Positions 1-64,000 of a DNA stretch of 64,000 nucleotides are shown piece by piece (position 1 is the stretch's first letter; each line of letters opens with the position of its first letter). The notes below the pieces were generated by a model that ran no database searches, was not told where the DNA came from, and saw nothing but the letters and a program-made list of their open reading frames with translations. The stretch comes from Oscillospiraceae bacterium. GTDB lineage: Bacteria > Bacillota > Clostridia > Oscillospirales > Acutalibacteraceae. The position numbers were made by a program, and so were the translations under genes. Location of the stretch: NCBI GenBank assembly GCA_015066225.1, contig SVOT01000003.1, positions 62,001 to 126,000 on the forward strand, written 5' to 3'.

Positions 1-23
1 AAACACTTTCAATTCAATATCGG

Positions 24-2636
24 TCATTTTGTTTCGTACCACGTTTTGCCGTGAGCCACTTCAACAGTCAAGGGAACCTCAAGCTCACAGGCACTTTCCA
101 TTGTATTCTTAAGAAGCTCTGCAACCCTCTCAGCCTCCTTTTCAGGGGCTTCTATTATAAGCTCGTCGTGAACCTGCAAAATGAGCTTAGCCTCGGGGCA
201 TTCTTCTTTTAGCCTGTCAAATACTTTTATCATAGCGATTTTAATTATATCCGCCGCTGTACCCTGAATAGGCATATTCATAGCAACTCTTTCACCGAAG
301 CCACGGCGGATTGCATTTTTCTCCTGCAGCTCGGGGAGATATCTGCGTCTGCCGAAAACGGTTTCTGCATATCCCTTTTCTTTTGCAGAGGATTTTGCAT
401 TCTCCATAAAAGCGGCAACACCGCTGTAATTTGCAAGATAGCTTTTTATATATCTGTCTGCCTCAACAACGCTGACACCGATGTCATTTGAAAGCGAAAA
501 TGCACCGATTCCGTAAACGATACCGAAGTTAACAGCCTTTGCCTTGCGCCTGTCGGCGGAGGTTACCTGCTCCAAGGGAATATTCATAATCTGTGAAGCA
601 GTTATTGAATGAATATCGTCACCGCTCAAAAAAGCTTTTATCATATTCGAATCGCCCGACATAGCTGCAAGCACACGAAGCTCAATCTGAGAATAGTCGG
701 CATCAACAAGAACGAAGCCGTCACGGGCATTAAAGAATTTGCGAAGCTCTCTTCCGAGCTCGGTACGCACGGGGATATTCTGCAGATTGGGCTCTGCAGA
801 GGAAATTCTGCCCGTTCTTGTTTCTGTCTGGTTGAGGGTTGAGTGAATTCTGCCATCAATATCAATAACCTTCAAAAGCCCCTCGCAATAGGTGGATTTG
901 AGCTTCGACAAGGCTCTGTATTCAAGAATAACGTTGATAACAGGGTGCTTATCTCTGAGAGCTTCAAGCACCTCGGCATTTGTTGAGTAGCCTGTTTTTG
1001 TTTTTTTGCCGTGGGGAAGATTGAGCTTATCCTCGCTGAAAAGAACGTCACCCAGCTGTTTCGGAGAATTAACGTTAAATTCACAGGAGCACATATCATA
1101 GATTTTTGCAAGACACTCCTCGAGCCTTGCAGAAATTTTTTCGTTGTAGCCTTCTATACCCGCTCTGTCAACAGAAAAGCCCTCAAGCTCCATTGAAGCA
1201 AGAACTCTTGCAAGTGGCATTTCGATTTCGCTGAGAAGCTTTTCCTGAGAATTCTCTTTAACAGAAGCCAAAAGCTTAGCACAAAGCGATTCAAGCACAG
1301 CTGCAGACTCCACTGCTGCTTTTTTTTCTTTAAAAAACTCATCCAAACAGCCTGTTGCTTCTATTTTCACTGACGGCACACCGTAGGCACCCGCAAGACT
1401 TTTTATTGAATAGTCGCTTGAATTGGGGTTGAGAAGATACGCCGCAAGCTCTGTATCAAAAGCTATGCCCGCAGGCTCAATTCCGCTGACCATACAATAG
1501 GAATACAGCTCTTTTATATTGTCTGTATTTTTTTCAATTTTTTCATCACTCAGGAACGCGTTGACAAAAGAGATAAATGAAAAATCACTGTTTGAAACGA
1601 GAGCAACTCCCTCGGGAGTTTTAAACAGCAGATATTCAATCCCGTTGTTATTATAGCCCGCTTTAAAATATGCTTTTTTATTTTCTCTGAGTTTATTGAG
1701 AAAATCATCTTTATCTTCAATTTCAAAAAGCTTCAATGAATCAACACTGTCTGCCACTTCCTCAACGTCTGCTTCAAAATGCAGTTTGTTAAGAAGCTTG
1801 AACATTTCAAGCGACATCAAAAGATTTGTTGCTTTTTTGGCATCGGGCTCGGCAGGAATATAATCAGAAAGCACTGTGCTGACAGGTGCTTCAAGGCATA
1901 TTTCACCCAGTTTTTTGCTGAGAAATGCGTTATCCTGAGATGCTTCAAGCTTTGCTCTTACACCTGCTTTTATATCAATATTTTCAAGGTTTTCGTAAAT
2001 ATATTCAAGTGAGCCGAATTTTCTGATTAACTCACCTGCACCTTTTTCACCGATACCCGCAACGCCGGGGATATTATCAGAGGTGTCACCCTGAATAGCT
2101 TTTATATCAATTAACTGACGTGGTGTTACGCCATAGACCTCGTTAATTTTTGCTTCATCATACAAAACCGTAGCGGATTGCCCCATTTTTGTTGTTGCAA
2201 GCACAACGTTGACGTTGCTTTTTACAAGCTGAAGGCTGTCTCTGTCACCTGTTGCAATATAACAGAAATCGCCCTCACCGCAAGCCGCAGAAAGCGTACC
2301 GAGAATATCATCTGCTTCAAAGCCCTCTTTCTCAACAACCTTGTAGCCAAGGTAACCGAGAAGCTCCTTTAATACAGGAAACTGCTCAATCAACTCCGAG
2401 GGGGCAGGCTTTCTTGTGCCCTTATATTCACCATACATTTTGTGGCGGAAGGTCGGCGCCTTCAAATCGAAAGCTATTGCCACACCATCGGGCTTGTATT
2501 CATCAAGAAGATGAAGAAAAATGTTCATAAAGCCAAACACGCCGTTTGTGTATCTGCCGTCCTTGGTGGTCAGAAGCCTTACGCCGTAAAACGCTCTGTT
2601 TAATATTGAGTTGCCGTCAATAACAAGAAGTTTCAT
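24..2636 (-). CDS. polA: DNA polymerase I
   Basis: 870 aa; N-terminal 5'-3' exonuclease motifs (GDTSDNIPGVAGIGEK), family A polymerase motifs (DADYSQIELRVLA, RRKAKAVNFGIVYG, QVHDELIIE). Confidence 0.97.
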   Translation of the reverse strand: MKLLVIDGNSILNRAFYGVRLLTTKDGRYTNGVFGFMNIFLHLLDEYKPDGVAIAFDLKAPTFRHKMYGEYKGTRKPAPSELIEQFPVLKELLGYLGYKVVEKEGFEADDILGTLSAACGEGDFCYIATGDRDSLQLVKSNVNVVLATTKMGQSATVLYDEAKINEVYGVTPRQLIDIKAIQGDTSDNIPGVAGIGEKGAGELIRKFGSLEYIYENLENIDIKAGVRAKLEASQDNAFLSKKLGEICLEAPVSTVLSDYIPAEPDAKKATNLLMSLEMFKLLNKLHFEADVEEVADSVDSLKLFEIEDKDDFLNKLRENKKAYFKAGYNNNGIEYLLFKTPEGVALVSNSDFSFISFVNAFLSDEKIEKNTDNIKELYSYCMVSGIEPAGIAFDTELAAYLLNPNSSDYSIKSLAGAYGVPSVKIEATGCLDEFFKEKKAAVESAAVLESLCAKLLASVKENSQEKLLSEIEMPLARVLASMELEGFSVDRAGIEGYNEKISARLEECLAKIYDMCSCEFNVNSPKQLGDVLFSEDKLNLPHGKKTKTGYSTNAEVLEALRDKHPVINVILEYRALSKLKSTYCEGLLKVIDIDGRIHSTLNQTETRTGRISSAEPNLQNIPVRTELGRELRKFFNARDGFVLVDADYSQIELRVLAAMSGDSNMIKAFLSGDDIHSITASQIMNIPLEQVTSADRRKAKAVNFGIVYGIGAFSLSNDIGVSVVEADRYIKSYLANYSGVAAFMENAKSSAKEKGYAETVFGRRRYLPELQEKNAIRRGFGERVAMNMPIQGTAADIIKIAMIKVFDRLKEECPEAKLILQVHDELIIEAPEKEAERVAELLKNTMESACELEVPLTVEVAHGKTWYETK

Positions 2637-2644
2637 AAATTACC

Positions 2645-3685
2645 TCATAAATTAAGAGTTTCAAGTGTAACAAAGTGATAGCCGTTTTTTGAAAGGTAGT
2701 TCTCTTCGTTGAGTGCACGAAGACAGCCCAGCGCCGAAACACCCGTTTCATTGCCGGGGATTTTAACCTTTATACCCGTTGATTCTTCAATGTATTTATC
2801 TATTCCGTAAAGACGTGCCATGCCGCCGCAAAGAAAAATGCCGTCGTCTGTTATATCTCTTATCAGCTCAGGTGGTGTAACCTCAAGAACCTTGGTAATG
2901 GCACCACAGATTGAATCCATACATTCTCTTATGGCGTAGTTAATTTCGCTGGCGGTAACCTCGAAAAACATGGGCATACCATCTGCCATATCCTTGCCCT
3001 TTGCAACAGCCGCAATTGCTTCATCGCGCAATTTTGCGCCGCCGATAATGAGCTTGAGCTCCTCTGCAGTAAGCTTGCCGACATTTATGTTTCGGTTTAT
3101 TTTTAGGTAGTTTTTAATGAGCCTGTCCATATCGTCGCCACCAACGGCTGTGCTTTGGGCAACAGCTACGCTACCCATTGTTACAACGGCAACACCGGTT
3201 GTACCTGCACCGATGTTGACAACCATTGTTCCGTAGGGCTTTTCAAGGCTGACACCTATCCCCAACGCCGCCGCCAAGGGCTCCTCTATAAGAACGGCTC
3301 TGCCCGCACCTGCACGGAGAATACAGCCGAGAATATTTCTTTTTTCAAGGTTAGTTATACCCGCGGGCATTGTTGCCGCAACAGTGGGCTTGAATATTTT
3401 ATTTTTGCATATACGCTCAATAAATGTTCTTAGCAATTTTTCGCTGCTTTCAAGCTCAGCTATGCCACCGCTGAGCAACGGTCTTACAAGCTTTATGGTA
3501 TCGGGGCATCTGCCCGTCATATCATAGGCAGATTTACCCGCATCGAGCACCTCACCACTCTCTGCCTCAAGGGCGAGAACAGCCGGCTCGCTGAGAACAA
3601 TCCCCTTGCCGTCAACAGCGGCAGAAACGTTGCCGGTTCCTATATCAAGACCGATTTTTAAACCGACCATAACAGCACCACACAT
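2645..3685 (-). CDS. MreB/Mbl family rod shape-determining protein (start may be the internal Met at 3670)
   Basis: Actin-like motifs GLDIGTGNVSAAV, EEPLAAALGIG, MVVNIGAGTTGVAVV, GIFLCGGMARLYGID. Confidence 0.9.
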   Translation of the reverse strand: MCGAVMVGLKIGLDIGTGNVSAAVDGKGIVLSEPAVLALEAESGEVLDAGKSAYDMTGRCPDTIKLVRPLLSGGIAELESSEKLLRTFIERICKNKIFKPTVAATMPAGITNLEKRNILGCILRAGAGRAVLIEEPLAAALGIGVSLEKPYGTMVVNIGAGTTGVAVVTMGSVAVAQSTAVGGDDMDRLIKNYLKINRNINVGKLTAEELKLIIGGAKLRDEAIAAVAKGKDMADGMPMFFEVTASEINYAIRECMDSICGAITKVLEVTPPELIRDITDDGIFLCGGMARLYGIDKYIEESTGIKVKIPGNETGVSALGCLRALNEENYLSKNGYHFVTLETLNL

Positions 3686-3815
3686 TCACATAAAAATACA
3701 TAGTAATTATACACCCAACACCACTTTTTGTAAATATCACAAACCCATATTTACAAATCTTTTCAAATATTATAAAATAACGGTGTTAAGTAATGTTTAC
3801 CGAGGTGGGGATGTT

Positions 3816-4817
3816 ATGAAAAGAATCAGTATGTCTAAGTTGAAGCTGCTTCACATTGTTGATATTTTATCGAAAAAAACCGATGAATCGCATTTTCTTG
3901 CGGCAACAGAAATTTGCGAGGAGCTTGAAAAAAGGGGCATAACCGCCGAAAGAAAGGCAATTTACAACGACATTGAAGCCCTCAAGGAATTCGGCTATGA
4001 CATAATACACACAGGCTCAAAAAACCGCGGCGGGTATTTTATGGGCGAACGCACCTTTCAGCTTGCCGAAATGCGCTTGCTTTCAGATGCGGTGCAGGCG
4101 GCAAACTTTATTTCAGCAAAAAAGACGGTTGAATTAGTTAAAAAAATCGAAAGCTTTGCCAGTGAGCACAATGCAAAAACCCTGCATTCACAAGTTTATG
4201 TTGACAATCGCCCGAAATGCAAGAATGAAAAAATTTATTACACCATAAGCGACCTTGATGAAGCAATAAACAAAGGAGTAAAGGTTTCATTTTCTTACGT
4301 TCGAAGAAAAATAACCGATGAGTTCAACACTCTGTCGGAGGAAAAAGCTTTTACTGTCAGCCCCTATGCTCTTATATGGTCCGACGACCATTATTACCTC
4401 GTGTGCAATAACGAAAAATACGACAACCTTATGAATCTCAGAGTTGACAGGATAAAGGACGTTATAATCACCGAGCTTAAAGCACGACATTTTTCAGAGG
4501 TTTCGCCTTACACGTTGAATTTCGACTCCGCAGATTATACATCAAAAATATTCAACATGTTCAGCGGCGAGCCGAAGCCCGTTGAATTTATATGCAACAA
4601 CGATCTGCTGGAGCCCATGCTTGACAGATTCGGTGACAAGGTAAAAATACAAAAGGTTGATGATGACCATTTTCTTCTCAAAACAAATGCCGCAGTCAAT
4701 GACGGTTTAACAAATTGGCTTTTCCAGTTCGGTGGCAGAATCAAGGTAACAAAGCCCAACGACCTTATTTATGCAATAAAGAAAAAAGCCCGTGAAACTC
4801 TTGAAAACTATGAATAA
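3816..4817 (+). CDS. WYL-domain helix-turn-helix transcriptional regulator (ORF track start 3606 looks over-extended)
   Basis: MKRISMSKLKLLHIVDILSKKTDESHFLAATEICEELEKRGI HTH followed by a WYL-like region (SPYALIWSDDHYYLVC); in-frame ATG at 3816 preceded by a GAGGTGGGG RBS. Confidence 0.85.
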   Translation: MKRISMSKLKLLHIVDILSKKTDESHFLAATEICEELEKRGITAERKAIYNDIEALKEFGYDIIHTGSKNRGGYFMGERTFQLAEMRLLSDAVQAANFISAKKTVELVKKIESFASEHNAKTLHSQVYVDNRPKCKNEKIYYTISDLDEAINKGVKVSFSYVRRKITDEFNTLSEEKAFTVSPYALIWSDDHYYLVCNNEKYDNLMNLRVDRIKDVIITELKARHFSEVSPYTLNFDSADYTSKIFNMFSGEPKPVEFICNNDLLEPMLDRFGDKVKIQKVDDDHFLLKTNAAVNDGLTNWLFQFGGRIKVTKPNDLIYAIKKKARETLENYE

Positions 4818-4821
4818 AAAC

Positions 4822-4850
4822 AACTGCTCCAAGCGTCGCTTGGAGCAGTT
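4822..4850. terminator. Bidirectional rho-independent terminator between convergent genes
   Basis: AACTGCTCCAAGC-GTC-GCTTGGAGCAGTT perfect stem with T-rich flanks on both sides. Confidence 0.85.
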
Positions 4851-4855
4851 TGTTT

Positions 4856-5578
4856 TTAGCTTAATTTCTGAAAGCTTCCTTTTTCGGTGTCGTAAAAGTA
4901 CCCTGCATTATCGCCATAGGCAAGATTTACACCTGTATCTGTGCCGTCCTTTTCATAAAGGCGGGCAACGTAAACCGTACTGCCATCCCCGGCTGTCACA
5001 CGGTTACCCGTTGCAACAAGAATGTATTCTGTTATTTCTTTTTCAAGACCGAGCTTTTCTTTTGTGTAGCCCTCAAAAATTTTCTGAAGTGCATTGTTGT
5101 TATCCTCGTTATAAACAAAGCCTTCGGTTGCAGTTCCGCCATTTTCACCCGTTACATCATCGCTTGCTTCAACCTTCTGGGTGCCGGTCACAGTCATCAA
5201 TAAATATGAATCCGTCTTTTTATCATACACGTAGCATTCGTAGCCAATTATGGCATAGGTAGCCTCGGGAGTTTTGCTGTCACCAAGGAAAGCCTCAACC
5301 TTGCAGGCACTTTTCCCAAAAAGTGTAAAGCTACTGAGTCTTATGGTGTATGAATCTAAATCCTTTGAAAGCCCCAGCACGCTGTTTGGGTAAGCGCTGA
5401 GAAGTGTTACGACTGTATTTTCATCAAGTACAACTGAGCCCGCACCGTCTGAAACGTTATAAATCGTGTTTGCAGTTTCAAGGGTTTTACCGTCATCCCC
5501 ATCTTTTTTGCAGGAGGAAACAGTAAACAAAAGGCTGAAAACCAGAATAGCGGGAATAAATTTTTTCATATTCAACAA
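4856..5578 (-). CDS. Putative lipoprotein of unknown function
   Basis: Signal peptide with lipobox-like LLFTVSSCKK at the N-terminus. Confidence 0.6.
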   Translation of the reverse strand: MLNMKKFIPAILVFSLLFTVSSCKKDGDDGKTLETANTIYNVSDGAGSVVLDENTVVTLLSAYPNSVLGLSKDLDSYTIRLSSFTLFGKSACKVEAFLGDSKTPEATYAIIGYECYVYDKKTDSYLLMTVTGTQKVEASDDVTGENGGTATEGFVYNEDNNNALQKIFEGYTKEKLGLEKEITEYILVATGNRVTAGDGSTVYVARLYEKDGTDTGVNLAYGDNAGYFYDTEKGSFQKLS

Positions 5579-5630
5579 CTCCGTATAAAAGCTATTAACT
5601 AATATACAACATTTTCAGAATATAGTCAAA

Positions 5631-5891
5631 TTATTTCAGCACCGTTTCACGCTTGTATTTCTCACGGGTAGCGATGCCTCCCCTTATATGGCGTTCCTCC
5701 TTATTGACGTCAAGCACCTTACGCACCTCGCTGAAAAGTGCTGGGTCGATTTTGCGGAGTCTTCGGGTAACGTCGCTATGTACCGTTGATTTTGAAACCC
5801 CAAACTGCTTGGCGGCACACCTTACGGTAACCTTGTTTTCTGCAATATATTTACCCAGCTCTATTGCTCTTTCGTTATAATCGTTATACAT
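5631..5891 (-). CDS. spoIIID: Stage III sporulation transcriptional regulator SpoIIID
   Basis: 86 aa: ERAIELGKYIAENKVTVRCAAKQFGVSKSTVHSDVTRRLRKIDPALFSEVRKVLDVNKEERHIRGGIATREKYK. Confidence 0.95.
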   Translation of the reverse strand: MYNDYNERAIELGKYIAENKVTVRCAAKQFGVSKSTVHSDVTRRLRKIDPALFSEVRKVLDVNKEERHIRGGIATREKYKRETVLK

Positions 5892-5943
5892 AAAAGCCCT
5901 CCCAAAGAGTCATATACAAAACTATATGAGAGAGGACTGAAAA

Positions 5944-5979
5944 AAATGATAACCTCTGCAATCGCAAAGGTTATCATTT
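5944..5979 (-). terminator. Rho-independent terminator of the ATP synthase operon
   Basis: AAATGATAACCT / AGGTTATCATTT stem followed by a T run on the minus strand, just downstream of atpC. Confidence 0.85.
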
Positions 5980-5984
5980 ATCTT

Positions 5985-8460
<2,476 letters not shown>

Positions 8461-8466
8461 AGCGCC

Positions 8467-9957
8467 TTACTCCTGCATCTGACGAAGAACCTCAACAAGC
8501 TCATCTTCGTCGGACTTTTCATAGTAGCCCTGTTCAATTCTTTCAAGCCACTTACCTTTTTCATTTTCAAGCTTTTTGAAAAGTTTCTTTTCAAACTCAC
8601 GCACACCCGAAACAGGCACGTTGTCAAGGTAGCCCTTGATTACGGCGTAAACAATAGCAACCTGACAGCCTACTCTTACGGGAGCGTTTCTGCCCTGCTT
8701 GAGAACCTCAACAATTCTTTCACCAAGGGCAAGTCGGGCTTTTGTATCTGCATCAAGATCGCTTCCGAACTGAGCAAAGGACTGAAGCTCACGGTACTGT
8801 GAATACAACAGCTTTAATTCACCGGAAACCTTTTTCATACCCTTGAGCTGTGCCGAGCCACCAACACGGCTGACAGAGATACCGGGGTTGATAGCGGGCA
8901 TAATACCCGAATGGAAAAGCTCAGTTTCAAGGAAAATCTGACCGTCGGTTATAGAAATAACATTTGTCGGGATATATGCAGAAACGTCGCCTGCCTGTGT
9001 TTCAATAATGGGCAGAGCGGTTATTGAGCCACCGCCGTATTCCTTGGCAACACAAGCCGCACGCTCGAGAAGTCTTGAATGAAGATAGAAAACGTCACCG
9101 GGATACGCCTCACGTCCGGGGGGACGGCGAATAAGAAGTGACAGCGCACGGTAAGCAACGGCGTGCTTGCTCAAATCGTCATAGATTATGAGAACGTCCT
9201 TACCCTGCTCACGAAAGTATTCCGCCATTGCACAGCCGCTGTACGGGGCAATATACTGAAGAGGTGCACTTTCTGCCGCTGAAGCGGAAACGATGATTGT
9301 GTAATCCATTGCACCGTTTCTTACAAGCTCGTCTGCAAGGCCTGCAACAGAGGTGCTTTTCTGACCGATGGCAACATAGATACAGATAACGCCTGTGTTT
9401 TTCTGGTTGATGATTGTGTCAATGGCAATTTCTGTTTTACCTGTCTGCCTGTCGCCGATGATAAGCTCACGCTGACCTCTGCCGATTGGAATCATACTGT
9501 CGATTGCCTTGATACCCGTCTGCAACGGAACGCTTACGCTTTCACGCTCGATAATACCGGGAGCCTCGGATTCGATAGGTCTTGTGCCGCTGTATTCAAC
9601 GGGACCCTTACCGTCTATGGGCTCACCGAGAGCGTTAACAACTCTGCCAAGAAGCTTTTCACCCACGGGAACAGAAAGAACCCTGCCTGTTCTGTGAACG
9701 GTTGAGCCCTCGCAGATATCGTTTTTATCTGAAAGAATGGCAACTGAAACTGTTTCATCCTCAAGGTTCTGGGCAACACCGAAGCTGCCGCCGTCGAACT
9801 CAAGAAGCTCGTTTGCCATACAGTTGCGAAGACCGTACACACGGGCGATACCGTCGCCCACAAGGATAACCTTGCCCGTTTCGGTCATATCTATTTTTGC
9901 TTTGTAGTTTTTTATCTGATTTTTTATGATGTTACTGATTTCTTCGGGCTTGTTCAT
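8467..9957 (-). CDS. atpA: F0F1 ATP synthase alpha subunit
   Basis: [41 protein letters not shown]. Confidence 0.98.
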
Positions 9958-10493
9958 TAAACAATTCCCTCCTTTACCTCAAGAAGACGGTGCTTGATGC
10001 TGCCGTCAAAGGTTTTGCCTTCAACCTCAACCTTCAAGCCGCCGATTAAAGATTCATCAATGATATAAGTCGGTTTTATGCTTTTGCCGATTACCTTTTC
10101 AAGCTTTGCAACAACCCTTTCCCTCTGCTGAGAACTCAGCTCAACAGCCGAGAAAACGGTTGCCTCAGCCGTATTGGAAACGAACATACAAAGCTTTGCA
10201 AATTCATCAATACAGCTTTCAAGAACTCTGATTCTTCCGTTTTCGCACAGAAGCTTTAAAAATGAAAGAGTGTATTCGCTCACCTGAGAGGAGAATGCAG
10301 AATCAATGGCATCAAGCCTTTCTGACAGCGCCAATGCGGGTGAACCGAGAAATTCAAGATACTCGGGATTTTCAGAAATTATTTCTTTAATACCCCTTAG
10401 CTCCTTGAGATACTCCTCTGTTTTATTTTCTTCTGCGGCAAGCTCGAACAAGGCGGCAGCATATTCTTTATCAATCTGCAGCATTTTCGTCAC
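9957..10493 (-). CDS. atpH: F0F1 ATP synthase delta subunit
   Basis: [23 protein letters not shown]-terminal [28 protein letters not shown]; position in operon. Confidence 0.95.
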
Positions 10494-10983
10494 CTATACC
10501 CTCGATAAAGGAATCGATAAACCTTTTATGGTCATCTGCAGACACTTCGCGCTCAAGCATTTTTTCTGTAAGAAGTGACGAAACCTCAACAATCTCTTTG
10601 CGTATATCCGCCTCGGCTTTTTTGCGCTCAAGAGTTGCTTCGTTTTCGGCACGGCGGACAATTCCGTCTGCCTTTTCTTTTGCCTGTGCGATTATTTCTT
10701 TTTCTCTTTCGTTTGCAAGCTCTACTGCATCCTTGATTACCTTATCAGCCTCTGATTTTGCTGATTGAAGCTTTTCTTCATAAGCCTTTTTGTCGCTGTT
10801 TGCTTTTTCGAGAGCCTCTTTTGCGGCACCATAGTCGCTGTCGATAGCGCTCTGCCTTGCGGCAAGCATTTTCTTGACGGGCTTATACAGAAACCTTTTG
10901 ACAATCAGAAACAGCACGACAAGGTTTGCAAGAGAAACAAGCATCTGCCATAAATTGACTGAAATAATGTCTAAACTTTGCAT
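10471..10983 (-). CDS. atpF: F0F1 ATP synthase b subunit
   Basis: N-terminal TM helix then long amphipathic helix; VKKMLAARQSAIDSDYGAAKEALEKANSDKKAYEEKL. Confidence 0.95.
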   Translation of the reverse strand: MQSLDIISVNLWQMLVSLANLVVLFLIVKRFLYKPVKKMLAARQSAIDSDYGAAKEALEKANSDKKAYEEKLQSAKSEADKVIKDAVELANEREKEIIAQAKEKADGIVRRAENEATLERKKAEADIRKEIVEVSSLLTEKMLEREVSADDHKRFIDSFIEGIGDENAAD

Positions 10984-10998
10984 AAATACAACTCCGTA

Positions 10999-11301
<303 letters not shown>

Positions 11302-11315
11302 TTATTGAAATTTTT

Positions 11316-12221
11316 TTAATTTGCTTTCTGTTTTTGCTTCTTTTTTGCTTTTCGTTTTTCGTATTCCTCAAACGGGAAGCCACCTGCAACGTACATCATC
11401 GTGAGCATTGCAAAAATGAATGCCTGCAAGCATCCGCTGAATACGTCAAAATAAACTGACAGAACAGCAGGGATGCCTACCTGAAACAATGGGAAATCGC
11501 CCAGAAAACCCGGCAACCACCCGAGAAGCTTTGATGAAAGAGATGCAAGTGCCGACCCGAGAAGCACCGAAATAACCGTACCCGAAAGAACGTTACCGTA
11601 ATGACGAAAAGCCATTGAAACGGGTGTTGCAATTTCGCTGATAACGTTTATTGGGGTCAGAAGCGCAACGGGCTGAGTGAAGCTTTTAAGGTATGTCACG
11701 GGGCCCGCCTTCATTTTATAATAGGTTATGAGAATAAATACCAGCACAGCCCAACCGCCCACAATGTTTATATCTGAGGTTGGCGGAAAAAGACCGAACA
11801 GCGTCAGGAGGCTTGAAAGCGCCGAAAGAGCGAGAATGGCAATAATGAATGGGGTGAAGCCTTTAAAATAATCACCCATATTCTCGTTAACAAGCCCCTC
11901 CACCTTTTCGACTATCATCTCAGCGAAGTGTTGCCGTTTCAGCTCAACCTTTTCGCCGATGCCGTGGGTAAGATAAAGACAAAGAAACAGCACAACCACC
12001 ATAACTATTGCTGAATTGAGCTGTGATTCTGTCACGGGAAAATCCTGCACAGGCATAGGTATTGTGAAAAATATCCTCGCACCCGTAAGGCTGATTCCCT
12101 CAGAAGCAGGCTCCGTAAGAACCTGAAAAACCACGCCAAAGGCTATTGGCAGAATCATCATAGCAACATAAAAAGCGTCTATAATTTTAAAAACAAGGCT
12201 TTTCTTAGCCAAGCATATCAC
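11316..12221 (-). CDS. atpB: F0F1 ATP synthase a subunit
   Basis: Multi-TM; PVALLTPINVISEIATPVSMAFRHYGNVLSGTVI; first core gene of the operon. Confidence 0.95.
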   Translation of the reverse strand: MICLAKKSLVFKIIDAFYVAMMILPIAFGVVFQVLTEPASEGISLTGARIFFTIPMPVQDFPVTESQLNSAIVMVVVLFLCLYLTHGIGEKVELKRQHFAEMIVEKVEGLVNENMGDYFKGFTPFIIAILALSALSSLLTLFGLFPPTSDINIVGGWAVLVFILITYYKMKAGPVTYLKSFTQPVALLTPINVISEIATPVSMAFRHYGNVLSGTVISVLLGSALASLSSKLLGWLPGFLGDFPLFQVGIPAVLSVYFDVFSGCLQAFIFAMLTMMYVAGGFPFEEYEKRKAKKKQKQKAN

Positions 12222-12250
12222 CCCAGTTCTGAAAACTGCTTATTTTTTAA

Positions 12251-12637
12251 TTACTTTTCATTCTTCCCCAAAAAGGGTCTGAGCATTATTGCAAACCTTG
12301 GGAAAATATAGGTTAAAACCAATGACAAGGTATTGAACCACGGAAGAAGGTGCCCCACCAATGCCACCACAAAAAGAAGAAGCATTCGTCCGCTTTGTGA
12401 AAGCTTCATAAGATTTTTAGCATCCTTTTCGTCTTTGGTAACGGCATTCTGAACGGTTATGCCCATCAGAAGAAAATTTCCGATTGCGGCAACAGCACCA
12501 AGGATGTTACCGAGAAGCACGGTATAATTCCATTTGCCGATTATTAAAAAAACGGCTTGCATAAGTGCGCTGAGAATCAGCGTAAACACCGCAATGTATT
12601 TAACCTCTTTCAAAACAACCGGGTCAATTTTTTTCAT
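12251..12637 (-). CDS. Small membrane protein, AtpI/ATP synthase subunit I-like
   Basis: Four predicted TM segments; immediately upstream of atpB. Confidence 0.6.
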   Translation of the reverse strand: MKKIDPVVLKEVKYIAVFTLILSALMQAVFLIIGKWNYTVLLGNILGAVAAIGNFLLMGITVQNAVTKDEKDAKNLMKLSQSGRMLLLFVVALVGHLLPWFNTLSLVLTYIFPRFAIMLRPFLGKNEK

Positions 12638-12732
12638 AGAACAAATACCTCGAAAAAATAATAGATATTATACCATAAGTTTTACCTGTATTGCAAGATT
12701 AAAAACACTAAAATCGCACAAAACCACAAAAA

Positions 12733-12757
12733 AGTGCGTTGCAAAACGCAACGCACT
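12733..12757 (-). terminator. Rho-independent terminator of the epimerase operon
   Basis: AGTGCGTTGC-AAAAC-GCAACGCACT stem, T-run on the minus strand. Confidence 0.8.
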
Positions 12758-12766
12758 AAATTAATT

Positions 12767-13759
12767 TTATTTCCCCTCGTATTCACGAATCCACTGAACC
12801 ATATCTGCAACAGACTGTTCAACGCTCATTGGGTTATAATCAAGCTCTTTTCTTGCTTTTTCGATAGAAAAATTGCAGTTTGAAACAAGCTTGCGGATTG
12901 AGTATCTTGTGAAAAGAGGTGTTTTCTTTGCAACCTTGTAGAAAACCTCTGCCGCAGGTGCAACAGCCTTTGCAACACCGTAGGAAAGCGGGATTTTAGG
13001 GGCTTTCTTACCACAAGCCTTTGCAGTTGCTTTAATAAATCCGTCAACAGAAATCTGCTCACCGCAAAGAATGTAGCATTCACCCTTGCCGCCCTGCTTT
13101 GCCGCCATATACATACCGTGAGCAACGTCACGGATATCAACAAAATTGTATGCACCGAATGAAAGAGTTACGGGGAAAATGCCGTTAACAAACATTCTTA
13201 CCATTTCACCAACGTTTGAAACCTTAAAGTCATAAGGACCGATGCAAGCACCGGGATGAGTAACAACAGCATCAATTCTGCCGGCTTTTACCTCGTCGAG
13301 AACAAACTGTGTTGCAGTTGCCTTTGTTTTTGCGTATGTACCCTCGAGCTCGTCAATGGGGAAAGAGTCAACCTCTTTCATAACCTGATTGTCGGGAAGC
13401 GGAACGAAAGCATCAACAGAGGAAGCATAGACAAGTCTTCTTACGCCTTTTTCTTCGCAAGCCTGAACAACGTTCTTTGTGCCGCCGACGTTAACGTTCC
13501 AGATCATATCCTCTTGGTCAGCGTTAATGTCAATAATGCCTGCAAGGTGATAAACCACATCAACACCCTCAAATGCTTTGAGAAGTGCATCAAGGTCGGT
13601 TACGTCGCCATAGACCTTTTCGCATTCGATTCCGTCAAACTGCTTGGAATCTTTTCTGATGAGAATTCTAACTTTTTCGCCGCTGTCAACAAGCTCTTTC
13701 AGAAGAGCGTAGCCTATATGACCGGTTGCGCCCGTTACAAGACTGATTTTATCGCTCAT
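12767..13759 (-). CDS. NAD-dependent epimerase/dehydratase (extended SDR)
   Basis: VTGATGHIGYALLKEL, YASSVDAF, YAKTKA. Confidence 0.85.
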   Translation of the reverse strand: MSDKISLVTGATGHIGYALLKELVDSGEKVRILIRKDSKQFDGIECEKVYGDVTDLDALLKAFEGVDVVYHLAGIIDINADQEDMIWNVNVGGTKNVVQACEEKGVRRLVYASSVDAFVPLPDNQVMKEVDSFPIDELEGTYAKTKATATQFVLDEVKAGRIDAVVTHPGACIGPYDFKVSNVGEMVRMFVNGIFPVTLSFGAYNFVDIRDVAHGMYMAAKQGGKGECYILCGEQISVDGFIKATAKACGKKAPKIPLSYGVAKAVAPAAEVFYKVAKKTPLFTRYSIRKLVSNCNFSIEKARKELDYNPMSVEQSVADMVQWIREYEGK

Positions 13760-13765
13760 TTCAGG

Positions 13766-14785
13766 TTATTCTCCTTTCATGCCGAGAAGCTCAACCGTTC
13801 CGTCATAAACTGCCTGTGAAACCTTAATTGAATCAAAGATAGCGGCTTTGATATCGTCATCGGTAGCACCGAGCTCCTTTGAGAAACGGTCAGGGATAAA
13901 GAGGTTAATACCCATAATATCTGCAAGTCCGTCAACGTCGATACCGCTTTCAATACCCTTTTCAGCGTATTCTTTCTTAACACCGCCGAGACCCATTCGC
14001 ATCATCCAGGGAGCAACGCTGATGATTTTACGGTTTTCGCCCATACCTCTTGCGGCATAAACGATTTTGAGAAATTCCTTCCATGTAAGGTTATACATAC
14101 TGATTGGCCAAGCCTTTGCGCCCTTTGATTTTTCAGCGGCGCCGACGATAACCTCACCAACCTGGCGTACTGTGAGCATCGCTGTGCCACCGCCGGGGTA
14201 CATTGTGAAGGGAAGCTTATCCATTCTCTTAATCTGTTCGATAAGGATAACCCAAACAGGCTTTCTGCCGGGCTGAGTGCCGAAGATATAGGGAAGCTCG
14301 AGAACTGCTACATCGAAGTTTTCGTCGGCAAATGAGAAAGCAACATTCTCCTGGTCGATACGGCTTCTGATGTATGGATGCTTTTCTGTGAGCTTCATAT
14401 CGGGGCGCTCTTTTGCAAGGTATGCAAAATACGAACCGAGAATAACTGCGCTCTTTACGCCAACCTCTTTGCAAAGAGGAAGAATTCTTTCAAGGGGCTG
14501 AATGTTGTATTTGTAGTATGCATCGTAAACGGGTGCGGGGAATTCAACTCTTTCGTCAATACCTGCGGCGAAAACGAAGCAGTCGTGACCCTTGAGGAGC
14601 TCACGGATTTCGTCATCTGATTTCTCGTAGATATTGCAGAATTCAAGCTTCATTTCCTGGGGAATGGGAGCACCCTCCGGAAGAGGGGGAAGAGCAACGC
14701 TTGTTACATCGTGACCTCTTTCAATAAAAATTCTTGCGGCTTCACAGCCAAGAAGACCTGTACCGCCAATCATAAATATTTTCAT
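13766..14785 (-). CDS. NAD-dependent epimerase/dehydratase family protein
   Basis: MKIFMIGGTGLLGCEAARIFIERGHDVTSVAL. Confidence 0.8.
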   Translation of the reverse strand: MKIFMIGGTGLLGCEAARIFIERGHDVTSVALPPLPEGAPIPQEMKLEFCNIYEKSDDEIRELLKGHDCFVFAAGIDERVEFPAPVYDAYYKYNIQPLERILPLCKEVGVKSAVILGSYFAYLAKERPDMKLTEKHPYIRSRIDQENVAFSFADENFDVAVLELPYIFGTQPGRKPVWVILIEQIKRMDKLPFTMYPGGGTAMLTVRQVGEVIVGAAEKSKGAKAWPISMYNLTWKEFLKIVYAARGMGENRKIISVAPWMMRMGLGGVKKEYAEKGIESGIDVDGLADIMGINLFIPDRFSKELGATDDDIKAAIFDSIKVSQAVYDGTVELLGMKGE

Positions 14786-16293
14786 TCTGTAACCTTCTCC
14801 TTAAAGTTATCAAAGATTTCGGGGCCATAAACGTTGTTTTCGCCTTGACGGTCCCAAACCTGTGCAAAGAACGGATTTATTCTTGCTTCCTCGTCATAGT
14901 TCCAGGGCCAGGGAAGCTCTGCAGGACACCAATGACCACCCTTAAGAACAAGGTTGGGTGACATTTCAAATTCGTTGCCTCTTGCACTTACCCATTTAAC
15001 GGGTGTGTACATATCAACGATTTCTGTTGCAAGGCACTTACCGCCTCTGAACTCTGCAGCCTTCTGAAGATCTTCAAGAGTAAGAGAATCAAAGGGCTTT
15101 GTTTCATCATAGCCATGGTCGAGAACTACAACGTCATCTGCAGTTGTCTGCTTTGCAGGAATAACGATGTTGAAATCCTCCCACTTTCTGGGGAGCTTCT
15201 CATATTCCTCCATGCTGCCGTAGTATGCTGTCATTCTTACGTCAACCTTATTTGCTGCCCACCAAAGTGTGCCGTACTCGGGAGTTTCTGCAATTTTCTT
15301 CATCCAGAGCTTTTTAAGAATCGGTGCAAAGGGCTTTGCAAGGAATGCCAATTTATAATAGGATTCAACGTGCTTCATCATACCCTTGAAATAATCCTTA
15401 ACGGGAACGTTAGCACGGAAATGGCAATATTTTTCGAGCTCATCACCATCGTAATACCATTGACCGTGGAAGTTACGGGTTGTGAACCAATGGGGGTCAA
15501 AGAGCTTTTTGGGTGAGCCAAGACCAAGTGTACCGAGAAGAAGCTCTTCAAACTCGTAGTTTGTGATTCTGTATTGTTCACCGGAGCCGATGTTGTAGAA
15601 GCGTCTCCAGAATTCTTCGGGGATATCGTCGCCGCAAACGTTTGCAAGAAGACGACCTGAATCTTCAACAGTTGCCCACTCAAGCATACCGTTAATCGGT
15701 ACGTGGTACATAATGGGCTCAAGGTTTTTAAGAATTGCGGGGTAAAGAATGCCCGACTGACGAAGAGATACCCAATATTTAAGACCTGATTCGGCAAAAA
15801 CGGCCTCCGCCTTGATTTTACTGATAGCGTAGTGGTCATACACGCTGACTTTAAGGGGGTCACCTGTTCTGCCCCAATGAATAGGAGCGTTTCTGTCGCC
15901 TGTCTCAGCAACTGTGCCTATGTAAACAACCTTGATTGCATCCGGGTTCGGCTGAGCTTTAACAGCGTTAACAATGTTCTGAGCTGCAGTAACGTTTGTT
16001 TTCTGTGTTTTAACAGGATAGTAGTCAGCCGCAGGAGAAACCATGCCGCCAACGTGAAGAACGTAGTCTGCACCTGTTACCATTGCGAGAACGTCTTCGT
16101 AGTTTGTAAGGTCACCCCAGACAAGCTTAACTGAAGGATCGTTTTCATAAGCTGCAAACTTATCACGATTTTTCTGGCTGTCTCTGTTGAGAACAACAAT
16201 GTTGAACTCGTTTTTTCTTGCATAAAGCTCTTTAAAGCCTGCCCAGCCCATTGTGCCGGATGAACCTGTGAGAGCTACGGTTTTTTTAGACAT
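14782..16293 (-). CDS. NAD-dependent epimerase/dehydratase family protein, about 500 aa (ORF track extends to 16326)
   Basis: VALTGSSGTMGWAGFKEL, YDHYAISKIKAE; start at 16293 preceded by GGGGTG. Confidence 0.8.
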   Translation of the reverse strand: MSKKTVALTGSSGTMGWAGFKELYARKNEFNIVVLNRDSQKNRDKFAAYENDPSVKLVWGDLTNYEDVLAMVTGADYVLHVGGMVSPAADYYPVKTQKTNVTAAQNIVNAVKAQPNPDAIKVVYIGTVAETGDRNAPIHWGRTGDPLKVSVYDHYAISKIKAEAVFAESGLKYWVSLRQSGILYPAILKNLEPIMYHVPINGMLEWATVEDSGRLLANVCGDDIPEEFWRRFYNIGSGEQYRITNYEFEELLLGTLGLGSPKKLFDPHWFTTRNFHGQWYYDGDELEKYCHFRANVPVKDYFKGMMKHVESYYKLAFLAKPFAPILKKLWMKKIAETPEYGTLWWAANKVDVRMTAYYGSMEEYEKLPRKWEDFNIVIPAKQTTADDVVVLDHGYDETKPFDSLTLEDLQKAAEFRGGKCLATEIVDMYTPVKWVSARGNEFEMSPNLVLKGGHWCPAELPWPWNYDEEARINPFFAQVWDRQGENNVYGPEIFDNFKEKVTE

Positions 16294-16384
16294 AAAAAAC
16301 ACCCCATCTTTCCAAAATTTATACATAATAAATTATACATTCAACTTCCACACTTTGTCAATAGTTTGTCAATTTAAAGGTAAC

Positions 16385-16918
16385 TCATTTCAGTATTTTC
16401 CAAAGTTTTTTCGCAACAATCGGTATAAAAAATGCGCATCGCTTCAGCAATATGTCGTAAAGGAAAAATACAAGGTTTGCCATTGCCAGCAACACGGGGA
16501 TTGTAAGAGCGCCGAACTCGCTGTATTCCTCACCCGAAACCCCTAAAAAAGCAACACCCAGCCAGCCGATTGCAACAGCCGCACAGTTGAATAAAGCGAG
16601 CTTAATTATCCAAGAAAACGCTTTTTTCGTTTTCTCAACAGATTCCTTTATTAACGGGTAATAGCCGAAAAACAGCACATAGACCAATGCGGTTTCTTTA
16701 TCTGCAAGAAAAAGGAACGACAGGACGGCAGTTGAAAAAAACACGCCTATAGCCCACCTTTTGCCTGCAATAAAGCTGACAAACAAAACGATAACACCGC
16801 AAACAAGGGGCAAAACATACATAAGCACCGGCAGAGCTGTGGTGAAAAGCATAAGAACAACTGACAGAGCCGCCGCAAAGCCGCATATCGCTGTTTTCTT
16901 CACTTTTTTCAGTTGCAT
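16385..16918 (-). CDS. Hypothetical integral membrane protein
   Basis: 177 aa with about five hydrophobic segments. Confidence 0.6.
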   Translation of the reverse strand: MQLKKVKKTAICGFAAALSVVLMLFTTALPVLMYVLPLVCGVIVLFVSFIAGKRWAIGVFFSTAVLSFLFLADKETALVYVLFFGYYPLIKESVEKTKKAFSWIIKLALFNCAAVAIGWLGVAFLGVSGEEYSEFGALTIPVLLAMANLVFFLYDILLKRCAFFIPIVAKKLWKILK

Positions 16919-16983
16919 TTAATCACCGCCTTGTTTTTGGTTTATATTATTTTACCATTTTTATTAATATTTGCAACAATTTG

Positions 16984-17012
16984 TGGACAAGAAAGATAAA
17001 AAGGAGTATAAT
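16984..17012 (+). promoter_or_regulatory. Putative sigma-A promoter for the PHP gene
   Basis: TGGACA (16984-16989) - 17 nt - TATAAT (17007-17012), 30 bp upstream of the ATG at 17042. Confidence 0.7.
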
Positions 17013-17041
17013 CCCATAGATATTTAAAGCAAGGTGATTTT

Positions 17042-17737
17042 ATGGAATATTTATTCGAGATGCATGCCCACGTCAAAGAGGTCAGCACCTGCTCGGAAAC
17101 ATATGCAAAGCAATTTGTTGAATACTACACCGACATCGGCTACACGGGCTTAATCGTTACCGACCATATGAATCCAAACACATTTTCCGAGGTCGGTCTT
17201 GAAAATGCTTCTTGGGAAGAAAAGGTTGAGCATTTTCTCAAGGGCTACAAAGCGGTTAAAGAAGCTGCAAATGGTAAATTCACGGTGCTTCTCGGTATGG
17301 AGCTGAGGTTTTATAACGGTGGCTCAAACGACTACCTTGTTTACGGAGTAACCGAGGAGTTTTTAAAATCCAATGGTGACCTTATGGCACTCAGCCCGAA
17401 AGCCTTTTCAAAATTAGCCCACGAAAACGGTCTTTTATTTATTCAGGCACACCCATTCAGAAGGGGTATGAAGATTGAAAACTGGGATTTTCTCGACGGC
17501 TACGAGGTTTTCAACGGCAATCCCCGCCACCGGTCAAACAACGATATTGCAGAGATTTGGGCAAAGAAGCATAACAAAGCTGTTATAACCTCCGGCTCTG
17601 ATTTCCACGAGGTTGACGACATCGGTCACGGCGGAATATATTTCAGCTCCCCCATCAATTCAAACGAAGACCTTGTAAGGGAACTGAAGGTAGGCAATTA
17701 CAGATTAAAGAAAACAGAATTTGAATTTATAAAATAA
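17042..17737 (+). CDS. PHP domain-containing metal-dependent hydrolase
   Basis: FEMHAHVKEVS, GLIVTDHMN, FIQAHPFR, SGSDFHEVDDIGHG. Confidence 0.85.
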   Translation: MEYLFEMHAHVKEVSTCSETYAKQFVEYYTDIGYTGLIVTDHMNPNTFSEVGLENASWEEKVEHFLKGYKAVKEAANGKFTVLLGMELRFYNGGSNDYLVYGVTEEFLKSNGDLMALSPKAFSKLAHENGLLFIQAHPFRRGMKIENWDFLDGYEVFNGNPRHRSNNDIAEIWAKKHNKAVITSGSDFHEVDDIGHGGIYFSSPINSNEDLVRELKVGNYRLKKTEFEFIK

Positions 17738-17750
17738 TTCAAGGTAATTC

Positions 17751-17792
17751 AAAGGGAACTGTAAAAACGAAATTTTTACAGTTCCTTTTTTT
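17751..17792 (+). terminator. Rho-independent terminator (ACTGTAAAAA family)
   Basis: AAAGGGAACTGTAAAAA-cgaaa-TTTTTACAGTTCCTTTTTTT. Confidence 0.85.
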
Positions 17793-17849
17793 ATCTGCAA
17801 AGAGAGCCTGCTACACATTAATAAAATGCCGTGCGCAGCACCCGAAGCT

Positions 17850-17955
17850 TGCCACTTACAATTTGCCACTTGCAACTAAAAAATGTAGGGGACGGTCTTG
17901 ACCGTCCCGCAAACCGAGTACCAAAACGGGCAGGTCAAGACCTGCCCCTACATTA
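17850..17955. repeat. Intergenic palindromic repeat block
   Basis: GCCACTTACAATTTGCCACTTGCAACT plus TGTAGGGGACGGTCTTGACCGTCCC and its imperfect inverse GGGCAGGTCAAGACCTGCCCCTACA; related copy near 27495-27555. Confidence 0.75.
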
Positions 17956-17979
17956 TCTATCCCAACAACAAATTATTAC

Positions 17980-18140
17980 AATCGGCACACAGTGCCCTTA
18001 AACTTGCAACCAGTGACTGGCGGCTGGCGGCTTTACAATCGGCGCAAAGCGCCCCGAAACTGGTAGCTGGCGACTGGCGACTGGCAGCTAAGCAATCGCC
18101 GCTTGCGCCCCTTAACTTGCCACTCTCAACTTGCAACTTT
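17980..18140. repeat. Degenerate tandem repeat, about three units of roughly 58 bp
   Basis: Units begin acaatcggcacacagtgccc / acaatcggcgcaaagcgcccc / caatcgccgcttgcgcccc, each followed by acttgcaact/ctggc-type tails. Confidence 0.7.
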
Positions 18141-18188
18141 AAAAAGCGGCTTGGAATTAACCAAACCGCCCTTTGAAATATTAAATTG

Positions 18189-18809
18189 TTAATCCGGGTC
18201 AATCATAGAACCGTCCGCTGTCTTACCTGATTGGTCCAATAATAATACAGAATTTTTAAAATCTTTTTGGGAAAAAGAAAAACTGTATTTTGATATATTA
18301 TAAAGAGTATTTCCATTTCTCACAAACAAAAGTTGTTCCGTTTCAAAATTCAAAACAGAAAAATCTTTTCTTGAAACAAACACCGTGAATTCATCGGTAT
18401 TTTCTAAAACAAATCCATCTCGATAATCATCGACGTAATACCAAAAAGCTTCCTCACATTCTGAAGATGTTTTATATATTTTTAAATAAACATCTGTAGT
18501 GAAGTCCAATGCGAATGCGACCACAATTGAATTTGAATTTTCATAACAGTCGAAATACAGTTCCCCATATAATTGCTTAATATGATCAATATCAAAACCA
18601 GCATAATCAGGGAAAAGAGACTTTTTTGCCAATGGTTTAAATAAACTCTTTGTATATTTCGGACATATAAGACATTGAAATACTATTGCAATTACTATAG
18701 AAATGATTATTATTTTCAACAATTTAGATTTTCTACGCAAACACAAATCCATTAAATTGATACTCCTTCTTCGAAAAATATTTTTTATATTTTTTGCTGT
18801 AAAGTTCAT
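18189..18809 (-). CDS. Membrane-anchored hypothetical protein, putative orphan immunity protein
   Basis: N-terminal TM segment LLKIIIISIVIAIVFQCLI followed by a presumed extracytoplasmic domain; located in the Rhs tail cluster. Confidence 0.55.
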   Translation of the reverse strand: MNFTAKNIKNIFRRRSINLMDLCLRRKSKLLKIIIISIVIAIVFQCLICPKYTKSLFKPLAKKSLFPDYAGFDIDHIKQLYGELYFDCYENSNSIVVAFALDFTTDVYLKIYKTSSECEEAFWYYVDDYRDGFVLENTDEFTVFVSRKDFSVLNFETEQLLFVRNGNTLYNISKYSFSFSQKDFKNSVLLLDQSGKTADGSMIDPD

Positions 18810-18872
18810 TTCAAGAAATCAGGGGACGGTTCTGTTATCGACGATTTTTGTTCAAAACCGCCCCTGATTGGT

Positions 18873-19502
18873 TTATTCAATTACTTCATTTAAGTAATCG
18901 ACTGTTTGCATAAGAATTTTGTCGTTGTTGGAGCTGTTTTCAAAAGCTAACGTTAAAACATATCCATCCTTGATAATTAAGATTTCACTCAGATAATGTA
19001 AATCAAAAATATTGCTGTCATACATATAATCCGAGTCACCGTAGTAAATTACTATCAGTGCATTGTCCTGAATTCTCTTTTCACCCACCAAATGATATCC
19101 GGGATCATAAATTCTTTCCTCCATATAATAATTATAGCATGTACCGTTTGGGTCTGTGTCCAAGTGCACCAATATATCTATATTCTCGTAAAGCTCAGGG
19201 TCATCGTGTGGCTCCCGCCCTTTTGAAACATAAAACTTCTCTATTTCTGCCAAATCAAGCTGTACAAGTTCATTTATAGTTTCTTGTGATACGGATGTTT
19301 TTTTGTATTCTATATCGAACCAAAACGCCGGAATCAGTAAACAAATAACCAATAACACGACAAATCGGATGATATTTTTTCTGGTTTTGGACTTAATTAG
19401 CTTAACAAAGGCTATTATTGCAAATATAACAATAGCTACCGGAATAAGAACACGTAAAAAAATCCAGATCCATATATTCAAATCTAAATTTACTATAATC
19501 AC
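18873..19502 (-). CDS. Membrane-anchored hypothetical protein, putative orphan immunity protein (GTG start proposed at 19502)
   Basis: GGAGGAGAGG RBS before the GTG; two N-terminal TM segments then a soluble domain; lies directly downstream of the Rhs core scar. Confidence 0.55.
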   Translation of the reverse strand: MIIVNLDLNIWIWIFLRVLIPVAIVIFAIIAFVKLIKSKTRKNIIRFVVLLVICLLIPAFWFDIEYKKTSVSQETINELVQLDLAEIEKFYVSKGREPHDDPELYENIDILVHLDTDPNGTCYNYYMEERIYDPGYHLVGEKRIQDNALIVIYYGDSDYMYDSNIFDLHYLSEILIIKDGYVLTLAFENSSNNDKILMQTVDYLNEVIE

Positions 19503-19518
19503 AAAACCTCTCCTCCGT

Positions 19519-19719
19519 TCATCCAACAAGTATTTTACAGTTTCTTTCACCTATACCTACCATGAACGTAAAAACATAGAGAATCCCATCATTCTCACAA
19601 TAAGCAAACAAATTGTAAGAAAGAGTTGTGCCTGTTGCGCCGAGGTAAGACGTGGGGTTACCGATTGGATAAACTATTATTTGTATAAAAACAAATTTGC
19701 CGTTTTTTAATCTTGTCAA
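19519..19719 (-). pseudogene. Orphan Rhs core/tip-junction remnant (chimeric)
   Basis: Encodes IGNPTSYLGATGTTLSYNLFAYCENDG. Plus-strand 19585-19648 matches 21449-21512 (62/64 nt) and 19641-19666 matches 22048-22073 (24/26 nt) of the neighbouring rhs gene. Confidence 0.85.
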
Positions 19720-20066
19720 TTATTATCCCCCTCTCCTCAGAAAGGTTATATTTGTCATTTCTTTAAACTGACAAATTTCGACAATTAAATTATCTTGATA
19801 TGGTAAGTTTATTACAGTTGAATCTTGCGATTCAACGACGTTCGGCTCTCACGTCGAGAATCCTCCACCATCGCAAGCGATGGTCCCCCTCCTTTCGAAA
19901 GGAGGTAAAAAAACATTGCATGCCCCCTCTCTCCACGAGAGAGGTAAAGGGCGGTTTAACAGCGATTGAAAAACCGCCCTTTGAAATATTAAATTGTAAA
20001 TCGGACTTTTTCAGTGGTTTCGAACCGTCAACTGATTGGTTTATCAAAACCGCCCCTGAATGAACC

Positions 20067-20720
20067 TTATTCCTCTAACCAATCTTCCCAATTTGATTCA
20101 AAAATGATGTTGTCTGAAATATCTTGTGAAACAATTTCTTTTTTGTAGATTATTTCAGGATTTGTTATAAACCAAAAAAAAGTTGCAAAGTTTTTATCTT
20201 CGTACCAATAATAAATATCAATTATTTTCTTGTCATCTTGAATCAGAATTGTACCGTTCGCACTTTCCGGCTGCCACAAATGAGACAATCGAACATCTTT
20301 AGGGCACCTAAGCCAAGATATCGAACACGTTGTTTCGTCGCCCAAGTCATAGGTTTTTATTATTCCGTCTGTGAACAAATCTTCTGACCCATCATTATGA
20401 TACACCTGAATTTGACCTCTCACATGTTCAGCTTCAAATTCATAATAACCTAAATCCAAAGAAAGAAATTGCTCTTTATTCTCTCTGAACGAATCGATGT
20501 CAATTCTTGGCTTTACTACAAAAGAACCAAGGGCTAAATAACCAAGAACACCAACCAACAGCAAAGAAAGCACGCTAATTAGAATACCCTTGCGTCGTTT
20601 AGAAGCTATCGAAGAAAATAAATTCACCAAAATAATTATTGGAAGAACGACCAAAGCAAGAATAAATAAACATCTCAAAACACAAAGAATCTGTAGCATT
20701 ACAATTTCAGATGTACTCAT
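20067..20720 (-). CDS. Putative membrane-anchored immunity protein for the Rhs tip
   Basis: N-terminal TM segments (CLFILALVVLPIIILVNLF, ISVLSLLLVGVLGYLALGSF) then soluble domain; start overlaps the rhs stop by 4 nt. Confidence 0.6.
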   Translation of the reverse strand: MSTSEIVMLQILCVLRCLFILALVVLPIIILVNLFSSIASKRRKGILISVLSLLLVGVLGYLALGSFVVKPRIDIDSFRENKEQFLSLDLGYYEFEAEHVRGQIQVYHNDGSEDLFTDGIIKTYDLGDETTCSISWLRCPKDVRLSHLWQPESANGTILIQDDKKIIDIYYWYEDKNFATFFWFITNPEIIYKKEIVSQDISDNIIFESNWEDWLEE

Positions 20721-23700
20721 ACCCTCACCCCACTATCTTTGGATAGAATTGAATTGTAGCTTTTCACAAACTCATTTAAGATTGCTTTTGTTCTTTTTTC
20801 TGTTTTTTCTACTTGCTTTAGCCTTTTTTGTACATTATCTGCGCCGCTTCCCAGATGTGACCATCCTAAAACTACAGTAACTCTTGCTTCAATTTGTCCG
20901 TAAAGATTTTTAATATATATTGTCTTTGGAACAGGAAATCTATAACACATATCGCTTGTGTGTGCATACATATCCTGTATCGGGTGAAGTGCATAACCTA
21001 ACGCTATCAAACCCTTTTCTACTGCTGTTTTATATTTTTTTGTACCCTTTTTATAACTCAAAGCCTCTTCAAAATAACTATGTGCTTCTATGCACATAAC
21101 AAGTGATATTATAATCCTGCTATCACTTGTGTCATTTTCGTTCGTATTAAAATGCCACGATTGGTATTCACCTAAAATAGGACTATACTGTCTATCCACA
21201 TCATTGCAATAATACGCTATTGCCTTCGCATTATTTACATTAACACCACATTTTACTGCCCAATAATAAGTTCCATAATAAATTGGGGTTTCATCCTTAC
21301 CTTTACCGCTGATATAATATGGTATTAATTTTCCATTCATTCCCTTGACGTAACGAAGTTTCACCTTAGCTTTATCCTTTTGACTTGGCTCATAATACCC
21401 TGCATGCACATCATAAGCCCACGTACCGGTTGCATCAACATAATTCACCCCATCATTCTCACAATAAGCGAATAAATTGTAAGAAAGAGTTGTGCCTGTT
21501 GCGCCGAGGTAATCCGTGCTGTCTGCGTTGATGAATCTGCAAATATCGGGGTCATAGTATCTTGACTGTAGGTAATACATACCGATATCGTAGTCATAGC
21601 AATAGCCACGGTACGTAAAGGGGTTGACGTTGGAAAGGGTTGCCGCAAGTGCCATACTTTCCATATCAGTTGCGCTGTAGGTTACCTTGCCCCAAGCGGT
21701 GTAGGAATACGTGAGAATAATGCTACCGCTTTCGTCAACAATACCGGTTATATCCCCCTGGCCGTTCTTCAGGTAAAGATACGCTGCGGTGTTGTCAAGA
21801 ATAAATCCCCTTATTTCACCCAAAGAATCATAAATGAATCTTGCCGTATTGGAGGCTCCGTTTGACGTGTAGGTGAGAAGAATCAATCTGCCCTCAGAAT
21901 AAACGTAGTCATAGCGGGCTGTTTCAACACCGTTGGTTTTAACAACCTTGCGGTATCTCATTCCGTCAACGTCGTAGCTGTAGGAAATCTCTTTGTTTCC
22001 CTTTTCGTATTTAACGAGCTCTCTGCCACGCCAACTGAGATTTGCCCCGAGGTAAGATGTGGGGTTGCCGATTTCATCATAAGAAATGGTTTTGTTATTC
22101 AAGCCCGTTAACCTGTCCTCCCAGGTGTCTGCCCCATAAACGAAGCTGTCTGTTGAAACAAGCGTTTCGCCTGTGAGCATTTTTCGGGTAACGATGTTGC
22201 CCTTTGAATCATAGGTGTATTCATAGGTATTTGAGCCCGACACTTCTCTTATAAGCTGCCCTGCTTCATCATAGACATATTGACTTGAACCGTTTAGGCT
22301 CTGAACACCTGAAACGGCAGAAGCGTTTATTATTCTTCCGTTTGAATCATAGGTGTAGCTATAGTTTACTGTGCCCGAATTTTCTCCGCCGATTGTGTTG
22401 TTAAAGGAAGAAACAAGGTTTGTTGTTATATCACCCGTTGCTTTATAACCGTATTGCGAAGAAATTGAAGCATAATCGGTAACAAGAGAATCCTTGGGAT
22501 TCTTCATCATAACCGTTACGGATTCCGTTCTGCCGAACCAGTCTGTTACCGTTTGGGTGCCTATTGTTTTGCCGCCCACAACGGCTTCATATTCAGTTGT
22601 TTTGCCGGTTTCTGCATTGTAATCGCTTTCATAAACGTTGTGAGTATATGAAACGCCGTTTGCGGTTTCTTCGGTTATGCTGATGGGCTGTTCGCTACCA
22701 TCTTCAGAAGAAGCGTCCACTTCAACGTCGGCAATTTGGTAAATTATCTGATTTGTTGAAGCATCGGTAATTACGAGACCGTTTTCGGTATAGGTTATTT
22801 TGTGACCTGTGCCGTTGTCACGAATGCTTCTTAAATTGCCGAGATTGTCATACTCGTAGCTGTAGGTTATTGAGTCACGCTCGCCCTGAACCACGATGTA
22901 TTTTTCAACCGCTGTAACCTCGCCGGTTTTGCCGCTGTATGAATATTTCACCGTGAAATCTTCGTTGGCTGTGTCGCCGAAAACAACGGATAAAACTCTG
23001 CCTCGGTTTTGCTTTGTACCGTAATTGTAGCTTATTAACGGATTTCCGTCAACAAGAATCTTTTTCACCTGACCCCAGCCGTCGTATTCATAGGTATATT
23101 CAACGTTGCCCTGTTGAACCTTTTCCAACAAATCGCCGTCATAGACGTAGCTTATCGCAAGCTCCGTTGCGTTGTTTGCCAAGCCCGTTGCGTTTATTTT
23201 TGCAAGTGTCAGGTAACCCATAGCATTTGACTGATAGGTTGTTGTTTTTTGTGCTGCATCTGTTACGGTTGCCAACGTTCCGTCGATGTTGTAGGAATAG
23301 CCGGTTGAAACGTTGTTTTCATCCGTTTCGGATACAACAAAGTTAAAATCATCCGAATATGTCACCGACGACTGCATATAGCTTTCACCGTCAAAGCTTT
23401 TTGTGGTTTCTGTTTTGCCGTCGTCGCTGAGAGAAACTGTGCCGCTTTGTCTTTTGCACTCAACGCACTCACAGCTTTCTTCACTTTCGCAAGTGCAGGG
23501 GCAATCAATTTCTTCGCACTGTTCGCACACGCAAATGTCTGTGGGCTCAGTTTCGTCAGTGTCGGGTGTTTGTTCATCTGCGGCAGATTTCATATCTTCC
23601 AAAGAAAAGCTGACAGCATCTGTTGCCAACGTCAGCTCCACTCCCGTTACAAATGAATCCTCGGGAACGTTTTTGGCAATTACTGTAACGTCAACGGCCT

Positions 23701-26700
23701 CAACGTCTGCCTTCAAAGCAAAGGATTCCACCGCATACTGCCAGCCGTGGCTTTCGGGTGCAAAATCAACAACAAAATTTTCTGTAACGCTCTGTTGTGT
23801 TGTTTCGGTTAAGCCCGTCGCTTCGTCAACTGCTTCAACATCCTTTGTGTAGGTGTAGGTGACCTTTATCTGTGCGGCGCCGTTTGTTAGCTGTTGGTTA
23901 ACCGATGCATACTGCGCCTGTGCCTCGGAATGAATAAGGTTGTCGTCAAACCAGCCCTTATACCAACCGCCGATGCTGTAAACATCACCCTTTTTGCCAT
24001 TGATTTTAACATTCTGGGTTATTGCCGAAACATTGTCGGAAACTGTGTGGCTGTCGCCTGTCTGCACCAACACGGCAGAGCCGCCGCCAAGAGCTGATGC
24101 ATAAACTTTTTTGCCGTTTATTGTTTCGCTGACTACTTCCGTTTCATTCCAGGCGCTGTCAAGATTAAAGCTGCCGTTTTCAATGAAGTTGTAGCAAGCT
24201 GTGCCGTTGCCTGTTTCAAGCTGGGCACAATCCACATAATAGGAGCCGCTACCGTCTGCAAAGCCGATTTCAACCTTTATGCTTTGCGGCACAAAGCCTG
24301 ACCTCGGAATATATGTAACGGATGCCTGTGTCCAATCCTCGGCTGAAACTACGGTTTCGCTTGCGCTGTAGCCAATGTTTTGGGTAGCCTCGTCTGTGTT
24401 GCCGGATTCGTCCTTTGCGGTTATACGCAAGGTTAAAGACCCTTCGGTAACACTCTTAACGTAAGCCGAAAACGTATAGGCTGCTGTGTTTTCAACCTCA
24501 ACCTCTTGGCTAACAAAGTTAGTTTGGTTGCCCGCACTTGACACAAGGCAAGCGTAATCGCCAAAGCAAGAGTTATCAAACCCGATTACGTTACCCTCAG
24601 AATCCTTTGACGGCTCGGGGGCTGTTGTTCGCTCAAAGGTTCCTGACCAATTTTTCGCCTTTGTGCTGTCGATAAACGAAGCCTCTTCAAAGCTGCCGTT
24701 TGCCAACAGGTTTTCTGACGCTATCCGCCATTTGCTGACGCTGAAAACGCTTTCGTCGTTTTCAAGACCGTTATCTGCCTTATAGTAGTTGCCGGCATCG
24801 TCAAAGGTATATGCCAAAAGTCCGTTTTTAGCAAATTGGTATGTCTGAGTTCCGTTAAACTCATCTGCAATTTTAACCTGTGAATTTCCCAAATCGGTTA
24901 ACTGAATGGTGTTTCCCAAGGTTGTGCCCGCATACTCCGAAGCTGCCGTGACCTTGCCTAAGCTGTCATAGGTGTAATTGATTTTGTAATCATCTATGCT
25001 GTTAACACTTGTAAGGTTGCCTGCAGAATCGTATGTGTAGGCTACACTTTCGCCGTCGGGATACGTAACACCTGTGAGATTATTGTTTGAATCATAGGCA
25101 TAGCTGACCTTGAGCGGTGTATTTGTTGTGCCGCCCGTTATTTGCCCGTTTGTTGCAGAAAGACAGTTGATTTCACTCAACAAGCCCGTTGTTTCACTGT
25201 AAACAAAATCATATTTTCTGCCTATGCCGTCTGTAATATAATCAATTTTAAAATCATCTGTATAATGGATATCTATTCTTTCTGAATTTTCGCCGTCTTC
25301 TGTTTCGCTTTCACGAATAGCCGTGGCAATTCCCATTTCGTTGAAATAGGTTGCATATCCACCCGGGGATATGAGCCTGATATTTTCAAAGGATGGGTCA
25401 GAATCGGAATCGACCAATTCAAGCATATATCCGCTGTTTTGGTTTTCGGGTTCCTCGAATTCGTAGACTGTTTCGTCGTCTTCGGTTGTGGTTGTCAAAT
25501 TGAAATCCAAAACCGTGCCCTCGCCTGTGTAAACCTGGTAAGAAGTGTCAGAAAAAGCCAATACCGCTTGTATATATGACGGAACCCATTTGTTGCCGTA
25601 GCAAAGATTTACAGAATACTCTTCAAGATCATATATATTTACTAAAATCTCTTTGAGCCTGTTGTAGGCGGCGTCATAATTAAACGAAATATCAACAGGC
25701 AATATTCTGCCGCCGAGGGTTAAATCACTTCTGTAAAGCGACAAGCCCCGTGAAAACTTGTTTATATTTACCATGCCCGCTCTGCCCACATCCTGAGCCA
25801 AATTCTCTTGTGAAGCGGAGCTACCGCCTGTGTCAACATAATTCACACAACAAACTGTGTTGAATGTGTATGTTGTAATTCCCTGTGTTCTTGTGGCATC
25901 TAACAACACAGCAACGTTGGTTTCTGTGTTTTCATCGGGCAAAAGGGTAAATCCGTTATTTTCTTCGCCAGAAAGCCAACCCTTGAAAAGCTCGGTTATG
26001 TTAAAATACATAGCTATTTGCTCTGTGCTTTCAAGACCAATGAAGCTATCTATTATTTCGTTACCGTAAAAGCCGTTGTTGCCCGATTCGGAATAGACGC
26101 TGTTATATGTAACGGTGTCAACATCCCACGGAGTTGTTATTTCTTTGAGAAGCACATTGCTGCTTGTTTTAAACAAGGCACTGCAAACGTAATCAACGTC
26201 GGTTATAACAACACTGGGGGCTTTAAAACAGTCAAATGCATCCATATTAAATTTAACAAGAATCTCTGCATTCTCTTCTGTGTTGCAAACAAAGCCGTTT
26301 TCGCTATTCACAAAATTTGTCTCGCTGTTGTCGCCGTTTCGTATAACCGTGTCTTCAATGAAAGCTCCGTTTGAAGAGGGCACGCAAATAACCGGGTCAA
26401 TAGTTACCGGGTACGCCCTTTCGGAAGCTTCAAGCCACTCCTGCGATGGAGTGTAGGTTAAGGTTAAAACTTCTTTTTCCGTGTTTTCTGCGGTTACTGT
26501 AATATCATAAGAATCCGCCCCCGAAGCATCGGTCATAACCGGTGCGGGAATTTCAAAAACCTTTTCGTTTTTGCTGTTTGTAAAAAGAAGATTATTGTTG
26601 CTGTCAAACGTTGCAACAAGGTCGCCTTTTTCAATATCAAACGAATATGTTTCTTTTAAGCTTTCTTTGTTGTGAACTATAATGTTCTCTTTTATAAATT

Positions 26701-27280
26701 GCGGTGTAACGATATATTCTACGTCTGTATCGGGATTTATTTCTTCATAAGTGATTCCCGAAACTGTCTGTGCCAAATCTTCGGCAATTTCGTCTGTGGC
26801 TTGAGATTCCTCTACCACAGCGGTGCTGTTTTCGACACCGTTAACGCTGAACGCCAATGACTCGCCACCGTTAACGACGGTGATTTTTTCATCCTCCGCC
26901 ATCGTCTGCGGAAACAGGACGTCAAATGTGCCATCAACGTTTTTTATCGTTTCATCCGTTGCTTCAAGTGTATTGTTTATTTCTTTCCATTCGCCATTTT
27001 CATATGAATGAAGTGGCATTTGTGAAATCACGGTGGTGAAGGAGCCATCGACGAGTTTATAGGTTTTTGAAAATTCATCTCTTTTTTCATATACTTCGCC
27101 AATGACGCCGGTGGGTAAAGAATCTGTTTCTACTGTTTCACCAAGTAGCTTATCTTCGTACTCTTTTTGTGTGTTTTGTTCGTTTACCTCTGCGGCAAAA
27201 ACAGGGGTTGAAACTGAAAAAACGCTGATTAACATCAAAACAACTAAAAAAACCGATAAATATTTTTTAATTATTTTCAT
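20717..27280 (-). CDS. Secreted Rhs/YD-repeat polymorphic toxin-like protein with DNRLRE-like N-terminal region, CBM-like region, Cys-rich insert, YD repeats and a C-terminal PLC/Het-C-like tip
   Basis: Sec signal peptide; repeats such as GTTNTPLKVSYAYDSNNNLTGVTYPDGESVAYTYDSAGNLTSV; Rhs core terminus YYLQSRYYDPDICRFINADSTDYLGATGTTLSYNLFAYCENDGVNYVDATG. Confidence 0.92.
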   Translation of the reverse strand: MKIIKKYLSVFLVVLMLISVFSVSTPVFAAEVNEQNTQKEYEDKLLGETVETDSLPTGVIGEVYEKRDEFSKTYKLVDGSFTTVISQMPLHSYENGEWKEINNTLEATDETIKNVDGTFDVLFPQTMAEDEKITVVNGGESLAFSVNGVENSTAVVEESQATDEIAEDLAQTVSGITYEEINPDTDVEYIVTPQFIKENIIVHNKESLKETYSFDIEKGDLVATFDSNNNLLFTNSKNEKVFEIPAPVMTDASGADSYDITVTAENTEKEVLTLTYTPSQEWLEASERAYPVTIDPVICVPSSNGAFIEDTVIRNGDNSETNFVNSENGFVCNTEENAEILVKFNMDAFDCFKAPSVVITDVDYVCSALFKTSSNVLLKEITTPWDVDTVTYNSVYSESGNNGFYGNEIIDSFIGLESTEQIAMYFNITELFKGWLSGEENNGFTLLPDENTETNVAVLLDATRTQGITTYTFNTVCCVNYVDTGGSSASQENLAQDVGRAGMVNINKFSRGLSLYRSDLTLGGRILPVDISFNYDAAYNRLKEILVNIYDLEEYSVNLCYGNKWVPSYIQAVLAFSDTSYQVYTGEGTVLDFNLTTTTEDDETVYEFEEPENQNSGYMLELVDSDSDPSFENIRLISPGGYATYFNEMGIATAIRESETEDGENSERIDIHYTDDFKIDYITDGIGRKYDFVYSETTGLLSEINCLSATNGQITGGTTNTPLKVSYAYDSNNNLTGVTYPDGESVAYTYDSAGNLTSVNSIDDYKINYTYDSLGKVTAASEYAGTTLGNTIQLTDLGNSQVKIADEFNGTQTYQFAKNGLLAYTFDDAGNYYKADNGLENDESVFSVSKWRIASENLLANGSFEEASFIDSTKAKNWSGTFERTTAPEPSKDSEGNVIGFDNSCFGDYACLVSSAGNQTNFVSQEVEVENTAAYTFSAYVKSVTEGSLTLRITAKDESGNTDEATQNIGYSASETVVSAEDWTQASVTYIPRSGFVPQSIKVEIGFADGSGSYYVDCAQLETGNGTACYNFIENGSFNLDSAWNETEVVSETINGKKVYASALGGGSAVLVQTGDSHTVSDNVSAITQNVKINGKKGDVYSIGGWYKGWFDDNLIHSEAQAQYASVNQQLTNGAAQIKVTYTYTKDVEAVDEATGLTETTQQSVTENFVVDFAPESHGWQYAVESFALKADVEAVDVTVIAKNVPEDSFVTGVELTLATDAVSFSLEDMKSAADEQTPDTDETEPTDICVCEQCEEIDCPCTCESEESCECVECKRQSGTVSLSDDGKTETTKSFDGESYMQSSVTYSDDFNFVVSETDENNVSTGYSYNIDGTLATVTDAAQKTTTYQSNAMGYLTLAKINATGLANNATELAISYVYDGDLLEKVQQGNVEYTYEYDGWGQVKKILVDGNPLISYNYGTKQNRGRVLSVVFGDTANEDFTVKYSYSGKTGEVTAVEKYIVVQGERDSITYSYEYDNLGNLRSIRDNGTGHKITYTENGLVITDASTNQIIYQIADVEVDASSEDGSEQPISITEETANGVSYTHNVYESDYNAETGKTTEYEAVVGGKTIGTQTVTDWFGRTESVTVMMKNPKDSLVTDYASISSQYGYKATGDITTNLVSSFNNTIGGENSGTVNYSYTYDSNGRIINASAVSGVQSLNGSSQYVYDEAGQLIREVSGSNTYEYTYDSKGNIVTRKMLTGETLVSTDSFVYGADTWEDRLTGLNNKTISYDEIGNPTSYLGANLSWRGRELVKYEKGNKEISYSYDVDGMRYRKVVKTNGVETARYDYVYSEGRLILLTYTSNGASNTARFIYDSLGEIRGFILDNTAAYLYLKNGQGDITGIVDESGSIILTYSYTAWGKVTYSATDMESMALAATLSNVNPFTYRGYCYDYDIGMYYLQSRYYDPDICRFINADSTDYLGATGTTLSYNLFAYCENDGVNYVDATGTWAYDVHAGYYEPSQKDKAKVKLRYVKGMNGKLIPYYISGKGKDETPIYYGTYYWAVKCGVNVNNAKAIAYYCNDVDRQYSPILGEYQSWHFNTNENDTSDSRIIISLVMCIEAHSYFEEALSYKKGTKKYKTAVEKGLIALGYALHPIQDMYAHTSDMCYRFPVPKTIYIKNLYGQIEARVTVVLGWSHLGSGADNVQKRLKQVEKTEKRTKAILNEFVKSYNSILSKDSGVRV
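20720..21425 (-). other. Variable C-terminal tip of the Rhs protein, zinc-dependent phospholipase C / Het-C-like candidate
   Basis: Motifs AYDVHAGYY, CNDVDRQYSP, QSWHFN, ALHPIQDMYAHTSDM, GWSHLGSGADN downstream of the conserved Rhs core end. Confidence 0.6.
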
Positions 27281-27489
27281 TCTCTTACCTCCTGACTTTT
27301 TACGTGCCTACATTCTACCGTGTTATTTTCTTGCCGTTTCACCCGCCTTTCTGATTCACTCTGTTTTTAGCTTTCACTTATATATGAAAAAAATTTCAAT
27401 ATTACTACAATTTTTTTGAAAAAAATTTTTATTTTTTGCAGATTTGTATGGTTGCACAAATACGCACACCGAGAATTGTGCAAAACATA

Positions 27490-27560
27490 AAAGCGGGACG
27501 GTCAAGACCCGCCCCATTTTTAGTTGCCACTTGCAATTTGCCACTTGCAACTTATATGAA
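27490..27560. repeat. Dispersed intergenic repeat, inverted relative to the 17850-17905 copy
   Basis: gggacggtcaagacccgccccatttttagttgccacttgcaatttgccacttgcaactta. Confidence 0.7.
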
Positions 27561-27592
27561 AAATGACTTCTGCGCTGAAGCAAGGAAAAAGT

Positions 27593-28627
27593 TCACCATT
27601 TGTGGTGAACTTTTTCGTGAAATCCTATAACGTTTTCAATTTTAAGAACAGTTCCGTCATCAAGGGTAACGGTGCCGTTAAGAACGCCGAAAAGCTTATC
27701 TGCCTTTTCGCAGATAACGCCGGCGCTTATGTTGGTGTGGTCGTTAAAGAAAGGCTTGAAGGTCATATTCCAACGGTTGTCATTGGAGGTAAGCTTCCAT
27801 TCATCCATTGGGTTTGTGTCGGGCATACCGAAATCAACCAAATCAAGCTTGCGACATTTGCCGTCATAAAAAATCATATTTTCGCTTGCGTTTGAGGTGT
27901 CACCAAAGCCGTAGCCGATATTATAGCCAAAGGGCTTGCCGTCAACATAGCCGCAGCCGATGCCCCAAAACCAGGTGTTGTCATATGTCCACACTCCTCT
28001 GCCCCAGTCAAGGATGCCGAAATCCCTTGAGGCATCGAAGGTGTATGTTCTGCCCTTGACCTTGACGTAACCGCTTGCATTCATACAAGTGATTTTTTGG
28101 TTATAGTAGAAGGATTTTTTATCCTCCCGCCAAGGGGTTGCAATAACCATTGTATCCATCGGAGGCTGAGTGAGAAAAACGTCTGCCTCAAGCTCGGTGT
28201 GGTTAAAGCATTTGTCGTATTTACAGTAAAGACGTCTGCCGTCCTGTGTGCGGTCGATATGATAATCGCAGGTTTTGGATTTAAAAGAAATGTCGCCTGT
28301 TTCACTTGTTAAGGGAAGATTCATTTTGCCGTTGGGCATAAGCTGAACCTCGGTGCAATCAAATTTCTCTTTAGTTTCAAAATCGAAAACCGTGCAACAG
28401 ACAAGCCCCATATAGCGGTTATCGGCAAAGGTGAATGAAAGGGCATATTTACCCTCGCTGTTCATTATGAGGTAATAATCCCACTCTTTGAGGCGCTTCC
28501 TTTTGCTTTTGGCAACCATTTCGGGTGCATAGTCAAACACAAGAGAATTTGCCCAACCGGGCTCACGAAGAACACCGTCTTTGTCAAGAAGGGGTCCGTT
28601 GCCTGTAATTTTATGATTTTTGTTCAT
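27593..28627 (-). CDS. DUF2804 domain-containing protein
   Basis: FGILDWGRGVWTYDNTWFWGIGCGYVDGKPFGYNIGYGFGDTSNASENMIFYDG. Confidence 0.8.
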   Translation of the reverse strand: MNKNHKITGNGPLLDKDGVLREPGWANSLVFDYAPEMVAKSKRKRLKEWDYYLIMNSEGKYALSFTFADNRYMGLVCCTVFDFETKEKFDCTEVQLMPNGKMNLPLTSETGDISFKSKTCDYHIDRTQDGRRLYCKYDKCFNHTELEADVFLTQPPMDTMVIATPWREDKKSFYYNQKITCMNASGYVKVKGRTYTFDASRDFGILDWGRGVWTYDNTWFWGIGCGYVDGKPFGYNIGYGFGDTSNASENMIFYDGKCRKLDLVDFGMPDTNPMDEWKLTSNDNRWNMTFKPFFNDHTNISAGVICEKADKLFGVLNGTVTLDDGTVLKIENVIGFHEKVHHKW

Positions 28628-28629
28628 AA

Positions 28630-29919
28630 TCAGATGCCCTTTTCGTCATAAAGGAATACGGTTTCAAGAGCGAATTTAACGCCTGTGTCAACAGCCTGAG
28701 GTGAAAGCACGCTGACGTCATCAAGTCTTGTGTGATAATATCTTGCGGGGGCGGGGTCCATGGCAACAAAGGCAGCCGCAGGGACACCTGCCTGTGACAT
28801 TGCCGCCGCATCGGTTGAACCAAGCTCAATGGGTCCGACTTTAACATCAAGACCGATGTTGTCAGCAGCATTTTTCATAAGAGCTACAACACGCTTATCG
28901 TTTTTGACCATACCTGTCATATCTTTTTCATAGATTTTTGCAAATTCAAGCTGGCATATAGTATCTATGCATACGAAAACAGTTTCAACACTTTTATCGT
29001 TCAGCATATCAGCATATTGTTTTGCAAAAGCCTTTGAGCCTCTCAGACCTGCCTCCTCACCACCTGCGAGAAGAACCGCGACCTCAGTGTTTTCAAAACG
29101 AATGTCGTTATCTGCAAGAAATTTAACAGCCGCACTTGAAATAAAGCAGCCTGTAAGGTTATCTGTAACACCGGGAACAGGTAATTTGTAGTTAACGAAT
29201 TTGAATGCCATGGCAAGAACGGGAACTGTGATATACATAAGCACAGCGAGGATTTTGAGAACGAGGTTGCCCTCTTCACCCCATACGATTCCACCTGTGA
29301 CACCGCTGAAATGAATCATCGCATAAATATTGGAGCCAAGGCCGAGAAGAATTGAAATAACTGCTGTGACAATTATGAGCGCAACAACGGGTCTGCCGCC
29401 TTTGTATGTATAGGTCCACTCGAAAGCAGAGTCGGTGTGACCGCAAAGGATAATGCGTTTTTTTGTTTCACCGCCTGCTTTTCTCACGCCATAGACGTTA
29501 CCGCTTGTTACCTTGGGGAAGAACACGTCAAGAACGGGCTTATAGAAAATAAACTCACCCAAAATAAAGAAGAGGGTTATTGCGGAAAGCGCAAGTCCTG
29601 CAACAGGAATGCCGAGAGTAAACATAATAACATTTAATATCATAAGAACAGAGCCGATTTTCACCCAGGACATAAATGCCTTGTCACTGCATTTATACTC
29701 CTTGCGCTCAACCGTGTCGCAGAATTTTTCAAGGTCTGCCTGCATATACTCCTGTGCTTTTGTCTCAGCCTCACTTCCAACGGGACGGGGTCCGAAATTT
29801 TTGCACACATTCTTTATGCTTTTTATTGCATAGTTAGTGTATTCTCTGACTTTAATGTCAAAATTAGGTATGCTTTCGTTTGATTTCATCTCATTCACTC
29901 TTTTCTTAAAGTAATCCAT
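28630..29919 (-). CDS. M28 family metallopeptidase, membrane-associated
   Basis: ILCGHTDSAFEW, VPGVTDNLTGCF, GGEEAGLRGSKAFAKQ, STDAAAMSQAGVPAA, YYHTRLDD; internal TM segments. Confidence 0.85.
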   Translation of the reverse strand: MDYFKKRVNEMKSNESIPNFDIKVREYTNYAIKSIKNVCKNFGPRPVGSEAETKAQEYMQADLEKFCDTVERKEYKCSDKAFMSWVKIGSVLMILNVIMFTLGIPVAGLALSAITLFFILGEFIFYKPVLDVFFPKVTSGNVYGVRKAGGETKKRIILCGHTDSAFEWTYTYKGGRPVVALIIVTAVISILLGLGSNIYAMIHFSGVTGGIVWGEEGNLVLKILAVLMYITVPVLAMAFKFVNYKLPVPGVTDNLTGCFISSAAVKFLADNDIRFENTEVAVLLAGGEEAGLRGSKAFAKQYADMLNDKSVETVFVCIDTICQLEFAKIYEKDMTGMVKNDKRVVALMKNAADNIGLDVKVGPIELGSTDAAAMSQAGVPAAAFVAMDPAPARYYHTRLDDVSVLSPQAVDTGVKFALETVFLYDEKGI

Positions 29920-29949
29920 TTTAACAATTATATAACATCTCGAAAGATA

Positions 29950-32769
29950 TTACAACAACGGTTTCAAATATTTTCCCGTGTATGATTTTTTGCATTTTGC
30001 AACCTCCTCGGGTGTGCCCTCGGCGACAATTTCACCGCCACCGCTACCGCCCTCGGGTCCGAGGTCGATTATATAGTCGGCGGTTTTGATAACGTCAAGG
30101 TTATGCTCAATTACAACAACAGAATTGTTGGCATCAACGAGCTTGTTGATAACCTCGAGAAGCTTTTCAACATCGGCGGTGTGAAGCCCCGTTGTGGGCT
30201 CGTCAAGAATATATATGGTTTTGCCCGTTGATTTTTTTGAAAGCTCGGTTGCCAGCTTCACTCGCTGAGCCTCACCGCCCGAAAGAGTTGTTGCTGACTG
30301 GCCGAGAGTTATATAGCCAAGACCAACATCGAAAATAGTTTCAAGCTTCTTTCTTATTTTCGGAACATTGCCGAAGAAATCAACAGCTTCTTCAACGGTC
30401 ATATTAAGAACATCGCTGATGCTTTTACCTTTGTATTTAACGTCGAGAGTTTCTCTGTTGTATCTTGCACCACGGCAGACCTCACAGGGCACGTAAACAT
30501 CTGAAAGAAAGTTCATTTCGATTTTTATAATGCCGTCACCCTCGCAGGCTTCACAACGACCGCCCTTGACATTGAATGAAAAACGGCTCATATCGTAGCC
30601 CTTAGTCTTTGCATCCTGAGTCGATGCGAACAAGGCTCTTATATCATTGAAAACACCAGTGTAGGTAGCTGTATTGGAGCGTGGTGTTCTGCCGATTGGT
30701 GATTGGTCAATATTTATGACCTTGTCAAGGTGCTCCATACCCTTTATTTCTTCGTGCTTGCCCGCAAACTTTCTTGCATTGTTAAGCTCGGTTGCAAGCT
30801 TTTTATAGAGTATTTCGTTAATGAGCGAGGATTTGCCCGAGCCCGAAACACCTGTTATTGCAACAAATTTTCCAAGCGGTATTTTAACGTCAATATTTTT
30901 CAGATTATTCTGCTGTGCACCGATTATTTCAAGGTATTTTCCGCTGCCCTCTCTGCGCTTTTCGGGCACGGCTATTTTACGCTTGCCGCTGAGGAACTGA
31001 CCTGTGAGAGATTTCTCACATTTTTTGATTTCATCAACAGTTCCCGAAAAGACTATTTCACCGCCGTGAACACCCGCACCGGGGCCAACGTCAACAATAT
31101 AATCCGCCGCATTCATTGTGTCCTCATCGTGTTCAACAACAATAAGGGTGTTTCCCAAATCACGAAGATTTTTCAATGATTTGAGGAGCTTTTCGTTGTC
31201 ACGCTGGTGAAGACCGATGCTGGGCTCATCAAGAATATACAAAACACCCATAAGAGATGAGCCGATTTGTGTTGCAAGACGTATTCGCTGACTTTCACCG
31301 CCCGAAAGAGTGCCCGATGAACGTGAAAGTGTGAGATAATCAAGACCGACATTGCAAAGGAAGCTGAGCCTTGAACGTATTTCTTTAATTATCTGCTTGC
31401 CGATTATCTGCTCTTTTTCATTAAGCTCAAGAGACTCTATAAACGCAAGCTCATCACGGATTGACATATCCGTAAGCTCCTGAATATTTTTGCCGCCCAC
31501 GGTTACGGCAAGTGATGCGGGCTTCAGCCTTGCACCCTTGCAATCCGGACACGGGCAAGCGGTCATATACTGTTCAATATCGTTTCTTGACCAATCACTT
31601 GTTGTTTCACGGTAACGGCGTTCAAGGTTATTGATTACGCCCTCAAATTCTGTCATATAGGTGCCGCTTCCATATTCGTTTTCACGCACCATTTTTATGC
31701 GTTCGCCGTTTGTTCCGTAGAAGATGGCATTTTGCCCCTCTTTCGATATTTTGTTGAAGGGTGTATCGAGAGTGAAATTATATTTTTCTGCAAGGGCATT
31801 ATAATACATGCCTGTTATTGTGCCGGAATCTGTTTTGCCCCAACCGCTACCCTTTATTGCACCTTCGTTTATTGACAGCTTTCTGTTAGGAACAAGCAAA
31901 TCCTCGGAAACACGCATAAACACGCTGAGCCCCGAGCAGGTGGGACAAGCACCGAAGGGGTTATTGAACGAAAACATTCTTGGCTCAAGCTCATCCATAC
32001 AGGAGCCGTGCTCGGGACAGGCAAAATTCTGTGAAAAGAGAATTTCCTCACCGCCGATGACATCAACAATAACGTTACCCTGTGTAAGGGCGAAAGCTGA
32101 TTCCAAAGAATCCGTAAGACGTGAGCCGATACCGTCTTTCATTATAAGACGGTCAACGATAACCTCAATGTTATGCTTTATATTCTTTTCGAGCTTTATT
32201 TTTTCAGAAAGGTCATAGACTATGCCGTCAACACGTACCCTTGAAAAGCCCGATTTTGCAATGCTTTCAAATTCTTTCTGAAACTCACCCTTTTTGCCCT
32301 TGGCAATGGGGGCAAGAATCTGAAACTTCGTGCCCTCGGGCAGAAGAAGAACCTTGTCAACCACCTGGTCGATTGATTGCTTTGCAATCTCCTTGCCGCA
32401 AACGGGACAATGGGGCACACCTATTCTTGCATAAAGCAAGCGGAGATAGTCATATATTTCAGTAACCGTGCCAACAGTGGAGCGCGGATTTTTCGAGGTT
32501 GTTTTCTGGTCTATGGATATAGCGGGTGAAAGCCCGTCTATGCTGTCAACATCGGGCTTTTCCATAATACCGAGAAACTGGCGGGCATAGGAGGAAAGAC
32601 TCTCCATATACCTTCTTTGACCCTCAGCATAGATGGTGTCAAAGGCAAGGGATGATTTGCCCGAGCCCGAAAGACCGGTGAATACAACCAATTTATCACG
32701 AGGAATTTCAACGCTGACATTTTTCAGGTTGTGCTCCCTTGCACCTTTTACAATCAGATTTTTTTCCAT
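29950..32769 (-). CDS. uvrA: Excinuclease ABC subunit A
   Basis: [37 protein letters not shown]; zinc-finger and ABC signature motifs. Confidence 0.98.
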
Positions 32770-32775
32770 AAACGA

Positions 32776-34743
32776 TTATTTTTCGCCTTTCAGTTTTTGA
32801 ATTTCATCTCTTAAATATGCCGCGTGCTCAAATTCAAGAAGCTTTGCGGCAACTCGCATTTCTTTTGTGAGCTTTTCAATAAGCTCGTTTTTCTCCTTCT
32901 GTGAAAGCCTGCGTTTTGCAATTTTTTCCTGAACGTTGTCCTTGGAGCTTATTTCGAGGATTTCACGAACATCTTTTTTGATGGTTTCGGGAACAATGCC
33001 GTGAGCCTCATTGTATTTCATTTGTTTTTCTCGTCTGCGGTAGGTTTCGGTTATCGCCCTTTCCATTGAGCCTGTAACCTCATCGGCATACATAATGACC
33101 TGTCCACCTGCGTTTCGGGCGGCTCTGCCGATCGTCTGAATAAGCGAGGTTTCGCTTCTGAGGAAGCCCTCTTTATCTGCATCCAGAATTGCAACAAGAG
33201 AAACCTCGGGGATATCAAGACCCTCTCTTAAAAGGTTGATTCCCACAAGCACGTCGTATTCGCCAAGACGCAAATCACGGATAAGCTCCATTCGCTCAAT
33301 GGTGTCAACATCAAAATGCATATACCTGACCTTTATGCCGAATTTGTTGAGGTAATCGGTTAAATCCTCTGCCATTTTACGGGTGAGAGTTGTGACGAGA
33401 ACTCTCTCTTTTTTCTCAACACGCTTGTTGATTTCGGAAATGAGGTCGTCTATCTGCCCGTCTGTGGGGCGCACGCTGACCTCGGGGTCAAGAAGACCTG
33501 TGGGGCGTATAACCTGCTCGGCAATTTGTGCACTTTTTTCTTTTTCAAGGTCGCCCGGTGTTGCGCTGACAAATATTTTCTGATGGGTTTTATCATAGAA
33601 TTCGTTGAATTTCAACGGTCTGTTATCAAAGGCAGAGGGAAGTCTGAAGCCAAATTCCACAAGATTTTCTTTTCGCGAACGGTCACCGCCGTACATTCCC
33701 CTCACTTGCGGTAGTGTTACGTGGGATTCATCTACAAAAAGAACAAAATCATCGGGGAAATAGTCAAGAAGCGTAAAAGGAGCGGAGCCTGCTTCACGCC
33801 CCGACATAACACGTGAATAGTTTTCAATGCCCTTGCAGAAGCCCGTTTCACGAAGCATTTCAATATCATAAAGTGTTCTTTGCTGAATCCTTTGCGCTTC
33901 AAGAAGCTTGCCCTGCGAGGTAAACTCCTCTACCCTGTTTTCCATTTCAGAATAAATATTTTCAAGGGCTTTTTCCATTTTGTCGTGCTCAACAACGTAA
34001 TGGGAGGCGGGGTAAATCGCCACGTGGGAGCGAGTGCATTTCACCTCACCGGTAAGGGGATGTATTTCTGAAATACGATCTATTTCATCGCCGAAAAACT
34101 CAATTCTGTATGCCGTTTCAGAAGAATAAACAGGGAAAATTTCAACCGTGTCACCCTTGACTCTGAACTTATTTCGGGTGAAGCTGACGTCGTTTCGTTC
34201 ATATTGAATTTCTACAAGCTTTTTTATGAGCTCGTCTCTGTCCTTTTGCATACCCGTACGAAGCGAGATAACCATACTACGGTAATCAATAGGGTCGCCC
34301 AGAGTGTAGATGCAGGAAACGCTGGCAACGATAATTACGTCGCGCCTTTCGGAAAGGGCAGATGTGGCAGAATGGCGCAGCTTGTCTATTTCATCATTAA
34401 CGGCGCTGTCTTTTTCGATGTAGGTATCAGTGGTGGGTATATATGCCTCCGGCTGATAATAGTCGTAATAGGATACAAAATACTCAACTGCATTTTCAGG
34501 GAAAAACTCCTTAAATTCGGAGCAAAGCTGTGCGGCAAGAGTTTTATTGTGAGCGAGAACAAGCGTTGGTCGGTTAAGCCTTTCGATAACGTTTGCCATT
34601 GTAAAGGTTTTGCCCGAGCCCGTTACGCCGAGAAGTGTCTGCTCCATATAGCCCTTGTTGACGCCGTCAACAAGCCTTTCGATTGCCTCGGGCTGGTCAC
34701 CCATAGGCTTGTAGTCTGAATGAAGAATAAACCTGTCTGCCAT
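32776..34743 (-). CDS. uvrB: Excinuclease ABC subunit B
   Basis: [31 protein letters not shown]-terminal UVR motif. Confidence 0.98.
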
Positions 34744-34965
34744 AATTCCACTCCTCTCGCCAAAGCTGTTTAATCACTAAATACCGGTATTATATTATAC
34801 CATAAAAATTTTTATAAGTAAACAAAATATAAGAGTTGTTTTGCCCATTTTAAACCCAAGTAAACGCAAAAAGCATAATCCACCGTAATTTCGTCAAAAT
34901 ATATTGCTTTTCGAGAAATTTAGTGATATTATCGCATTATCAAAATATGAAAAGAGGTATTCTTT

Positions 34966-35361
34966 ATGTTTAGTAATATCGGTAAAAAGCTTCAGTCCCT
35001 CGCTCTCGTAATCTTCTGGTTGGGCACAATCGCCAGCGTTATATCTTTCGGTTGGCTGTTCATAGACTGGAGCGAGTTTATTTTCCTTCTCGGCATTCCT
35101 GTAGGTATTTTCGCTTCATGGCTCACAACCTGCGGTCTTTACGCTTTCGGCAGATTGGTTGAAAACAGCGATAAATTAGTTGAAATCGCTTCACTTCAGA
35201 ACAGCATTACACCCGTTGCGGTTCCTGTTGCTCCCCAGCCTGCTGTTAACTACGCACCTGCTGCTCCCGTTCAGGCTGCTCCCGCAGGTAAGGTTTGCCC
35301 CAACTGCAGCAACGTTGGTGAAGGCTCCTTCTGCTTATATTGCGGCACAGCATTGAAATAA
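34966..35361 (+). CDS. Small membrane protein with C-terminal zinc ribbon
   Basis: Two TM segments; C-terminal CPNCSNVGEGSFCLYCGTALK. Confidence 0.7.
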   Translation: MFSNIGKKLQSLALVIFWLGTIASVISFGWLFIDWSEFIFLLGIPVGIFASWLTTCGLYAFGRLVENSDKLVEIASLQNSITPVAVPVAPQPAVNYAPAAPVQAAPAGKVCPNCSNVGEGSFCLYCGTALK

Positions 35362-35376
35362 TTTAAGAATTCCTAT

Positions 35377-35416
35377 AAAAGGGGCTGTAAACGAACGTTT
35401 TTACAGCCCCTTTTTG
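35377..35416 (+). terminator. Rho-independent terminator (GGGGCTGTAAA family)
   Basis: AAAAGGGGCTGTAAA-cgaacg-TTTTTACAGCCCCTTTTT. Confidence 0.85.
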
Positions 35417-35545
35417 TTGTTTTCTACCGAATTTAGCAGATAAATTTTTACATTTCGAATACCTCAAAACAACTATAAAACTATTGTCTGATACTAATAG
35501 ATTATGTTATCATTAGTGTATATCGGAAATTTCAGGAGTGATATT

Positions 35546-38500
35546 ATGAAAACACCTAAGCAAGGCGTTTTATTCGATATGCTGGAGCAGTTGAATAAAT
35601 ACTGCATCAAAGAGAAGGTTGACCTGCCCGTTTGGGAAACCTACGACGGCGACTATCTCGGCGGGGGCCGGCACAAGTTTTACCCCGAAACGAAAGAAAC
35701 CCTGAAGCTTGGCGACCATTGGATTGCCCGCTACGACTGTGCAAGAATTTTCAAAACACAGGTTACCCTACCCGAAAGCTTCAAGGGCAAAAAGGTTTAT
35801 CTCAACCTTGATTTCGGCGGTGAAATTCTTATAAGAATCAACGGCAAAATCGCAAACTCCGTTTCCTCAAGAGAAAAGAGCGGTTGGGTCGGCAGAGAAA
35901 CCGTTAACATCACCGAAAGCTTTCTTGTTTTCGGCGAGCCGATGGATATTGAATTGGAGGCTTGCGTTGACTCAGCAGGCTTCTGTGATGCCGCTATGGC
36001 AGGGAAAAAAGAATGTGAATACACTCTTAAATTTGCAAACCTTGTGGTAGTTGACGAAATCTGCGAAAAATTTTATCTCAACTGCGTTACGGCGTGGGAC
36101 GCGCTCCCCTGCATTAAGGATGAATTCATAAAAGAAAGCGTTTACAAGGTGCTTGACGATTCGCTTCACCTTGTTGACTTCGACTTTCCGGAGGAAGAAA
36201 CAAGAAAGTCTATCGCTGTTGCCTGCGAGCATTTTGATAAAAAGCTTGCAGAGATTGAATACACGGCGTCCTCAGAGGTTATTTTCGACGGTCACTCACA
36301 TATTGACATTGCGTGGCTGTGGAGAGTTCAGGAAACAGAAAGAAAGAGTGCAAGAACCTTTGCAAACAACCTTGCACTTATGGATGTTTATCCCGAATTC
36401 ACCTTTACACAAAGCCAGGCTATTGCCTATGATATGATTAAAAAGAACTACCCCGAGCTTTATGAAAGAATCAAAGAAAAGGTTAAAAACGGTCAATGGA
36501 ACATCGTCGGCAACACCTGGGTTGAGTGCGACACAAATATCGCATCGGGCGAAAGTATGATTCGCCAGCTTCTTTACGGAAGAGAGTTTTTCCTTAAAGA
36601 ATTCGGCGTTTCGTCCGATACATACTGGCTCCCCGACTGCTTCGGCTTCTCCTACGCCTTGCCGCAGATTATCAAAAAAAGCGGTATGAAATATTTCATT
36701 ACCACAAAGCTTCTCAACCAGGATACAAACCGTTTTCCCCACACGGTTTTCAAGTGGAAGGGTGCAGACGGTTCTGAAATTCTTGCACTTAACCAGCGCT
36801 CACATTACCAGGGTAATTACGACCCCAAGCAGGTTTGTGCCGCCTCCTTTAACAATGACTTAAAGCACGTTCTCAAAACGGGCTTCGGTATGTTCGGCTA
36901 CGGTGACGGCGGTGGCGGAAGCACCTACAGAATGCTTGAAAACGCGAAAAGATTAAAAAACTTCCCCGGTCTTCCCAGAACACGAATGGGTCATCCGTCG
37001 GAATTCTTTGCAGAGGCTGAAAAAATCCGTGAAGAGCTGCCCACATATTGCGATGAGCTTTATTATGAAAACCACCGCGGAACATACACAAGCCAGGGAT
37101 TTATAAAAAAAGGTAACCGCAAAAACGAATTTCTTCTGAGCCGTTGCGAAATGGCAGGGGTTTTCGGTGGCGGTTATGATATTGAAAGATTGCAGAATCT
37201 CTGGCTCTTATTCCTTAAAAATCAGTTCCACGACATTCTCCCCGGCACATCAATCCACGAGGCAATGGAGGATTGCCGTCCCGACTTTGCAAAGCTTGAA
37301 AAAGACGGTACGGAAATTTTCTGTTCTGCACTTGAAGGCATCACTGCAAACATCACCGCCGAAAAAGACGGTGTGGTGGTATGGAATATGATTTCAACTG
37401 AGGTTACCGCACCCGTTACGGTTAAGGGCAACAAGAAAATCGGTGCACTTTCGAGAGTGTTCACAAAAAACGGTGAGGAATACACCGAATTCATTGCCGA
37501 CAACGTTCCGCCTATGGGCTACAAATTCTTTGCCTTTGAAGGAAAAGAAGAAAAAGAAAACATTAAAATCGGCAACGGCATTATTGAAAATGAAATTCTA
37601 AAAGTTTCTTATGATGAAAACGGTATTCTTACATCAATATTTGACAAAGAAAACAACCGCGAAACCCTCGACGGCAGGGGTAACGTTATTTCGGTTTTCG
37701 TTGACAAATGCGTTCACGAAACAGCGTGGAACCTTGAGCAGAACTATGAAAAGAAAAAATGGGTTCTTGAAAAATCAGAAAGTGTTGAAATCACGGAATG
37801 CTCACCTGTGAGAGCAGTTCTCAGAGTTGTGAAAAAATTCAACAAATCCACCATTTCACAGAACATTATTCTTTACGCAGGCAGCAGACAATTAATGTTT
37901 GAAACAGAGGTGGATTGGCAGGAGCGCGACAAGGTTATGAAGGCCGCTTTCGACGTTAACGTTCTTAACACCGAGGCAACCTTTGAGGCGGCACACGGCG
38001 CAATCAAGCGCCCCACCCACCGCAACTCTTCATTTGATGCGGCTCGCTTTGAGCAATGCGCCCACAAATGGGCGGACCTTTCTGAGGGTGACTACGGTGT
38101 AAGTATTCTCAACGACTGTAAATACGGCTACGATATACTTAACAGCAGAATGAGAATCACGCTGCTTCGTGCACCCACAACTCCCGACAGATACGGCGAT
38201 TTGGGTCACCACAGCTTTACTTATTCCTACTACCCCCACTCAGGCACATGGCAGACAGGCGGTACTGTTCAGGAGGCATTCAAGCTCAACTTCGCACTCA
38301 AGGGTATTGCCGTTAACGCTAAAAACGGCACCTTGCCCGAATGCTTCAGCTATATTAACTGCGACAATGATGACATTGTTATCGATGCAATAAAGCAGGC
38401 GCAGGACGGCAACGGCATTATTGTGCGTGTATATCAGAGCAGACGTGTACGTGGTGAAAGAACGCTCACAATCAATCTGCCCTTCAAGAAGGCTTATGAA

Positions 38501-38602
38501 TGTAATCTTATGGAAGTTGATGAAAAAGAAATCAGCTTCAAGGATAACAAAATCACATTCAACGTCACACCCTTTGAGGTCAAGACGTTCAGACTTGTTT
38601 AA
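35546..38602 (+). CDS. GH38-family alpha-mannosidase (start proposed at 35546)
   Basis: VIFDGHSHIDIAWLWRVQETERKSARTF, GNTWVECDTNIASGESMIRQLLYGREFF, YWLPDCFGFSYALPQI; RBS caggagtg upstream of 35546. Confidence 0.92.
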   Translation: MKTPKQGVLFDMLEQLNKYCIKEKVDLPVWETYDGDYLGGGRHKFYPETKETLKLGDHWIARYDCARIFKTQVTLPESFKGKKVYLNLDFGGEILIRINGKIANSVSSREKSGWVGRETVNITESFLVFGEPMDIELEACVDSAGFCDAAMAGKKECEYTLKFANLVVVDEICEKFYLNCVTAWDALPCIKDEFIKESVYKVLDDSLHLVDFDFPEEETRKSIAVACEHFDKKLAEIEYTASSEVIFDGHSHIDIAWLWRVQETERKSARTFANNLALMDVYPEFTFTQSQAIAYDMIKKNYPELYERIKEKVKNGQWNIVGNTWVECDTNIASGESMIRQLLYGREFFLKEFGVSSDTYWLPDCFGFSYALPQIIKKSGMKYFITTKLLNQDTNRFPHTVFKWKGADGSEILALNQRSHYQGNYDPKQVCAASFNNDLKHVLKTGFGMFGYGDGGGGSTYRMLENAKRLKNFPGLPRTRMGHPSEFFAEAEKIREELPTYCDELYYENHRGTYTSQGFIKKGNRKNEFLLSRCEMAGVFGGGYDIERLQNLWLLFLKNQFHDILPGTSIHEAMEDCRPDFAKLEKDGTEIFCSALEGITANITAEKDGVVVWNMISTEVTAPVTVKGNKKIGALSRVFTKNGEEYTEFIADNVPPMGYKFFAFEGKEEKENIKIGNGIIENEILKVSYDENGILTSIFDKENNRETLDGRGNVISVFVDKCVHETAWNLEQNYEKKKWVLEKSESVEITECSPVRAVLRVVKKFNKSTISQNIILYAGSRQLMFETEVDWQERDKVMKAAFDVNVLNTEATFEAAHGAIKRPTHRNSSFDAARFEQCAHKWADLSEGDYGVSILNDCKYGYDILNSRMRITLLRAPTTPDRYGDLGHHSFTYSYYPHSGTWQTGGTVQEAFKLNFALKGIAVNAKNGTLPECFSYINCDNDDIVIDAIKQAQDGNGIIVRVYQSRRVRGERTLTINLPFKKAYECNLMEVDEKEISFKDNKITFNVTPFEVKTFRLV

Positions 38603-38625
38603 TTTTATTTCTAAGGTGATATATA

Positions 38626-40098
38626 ATGGCTAATTTTACAAACCCTTATTCGGCAGGTACAGGAAACAGCAAGCTGTTTAGAATCCCCTCAATACTCACC
38701 CTGAAAAACGGCAGAGTTCTTGCCGGCGGTGACATTCGCTACGGTAACGGAACGGACGACCCCGCAAACATTGAAACAGTCATACGCTATTCCGACGACA
38801 ACTGCAAAACCTGGTCGGAAATTGTGTGGGTAAACCACTTCAATGATATGGAGGATGCCGACCACAACAAAGCAATCCCCACATCTGCCTCATTTTGCGA
38901 TGCGGCTATGTGCCAGGATAAAAACGGCGTTGTTTATCACGCCTGTGATGCCTGCCCCGCATATATGGGACTCTGGAGTGCGGGCACATACGGCAAGGGT
39001 AGCGGCTTTATTGACGGCAGACTTGTTCTTTGCGACAAAACAAGCCACGAAAAGGCAGAAAGCACCACCCTCGATAAAGCACATTACCCCTACTACGTTG
39101 GTGATTTTAACGACGATGGTTATGCTCCCGTTCTGAAATTCAAAGACGATGAAGGCTACAACAATTATTTTGTGGATAGATTTTATAACATCTATCAAAA
39201 AAACGGTGACGAACTCACACCTGTTCTTATAAAGCAGATGAACAAGGACGGCTCCTTGAATAATAATGACATCATCGCAAATATTTTCTATGCCTATGCA
39301 CCTATTAAAATTTACCCCACCTATTACCTTTGGGTAAGAAAAAGCTATGACAACGGCGAAACCTGGGCAGACGGAAAAATCCTTAACACCCAAATCGGTT
39401 CAAAGGGCTTCACGGGCTTCTCACCGGGTGTTGGCATCTGCATTGAAAAAAACGGCAAGCAGAGAGTTATTTTCTCAATTTACGACAACAACGGCGGCAG
39501 AGAATACACAAGCGTTATTTACACAGACGATGGCGAAACCTGGCACCGCTCTGAAAAGGCAAATCAGGTTGGTATGGCGGGCAAAAGCTCCGAAAGCCAA
39601 TTTGCACTTCTCAACAACGGTGTTCTGAGGATGTATTCAAGAAACATTGCCGGCTTTATAAGCTACACCGACTCGACAGACGGCGGTGAAACCTGGGGTA
39701 AATACACTGTTGACAAGGGTCTTTCATATTGCTCAAACTGTATGTTCTCTGTTATAAACTACAGCAAAAAAATCGACGGTAAGGACGCAATAATCCTGGC
39801 CTGCCCCGAAAAGAAAACCAGAAAGCTGGGCGTTATCAGAATCGGTCTTTACGGCGATGATAACGTTGTTGAGTGGAAATACGTGAAGAAGGTAACCAAC
39901 AGCCTTAACCCCTTCTCCTACGTGTATTCCTGCATAACAGAGCTTTCAGACGGCAGCGTTGTTGACCTTTACGAAAGTGATAAGGCGGAGTTTTCATTAA
40001 AGGGCTACACCATTGAAGAATTAAAGGTTCGTGAAAACACAAGGCTTTCGCTTGTTGATTCAATTAAATCAAAGATTTATAATAAGACAAGAAAATAA
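38626..40098 (+). CDS. Exo-alpha-sialidase (GH33-like, BNR/Asp-box repeats)
   Basis: FRIP motif (LFRIPSIL), Asp boxes SDDNCKTWSE, SYDNGETWADG, TDDGETWHRS, STDGGETWGKY; no signal peptide evident. Confidence 0.9.
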   Translation: MANFTNPYSAGTGNSKLFRIPSILTLKNGRVLAGGDIRYGNGTDDPANIETVIRYSDDNCKTWSEIVWVNHFNDMEDADHNKAIPTSASFCDAAMCQDKNGVVYHACDACPAYMGLWSAGTYGKGSGFIDGRLVLCDKTSHEKAESTTLDKAHYPYYVGDFNDDGYAPVLKFKDDEGYNNYFVDRFYNIYQKNGDELTPVLIKQMNKDGSLNNNDIIANIFYAYAPIKIYPTYYLWVRKSYDNGETWADGKILNTQIGSKGFTGFSPGVGICIEKNGKQRVIFSIYDNNGGREYTSVIYTDDGETWHRSEKANQVGMAGKSSESQFALLNNGVLRMYSRNIAGFISYTDSTDGGETWGKYTVDKGLSYCSNCMFSVINYSKKIDGKDAIILACPEKKTRKLGVIRIGLYGDDNVVEWKYVKKVTNSLNPFSYVYSCITELSDGSVVDLYESDKAEFSLKGYTIEELKVRENTRLSLVDSIKSKIYNKTRK

Positions 40099-40151
40099 AA
40101 CAAAAGGGACAGTAAAAAAAGCGCAGACCGCACAAAACTATATAAATAAAG

Positions 40152-40190
40152 GGACTTTTATAGGTTTAAAGCCTATAAAAGTCCTATTTT
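40152..40190 (+). terminator. Rho-independent terminator downstream of the sialidase gene
   Basis: GGACTTTTATAGG-tttaaag-CCTATAAAAGTCC then T-run. Confidence 0.8.
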
Positions 40191-40338
40191 TTAATAAAGA
40201 ACGAAATTCTTGTGTTTTGTGCTACAAACAAACCTCGCCACTCGACGTACCTTTGTACGCCTTCGGGCAAACAAAAACAAGTCTGAAGCCTTGTTTTTGC
40301 TCGGTTTTTTGTTCTGCATCTTTTTTTCCTATCCCCTG

Positions 40339-40383
40339 AAAAGGAGCTGTAAAAAAACGTTCGTTTTTTTACAGCTCCTTTTT
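40339..40383. terminator. Palindromic terminator (GGAGCTGTAAAAA family)
   Basis: AAAAGGAGCTGTAAAAAAACGttCGTTTTTTTACAGCTCCTTTT, usable from both sides. Confidence 0.8.
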
Positions 40384-40635
40384 CTATGCGAGTTTTGTTC
40401 CGCCTTTTCGCACTAAAATTGTGTCGTCGCCGATTACGACGATATCCTTCCAGCAAATCACTATTTCTTCACCACGCCCGCAGAAGCCAAGGACACCTCT
40501 GCCGCAAAAAACAGTTATGCTCACAAGGCAACCCGTGCAGGTATCAAACTCAACGTCAGTCACGCAACCCAGACGGCAGCCGTTATCAACGTTTATAACC
40601 TCTTTTGCCCTTAAATCTGTTATTGTACATTTCAT
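40384..40635 (-). CDS. YlmC/YmxH family sporulation-associated PRC-barrel protein
   Basis: MKCTITDLRAKEVINVDNGCRLGCVTDVEFDTCTGCLVSITV; Cys-rich. Confidence 0.8.
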   Translation of the reverse strand: MKCTITDLRAKEVINVDNGCRLGCVTDVEFDTCTGCLVSITVFCGRGVLGFCGRGEEIVICWKDIVVIGDDTILVRKGGTKLA

Positions 40636-40693
40636 ATTTTATCTCCCTTTTATCAAAAATAGTGCTGTATATAGACGGTGCTATGGACAATTT

Positions 40694-41899
40694 TTAAAAG
40701 CCAAAATCGTTGTCTATGAATGAACAGCGTGTTATTGTGCCCAAGCCATACTTGTGACGTATGTTATCCTTGGCACATTCAAGACGGTGTTCTTTTTCTC
40801 GTTTTATATGGTATTCAAGGTCCATCAGGGAAATCTGCTCGCAGACCTCGTCACCGTTTAAAAGCTTCATACCCGTCACCGTCAAAGAGCGAATCGGCTC
40901 TTTTTCAACGTCGATATTGGATTCAATAAGCGAAAGCGCCGCATTTCGCAAATCATAGGATAAATCCGTCGGTGAGGGTAACTGTGACGAACGTTGTATT
41001 GTTTTAAAATGCGTATCCTTTATGCCCACCTGCAGGGCAGAGCACTCGTAATTATGCTTTCTGAGCCTTGCGGCGACCTTGTCGCAAAGAAAGAAAACGC
41101 AGGTGCGCACGTCGTGTGAATCCACCAAATCTCTTTTAAAGGTTGCGCCGTTGCCGATTGATTTATAAGCCTCACGATAATCGAAACGCAAAACGGGTGA
41201 ATAATCGTAGCCGTTGGCATATTGCCACAGAGTTCTGCCGTTTTCGCCGAGCAGACCATAGAGCAGGTGTTCTTCCATTTGTGCCGCATCACCGATTCGC
41301 TTCACCCCGATGCTTCGTAGCCTTTCGGCAGTTTTTCTGCCCACCATAAACAAGTCGCCTATAGGCAAGGGGTACAAAAGCTCTTTAAAATTTTCCGGGG
41401 TTATTTCGGTTGTGGCATCGGGCTTTTTATAGTCGCTCCCCATTTTTGCAAAAATTTTATTAAACGAAACACCCACAGAAATCGTCACGCCGATTTCGTT
41501 TCTTATGACATCCCGCAATTCATCGGCAATCTCTCTGCCGCTACCAAAAAGATGCACGCTACCCGTAACGTCAAGCCAGCACTCGTCAATGCCGAAGGGC
41601 TCCACTAAATCGGTATAGCGACAATAAATGTCAAAAATTCTTTTAGAAAAATCCTTATATTCCTTATAATGGGGTTTAACGGTAACAAGCTTGGGGCATT
41701 TTGCCTTTGCCTGCCAGATTGCCTCACCCGTCTGCACGCCGTATTTTTTCGCCCTTTCGTTTTTTGCAAGAACTATGCCGTGGCGAAACTCGGGGTCACC
41801 GCAAACGGCAAAGGCGTAGTTATTAAGCTCCGGATTCAATGCCGCTTCAACAGAGGCAAAAAAACAGTTGCAGTCACAATGCAGAATTACTCTTTCCAT
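40694..41899 (-). CDS. dinB: DNA polymerase IV (Y-family)
   Basis: ILHCDCNCFFASVEAALNP, EPFGIDECWLDVTGS, SVGVSFNKIFAKMGSDYKKPD. Confidence 0.95.
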   Translation of the reverse strand: MERVILHCDCNCFFASVEAALNPELNNYAFAVCGDPEFRHGIVLAKNERAKKYGVQTGEAIWQAKAKCPKLVTVKPHYKEYKDFSKRIFDIYCRYTDLVEPFGIDECWLDVTGSVHLFGSGREIADELRDVIRNEIGVTISVGVSFNKIFAKMGSDYKKPDATTEITPENFKELLYPLPIGDLFMVGRKTAERLRSIGVKRIGDAAQMEEHLLYGLLGENGRTLWQYANGYDYSPVLRFDYREAYKSIGNGATFKRDLVDSHDVRTCVFFLCDKVAARLRKHNYECSALQVGIKDTHFKTIQRSSQLPSPTDLSYDLRNAALSLIESNIDVEKEPIRSLTVTGMKLLNGDEVCEQISLMDLEYHIKREKEHRLECAKDNIRHKYGLGTITRCSFIDNDFGF

Positions 41900-41923
41900 T
41901 TCTCTCTTCCTTCACAAGATACA

Positions 41924-41935
41924 GAACATTTGTTC
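41924..41935 (-). promoter_or_regulatory. LexA (SOS) box, promoter-proximal downstream operator of dinB
   Basis: GAACATTTGTTC matches the Gram-positive GAAC-N4-GTTC core. Confidence 0.85.
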
Positions 41936-41944
41936 GCGTTTTGT

Positions 41945-41973
41945 ATTATAACAGAACATTTGTTCTTTGTAAA
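41945..41973 (-). promoter_or_regulatory. dinB sigma-A promoter with a LexA box (41954-41965) inside the spacer
   Basis: Minus strand TTTACA - 17 nt (AAGAACAAATGTTCTGT) - TATAAT; the spacer contains GAACAAATGTTC. Confidence 0.85.
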
Positions 41974-42028
41974 GAGAAAATCTTAAAAAATATTTGTGTT
42001 AATATTTCGTTTCATCAACGAAGAAAAC

Positions 42029-42115
42029 AGGGATGATAGCTTCGCACCCCACAACAAATTAATACAATCGGCGCAAAGTGCCCCGAAACCTTCCACTCTC
42101 AACTTGCAACTTAAA
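42029..42115. repeat. Dispersed intergenic repeat
   Basis: aacagggatgatagcttcgca (also near 53341) followed by caacaaattaatacaatcggcgcaaagtgccccgaaac (also near 17968-18060). Confidence 0.65.
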
Positions 42116-43001
42116 CCATCATTCCAACAACCATCATACCTTCAAGTGTTTCGTAAATTTTGTCTATATCCTCAAGGGGCAACGGGTTTTTTCCTTTACC
42201 GATTTCTATTGTGAAGGCGGGTCTGCCGAACTCCTCAATGAACCAATCCTTCAAGCCGCCGCTTGAGGCAAGACCCTCGTTTTTAACAAGGGTATATCCG
42301 CTGAGGGCAGAAAAAATCTTTGCAATAGTCAGACTTTTTTCCGGGGTATTGTTGCCGTATTCATAATAAATTTCTTCACCCTGGGAGTGAAAGGTCAAAA
42401 GTGACGAAACCTCCACGTTGCGGCAAAGCTTCACAATAGCCGCTGTTTCGGGCTCGCTTTCGGGGTAAAGCCCGCCGTATTTCCCAACGGCGGGTGCGTT
42501 AATGCCCGCCTTTTTTTCTGCTTCACGCAGGGTGTACCAATCGGCATTGAAGTTGTGATTGATGTCAACGCCCCTTGCATTTGCGCTCCAGCGACTGAAA
42601 TCGCCCTTTGATATTTCAAAATTCATCTCTTTATATTTACCGCAGACAGAGGCACCCCGCAAGGCTATTTCGATGCCGTCGGGGTTCAGCTCGGGTATTA
42701 TAATAAGCTTCACTCTTTCCAATAAATCCGTAGCCTCAAAGCCTTTTATTGTTTTTTTGCTTAACAGCTTTTCGGTAAATTTCAGCAATAAAAGCGACGT
42801 GAGCCATTCAACACCGTGGGTGCCCCCCACAAAGACAATATTTCTGTCGCCCTTGCCGAGAACAAGCGAATAAATATCACGCCCCAAAAGTGTTTTGCCG
42901 CAGGATGCCACCTGCAAGCCGTCGTATGAGTGATAAAGTCGGTTAACGTAATCCGTCAACAATGAATATGTAAGATTTTTGTTTTCAATAATATTATTCA
43001 T
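42111..43001 (-). CDS. M14 family zinc carboxypeptidase
   Basis: VGGTHGVEWLTSLLLLKF, PELNPDGIEIALRG, GVDINHNFNADW, TFHSQGEEIYYEYG, FTIEIGKGKNP. Confidence 0.85.
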   Translation of the reverse strand: MNNIIENKNLTYSLLTDYVNRLYHSYDGLQVASCGKTLLGRDIYSLVLGKGDRNIVFVGGTHGVEWLTSLLLLKFTEKLLSKKTIKGFEATDLLERVKLIIIPELNPDGIEIALRGASVCGKYKEMNFEISKGDFSRWSANARGVDINHNFNADWYTLREAEKKAGINAPAVGKYGGLYPESEPETAAIVKLCRNVEVSSLLTFHSQGEEIYYEYGNNTPEKSLTIAKIFSALSGYTLVKNEGLASSGGLKDWFIEEFGRPAFTIEIGKGKNPLPLEDIDKIYETLEGMMVVGMMV

Positions 43002-43099
43002 AATCCATCCTCGCTTTTTCTAACAGTATATGCGGGAAATATTTACAAATAACCCTTTTTGTGGTTTAATGTAAATATATTGAAATCAAGGAGATTTTT

Positions 43100-45253
43100 A
43101 TGATAATTCTGTTAATAACAGCGCTGATTTTATTCTCGGCGTTATCTGTTTTTGTTTATAAAAAATCAAAGAAAGAGCCAAGGAGCGACAAAGCCTTTGT
43201 AATTGCCGCTGTAGCCTTTCTGATTTTTGCCATAGGGCTTGAAATAAGCATTTTCAACGTCAACTTCTACACCTCTTATTCAGAAGAAGAAAAGTCTCTT
43301 TCGCACTATATGGAGCTTTATAAAGCTGAGGATGGCACCTACACTCTTCCGTCTGAGTTCACGGTTGAATTCCCGGAGCTCGGTGAAGAAATAAGTAATA
43401 TAAAAATTGACCTGAGCGATTATAATGTTGGCACGGTGAATGCCGAAATATATCTCACGGACGAGGCTAACAAAAATTATTTCATCGCGGGTGAGCGTGA
43501 CGTTTACACCGCTGTGGAAAAAAGCCGTTATATGAACGTTCACACGGCAGGCAAAACGGAGCATCTTGCCATAAGGCTCGACTCCGAGTATGAAGAAATT
43601 AAGATTGACGATATTTCAATAAACGCAAACAGGCCTTTTGAATTTTCACTTCTGCGTGTTGTGATTGTTTGGGGCATATTGTGTCTTTTCTATATTTTCA
43701 AGCCCTCATCCATTCTCTATAAAAGAAAGCTTTGCGAATCAAAATCCTTGAAATCATCGCTGATTATGGGATTTTTCTGCCTGCAATGTGCAATTATAAT
43801 TGTTCTCGGCTCAATTAACCCCACATTTATGGGCATTGCCGCAAAGGGCTATAACACCCATAAATGGGATGGCGACGGCATTGATTTTGTTGAGCTTAGT
43901 ATGGAGCACCACAATCAATATGATGAACTGGCGCAGGCAATTCTGAACGGCAAGACCTATATTGACAACGACGACGTTCCGGAATCCTTGAAGAATATGG
44001 AAAATCCTTACGACACGGCGTTGCGTTCAAAAACTGCACTTCTTACAGGCGACACATACCGTTGGGACGTTGCGTATTTTGACGGTCACTACTACGTTTA
44101 TTTCGGCATAGTTCCGCTTCTTGTAATGTATCTGCCCTTCAGAGCAATAACAGGCTCACCGTTTCCGTCGGCTGTGGGAATTATGATTTTTGCCGCAATT
44201 TTTGCGCTGGGCGTATTCAAGCTTCTTGATTTTATATGTCAGAAGAAATTCAAAAGCATATCCGTGGGAACGTTTCTTGTAACAGCTCTTACCTTTGTGA
44301 ACTGTTGCGGGGCGATGTTCCTTGTGAAGCGACCCGATTTTTATTCTGTTCCCATAATGACATCTATGGCATTTGTTGTGTGGGGAATTTATTTCTGGCT
44401 AAAGGGTCTTGAAAATGAAAGGGGCAGAATAATTTCATTTTTCCTCGGCTCGCTCTTTATGGCACTTTCGGTTGGTTGCCGCCCGCAAGCGGTTCTTATA
44501 TGCGCCGTTGCGCTCCCCTTGTTCCTTGGCTATATGCTCAAAGACAAATTCATTTTCAGAAAAGACGGCATAAAACAGCTTGTGACATTGGCTGTTCCCT
44601 TTGTTGTCGTGGCGGCGGGAATAATGTATTACAACTTCATTCGCTTCGGCTCGCCCTTTGATTTCGGCTCCGCCTACAACCTGACAACAAACGACGTAAC
44701 ACGTCGCGGCTTTGAAATATCAAGAACGTTCACGGGGCTGTTCACCTATCTTTTCCAACCGCCGCAGTTCACGGGAGTTTTCCCCTATATACAACCGGTT
44801 GAAATAGAAACAAACTACCTGGGCAAAACAATTTATGAATATTGCTTTGGCGGTATCATAACAAGCGTGCCTATGCTGTGGTTCATTTTCGGCTTGAATA
44901 AAGCAAAAGAAACGCTCAAAGAAAAGAAGCTTTTCGGGGTAACTCTGACCCTTGTTTTAGTTGGTATTGCCCTTGTTGTTGCCGACACGCAGGCAGGCGG
45001 CTTGTTGCAGCGCTATTTCAGCGATTTCGGCTATATTTTCTTTATGGCGGTAAGTTTCGTGATTTTTGCGCTCTGTGAACAAGAAAATATGGAAAATAAT
45101 GCAAATTCACTAAATAAAGCAATAATTTTTTCTGCCGTTTTAAGCATTTTTTACTCATTTGCTCTTGCATTTTCTGTGGCAGATGTTACAATAGATACAC
45201 AGAATCCAACTTTATTCGGCACAATTTTACATCTTGTGCAGTTCTGGATTTAA
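43100..45253 (+). CDS. Large multi-pass membrane protein of unknown function
   Basis: 717 aa with many TM segments and an N-terminal extracytoplasmic region. Confidence 0.7.
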   Translation: MIILLITALILFSALSVFVYKKSKKEPRSDKAFVIAAVAFLIFAIGLEISIFNVNFYTSYSEEEKSLSHYMELYKAEDGTYTLPSEFTVEFPELGEEISNIKIDLSDYNVGTVNAEIYLTDEANKNYFIAGERDVYTAVEKSRYMNVHTAGKTEHLAIRLDSEYEEIKIDDISINANRPFEFSLLRVVIVWGILCLFYIFKPSSILYKRKLCESKSLKSSLIMGFFCLQCAIIIVLGSINPTFMGIAAKGYNTHKWDGDGIDFVELSMEHHNQYDELAQAILNGKTYIDNDDVPESLKNMENPYDTALRSKTALLTGDTYRWDVAYFDGHYYVYFGIVPLLVMYLPFRAITGSPFPSAVGIMIFAAIFALGVFKLLDFICQKKFKSISVGTFLVTALTFVNCCGAMFLVKRPDFYSVPIMTSMAFVVWGIYFWLKGLENERGRIISFFLGSLFMALSVGCRPQAVLICAVALPLFLGYMLKDKFIFRKDGIKQLVTLAVPFVVVAAGIMYYNFIRFGSPFDFGSAYNLTTNDVTRRGFEISRTFTGLFTYLFQPPQFTGVFPYIQPVEIETNYLGKTIYEYCFGGIITSVPMLWFIFGLNKAKETLKEKKLFGVTLTLVLVGIALVVADTQAGGLLQRYFSDFGYIFFMAVSFVIFALCEQENMENNANSLNKAIIFSAVLSIFYSFALAFSVADVTIDTQNPTLFGTILHLVQFWI

Positions 45254-45274
45254 TAAACACAAAGGACAGAAAAA

Positions 45275-46351
45275 ATGAAACATCTCAAAAACTCAAAAAT
45301 CACAAAAACACTTTCCCTTGTGCTTGCCCTCGTTTTCATAATCGGCAGCTTTGCAGGCTGTGGCGGCGACAAGGAAGAGCCAACAACCACAACACCGCCC
45401 ACAACAAAGGCGCCCGCAACAGAGCCCCCCGTTACGGTTATTAAAAATCCTCTTACGGGTGAAGGCCCTTATGATGAAGCCCTTTTAGGTAACAGACCCG
45501 TTCTTATCTCTGTTGAAAACCACAAGGATGCCAGACCCCAATGGGGACTCACCTCCTCAGACATCGTTTGGGAGATGGAGGCTGAGGGTGGCATCACAAG
45601 AATGCTTCTTATGTATGCCGACGCTTCAAGAATCCCCGCAAAGGTGGGCCCCGTCAGAAGTGCAAGACACTATTTCGTTGACCTTGCAGAGGGCTTCGAC
45701 GCCATTTTTGTTCATTTCGGCTTCAGCCCACAGGCAAAAAGTCAGATTGCAAACCACGGTGTAAACAACATCAACGGCTTGTATGACAACTACTTCTACC
45801 GTGACAAATCAAGAAACGTTGACTCTGAGCACACAGCCTACACAACAGACGAGGCAATTGCAAAAGCAATCGCAAACAAGGATTACAGAACAACTCTTGA
45901 AGAGGATTACAAAAACCCCTTTAAATTCAACGACAAGGCTGTTAAGCTTGCAGACGGCGAATGCACCGCTGTAACGGTTTATTTCTCAAACTACTGCCCC
46001 TACAGCTACACCTACGACGAAGCAAAGAACGTTTACCTGAGCAGTCTTAACGGTAAGCCTTTCGCAGACAGCGAGGGCACACAGCAGAATTTTGAGAACA
46101 TCATTATGTGCTTTGCAGACGTTTCCCGCATTGCAGGCGACGATAAAAGCAGAAATAACATTGACCTTTCCGAAGGTGAAGGCACATACATCTCCAACGG
46201 AACATATGAAAAAATCACCTGGAAAAAAGGCGACTCTGCTGATATGATGAAGTTCTATAACGCAAAGGGTGAAGAGCTCTCGCTCAACCCCGGCAGAACT
46301 CACATCGCAATCATCGACGAAGGTAATGAAGACCTTTGCAAAATTTCATAA
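45275..46351 (+). CDS. DUF3048 (YerB-like) lipoprotein
   Basis: Lipobox FAGCGG; PLTGEGPYDEALLGNRPVLISVENHKDARPQWGLTSSDIVWEMEAEGGITRML, KVGPVRSARHYFVDLA. Confidence 0.88.
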   Translation: MKHLKNSKITKTLSLVLALVFIIGSFAGCGGDKEEPTTTTPPTTKAPATEPPVTVIKNPLTGEGPYDEALLGNRPVLISVENHKDARPQWGLTSSDIVWEMEAEGGITRMLLMYADASRIPAKVGPVRSARHYFVDLAEGFDAIFVHFGFSPQAKSQIANHGVNNINGLYDNYFYRDKSRNVDSEHTAYTTDEAIAKAIANKDYRTTLEEDYKNPFKFNDKAVKLADGECTAVTVYFSNYCPYSYTYDEAKNVYLSSLNGKPFADSEGTQQNFENIIMCFADVSRIAGDDKSRNNIDLSEGEGTYISNGTYEKITWKKGDSADMMKFYNAKGEELSLNPGRTHIAIIDEGNEDLCKIS

Positions 46352-46360
46352 TTAAAAGAA

Positions 46361-46396
46361 CCCCGAGGCAACAGTGAGTTACCTCGGGGATTTTTT
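46361..46396 (+). terminator. Rho-independent terminator
   Basis: CCCCGAGG...CCTCGGGG followed by ATTTTTT. Confidence 0.85.
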
Positions 46397-46419
46397 AGTT
46401 TCTTGCAGGGTGGATTTTA

Positions 46420-46480
46420 GTTGCAAGTGGCAGGTGGCAAGTTGCAAGTTTCGGGGCGCAAGCGCCGATTTTAAGTAAAA
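46420..46480. repeat. Dispersed intergenic repeat (inverted copy)
   Basis: tagttgcaagtggcaggtggcaagttgcaagtttcggggcgcaagcgccgatttt. Confidence 0.65.
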
Positions 46481-46522
46481 AATGTTAAAACAGAAGTGCT
46501 AAGTATGATACTACAAAAGCAA

Positions 46523-46552
46523 AACCTCTTTGCCGATTAGAGCAAAGAGGTT
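46523..46552 (-). terminator. Rho-independent terminator of trpB
   Basis: AACCTCTTTGC / GCAAAGAGGTT stem. Confidence 0.7.
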
Positions 46553-46566
46553 ACTTTGTTTATAAA

Positions 46567-47787
46567 TTATCTTATTCCGTAATTTTCGATTATATAGTCC
46601 ATATCCTTGTCGCCTCTGCCTGAGAGGTTGATGAGGATTGAGCCGTGGTCCATTGTTTTGGCAAGCTTCATACCGTATGCAACGGCGTGTGAGCTTTCGA
46701 TTGCGGGGATGATACCCTCAAGGCGAGAAAGCTTGAAAAATGCATCGATTGTTTCCTCGTCATCGATAACGTCATATTTAACTCTGCCGATTTCCTGAAG
46801 GAAGGCGTGCTCGGGACCTGATGAGGGGTAATCAAGACCGCTTGCAACTGAATAAACGGGAGCGGGCTCGCCGTTTTCATCCTTGAGCATAATGCTGTTA
46901 AAGCCGTGCATAATACCCTCTGTGCCGTATTTGAGGCTTGCAGCGTGGTCACCAAGCTTGGGACCTCTGCCGAGAGGCTCAATACCGTAAATATCAACAG
47001 GGTCGTTAAGGAAGCCTGCGAAAAGACCCGCCGCATTGGAGCCGCCGCCCACACAAGCAACGATAGATGTGGGCAGGTGACCTGTCATTTCAACGAACTG
47101 CTCCCTTGCTTCGATGCCGACAACGCTTTGGAAATCACGAACCATCATAGGGAACGGATGGGGGCCGAGAACAGAGCCGATGCAATAAATTGAATGCTCA
47201 TACTCCTTGCTGTATGCATCGAAAGCGGCGTCAACAGCCTCTTTAAGAGTCTGAAGACCGTGAGTTACCTCAACAACATTTGCACCGAGAATCTTCATTC
47301 TTGCAACGTTTGGAGCCTGTTTTTTAATGTCAACAGAGCCCATATATATGTCGCACTCAAGCCCGAAATACGCCGCCGCTGTTGCAAGGGCAACGCCGTG
47401 CTGACCTGCACCCGTTTCGGCAATAACCTTTTTCTTGCCCATATATTTTGCGAGAAGTGCCTCGCCCATACAGTGATTGAGCTTGTGTGCACCGGAATGG
47501 TTAAGATCCTCACGCTTTGCGTAAAGCTGAACCTTGCCGCCCAATGCATCTGAAAGCCTTTCAAGGTGTGTCACGGGAGTTGGTCTGCCCTGAAATTCCT
47601 TTCTGATTCTGCGAAGCTCTGCAATAAATTTTCTTGATTGGCAGATTGAATAATATGCTTCTGTAATTTCTGCCATTGCATTTTTGAGCTTATCGTCAAT
47701 ATAAACTCCGCCGTATTTTCCGAAATAACCCTCTTTATCGGGATAGTTGTTAAAATACGTATCAAAATTAACGCCGTTTAATTCCAT
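46567..47787 (-). CDS. trpB: Tryptophan synthase beta chain
   Basis: [90 protein letters not shown]. Confidence 0.95.
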
Positions 47788-47889
47788 TATAAAAACCTCC
47801 GTAAAATATGATAAATACTAAAAAATCAGTTTTATAAAGAGCTACGCCATCGTTTTGTTAACAACATAAAAACCTCTTTCTTCTGACAA

Positions 47890-48165
47890 AAGAAAAGCCC
47901 TTGACAGAATTTTCTGCCAAGGACGAATAAAAGCTTATCCGTGGTGCCACCTTGATTCACGGGGTTACCGTGCACTTTAAGGGTACTATCATACCCCGGC
48001 AACTAACGTATGCCCTCACGTTGCAGAATACTCTGTGAAAAACACATTTGACTGCACCCTCAGCGGCCCATTTGACAATCTGTTTCTTACCCTTTCACAG
48101 CAACAGGGCTCTCTGAAAAGTCATAACTGCCTTTATCCCCGCATCAACGGTTTAGTTAATTTTTA
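47890..48165 (-). promoter_or_regulatory. T-box leader (Trp-specific candidate) upstream of trpB
   Basis: T-box core AAGGTGGCACCACGG (47939-47953), terminator hairpin 47897-47924 with T-rich tail, candidate UGG specifier (48068-48070) before GCCGCUGAGGGUGC. Confidence 0.9.
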
Positions 48166-48204
48166 TTAATTCTATCACGCACAAAAAAACTTGTCAAGTG
48201 TTTT

Positions 48205-48894
48205 TTACCACTCGAATTCAGGGCGATTACTGTCCACATAGCTTGCCGCTTTCATAAGGAACATCCGTAAGGGCTCCATAGCCCTGACGTAGCCCCTTAA
48301 AAGAATGCAGAAATCCTCAAAGGTGTCAATATCCTCATCGGGGATATAAAACATCATTTGCCAGTTTCGCATTTTCAGATATTCTGCGGCGGGGTCATCC
48401 GCAGAGAAGCCTCTGGGAACTGTTTTCATTTTGTCGCCGGTTATTGTAATTTTGCTTTTCTTCAAAAGCATTTCAAGTTCAGAATAATTTTTGGAAATAT
48501 ACGCCCTGACGCTGTTCATCTGTGCTGTTGAGCTGCACCAAAGCCCGGTACCGAAAATAGTCGAAGCGGGAAAAAGGTGGATATAATAGCCGTTGGGCTT
48601 CCAGGATTTTCTATCCGGTGAAATATAGGCTCTGAAGGCAGGGTTATACGGAGGGCCGTTTTTGTGAAAACGCATATCCTTTGCGATTCTGTACATCCAA
48701 TCCTTTGGCTCCATATACATTACAGATTTTGCAATTTCGGGTGATTCTTTGCTGATAGCAAATCTCAGCATATCAAGAAAGCCGAGAAAATCCTTTCGGA
48801 CTTTTTCGTATCGGGTGTGGTTTTCGTGAAACCACGTTCTGTTGTTGTTCACGCTCAAATCGTGAGAATATTTTAGAATGTCATTAAAATCCAT
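48205..48894 (-). CDS. DUF2461 domain-containing protein
   Basis: FNDILKYSHDLSVNNNRTWFHENHTRYEKVRKDF, RIAKDMRFHKNGPPYNPAFRAYISPDRK, YYIHLFP. Confidence 0.85.
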   Translation of the reverse strand: MDFNDILKYSHDLSVNNNRTWFHENHTRYEKVRKDFLGFLDMLRFAISKESPEIAKSVMYMEPKDWMYRIAKDMRFHKNGPPYNPAFRAYISPDRKSWKPNGYYIHLFPASTIFGTGLWCSSTAQMNSVRAYISKNYSELEMLLKKSKITITGDKMKTVPRGFSADDPAAEYLKMRNWQMMFYIPDEDIDTFEDFCILLRGYVRAMEPLRMFLMKAASYVDSNRPEFEW

Positions 48895-49065
48895 TGAAAT
48901 ATCTTACCTTTAAATACATTGATTTCATAATAAAATCTGCTTTGTTGTGTATAATTTACATAAAAAATACCATACCAAAATCTAAAATGCAATAACATAT
49001 TGACAATAAATATATAAATAAAGTAAAATTGATATATAGATATATTTATTACGGAGGTTTTATCG

Positions 49066-50310
49066 ATGGCAATTTTCAAGCCTTTTAAAGCGTTGCGACC
49101 CGTTCCCGAATTCGCTTCAAGAGTTGCGGCACTCCCCTATGACGTTATGAACAGCGAAGAAGCGAAAGAGATGGTCAAGGGTAACCCCTACTCGTTTCTT
49201 CATGTTGACAAGGCTGAAATAGATTTAGAGAATTGCACCGATATTTATTGCCCCGAGGTTTATAAAAAAGCGGCTGAAAACTTAAAAAAGCTGGAGGATG
49301 ACGGAATCTGCAAAACCGACGAAGCCCCTTGCTTTTACGTTTACCGCCAGATAATGAACGGCAGAGAGCAGACAGGTCTTGTGGGCTGTGCCTGTGTTGA
49401 CGATTACATCAACAACATCATCAAAAAGCACGAGCTGACAAGGGCAGACAAGGAGGCGGACAGAATCCGCCACGTTGACACCTGCGACGCTAACACCGGC
49501 CCCATTTTTCTTTGCTACAAGGACAGTGAAAAAATTAACTCAATTATCGAAGAACAGAAAAAGAACGAACCCGTTTACGATTTTGTAACCGATGACGGTA
49601 TCACTAACACCGTGTGGGTAATTGATAATTCATCTGTCTGCACAGAGCTTTCAGCACTTTTTGAAAAGGCGGGCGATTTTTATATTGCAGACGGTCACCA
49701 CCGCTGTGCATCGGCTGTGAACGTTGCAAAAATGCGCCGTGAACAAAACCCCGATTTTGACGGTAGCGAGGAATTCAACTTCTTCCTTGCTGTATTATTC
49801 CCCGCAAGCAACCTTGAAATTATGGATTACAACAGAGTTGTGAAAGACCTCAACGGCAACACTGAAGAAGAATTCATTGAAAAAATCGGTGAAAAATTCG
49901 TTGTTGAGGCTACCGGTTGCGACGGTGCATATCACCCCGAAAAGAAGCACACCTTCGGTATGTATCTTGACAAAAAGTGGTATAAGCTTACCGCAAAGGA
50001 AAACACCTTTGACGAAAATAACCCTGTTGAACAGCTTGACGTTTCAATACTCCAGAACAATCTGCTCACACCCGTGCTCGGCATCGGTGACCCGAGAACA
50101 GACAAAAGAATTGACTTTATCGGCGGAATACGCGGTCTCGGCGAATTGGAAAGACTTGTTGACGGCGGTATGAAGGTTGCTTTCTCTATGTTCCCCACCA
50201 CGCTGGAGGATTTAATGAGCATTGCCGATGCAGGTCTCATTATGCCCCCGAAATCAACCTGGTTTGAGCCAAAGCTTCTCAGCGGATTATTTATTCACAA
50301 ATTAAAATAG
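49066..50310 (+). CDS. DUF1015 family protein
   Basis: [68 protein letters not shown]. Confidence 0.9.
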
Positions 50311-50323
50311 ATTGGATTTTATT

Positions 50324-51154
50324 ATGTTAATTATAGGTTGCCATTTATCAAGCTCCGGCGGTTACCTTGCAATGGGCAAGGAAGCCGTAAGAATCGGTGC
50401 TAACGATTTTCAGTTTTTCACACGTAACCCCAGAGGCGGTGCGGCAAAACCCCTTGACCTTGAGGATATAAGGGCGTTTGAGGAATACCGCAAAGAAAAC
50501 GGTATAGTCAGCGTGCTGGCACACGCACCATACACAATGAACGCCTGCTCAAAGGATGCGGGGCTTCGTGAATTTGCAAAAAACACAATGCTTGACGACA
50601 TTTTCAGGCTCGATAACATTGAGGGCGCGCTTTACAACTTCCACCCCGGCAGCCACGTGGGTCAGGGTGAGGACGTCGGAATTCAGCTTATTGCCGATAT
50701 GCTCAACTCCGTGCTCAAACCGGAGCAGAAAACAACCATACTCCTTGAAACCATGGCGGGTAAAGGCAGCGAGGTTGGCAGAAGCTTTGAGGAAATCAGA
50801 GCAATTATAGACAAGGTTGAGTTGGACGAAAAGCTGGGTGTTTGCCTTGACACCTGCCACGTTTTCGACGGCGGCTACGACATTGTGAACAACCTTGACG
50901 GAGTTCTCGATGAATTTGACAGAGTCATCGGTCTTGAAAGATTAAAAGCAATCCACCTTAACGACAGTTTGAACTTTTTAGGTTGCCACAAGGATCGCCA
51001 CGCAAAAATAGGCGAAGGCGGAATCGGGCTTCAGGCGATAACAAAAATCATCAACCACCCGAAGCTCAGAAATCTCCCCTTCTTTCTTGAAACCCCCAAC
51101 GACATTGACGGATACCAAAGAGAAATTGAACTTCTGAAATCTTGTTACAAATAA
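50324..51154 (+). CDS. nfo: Deoxyribonuclease IV (AP endonuclease family 2); ORF track start 50312 uses an upstream alternative start
   Basis: [81 protein letters not shown]. Confidence 0.93.
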
Positions 51155-51170
51155 AAAAGAGGTGTTAGCT

Positions 51171-52394
51171 ATGAAACGCATAAGTGTATTTTTAAGATTC
51201 GCTTTTTGTGTTTTATGTTTGTTTATTTTCTCAATATCCGCCGCCGCAATTAACGGCGACGTTAACAACGACGGCGATGTTACCGTGCTTGATTCGAAAG
51301 CCGTTCTTGAATTTGCCTCCGGAACAAAAACACCATCGACAGAAGAATTTCTTTTAGCAGACACAAACCACGACGGCTATGTTACAACAGAGGATGCACG
51401 AGAAATTCTGCAAGCCGCCTCGGCAATCATTACCCTGCCGGAGCACCAATACACAGAGTGGGTGACCGTGCAAAAGGTCACCTGCACCGAGAATGGCATA
51501 GAAACCTCCACCTGCACCGCTTGTAACAAGGAATTTGTTAAAATCACCGAGCCCACCGGTCACAAGCCTGAAAATGGTGTGTGCGTTAACTGCAACAAGC
51601 TCCTTACCAACAAATATATTGAATACAACGGCAAGAAGCTCCCCTTTGAGTGCACCGATACCCAAATGATTGAGTTGATTGGTGAACCGCAGGACACAAT
51701 AAAGGATAAATACTTCAAAAAATCTGCAGATATTTACGTTTATTACACAGACTACACGGATTTAGTAATTTTCACCTTTATTGACGGTGCTTTAACACAG
51801 TTTGTGTCATATGATATCAATGCACGGGTTATTTATGAAGAAAAGAACTTCTATGTTAAAAACCTCTCTGACGAAGCTGTAGAATACGATAATCTGACAA
51901 TCACAGGGTATTTCGACCGAACAGGAAAGATACCGGAAGCCTACGCTATGGGCGTTGTGTTCAACGAGAGCTATGCCTACGAGGTAAATAAGCTGAACAA
52001 TTCGGCTTCTGAAAAAATAATCCTTCACCTTACAAACGGCTTGAGGGCAATCAATGGATTGAAGCCACTTGAATTATGCACGGTTGCCGCCGACGTGGCG
52101 AGAAGCCACAGCAAGGATATGGCTGAAAACGGCTATTTTGACCACGTAAATCTTGACGGCAAAACAAGTGCCGACAGAATGCGTGACGGCGGAATCAACT
52201 GGTGGATATGCGGTGAAAACATTGCTGCAGGCTACCTTGACCCCTACTCCGTTTGCGAAGGCTGGTATAACTCCCCCGGGCACAGAACTAACATTCTTGA
52301 AGAAAGGTTTGAAAGGCTCGGTGTTGGCGTAGTTTACAACTATTTCTCAGACTACCGCGTGTATATGACGCAAAACTTTTACTCAAGCTTTTAA
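51171..52394 (+). CDS. Secreted dockerin type I + CAP/SCP domain protein
   Basis: Signal peptide; duplicated Ca-binding NGDVNNDGDVTVLDSKAVLEFA / ADTNHDGYVTTEDAREILQAAS; C-terminal CAP (ARSHSKDMAENGYFDHVNLDGKTSADRM, GENIAAGY, GWYNSPGHRTNIL). Confidence 0.88.
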   Translation: MKRISVFLRFAFCVLCLFIFSISAAAINGDVNNDGDVTVLDSKAVLEFASGTKTPSTEEFLLADTNHDGYVTTEDAREILQAASAIITLPEHQYTEWVTVQKVTCTENGIETSTCTACNKEFVKITEPTGHKPENGVCVNCNKLLTNKYIEYNGKKLPFECTDTQMIELIGEPQDTIKDKYFKKSADIYVYYTDYTDLVIFTFIDGALTQFVSYDINARVIYEEKNFYVKNLSDEAVEYDNLTITGYFDRTGKIPEAYAMGVVFNESYAYEVNKLNNSASEKIILHLTNGLRAINGLKPLELCTVAADVARSHSKDMAENGYFDHVNLDGKTSADRMRDGGINWWICGENIAAGYLDPYSVCEGWYNSPGHRTNILEERFERLGVGVVYNYFSDYRVYMTQNFYSSF

Positions 52395-52406
52395 TTTATA
52401 TATGCC

Positions 52407-52445
52407 AAAAGGCTGAAAAAACTTTTGTTTTTTCAGCCTTTTTTC
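52407..52445 (+). terminator. Rho-independent terminator
   Basis: AAAAGGCTGAAAAAA...TTTTTTCAGCCTTTTT. Confidence 0.85.
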
Positions 52446-52533
52446 TATTGATTATCCAACAAATGTATGATAAACTATATTAAGACGTTATCTGACAGAT
52501 GATGTATATACTATTATTGTAGGAAGTGTAATT

Positions 52534-53175
52534 TTGGCTACTCAGAAAAGACGAATCAATAATACAGACAGACGTGTTAAAAGAACAAAAAAAGCTCTCA
52601 GGGATGCTCTTTTTCAGCTTCTTGAAACAAAATCAATAAACGAAATCAGCGTTACGGAGCTCACTACCCTTGCAGATATCAACAGAGCGACATTTTATTT
52701 TTACTACACAGACCTTATAGATATGCTTCAACAAATTCAGAATGAAGCGTACGAGGATTTTCGCTGCGTTATCGAAGAGGCTTCACCCTCGGTTGGTACT
52801 ATCGAGGGCTTTACCGCTTATGCTGAAACCCTTTTCAATTTCTGCAAGGAGCACGAAACGTTGTGCCGTTTTATTATCAACAACGACATCAACAACCAGC
52901 TTTATACATACATCCGTTCTCTTATGCTTACAAATATCCCGAACACAAAAGAGATTTTTGACCAGAACAACCCCGCAAGATACCTTTCAAACTACGTCAT
53001 TAACGCTATGATTGGTATTCTGATTGACTGGATGGATGAGGGTATGAAAATCCCCGCCCACGAGCTTTCTGAATTCTGTGCAAACGTTTATATTAACGGC
53101 TCTTTCAAAACAAAGCAGGTTTATGCAGGCTACACTCCCCCGGTTATTGAAGAAGAAAAAAACGAAGAAAACTGA
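52534..53175 (+). CDS. TetR/AcrR family transcriptional regulator
   Basis: RVKRTKKALRDALFQLLETKSINEISVTELTTLADINRATFYFYYTDLIDML. Confidence 0.88.
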   Translation: MATQKRRINNTDRRVKRTKKALRDALFQLLETKSINEISVTELTTLADINRATFYFYYTDLIDMLQQIQNEAYEDFRCVIEEASPSVGTIEGFTAYAETLFNFCKEHETLCRFIINNDINNQLYTYIRSLMLTNIPNTKEIFDQNNPARYLSNYVINAMIGILIDWMDEGMKIPAHELSEFCANVYINGSFKTKQVYAGYTPPVIEEEKNEEN

Positions 53176-53192
53176 ATCAATTCTAACAAAAT

Positions 53193-53225
53193 CCCGTCAC
53201 AGCTTTTGCTGTGACGGGTTTTTTA
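53193..53225 (+). terminator. Rho-independent terminator
   Basis: CCCGTCACAGC-TTTT-GCTGTGACGGG-TTTTTT. Confidence 0.88.
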
Positions 53226-53429
53226 TGTGTTTTGAGTTGCATTCGGAATCTTGTACGTTTCACCAACAAAGGATATTGGTTAGGGGGCGACCCACCACCA
53301 AAAGCGCAGCTTTTGGTCCCCCTCCCTATTTTGCTACGCAAAACAGGGATGATAGCTTCGCAACATCCTAAAGCTGAGCAAGATACGTCGAGTGTGGTCA
53401 GAAAAATGACATCTGCGCCAAATATGCCG

Positions 53430-56400
53430 TTATTCTACTGATTTGAGGGATTCGACCATGCTTATCTTTTTAAGTTTAAAGTGCATCATCACGTTGACAA
53501 GAATCGCAAAGATTATTGTGAGAGCTATTGCAAAGACAAAGCTTAATGGCTCAAGCTGTGTGTTAAATGTCAGCGTATCAATATCGACAATGCCGACAAC
53601 GGCAACATTCAAGGGAATTCCGAGAATTATACCGAAAACAACACCAAAGAGAGTCAGGAAAATATTTTCACGGTAGATATATGCTGAAACCTCGCCGTTG
53701 TAGAAGCCGAGAACCTTAAGGGTTGCAAGCTCCCTTATACGCTCATTGACGTTGATGTTGTTAAGGTTATAAAGAACAACAATCGCCAGAGCAACAGCGG
53801 CAAAAATGAATAACAATATAACAAGGTTAAGTGTTTCAACAATGTTGTTGAAGTTATCAATTACAACTGTTGTGAATACTGAACCGTTTACACCTCGTAT
53901 ATCATTTACATCTTTTTCAAGCTGTGCCTTTTCTTCAACAGTCATACCGTCAGGTATCTGGCAGAAAAGATAGTTATAAGAAAGAGCTTTACCTGTCACC
54001 TCATTGTAGCAATAGGGTGTCATATAAACGTAGTGGAAGGTGTAGTTATCTGTGATGCCCGTAACCTTGACGGAGTACTCAACATCCTGCGAGCCCTCAG
54101 TCCAGGAAACCTTTATTGTGTCACCGATTTTTGTTTTTGTTTTGTCAGCAAGCTTTTTAGTAATAACTGCACCCTCGTCAGTTATAGGAATATCCTCCCC
54201 GTTATATCTGAGGTCAATGAAATTCTGAAGCCCTGCGGGATTTTCTGCCACAAGAACGTCAACTTCCATTTCGTTATCACTTCTGTCTGAATAGCCACGG
54301 CAAACTTTAAGATAGCCGAGCATTGAATGCTCAATTCCGTTAACTGCATTTATCTCAGAGACAATGGGTGCATCATAAGACGTCTGCCCATCTTCAAGAA
54401 CGACCTGCAAATCATACTGAGCGATACCGTCGGGACCGTACTGGTTATCAATAACACCACCGATAGCATCTTTAAGACCGAATGCTGCAAGGATAAGTGC
54501 CGTACAGCCTGCGATACCCAGAACGGTAACGGCAAATCGTTTTTTGTTTCTGAAAAGGTTTCTGACAGTAACCTTGGAGGTGAAGCTGAGCTTGCCCCAA
54601 ATTGAAGGAAACTTTTCAAGGAATACTCTCTTACCCGCTTTAGGAGCCTTAGGTCGCATAAGAACAGCAGGAACGCTGTTGAGCTCTTTTCGGCAAGCAA
54701 GGTGTGCCGCAAGAACGGTTGAGCCGATTGAAATAACCGTGCCCAGGACAATGTAAAGAGGCATAAACTGAATAGTTACCGAGGGCAACTCATACATTAT
54801 TCCCCAAGCACCGCAAATTGCCAACGGTATCCCTGTGAAGCCTGCAAGAACGCCGATAATAACACCTATGACGCTGGCAATAACTGCATAGAGGATGTAT
54901 TTGCCGCTAATCATTTTGTTTGAATAGCCGAGGGCCTTGAGAGTACCGAGCTGAGTTCTTTCTTCTTCAACCATTCTTGTCATAGTGGTCAAACAAACAA
55001 GTGTTGAAACAACAAAGAAGAAGGTGGGGAAAATATATGCAAGGCGCACCATATTTTCTGCCGCCTGGCCATAGCCTGTGTAACCGGGAGAATCGTGACG
55101 GTCATAGACCATCCAACCCACACCGTTTTTGATATTTTTGAGAAGGCTTTCACCCTTCTGATATTCTGTTTTGTGAATACCGATTTTTGCGTTGACCTCT
55201 TCTTCAGCCTTGGAATAATTAATTTCCGCCTGCTTGATAGTAGCCTGAATATTCTGATACTGAGTCATACTCAATGCCAATTCAGCCTGAGCGGTCATAT
55301 ATTTTGTTTGTGCGTCCATTGAGCCGTACTGAAGCTCATCGCCGCTTGATTCGATTTTTGTTTTGTATTCAGCAAGCTGTTTTTCAGCCTTTGCAACCTC
55401 TACATCTGCCGCATCAAGCTGCAGCTTTGCATCCTTAAGCTGTTTGTCGGCTGATTCCCATTCGGAATATTTGGAGTCGTACTCTGCCTGACCCAAATCC
55501 TTTTGATGCTTGGCAACTGCCAGCTCTGTTTCGTATTGGTCAAGAAGCTGCTGTGTTTCCTTTATGGCATCTGCCGCCGTACCCTGAGCGGTAAGGTTTG
55601 ATGCATTTTTGAGAATTTCTGCCAGCTCGGGATTGGTTTCCTCAAGCCTGTCCGCAATCTGGTCAAGATGAAGGTTGTCCTGCGAAACATTTTGATTCTG
55701 AGTAAGCTTATCAAGAGTGGTCTTGGTGCTTGTGATAAGCGTAGTCATAACATTTATCTCGGTTTCGGTAAGGGCTAATTCTGCTTTTGCCGCATCAAGC
55801 TTATCCTTAGCGGTATCTGCCTCCATTTTTTTTGCATTGTATTCCGTACGCTTGTTGGCAAGGTCAATCTTTGTATCTGAAACCTTTGTTATTTTTTCGT
55901 TGTATTCATTGACAGCAGCGATATATTCGGTATTACCGCTCTGAAGAAGCTCCTGTGCCTTTTTATACTCTTCTTCCATAGTTTTCTGGGCTTCTGCCAG
56001 AAGAGTTTCGCCCTCTTTTTCAAGCTTATAGAGCCTGTCAAGCTGTGCTTTACCGTCCTTCAGCTTTTGACCGACAGTTTTTTCAGCACTGTCAATTTTA
56101 ATTTTTGCATCTGCAAGCTTGCGCTCAAGCCCGATGTTGAGCTTTGCTCTTCTCAATGCGGCAATCGGCTCGCTTGCTTCAAGAAGCTCAAGGCGTTTTT
56201 CTTCAACGAATTCATCGTACTCGTCGCTGTAAACGTCAAATTCATCGGCACCGTCAAGTGTTACGTATGCTTCACTGTAGTAGTTAATTTTATCGGTAAA
56301 CGCTTTGTTATTAACGTAAATGAAGTCACCCAGCTTACCACTACCTGCAGTTGTAACACCACGCTCGTAGGATACCCAGTAAGGGGTCTGCACTATGCCG

Positions 56401-56993
56401 ACAACGGTAAACACATTGTTATTGAGATAATATGAAATCTCCTCATCGTCGCCCACAACCTTGATTGTGTTACCGATAACAAACTGTTCGGGGGTTGTAA
56501 GATCACTACAGGTTACAACACACTCGTTGGGTGATTCGGGATATCTGCCCTCAACAAGCTCAAGACGGTTTATGTAATCGGGGTTGTCAAGACCATCGTA
56601 AAAATCGATTGCCTTGTCCACGTCAACACCCATAACTCTGATGGTCATTTCGGAGCCGTCGATATCAACTATACCTTCATAAAGTGAGCCGTCCTCTGTG
56701 GGAACCTGAACGTAGCCGTCAACAAACTTGACGCCCTGAACAGCCTCAACACCATCCATCTGACGGATTTGCTCAAGGTCCTCCTCATACAGACCGATAT
56801 ATGACTGCAGCCTGAGATCCATCAGATTATATGTATGATAATATTCTTCTGCAGTGTCACGCATATCGGGACCGACAGCATTCAAACCGCAAAACAGACC
56901 GCTACCCAAAGCCACAATAGCAATAATCGAAACAAATCTGCTGAAGCTTCGGCTTATGGAACGGAAACTGTCTGTAATATAAGCTTTACTCAT
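53430..56993 (-). CDS. FtsX-like ABC transporter permease with long coiled-coil extracytoplasmic region
   Basis: 1187 aa; two FtsX-type permease blocks (TTMTRMVEEERTQLGTLKALGYSNKMI; VNERIRELATLKVLGFYNGEVSAYIYREN) flanking a K/E/A-rich coiled-coil. Confidence 0.88.
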   Translation of the reverse strand: MSKAYITDSFRSISRSFSRFVSIIAIVALGSGLFCGLNAVGPDMRDTAEEYYHTYNLMDLRLQSYIGLYEEDLEQIRQMDGVEAVQGVKFVDGYVQVPTEDGSLYEGIVDIDGSEMTIRVMGVDVDKAIDFYDGLDNPDYINRLELVEGRYPESPNECVVTCSDLTTPEQFVIGNTIKVVGDDEEISYYLNNNVFTVVGIVQTPYWVSYERGVTTAGSGKLGDFIYVNNKAFTDKINYYSEAYVTLDGADEFDVYSDEYDEFVEEKRLELLEASEPIAALRRAKLNIGLERKLADAKIKIDSAEKTVGQKLKDGKAQLDRLYKLEKEGETLLAEAQKTMEEEYKKAQELLQSGNTEYIAAVNEYNEKITKVSDTKIDLANKRTEYNAKKMEADTAKDKLDAAKAELALTETEINVMTTLITSTKTTLDKLTQNQNVSQDNLHLDQIADRLEETNPELAEILKNASNLTAQGTAADAIKETQQLLDQYETELAVAKHQKDLGQAEYDSKYSEWESADKQLKDAKLQLDAADVEVAKAEKQLAEYKTKIESSGDELQYGSMDAQTKYMTAQAELALSMTQYQNIQATIKQAEINYSKAEEEVNAKIGIHKTEYQKGESLLKNIKNGVGWMVYDRHDSPGYTGYGQAAENMVRLAYIFPTFFFVVSTLVCLTTMTRMVEEERTQLGTLKALGYSNKMISGKYILYAVIASVIGVIIGVLAGFTGIPLAICGAWGIMYELPSVTIQFMPLYIVLGTVISIGSTVLAAHLACRKELNSVPAVLMRPKAPKAGKRVFLEKFPSIWGKLSFTSKVTVRNLFRNKKRFAVTVLGIAGCTALILAAFGLKDAIGGVIDNQYGPDGIAQYDLQVVLEDGQTSYDAPIVSEINAVNGIEHSMLGYLKVCRGYSDRSDNEMEVDVLVAENPAGLQNFIDLRYNGEDIPITDEGAVITKKLADKTKTKIGDTIKVSWTEGSQDVEYSVKVTGITDNYTFHYVYMTPYCYNEVTGKALSYNYLFCQIPDGMTVEEKAQLEKDVNDIRGVNGSVFTTVVIDNFNNIVETLNLVILLFIFAAVALAIVVLYNLNNINVNERIRELATLKVLGFYNGEVSAYIYRENIFLTLFGVVFGIILGIPLNVAVVGIVDIDTLTFNTQLEPLSFVFAIALTIIFAILVNVMMHFKLKKISMVESLKSVE

Positions 56994-57006
56994 TTCTCAA
57001 GTTCCT

Positions 57007-57708
57007 TTACCACTCAATATCTTCCACGGACATGGGATTTTCGTTAACCTCCATGCTGACAACTCGTCCGCTCTTCATAGAGATAACTCTGTCTGCCATG
57101 GGTGTCAACGCCTGGTTATGGGTGATAACGATAACTGTCATACCCGTTTCACGGCTCGTATCCTGCAAAAGTTTGAGAATCTGTTTACCTGTGTTATAGT
57201 CAAGAGCACCTGTGGGCTCGTCGCACAAGAGAAGCTTCGGGTTTTTGGCAAGGGCACGTGCTATTGAAACACGCTGCTGCTCACCACCTGAAAGCTGTGC
57301 GGGGAAGTTGTCCATTCTTTCGCCCAAGCCGACTCTTTCAAGCACCTTTGCGGGGTTGAGAGCCTTTGAGCCGATCTGTGTTGCAAGCTCAACGTTTTCA
57401 AGGGCTGTAAGGTTGGGAACAAGGTTATAAAACTGGAACACGAAGCCAACGTCATAGCGTCTGTATTCAATAAGACGTTTGCTGTCGTATTCATTGATAA
57501 GCTCGCCTGCAACCCGAACCTTACCGTCGTCACAATCGTCCATACCGCCGAGAATGTTGAGAACGGTTGTTTTACCCGCACCGCTGGCACCGACAATAAC
57601 GCAGAACTCACCTTGCTCCACGTTGAAGGTAACACCGTCGGCGGCGTTAATAACAATTTCGCCCATTTTGTATCTTTTGTAAACAGAATCAAATTCGATA
57701 AAACTCAT
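57007..57708 (-). CDS. ABC transporter ATP-binding protein (MacB/LolD-like)
   Basis: [19 protein letters not shown] Walker [34 protein letters not shown]. Confidence 0.95.
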
Positions 57709-57824
57709 TTATTTCAGCCTTTCGGTTAATAATATTCAGCAATTTCTTTACAAAAAGCCTGAGCTTATATTTTACAATAAACCCACGCACAAGTCAACCG
57801 TATAAAAGTTAATTATCTTTTAAT

Positions 57825-59234
57825 TTACGATAGGGATTTATATATGCTGTTCATTACGGTTGAAGCAACAGGCAAAGCCTCCTGCGAACCCCAACCGCCG
57901 TTTTCAACAACAACCACAATAGCCACGGGGCAAGAGGGCTTCTGCGAAAAGCCGACGAACCACGAATGGGGCTCGGCATCGTCGCCCACCTCGGCAGTAC
58001 CCGTTTTGCCACACATTGAAAGCCCCGAAAAACGGTTGTCGCCGTATTTTTCAACAACATTATTTCTCATCAGCTCACCAACCAGGTTGGCAACGTTCGC
58101 GGAAATATATTCTTCCTCAGCTTTTTCGGTTTTCTCCAGAACCTTACCCGAGGGGCTTGATACATTATCCACCACGTAGGGCATAACTGCTTTACCCTCG
58201 TTGGCAATAGAGCCGAGCACGGTCAGCATATGGTATGGGTTAACAAGCGTGGTGTATTGCCCCACACCTGCCCAGGCAAGGTCACCCGATGAAGCATCGG
58301 ATACGTCAAAGCGACTGGCGGCAGTTTTTGAAACGCCGAAGTCAAAGGATTTGCCGAAGCCGAATTCCTGTGCCGTTTTATTCAGAGCAACAGCTCCCAA
58401 TTCATCAGCCAGGGTGGCATAGGCACCGTTACAGGAGTTTGCAAAGGCAGCTTTGAAATCAAGCTTGCCGTGACTGTGGGGGCAGGTTACCTTGACACCG
58501 CCCACCGTGTCCTCACCCTTGCATTCATAAGACCAGCCGTTGACGTCAACATTATTTTCAAGAGCGCACGCTGTTGTTATTATTTTAAAAACAGAGCCGG
58601 GGGTATATAAGCCATCGATAAGACGGTTGAGATAAATTCCCTCATACTCCCCGTTTTTATTTTCAAGTATAACGGATTCGTCGGGTTTGCTTCGCACATC
58701 GTAGTTTGGTGCAGAAACCGAGCAGATTATTTCACCGGTTTTGTAGTTATAAGCCGTAACAACACCTTTTTTACCTTTAAGTGCATCATATGCAACGGCT
58801 GAAACCTCACTGTCGATAGTTAACTTAACGTCATTACCTCTGCCGTGCTTTTTCAGGGAATATATACCTGTTACGGGATTGTAGCCGATAAGCTCGGTCT
58901 TATAGGCTGTCTGCACACCGGAGGAAATGTAGCCCTCTGTATCACCGACAATGTGCAACGTTGAGCGTCTTATTCTTTCGGAATCGTTATAGACTCTTTG
59001 ATTATTTTCTGTTTTCGCAAGCACAACACCGTTTCTGTCAACAATGTTGCCCGCCGCAATAAAGCTACCGTTCTCTGTAAGGTGCTCGTTTGCTCTCAGA
59101 GTAGTCCATCTTTCGCCGTTAATTGCAAAACGCACACCCAAGATACCGAAACCGCTCACAACAACCGCAACAAGTAAAAACACTATAAAGCTTCGTTTAG
59201 CTATTGTCTTCAACAGCATCGCCTCCTTCCTCAA
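57825..59234 (-). CDS. Penicillin-binding protein (class B-like transpeptidase)
   Basis: TPGSVFKI (SxxK), SCN, CGKTGTAEVG (KTG); N-terminal TM. Confidence 0.9.
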   Translation of the reverse strand: MRKEAMLLKTIAKRSFIVFLLVAVVVSGFGILGVRFAINGERWTTLRANEHLTENGSFIAAGNIVDRNGVVLAKTENNQRVYNDSERIRRSTLHIVGDTEGYISSGVQTAYKTELIGYNPVTGIYSLKKHGRGNDVKLTIDSEVSAVAYDALKGKKGVVTAYNYKTGEIICSVSAPNYDVRSKPDESVILENKNGEYEGIYLNRLIDGLYTPGSVFKIITTACALENNVDVNGWSYECKGEDTVGGVKVTCPHSHGKLDFKAAFANSCNGAYATLADELGAVALNKTAQEFGFGKSFDFGVSKTAASRFDVSDASSGDLAWAGVGQYTTLVNPYHMLTVLGSIANEGKAVMPYVVDNVSSPSGKVLEKTEKAEEEYISANVANLVGELMRNNVVEKYGDNRFSGLSMCGKTGTAEVGDDAEPHSWFVGFSQKPSCPVAIVVVVENGGWGSQEALPVASTVMNSIYKSLS

Positions 59235-60942
59235 GAGGTTTGAAGCTTGCGTAGGTTCTTGTGTCGATAGTTTTCATAAACGCAAGCAACAAAAAGCAAC
59301 TGATTATGCTGGAACCGCCCTTGCTGACAAACGGCAACGTAACACCCGTCAACGGTAAAAGGTCGGTTATGCCGAAAACGCTGAGCATTGTCTGGAAAAG
59401 CATCATAGCCCCCGCGGCAACACCCGCTATTGAATAAAATGATGATTTTGCTTTCGAGGCGTTAAGAACGCACCACACAGCAAGAACGGCGTAGGACAGC
59501 GGAATAAAGAAGCCCATTATCAAACCGAATTCTTCACACACCACGCCGAAAACCAAGTCCTCGGCAGATGCGAAGATATGCCTCAATTCGCCATTACCGA
59601 GCCCAAGCCCGAAAAGACCGCCGCTTGCGGAATAAATAAGTGTCCGTGTTTGCTGATAGCCGCCTTCGTCCATAAATTCCCACACGTGGAGATAGGTCGA
59701 AAATCTGCCCGCAACGTACGGCTTAAGAATAAGAATCACAACTGCACCGACTGCCGCCGCAAAGCAAACCACTGAAAGTGTTTTCACGTCGCCCGAGCGC
59801 ATAAACGCAATAACAACAAAGGTGAAGAAGAAAATAAGAGCCGCACCGAAGTCATACATAAGGAACAGTTCAAGAACACATATTGCGGCAAAGACAATAT
59901 ATGCCGTAAGGTTTTTAATGGATTGAAGCTTTTCGAGTGTAACCGCCCCGACGAAAATAAAAGCTACCTTAACAAGCTCGGAGGGTTGAATCGAAACCCC
60001 GCCGATGCTCAGCCAGCTGAGAGCACCGTTTGTGGGCTCAGCAAGAATAAGGGTTGCACCAAGAGCACCGATTGCACCAAAGGCAACAATCAGGCGAAAC
60101 ACCTTGACCGTTTCAACAAAACGCAAAAATGCCACAAGGGCACAGAAGCCTGCAACGCCGATAACAACGGCAATAAGCTGCTTTATAACAGTTGAGGGGT
60201 AAATACTGCCCGTGATTGCAAGACCCACCGAGGTGAACATAAACGCCAGCATTTCAAGCTCGAAGTTGTTTATTCGCATAACGAACGAGGCAAAGGCATA
60301 ATAAAGCCAATGGGTTGCAATAAATCCCAGATAAACAACAAGAATCTGCCCGCTGAATTTACCCTCAGGATAAAGATTGAGCATCATAGAGCAGATATTG
60401 AAAAGAGCAAGAAGCAGAAGAATCACACCATAAGAGGGCTTACCCGCAAGTCCGCTTTTGTCTTTTATAAATTTATATTTTGCCTCACGCAGAACGTATT
60501 CTATACCGCCGATGCCAATAACATCACCGTCGTGAATAATACGTTTTTTGTCTATTTTTTCACCGTTTACCATTACACCGGATTTTGAAAAGGTATCAAA
60601 CACCACAAAGCCCTTGTTACGGTAAGCGATAACTGCATGAAGGCGCGAAACTGTTTCAAAGGGTAAGGCAATATCACACTTTTTATTTCTGCCCAAAGAC
60701 ATTTCCCTGTCGTAAAGCTGGATGCCCGCGCCGGTGATAGTGTTGACAAGCTTACCTCTTACGGGGTCGCTGACTTTCTTTGAAAACAAAGCAATAATAA
60801 GGCGGACAGTTACAAAAAGAACTATCCCAAGCATAACAAATCTTAATGCCGGACTCATCAAAGAAATTACACCTTCCAAAGCCTTGCACCCCTTTCCCGT
60901 TACCACGGTAAATATTTTGCCAATATACAATAATAATACCAT
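59197..60942 (-). CDS. FtsW/RodA/SpoVE family protein with N-terminal FHA domain
   Basis: FHA: MSLGRNKKCDIALPFETVSRLHAVIAYRNKGFVVFDTFSKSGVMVNGEKI; SEDS core: LSIGGVSIQPSELVKVAFIF, LFGLGLGNGELRHIFASAEDLVFGVVCEEFGL, LPLTGVTLPFVSKGGSSII. Confidence 0.9.
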   Translation of the reverse strand: MVLLLYIGKIFTVVTGKGCKALEGVISLMSPALRFVMLGIVLFVTVRLIIALFSKKVSDPVRGKLVNTITGAGIQLYDREMSLGRNKKCDIALPFETVSRLHAVIAYRNKGFVVFDTFSKSGVMVNGEKIDKKRIIHDGDVIGIGGIEYVLREAKYKFIKDKSGLAGKPSYGVILLLLALFNICSMMLNLYPEGKFSGQILVVYLGFIATHWLYYAFASFVMRINNFELEMLAFMFTSVGLAITGSIYPSTVIKQLIAVVIGVAGFCALVAFLRFVETVKVFRLIVAFGAIGALGATLILAEPTNGALSWLSIGGVSIQPSELVKVAFIFVGAVTLEKLQSIKNLTAYIVFAAICVLELFLMYDFGAALIFFFTFVVIAFMRSGDVKTLSVVCFAAAVGAVVILILKPYVAGRFSTYLHVWEFMDEGGYQQTRTLIYSASGGLFGLGLGNGELRHIFASAEDLVFGVVCEEFGLIMGFFIPLSYAVLAVWCVLNASKAKSSFYSIAGVAAGAMMLFQTMLSVFGITDLLPLTGVTLPFVSKGGSSIISCFLLLAFMKTIDTRTYASFKPLEEGGDAVEDNS

Positions 60943-61101
60943 AAATAAACAGAATAATCAACGCACACAGCCAAATGATTTGTTAAGTATTTGATAATTT
61001 TCTGTTAATTTATCTCAATTCGTCGTTTTCTGCCTCATCCTCTCTTGACTTTGGGTTTTACAAAGGGTATATTTATTTAGAAGAAAACGGAGGTATTAAT
61101 T

Positions 61102-62148
61102 ATGTCTGTAACTAAAAATGTTTACGGTGTTCTTAACGGCACAAGCGTCCACTCTTTTGTTATTGAAAACAAAAATGGCACCCGTGTACAGCTTCTTGAA
61201 AAAGGCGCTACACTCGACAAGCTCTTTATTAAAAACCGCGACGGCGAGTTAATCGACGTAATAGTTGGCCACGACACTCTTGAGGGTCACGTTGAAAGAG
61301 GCGACTACCAGGGTGTTGTTGTCGGTCAGTATGCCAACAGAATCAAAGACGGCAAATTCTCTGTTGACGGCGTTGAATACAGCGTCACCTGCAACGAAAA
61401 TGGTGTAACAAGTCTTCACGGTGGCGGTGAATATTCATCTGCAATATGGAACAGTGAAATTCTCGGTGATAACGCTGTTAAATTTACATACCACAGCCCC
61501 GACGGCACAGAGGGATTCCCCGGTAACGTTGACGTAAGCGTTGTTTATGAGCTTTCTGAGGATAATGACCTTACCCTCACATACGCCGCAACTTCAGACA
61601 AAAAAACCATAATCAACCTTACAAATCACGCATATTTCAACCTCAACGGCACAGGTAGCGGAGATATTCTCAGCCACACAATGAAAATCAACGCAAAGCG
61701 CTACACACCAATTGACGAAATCAGCATCCCCACAGGTGAGCTTGCTTCTGTTGCGGGTACCCCATTTGACTTTACAGAGCCCAAAGCAATCGGCAGAGAT
61801 ATCGGTGCAGACCACCTTCAGCTCAAAAACGGCAACGGCTATGACCACAACTTCTGCATTGCAGATTATGACGGCACCTTAAAGGAAGCCGCTGTGGCTG
61901 TTGCAGACAAAAGCGGTATTTCAATGACGGTTAAAACAACTCTCCCCGGTATCCAGCTTTACACCGGCAACTTCCTTAACGGCTCTGTTGAGGGTAAAAA
62001 CGGTATCCCTATGACACAGCGCTGTGCATTCTGCCTTGAAACTCAGGTGTTCCCCGACACACCCAACCACCCGTTGTGGCCCACCTGCACATATGACGCA
62101 GGCGAAGAATACACCTCACAGACAGTATTTTCTTTTGATATTATTTGA
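61102..62148 (+). CDS. Galactose mutarotase / aldose 1-epimerase
   Basis: GATLDKLFIKNRDGELIDVIVGHDTLEGH, YANRIKDGKFSVDGVEYSV, NLTNHAYFNLNG, GYDHNFCI. Confidence 0.93.
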   Translation: MSVTKNVYGVLNGTSVHSFVIENKNGTRVQLLEKGATLDKLFIKNRDGELIDVIVGHDTLEGHVERGDYQGVVVGQYANRIKDGKFSVDGVEYSVTCNENGVTSLHGGGEYSSAIWNSEILGDNAVKFTYHSPDGTEGFPGNVDVSVVYELSEDNDLTLTYAATSDKKTIINLTNHAYFNLNGTGSGDILSHTMKINAKRYTPIDEISIPTGELASVAGTPFDFTEPKAIGRDIGADHLQLKNGNGYDHNFCIADYDGTLKEAAVAVADKSGISMTVKTTLPGIQLYTGNFLNGSVEGKNGIPMTQRCAFCLETQVFPDTPNHPLWPTCTYDAGEEYTSQTVFSFDII

Positions 62149-62173
62149 CTATAACTCTATTATTTGGTATAAT
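62145..62173 (+). promoter_or_regulatory. Strong putative sigma-A promoter for the 62199/62205 CDS
   Basis: TTGACT (62145-62150) - 17 nt - TATAAT (62168-62173), overlapping the galM stop codon. Confidence 0.8.
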
Positions 62174-62198
62174 GAACAGGTTATGTGAAAGGAGGCGG

Positions 62199-64000
62199 AT
62201 GTTTATGAACATCGGCAAAAGAATAACAGCGTTGCTTCTGACGGTTATAACTGTCGCTTGTGTAATGGCTCCGTCTGTTTTCGCAAAAGAGTTTGCCCCG
62301 GTTATTGACACAAACGTAGGTGTCAACACCCAATACGCCTACGATGAAAACGACCCATCCTGGCTCAGACAGCTCACAATAAAGGAGGATATGCTTTCAA
62401 CAAGCGGTATTATAAATGCACTTGTGCTTCACCCCCTTGCAGAGTACCCATATATTACTGATGCCTCCACCTTCAAAAAAACCGTGGAGGAAAACGTGAG
62501 GATTTACACACTCGATGAAGATTCACGACGTGCGGCATACCTTCTTCTCATTGAGCAAATCGGTGCTTTGAGCATCATTTCAGACCCCTCTGCAACAGAT
62601 GAATCCAAGGCAGAATGGTTACGCAGTCAAGGTATCATCATAACAGAGGAAGAAGAAGCTGACCCCGAAAAGATTCTTATGATAAGTGCCCTTTACGCTT
62701 TAATGAAAAACGATTTCTATTATGTAATAAAGGGTGAAAGAATCACAATCCCGCAGGGCAGCACTCTTGAGGAGGCAATGGTTTTATACCTCACCTCTTT
62801 TTCCGATCAGGATGGCACATTGATGCCATTTATAAAAAAATTCTTTAAAATAACAACAATCGCAAGTCTTGAGGACTATATCTATTACACATCCCTTATG
62901 ACGCTTTACACAAGGGGGTACGTTTCACCTCTTGAAATAACAACGCTTTCAAGAGAAGAGGTTTACAGAAGAACTGCGATTATGACTATCAGCGCATACG
63001 GTATTGCCATTGATGCTGAAACCGCAACTACTGAAGAAATTCAGCAAAAATACCTTACCGCCATGCTTGGCACTCAATACAAATTAACACTTGACCCCAC
63101 AGCTCTTGTGAAGGCTCAGAAGAAAAAGAAAATACCCTACTATCTTCTCCAGAAAATGGCTTATGAGGATGCTAACCTGACCATTTCACAGACACAATAC
63201 GATTACAAGGCCTGCTTCGAGCTGGTTTGCCGGAAAACTCAACGCTTCGACTTAGAGGATGAGTTTTATTCCGACATTTACGAATACGACGTGCATCTCG
63301 GCAGTAAAAGAAAGGATATTTCAATCTGCCCCACCCCCATTAACAGCAGCGGTGTTAAAATATACGTAAACGACACGGAAATGCCCGCAGATTCTTACAC
63401 AGCCGTCAAGCTCAACGGCCAGGCAAAAGAAACGCTGGAGCTTGTTTGCGAGTACGTATCCGGCAAAACGAAAAAAACCACAACGTATAAAATAAACGTG
63501 CACCAAGGCACATCTGTCGCTCCCGACAGCGACCTGACAGGTATCATTCCCACAATCGGAAGCATTCTGAACTCAACGCTCTCCCCCTCTGAGACGGTAG
63601 CGTTGCCGCCCCTTATGACAGTTGTTGACAAAATCAACAATGCCGCAGGTAACCTTGTTACGGGAATCCTTTCCTTTAACGACAAGGGTCAGCTGGTTGA
63701 CCAGAACGGCAATGTAGTAAGCAACAACTCTTATGAGCAGCTCCCCGACAACTATAAATATGTTTTAGGTGAAGACGGCGTAATTTCCATCGTGCTTATA
63801 ACAGACGTCACAACCGAGCCCACCACCGAAGAGGGCGGCGAGCTTGATAAAAAGGATATCAAGAAAATAGTTGTGATTGTCGCAGGCGTCAGCCTTGCTC
63901 TGCTTGCAATACTTGCATTGGTAATTTTCAAATTAACCGGCAGTAAAAAAAGTGACGCCGAGAAAATGAAAAAACGCCGTGCCAAGGAGAAAGCAAAAAA
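62199..64000 (+). CDS. Secreted, C-terminally membrane-anchored protein, truncated by window end (absent from the ORF track)
   Basis: My translation from ATG 62199/62205 is open to the window edge: MFMNIGKRITALLLTVITVACVMAPSVFAKEF...; cadherin-like/Ig-like region IYEYDVHLGSKRKDISICPTPINSSGVKIYVNDTEM; TM IVVIVAGVSLALLAILALVIFKL then basic tail; RBS AAAGGAGGCG. Confidence 0.85.
   Translation, partial: MFMNIGKRITALLLTVITVACVMAPSVFAKEFAPVIDTNVGVNTQYAYDENDPSWLRQLTIKEDMLSTSGIINALVLHPLAEYPYITDASTFKKTVEENVRIYTLDEDSRRAAYLLLIEQIGALSIISDPSATDESKAEWLRSQGIIITEEEEADPEKILMISALYALMKNDFYYVIKGERITIPQGSTLEEAMVLYLTSFSDQDGTLMPFIKKFFKITTIASLEDYIYYTSLMTLYTRGYVSPLEITTLSREEVYRRTAIMTISAYGIAIDAETATTEEIQQKYLTAMLGTQYKLTLDPTALVKAQKKKKIPYYLLQKMAYEDANLTISQTQYDYKACFELVCRKTQRFDLEDEFYSDIYEYDVHLGSKRKDISICPTPINSSGVKIYVNDTEMPADSYTAVKLNGQAKETLELVCEYVSGKTKKTTTYKINVHQGTSVAPDSDLTGIIPTIGSILNSTLSPSETVALPPLMTVVDKINNAAGNLVTGILSFNDKGQLVDQNGNVVSNNSYEQLPDNYKYVLGEDGVISIVLITDVTTEPTTEEGGELDKKDIKKIVVIVAGVSLALLAILALVIFKLTGSKKSDAEKMKKRRAKEKAK

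Follow-up and report, generated by a model that had tools for sequence, protein, structure and literature searches.

A probable remnant of an orphan rhs-CT module, with a shortened core and a lost toxin tip, beside an intact rhs gene in an Oscillospiraceae genome

We analyzed a 64,000-nucleotide stretch of an Oscillospiraceae genome (hereafter, the window), in which two non-adjacent pieces of rhs core are joined in frame, the toxin tip is absent, and an intact small gene, here denoted gene B, lies close downstream. The evidence largely supports identification of this joined segment, the scar, as the remnant of an orphan rhs-CT module that had its core shortened and lost its toxin. The fuller history that we favor, in which a displaced orphan module underwent a core deletion and loss of the tip while gene B was kept and the 66-codon frame became mostly functionless, is probably correct. 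As a cleanly preserved trace of C-terminal displacement and decay, a process known from Rhs and CDI, the scar does not represent a new kind of system. Coordinates are collected in Table 1.

Table 1. Features of the rhs locus and the scar, in window coordinates
Feature	Position	Strand	Remarks
66-codon open frame with chimeric scar	19519..19719	minus	TTG start 19719, TGA stop 19519
Scar arm 1, internal YD-core piece (IGNPTSYLG)	19649..19666	minus	parent site 22048-22073, including shared bases
Scar arm 2, end of Rhs core (YLGATGTTLSYNLFAYCENDG)	19585..19648	minus	parent site 21449-21512
Sequence shared by both arms at the join (coding strand, TTACCTCGG)	19640..19648	minus	9 bp
21 residues and stop after CENDG	19519..19584	minus	stop directly before gene B ribosome site
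Intact rhs gene, 2187 aa	20717..27280	minus	ORF; Pfam RHS_repeat 2.3e-22
Current C-terminal tip of intact rhs gene	20717..21448	minus	weak signal of DUF6765 / zinc-dependent phospholipase C type, under family cut-offs
Dispersed intergenic repeats of the genus	19799..20034		32-bp unit 19971-20002 recurs at 18163-18194
Putative cognate immunity gene A	20067..20720	minus	start overlaps rhs stop (ATGA)
Putative orphan immunity gene B, GTG start	18873..19503	minus	two predicted long N-terminal hydrophobic helices and beta-rich domain
Putative orphan immunity gene C, one hydrophobic segment	18189..18809	minus	ORF

The scar is a partial rhs core like that of the full rhs gene upstream of it on the same strand, and its frame reads LTRLKNGKFVFIQIIVYP-IGNPTSYLG-ATGTTLSYNLFAYCENDG-ILYVFTFMVGIGERNCKILVG. 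Arm 2 is identical to the end of the core of the intact gene at 62 of 64 positions, and arm 1 agrees with its parent site, which lies beside the other YLG site, at 16 of its 18 unique bases; in both arms, the two differences are synonymous. The 9-bp sequence CCGAGGTAA is present at both parent sites and in a single copy at the join, the pattern expected of a microhomology deletion, and the shared stretch extends to 13 of 14 bases if one mismatch is allowed. Most of these relationships had been recognized in an earlier note on this DNA. Its pairing of 19641-19666 with 22048-22073 at two mismatches holds, as does its count of two mismatches between 19585-19648 and 21449-21512; the shared sequence, which it described as the YLG codons, is 9 bp long instead of 8; the distance of about 540 bp between the parent sites is exactly 543 bp; and the 21 residues are indeed followed by a stop, which is located 15 nt, not 16, before the GTG at 19503, the start codon that best fits the Shine-Dalgarno sequence GGAGGAGAGG of gene B.

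For arm 2, none of 100 control 64-mers taken from other parts of the window exceeded 38 of 64 matches, compared with 62 of 64 for the scar. For the much shorter arm 1, 1 of 400 control 18-mers matched as well anywhere in rhs. Because YLG occurs at exactly two places in the 2187-residue Rhs protein (residues 1743 and 1924) and IGNP at one, the coincidence to be considered is a match at a single preset site, for which the calculated chance is about 2e-8. The parent sites of the two arms are on the same strand and in the same frame of rhs, with the arm 1 site upstream in the coding direction, and the distance between them, 181 codons, is a multiple of three, as required by the in-frame join. On the 5' side of IGNP, no core homology is detectable, with 225 of 500 shuffles scoring as well; a by-eye reading of the DKI..NGK segment as core was dropped, being not above shuffled sequence.

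Downstream of the core, no recognizable toxin tip is present. Only 21 residues follow CENDG, and neither the family search nor the search with the 66-aa query produced a family or homology match for them, so we call the scar a remnant and not an intact module. These residues are possibly the last ones of the lost tip.

Rhs core matches were found in 16 of the 22 genomes of the genus, the present one included, many of them with orphan partial cores behind a full rhs gene, and at the fetched loci, orphan core fragments with differing tips occur after full rhs genes or near contig ends. On a 434-residue query, these fragments begin anywhere between about positions 184 and 394, and nearly all stop at the core/tip boundary (433-434). 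Across relatives, core arms span from about 12 to about 250 residues. Arm 2 ends at CENDG, adjoining the boundary common to these orphans, and the residual orphan module proposed in the earlier note, with its shortened core and lost tip, thus fits best. Very short arms are found in two loci of the same genus (40 residues in L057 and 43 in L093), and the tip of the L093 orphan is related to that of the intact Rhs described here (39% identity). Another genus of the family has a three-module array (L088; G331:C41, 656-3387) with arms of about 12 to 28 residues, in which each module consists of a short core arm, then a different tip, then a small gene. A second decayed orphan (L094; G013:C17:60000-77336, 12708-13896) has a core arm 77% identical to the one described here, followed by a frame change just past the boundary, a metallopeptidase-like remainder (HELIH) and a lipoprotein-like gene. 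Short-armed orphan modules are therefore routine here, and decaying tips occur elsewhere too.

The joint itself was found in no relative. The earlier note had raised, as contrary possibilities, an unrelated conserved gene covering this segment and the same junction within a complete Rhs protein elsewhere. Neither was encountered: the junction was absent from 398 family genomes searched with the 66-aa query and, as the single degenerate pattern IGNPxxYLGATGT, from the genome contigs, and the interpretation of the frame as a conserved small gene unrelated to rhs was rejected, the 66-aa query having retrieved no such gene.

The genomic setting agrees with that of a C-terminal displacement locus. 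A search of the genome's own assembly (2.03 Mb, 18 contigs) returned one full rhs gene of this kind and the scar as all the rhs sequence found. On the 3' side of rhs, gene A, the scar, gene B and gene C follow in this order on the same strand, in a region that is, as expected of such a locus, GC-poor (35.2% versus 42.9% in rhs). The tip of the intact Rhs contains the motif HPIQDMYAH and weakly matches DUF6765 (1.3e-5, 25.5 bits, cut-off 26.6) and Zn_dep_PLPC (0.032). In one related genome (G015), the genes that flank the locus here are only about 1.2 kb apart; neither there nor in a second genome (G011) was a strong rhs match found at the corresponding place, so that the locus was either inserted here or lost there.

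Dispersed intergenic repeats, present across the genome and the genus, occur on both sides of the scar (in addition to the stretch in Table 1, at 17976-18228). We considered them as boundary sites of a cassette because the 32-bp unit flanks the block comprising the scar and genes B and C, but dropped this idea: such repeats are found next to unrelated genes as well, and one type folds into a terminator-like hairpin. One 25-bp repeat unit has six copies in this genome, some beside unrelated genes, and runs into a terminator-like hairpin. The last codons of gene C (DGSMIDPD) are inside a dispersed repeat (18163-18220), and a small gene at L094 ends in a similar DGSMIEP; the repeat thus seems to provide some of these genes with their 3' ends.

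Genes A, B and C are small genes with hydrophobic N-terminal segments, and the true start of gene C, read by eye, is probably an internal ATG near 18752. Family searches with the three proteins returned no family above cut-off and no known immunity family, and no relatives of gene A were found. Nor are the three demonstrably related to each other: the one similarity between A and B is a hydrophobic N-terminal match (E 0.004), and the other pairs show nothing. The structural model of gene B (mean pLDDT 64.5, low confidence) and its predicted topology are consistent with a membrane-anchored protein with an exposed domain, and together with its position close behind the scar, this predicted layout makes it a candidate immunity gene of the lost tip. 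Searches in the family and the order yielded three weak matches to gene B, two of which were inspected (L074 and L075) and have no rhs gene; searches of genome contigs and plasmids gave no matches. None of the family, order and genome contig searches returned a homologue with an intact toxin ahead of it, so the existence of such a toxin here is inferred. At L075 (G077:C10, 792-2805), tandem small membrane-anchored proteins distantly similar to gene B are encoded downstream of a dockerin-like repeat protein, possibly as the immunity array of another toxin type.

The history that we favor is based on this one assembly, compared with genomes of the genus and the family. By a mechanism known from other bacteria (PMC2935791) and in keeping with the genus-wide pattern, a previous toxin tip, preceded by part of the core and followed by gene B, would have been displaced behind the current tip and gene A. 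One loss would have removed the 543 bp of core that separate the two YLG sites, in frame and probably by way of the 9-bp shared sequence; the other would have taken nearly the whole tip, from CENDG to the final residues ahead of gene B. Gene B probably stayed open as protection against neighbors with the cognate toxin, and the 66-codon frame is probably functionless, save perhaps for carrying ribosomes to gene B. Against this history stand the missing intact toxin ahead of any gene B homologue, the lack of a recognized immunity family for gene B, the mere 18 unique bases of the internal arm, and the open frame with its ribosome site and synonymous changes, which also fits a selected peptide.

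As the cause of the core join, we prefer a short-homology deletion within an existing orphan; the main rival is a join made at insertion. The module might never have been longer here, its tip cassette having been joined by homology-facilitated illegitimate recombination, with the tip lost later. The tiny internal arm, with no detectable core 5' of IGNP, and the orphans with arms of only 12-43 residues (L088, L057 and L093) agree with this scenario, which has been proposed as a mechanism for effector-immunity arrays (PMC5361080). However, an in-frame skip of 543 bp between the sole two YLG sites fits a simple deletion, and the same joint occurs in no relative; we regard a join at insertion as a serious but rather unlikely alternative.

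The bases by which the arms differ from their parents bear on the age of the scar. The four differences (GGT/GGC, ACG/ACA, TTG/TTA and TTT/TTC) are all synonymous transitions, an outcome with a chance of about 0.0035 under random change, or 0.014 counting transitions only, the number of changes being small (n=4). From this, we infer that the arms diverged as functional rhs core. On the simplest reading, the parent of the scar would have been a separate functional rhs core diverging under purifying selection, with the chimera and the loss of the tip being recent. The same synonymous pattern would also arise if the 66-codon frame were still under selection. In a further rival reading, the frame is a small gene with a function, created by the fusion and retained as a translated leader that is coupled to gene B. 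Orphan modules are usually without translation initiation signals; the candidate TTG start of the scar frame stands behind the Shine-Dalgarno-like sequence GAGGAGAGGGGG. This site, the open frame, the stop close before gene B and the four synonymous changes speak for a leader. Nevertheless, we consider it improbable: the frame was found in no relative among the 398 family genomes, gene B is preceded by a strong ribosome site of its own, and divergence before decay explains the synonymous pattern equally well. Even less probable is the more specific proposal that a 66-residue Rhs-derived peptide has been retained as a leader coupled to an orphan immunity gene, making the loss of the tip an adaptive conversion to an immunity-only unit. 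Finally, an assembly artefact at a repeated rhs core, conceivable in a draft genome of 18 contigs since assemblers err at short direct homology, is the most doubtful reading, because synonymous bases distinguish both arms from the parent copies and the flanking sequence is unique, which shows that the scar is not a collapsed copy.

Returning to the displaced and decayed orphan module, the closest parallels are the dissociated rhs tips produced by C-terminal displacement (Jackson et al. 2009, PMC2935791), where core fragments of variable length, several of them degenerate, are likewise related to the upstream rhs gene and lie in GC-poor tails with small genes; here, by contrast, the core fragment is chimeric, consisting of two non-adjacent pieces, the tip is essentially gone, and the host is outside enterobacteria. 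Orphan cdiA-CT/cdiI and rhs-CT/rhsI modules (Poole et al. 2011, PMC3150448; Koskiniemi et al. 2014, PMC3967940) similarly present a carrier fragment before a small downstream gene, and some reported fragments are without a marker motif or an immunity gene. Compared with the Salmonella orphan, which has a shared stretch of 522 bp, the arm here is about 90 bp, and there is no toxin to redeploy. The string of small downstream genes also resembles orphan immunity gene arrays (Kirchberger et al. 2017, PMC5361080; Zhang et al. 2012, PMC3482391), which have been read as relics of tip replacements, in which effectors are displaced and immunity genes retained for protection; similar arrays have been reported in bee gut bacteria (PMC8125069). 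Unlike in those arrays, a piece of the displaced carrier gene can still be read here and records one intermediate step.

Orphan immunity arrays are regarded as fossils left by the swapping of toxin tips. The scar is a readable intermediate: internal core and the toxin were lost, the small gene that follows them remained open, and a 9-base repeat of a structural motif marks a breakpoint. The array at L088 offers a natural series for asking how much homology tip exchange minimally requires. The scar also extends the record of tip swapping to a genus other than the enterobacteria and Vibrio, the groups in which the process has been worked out.
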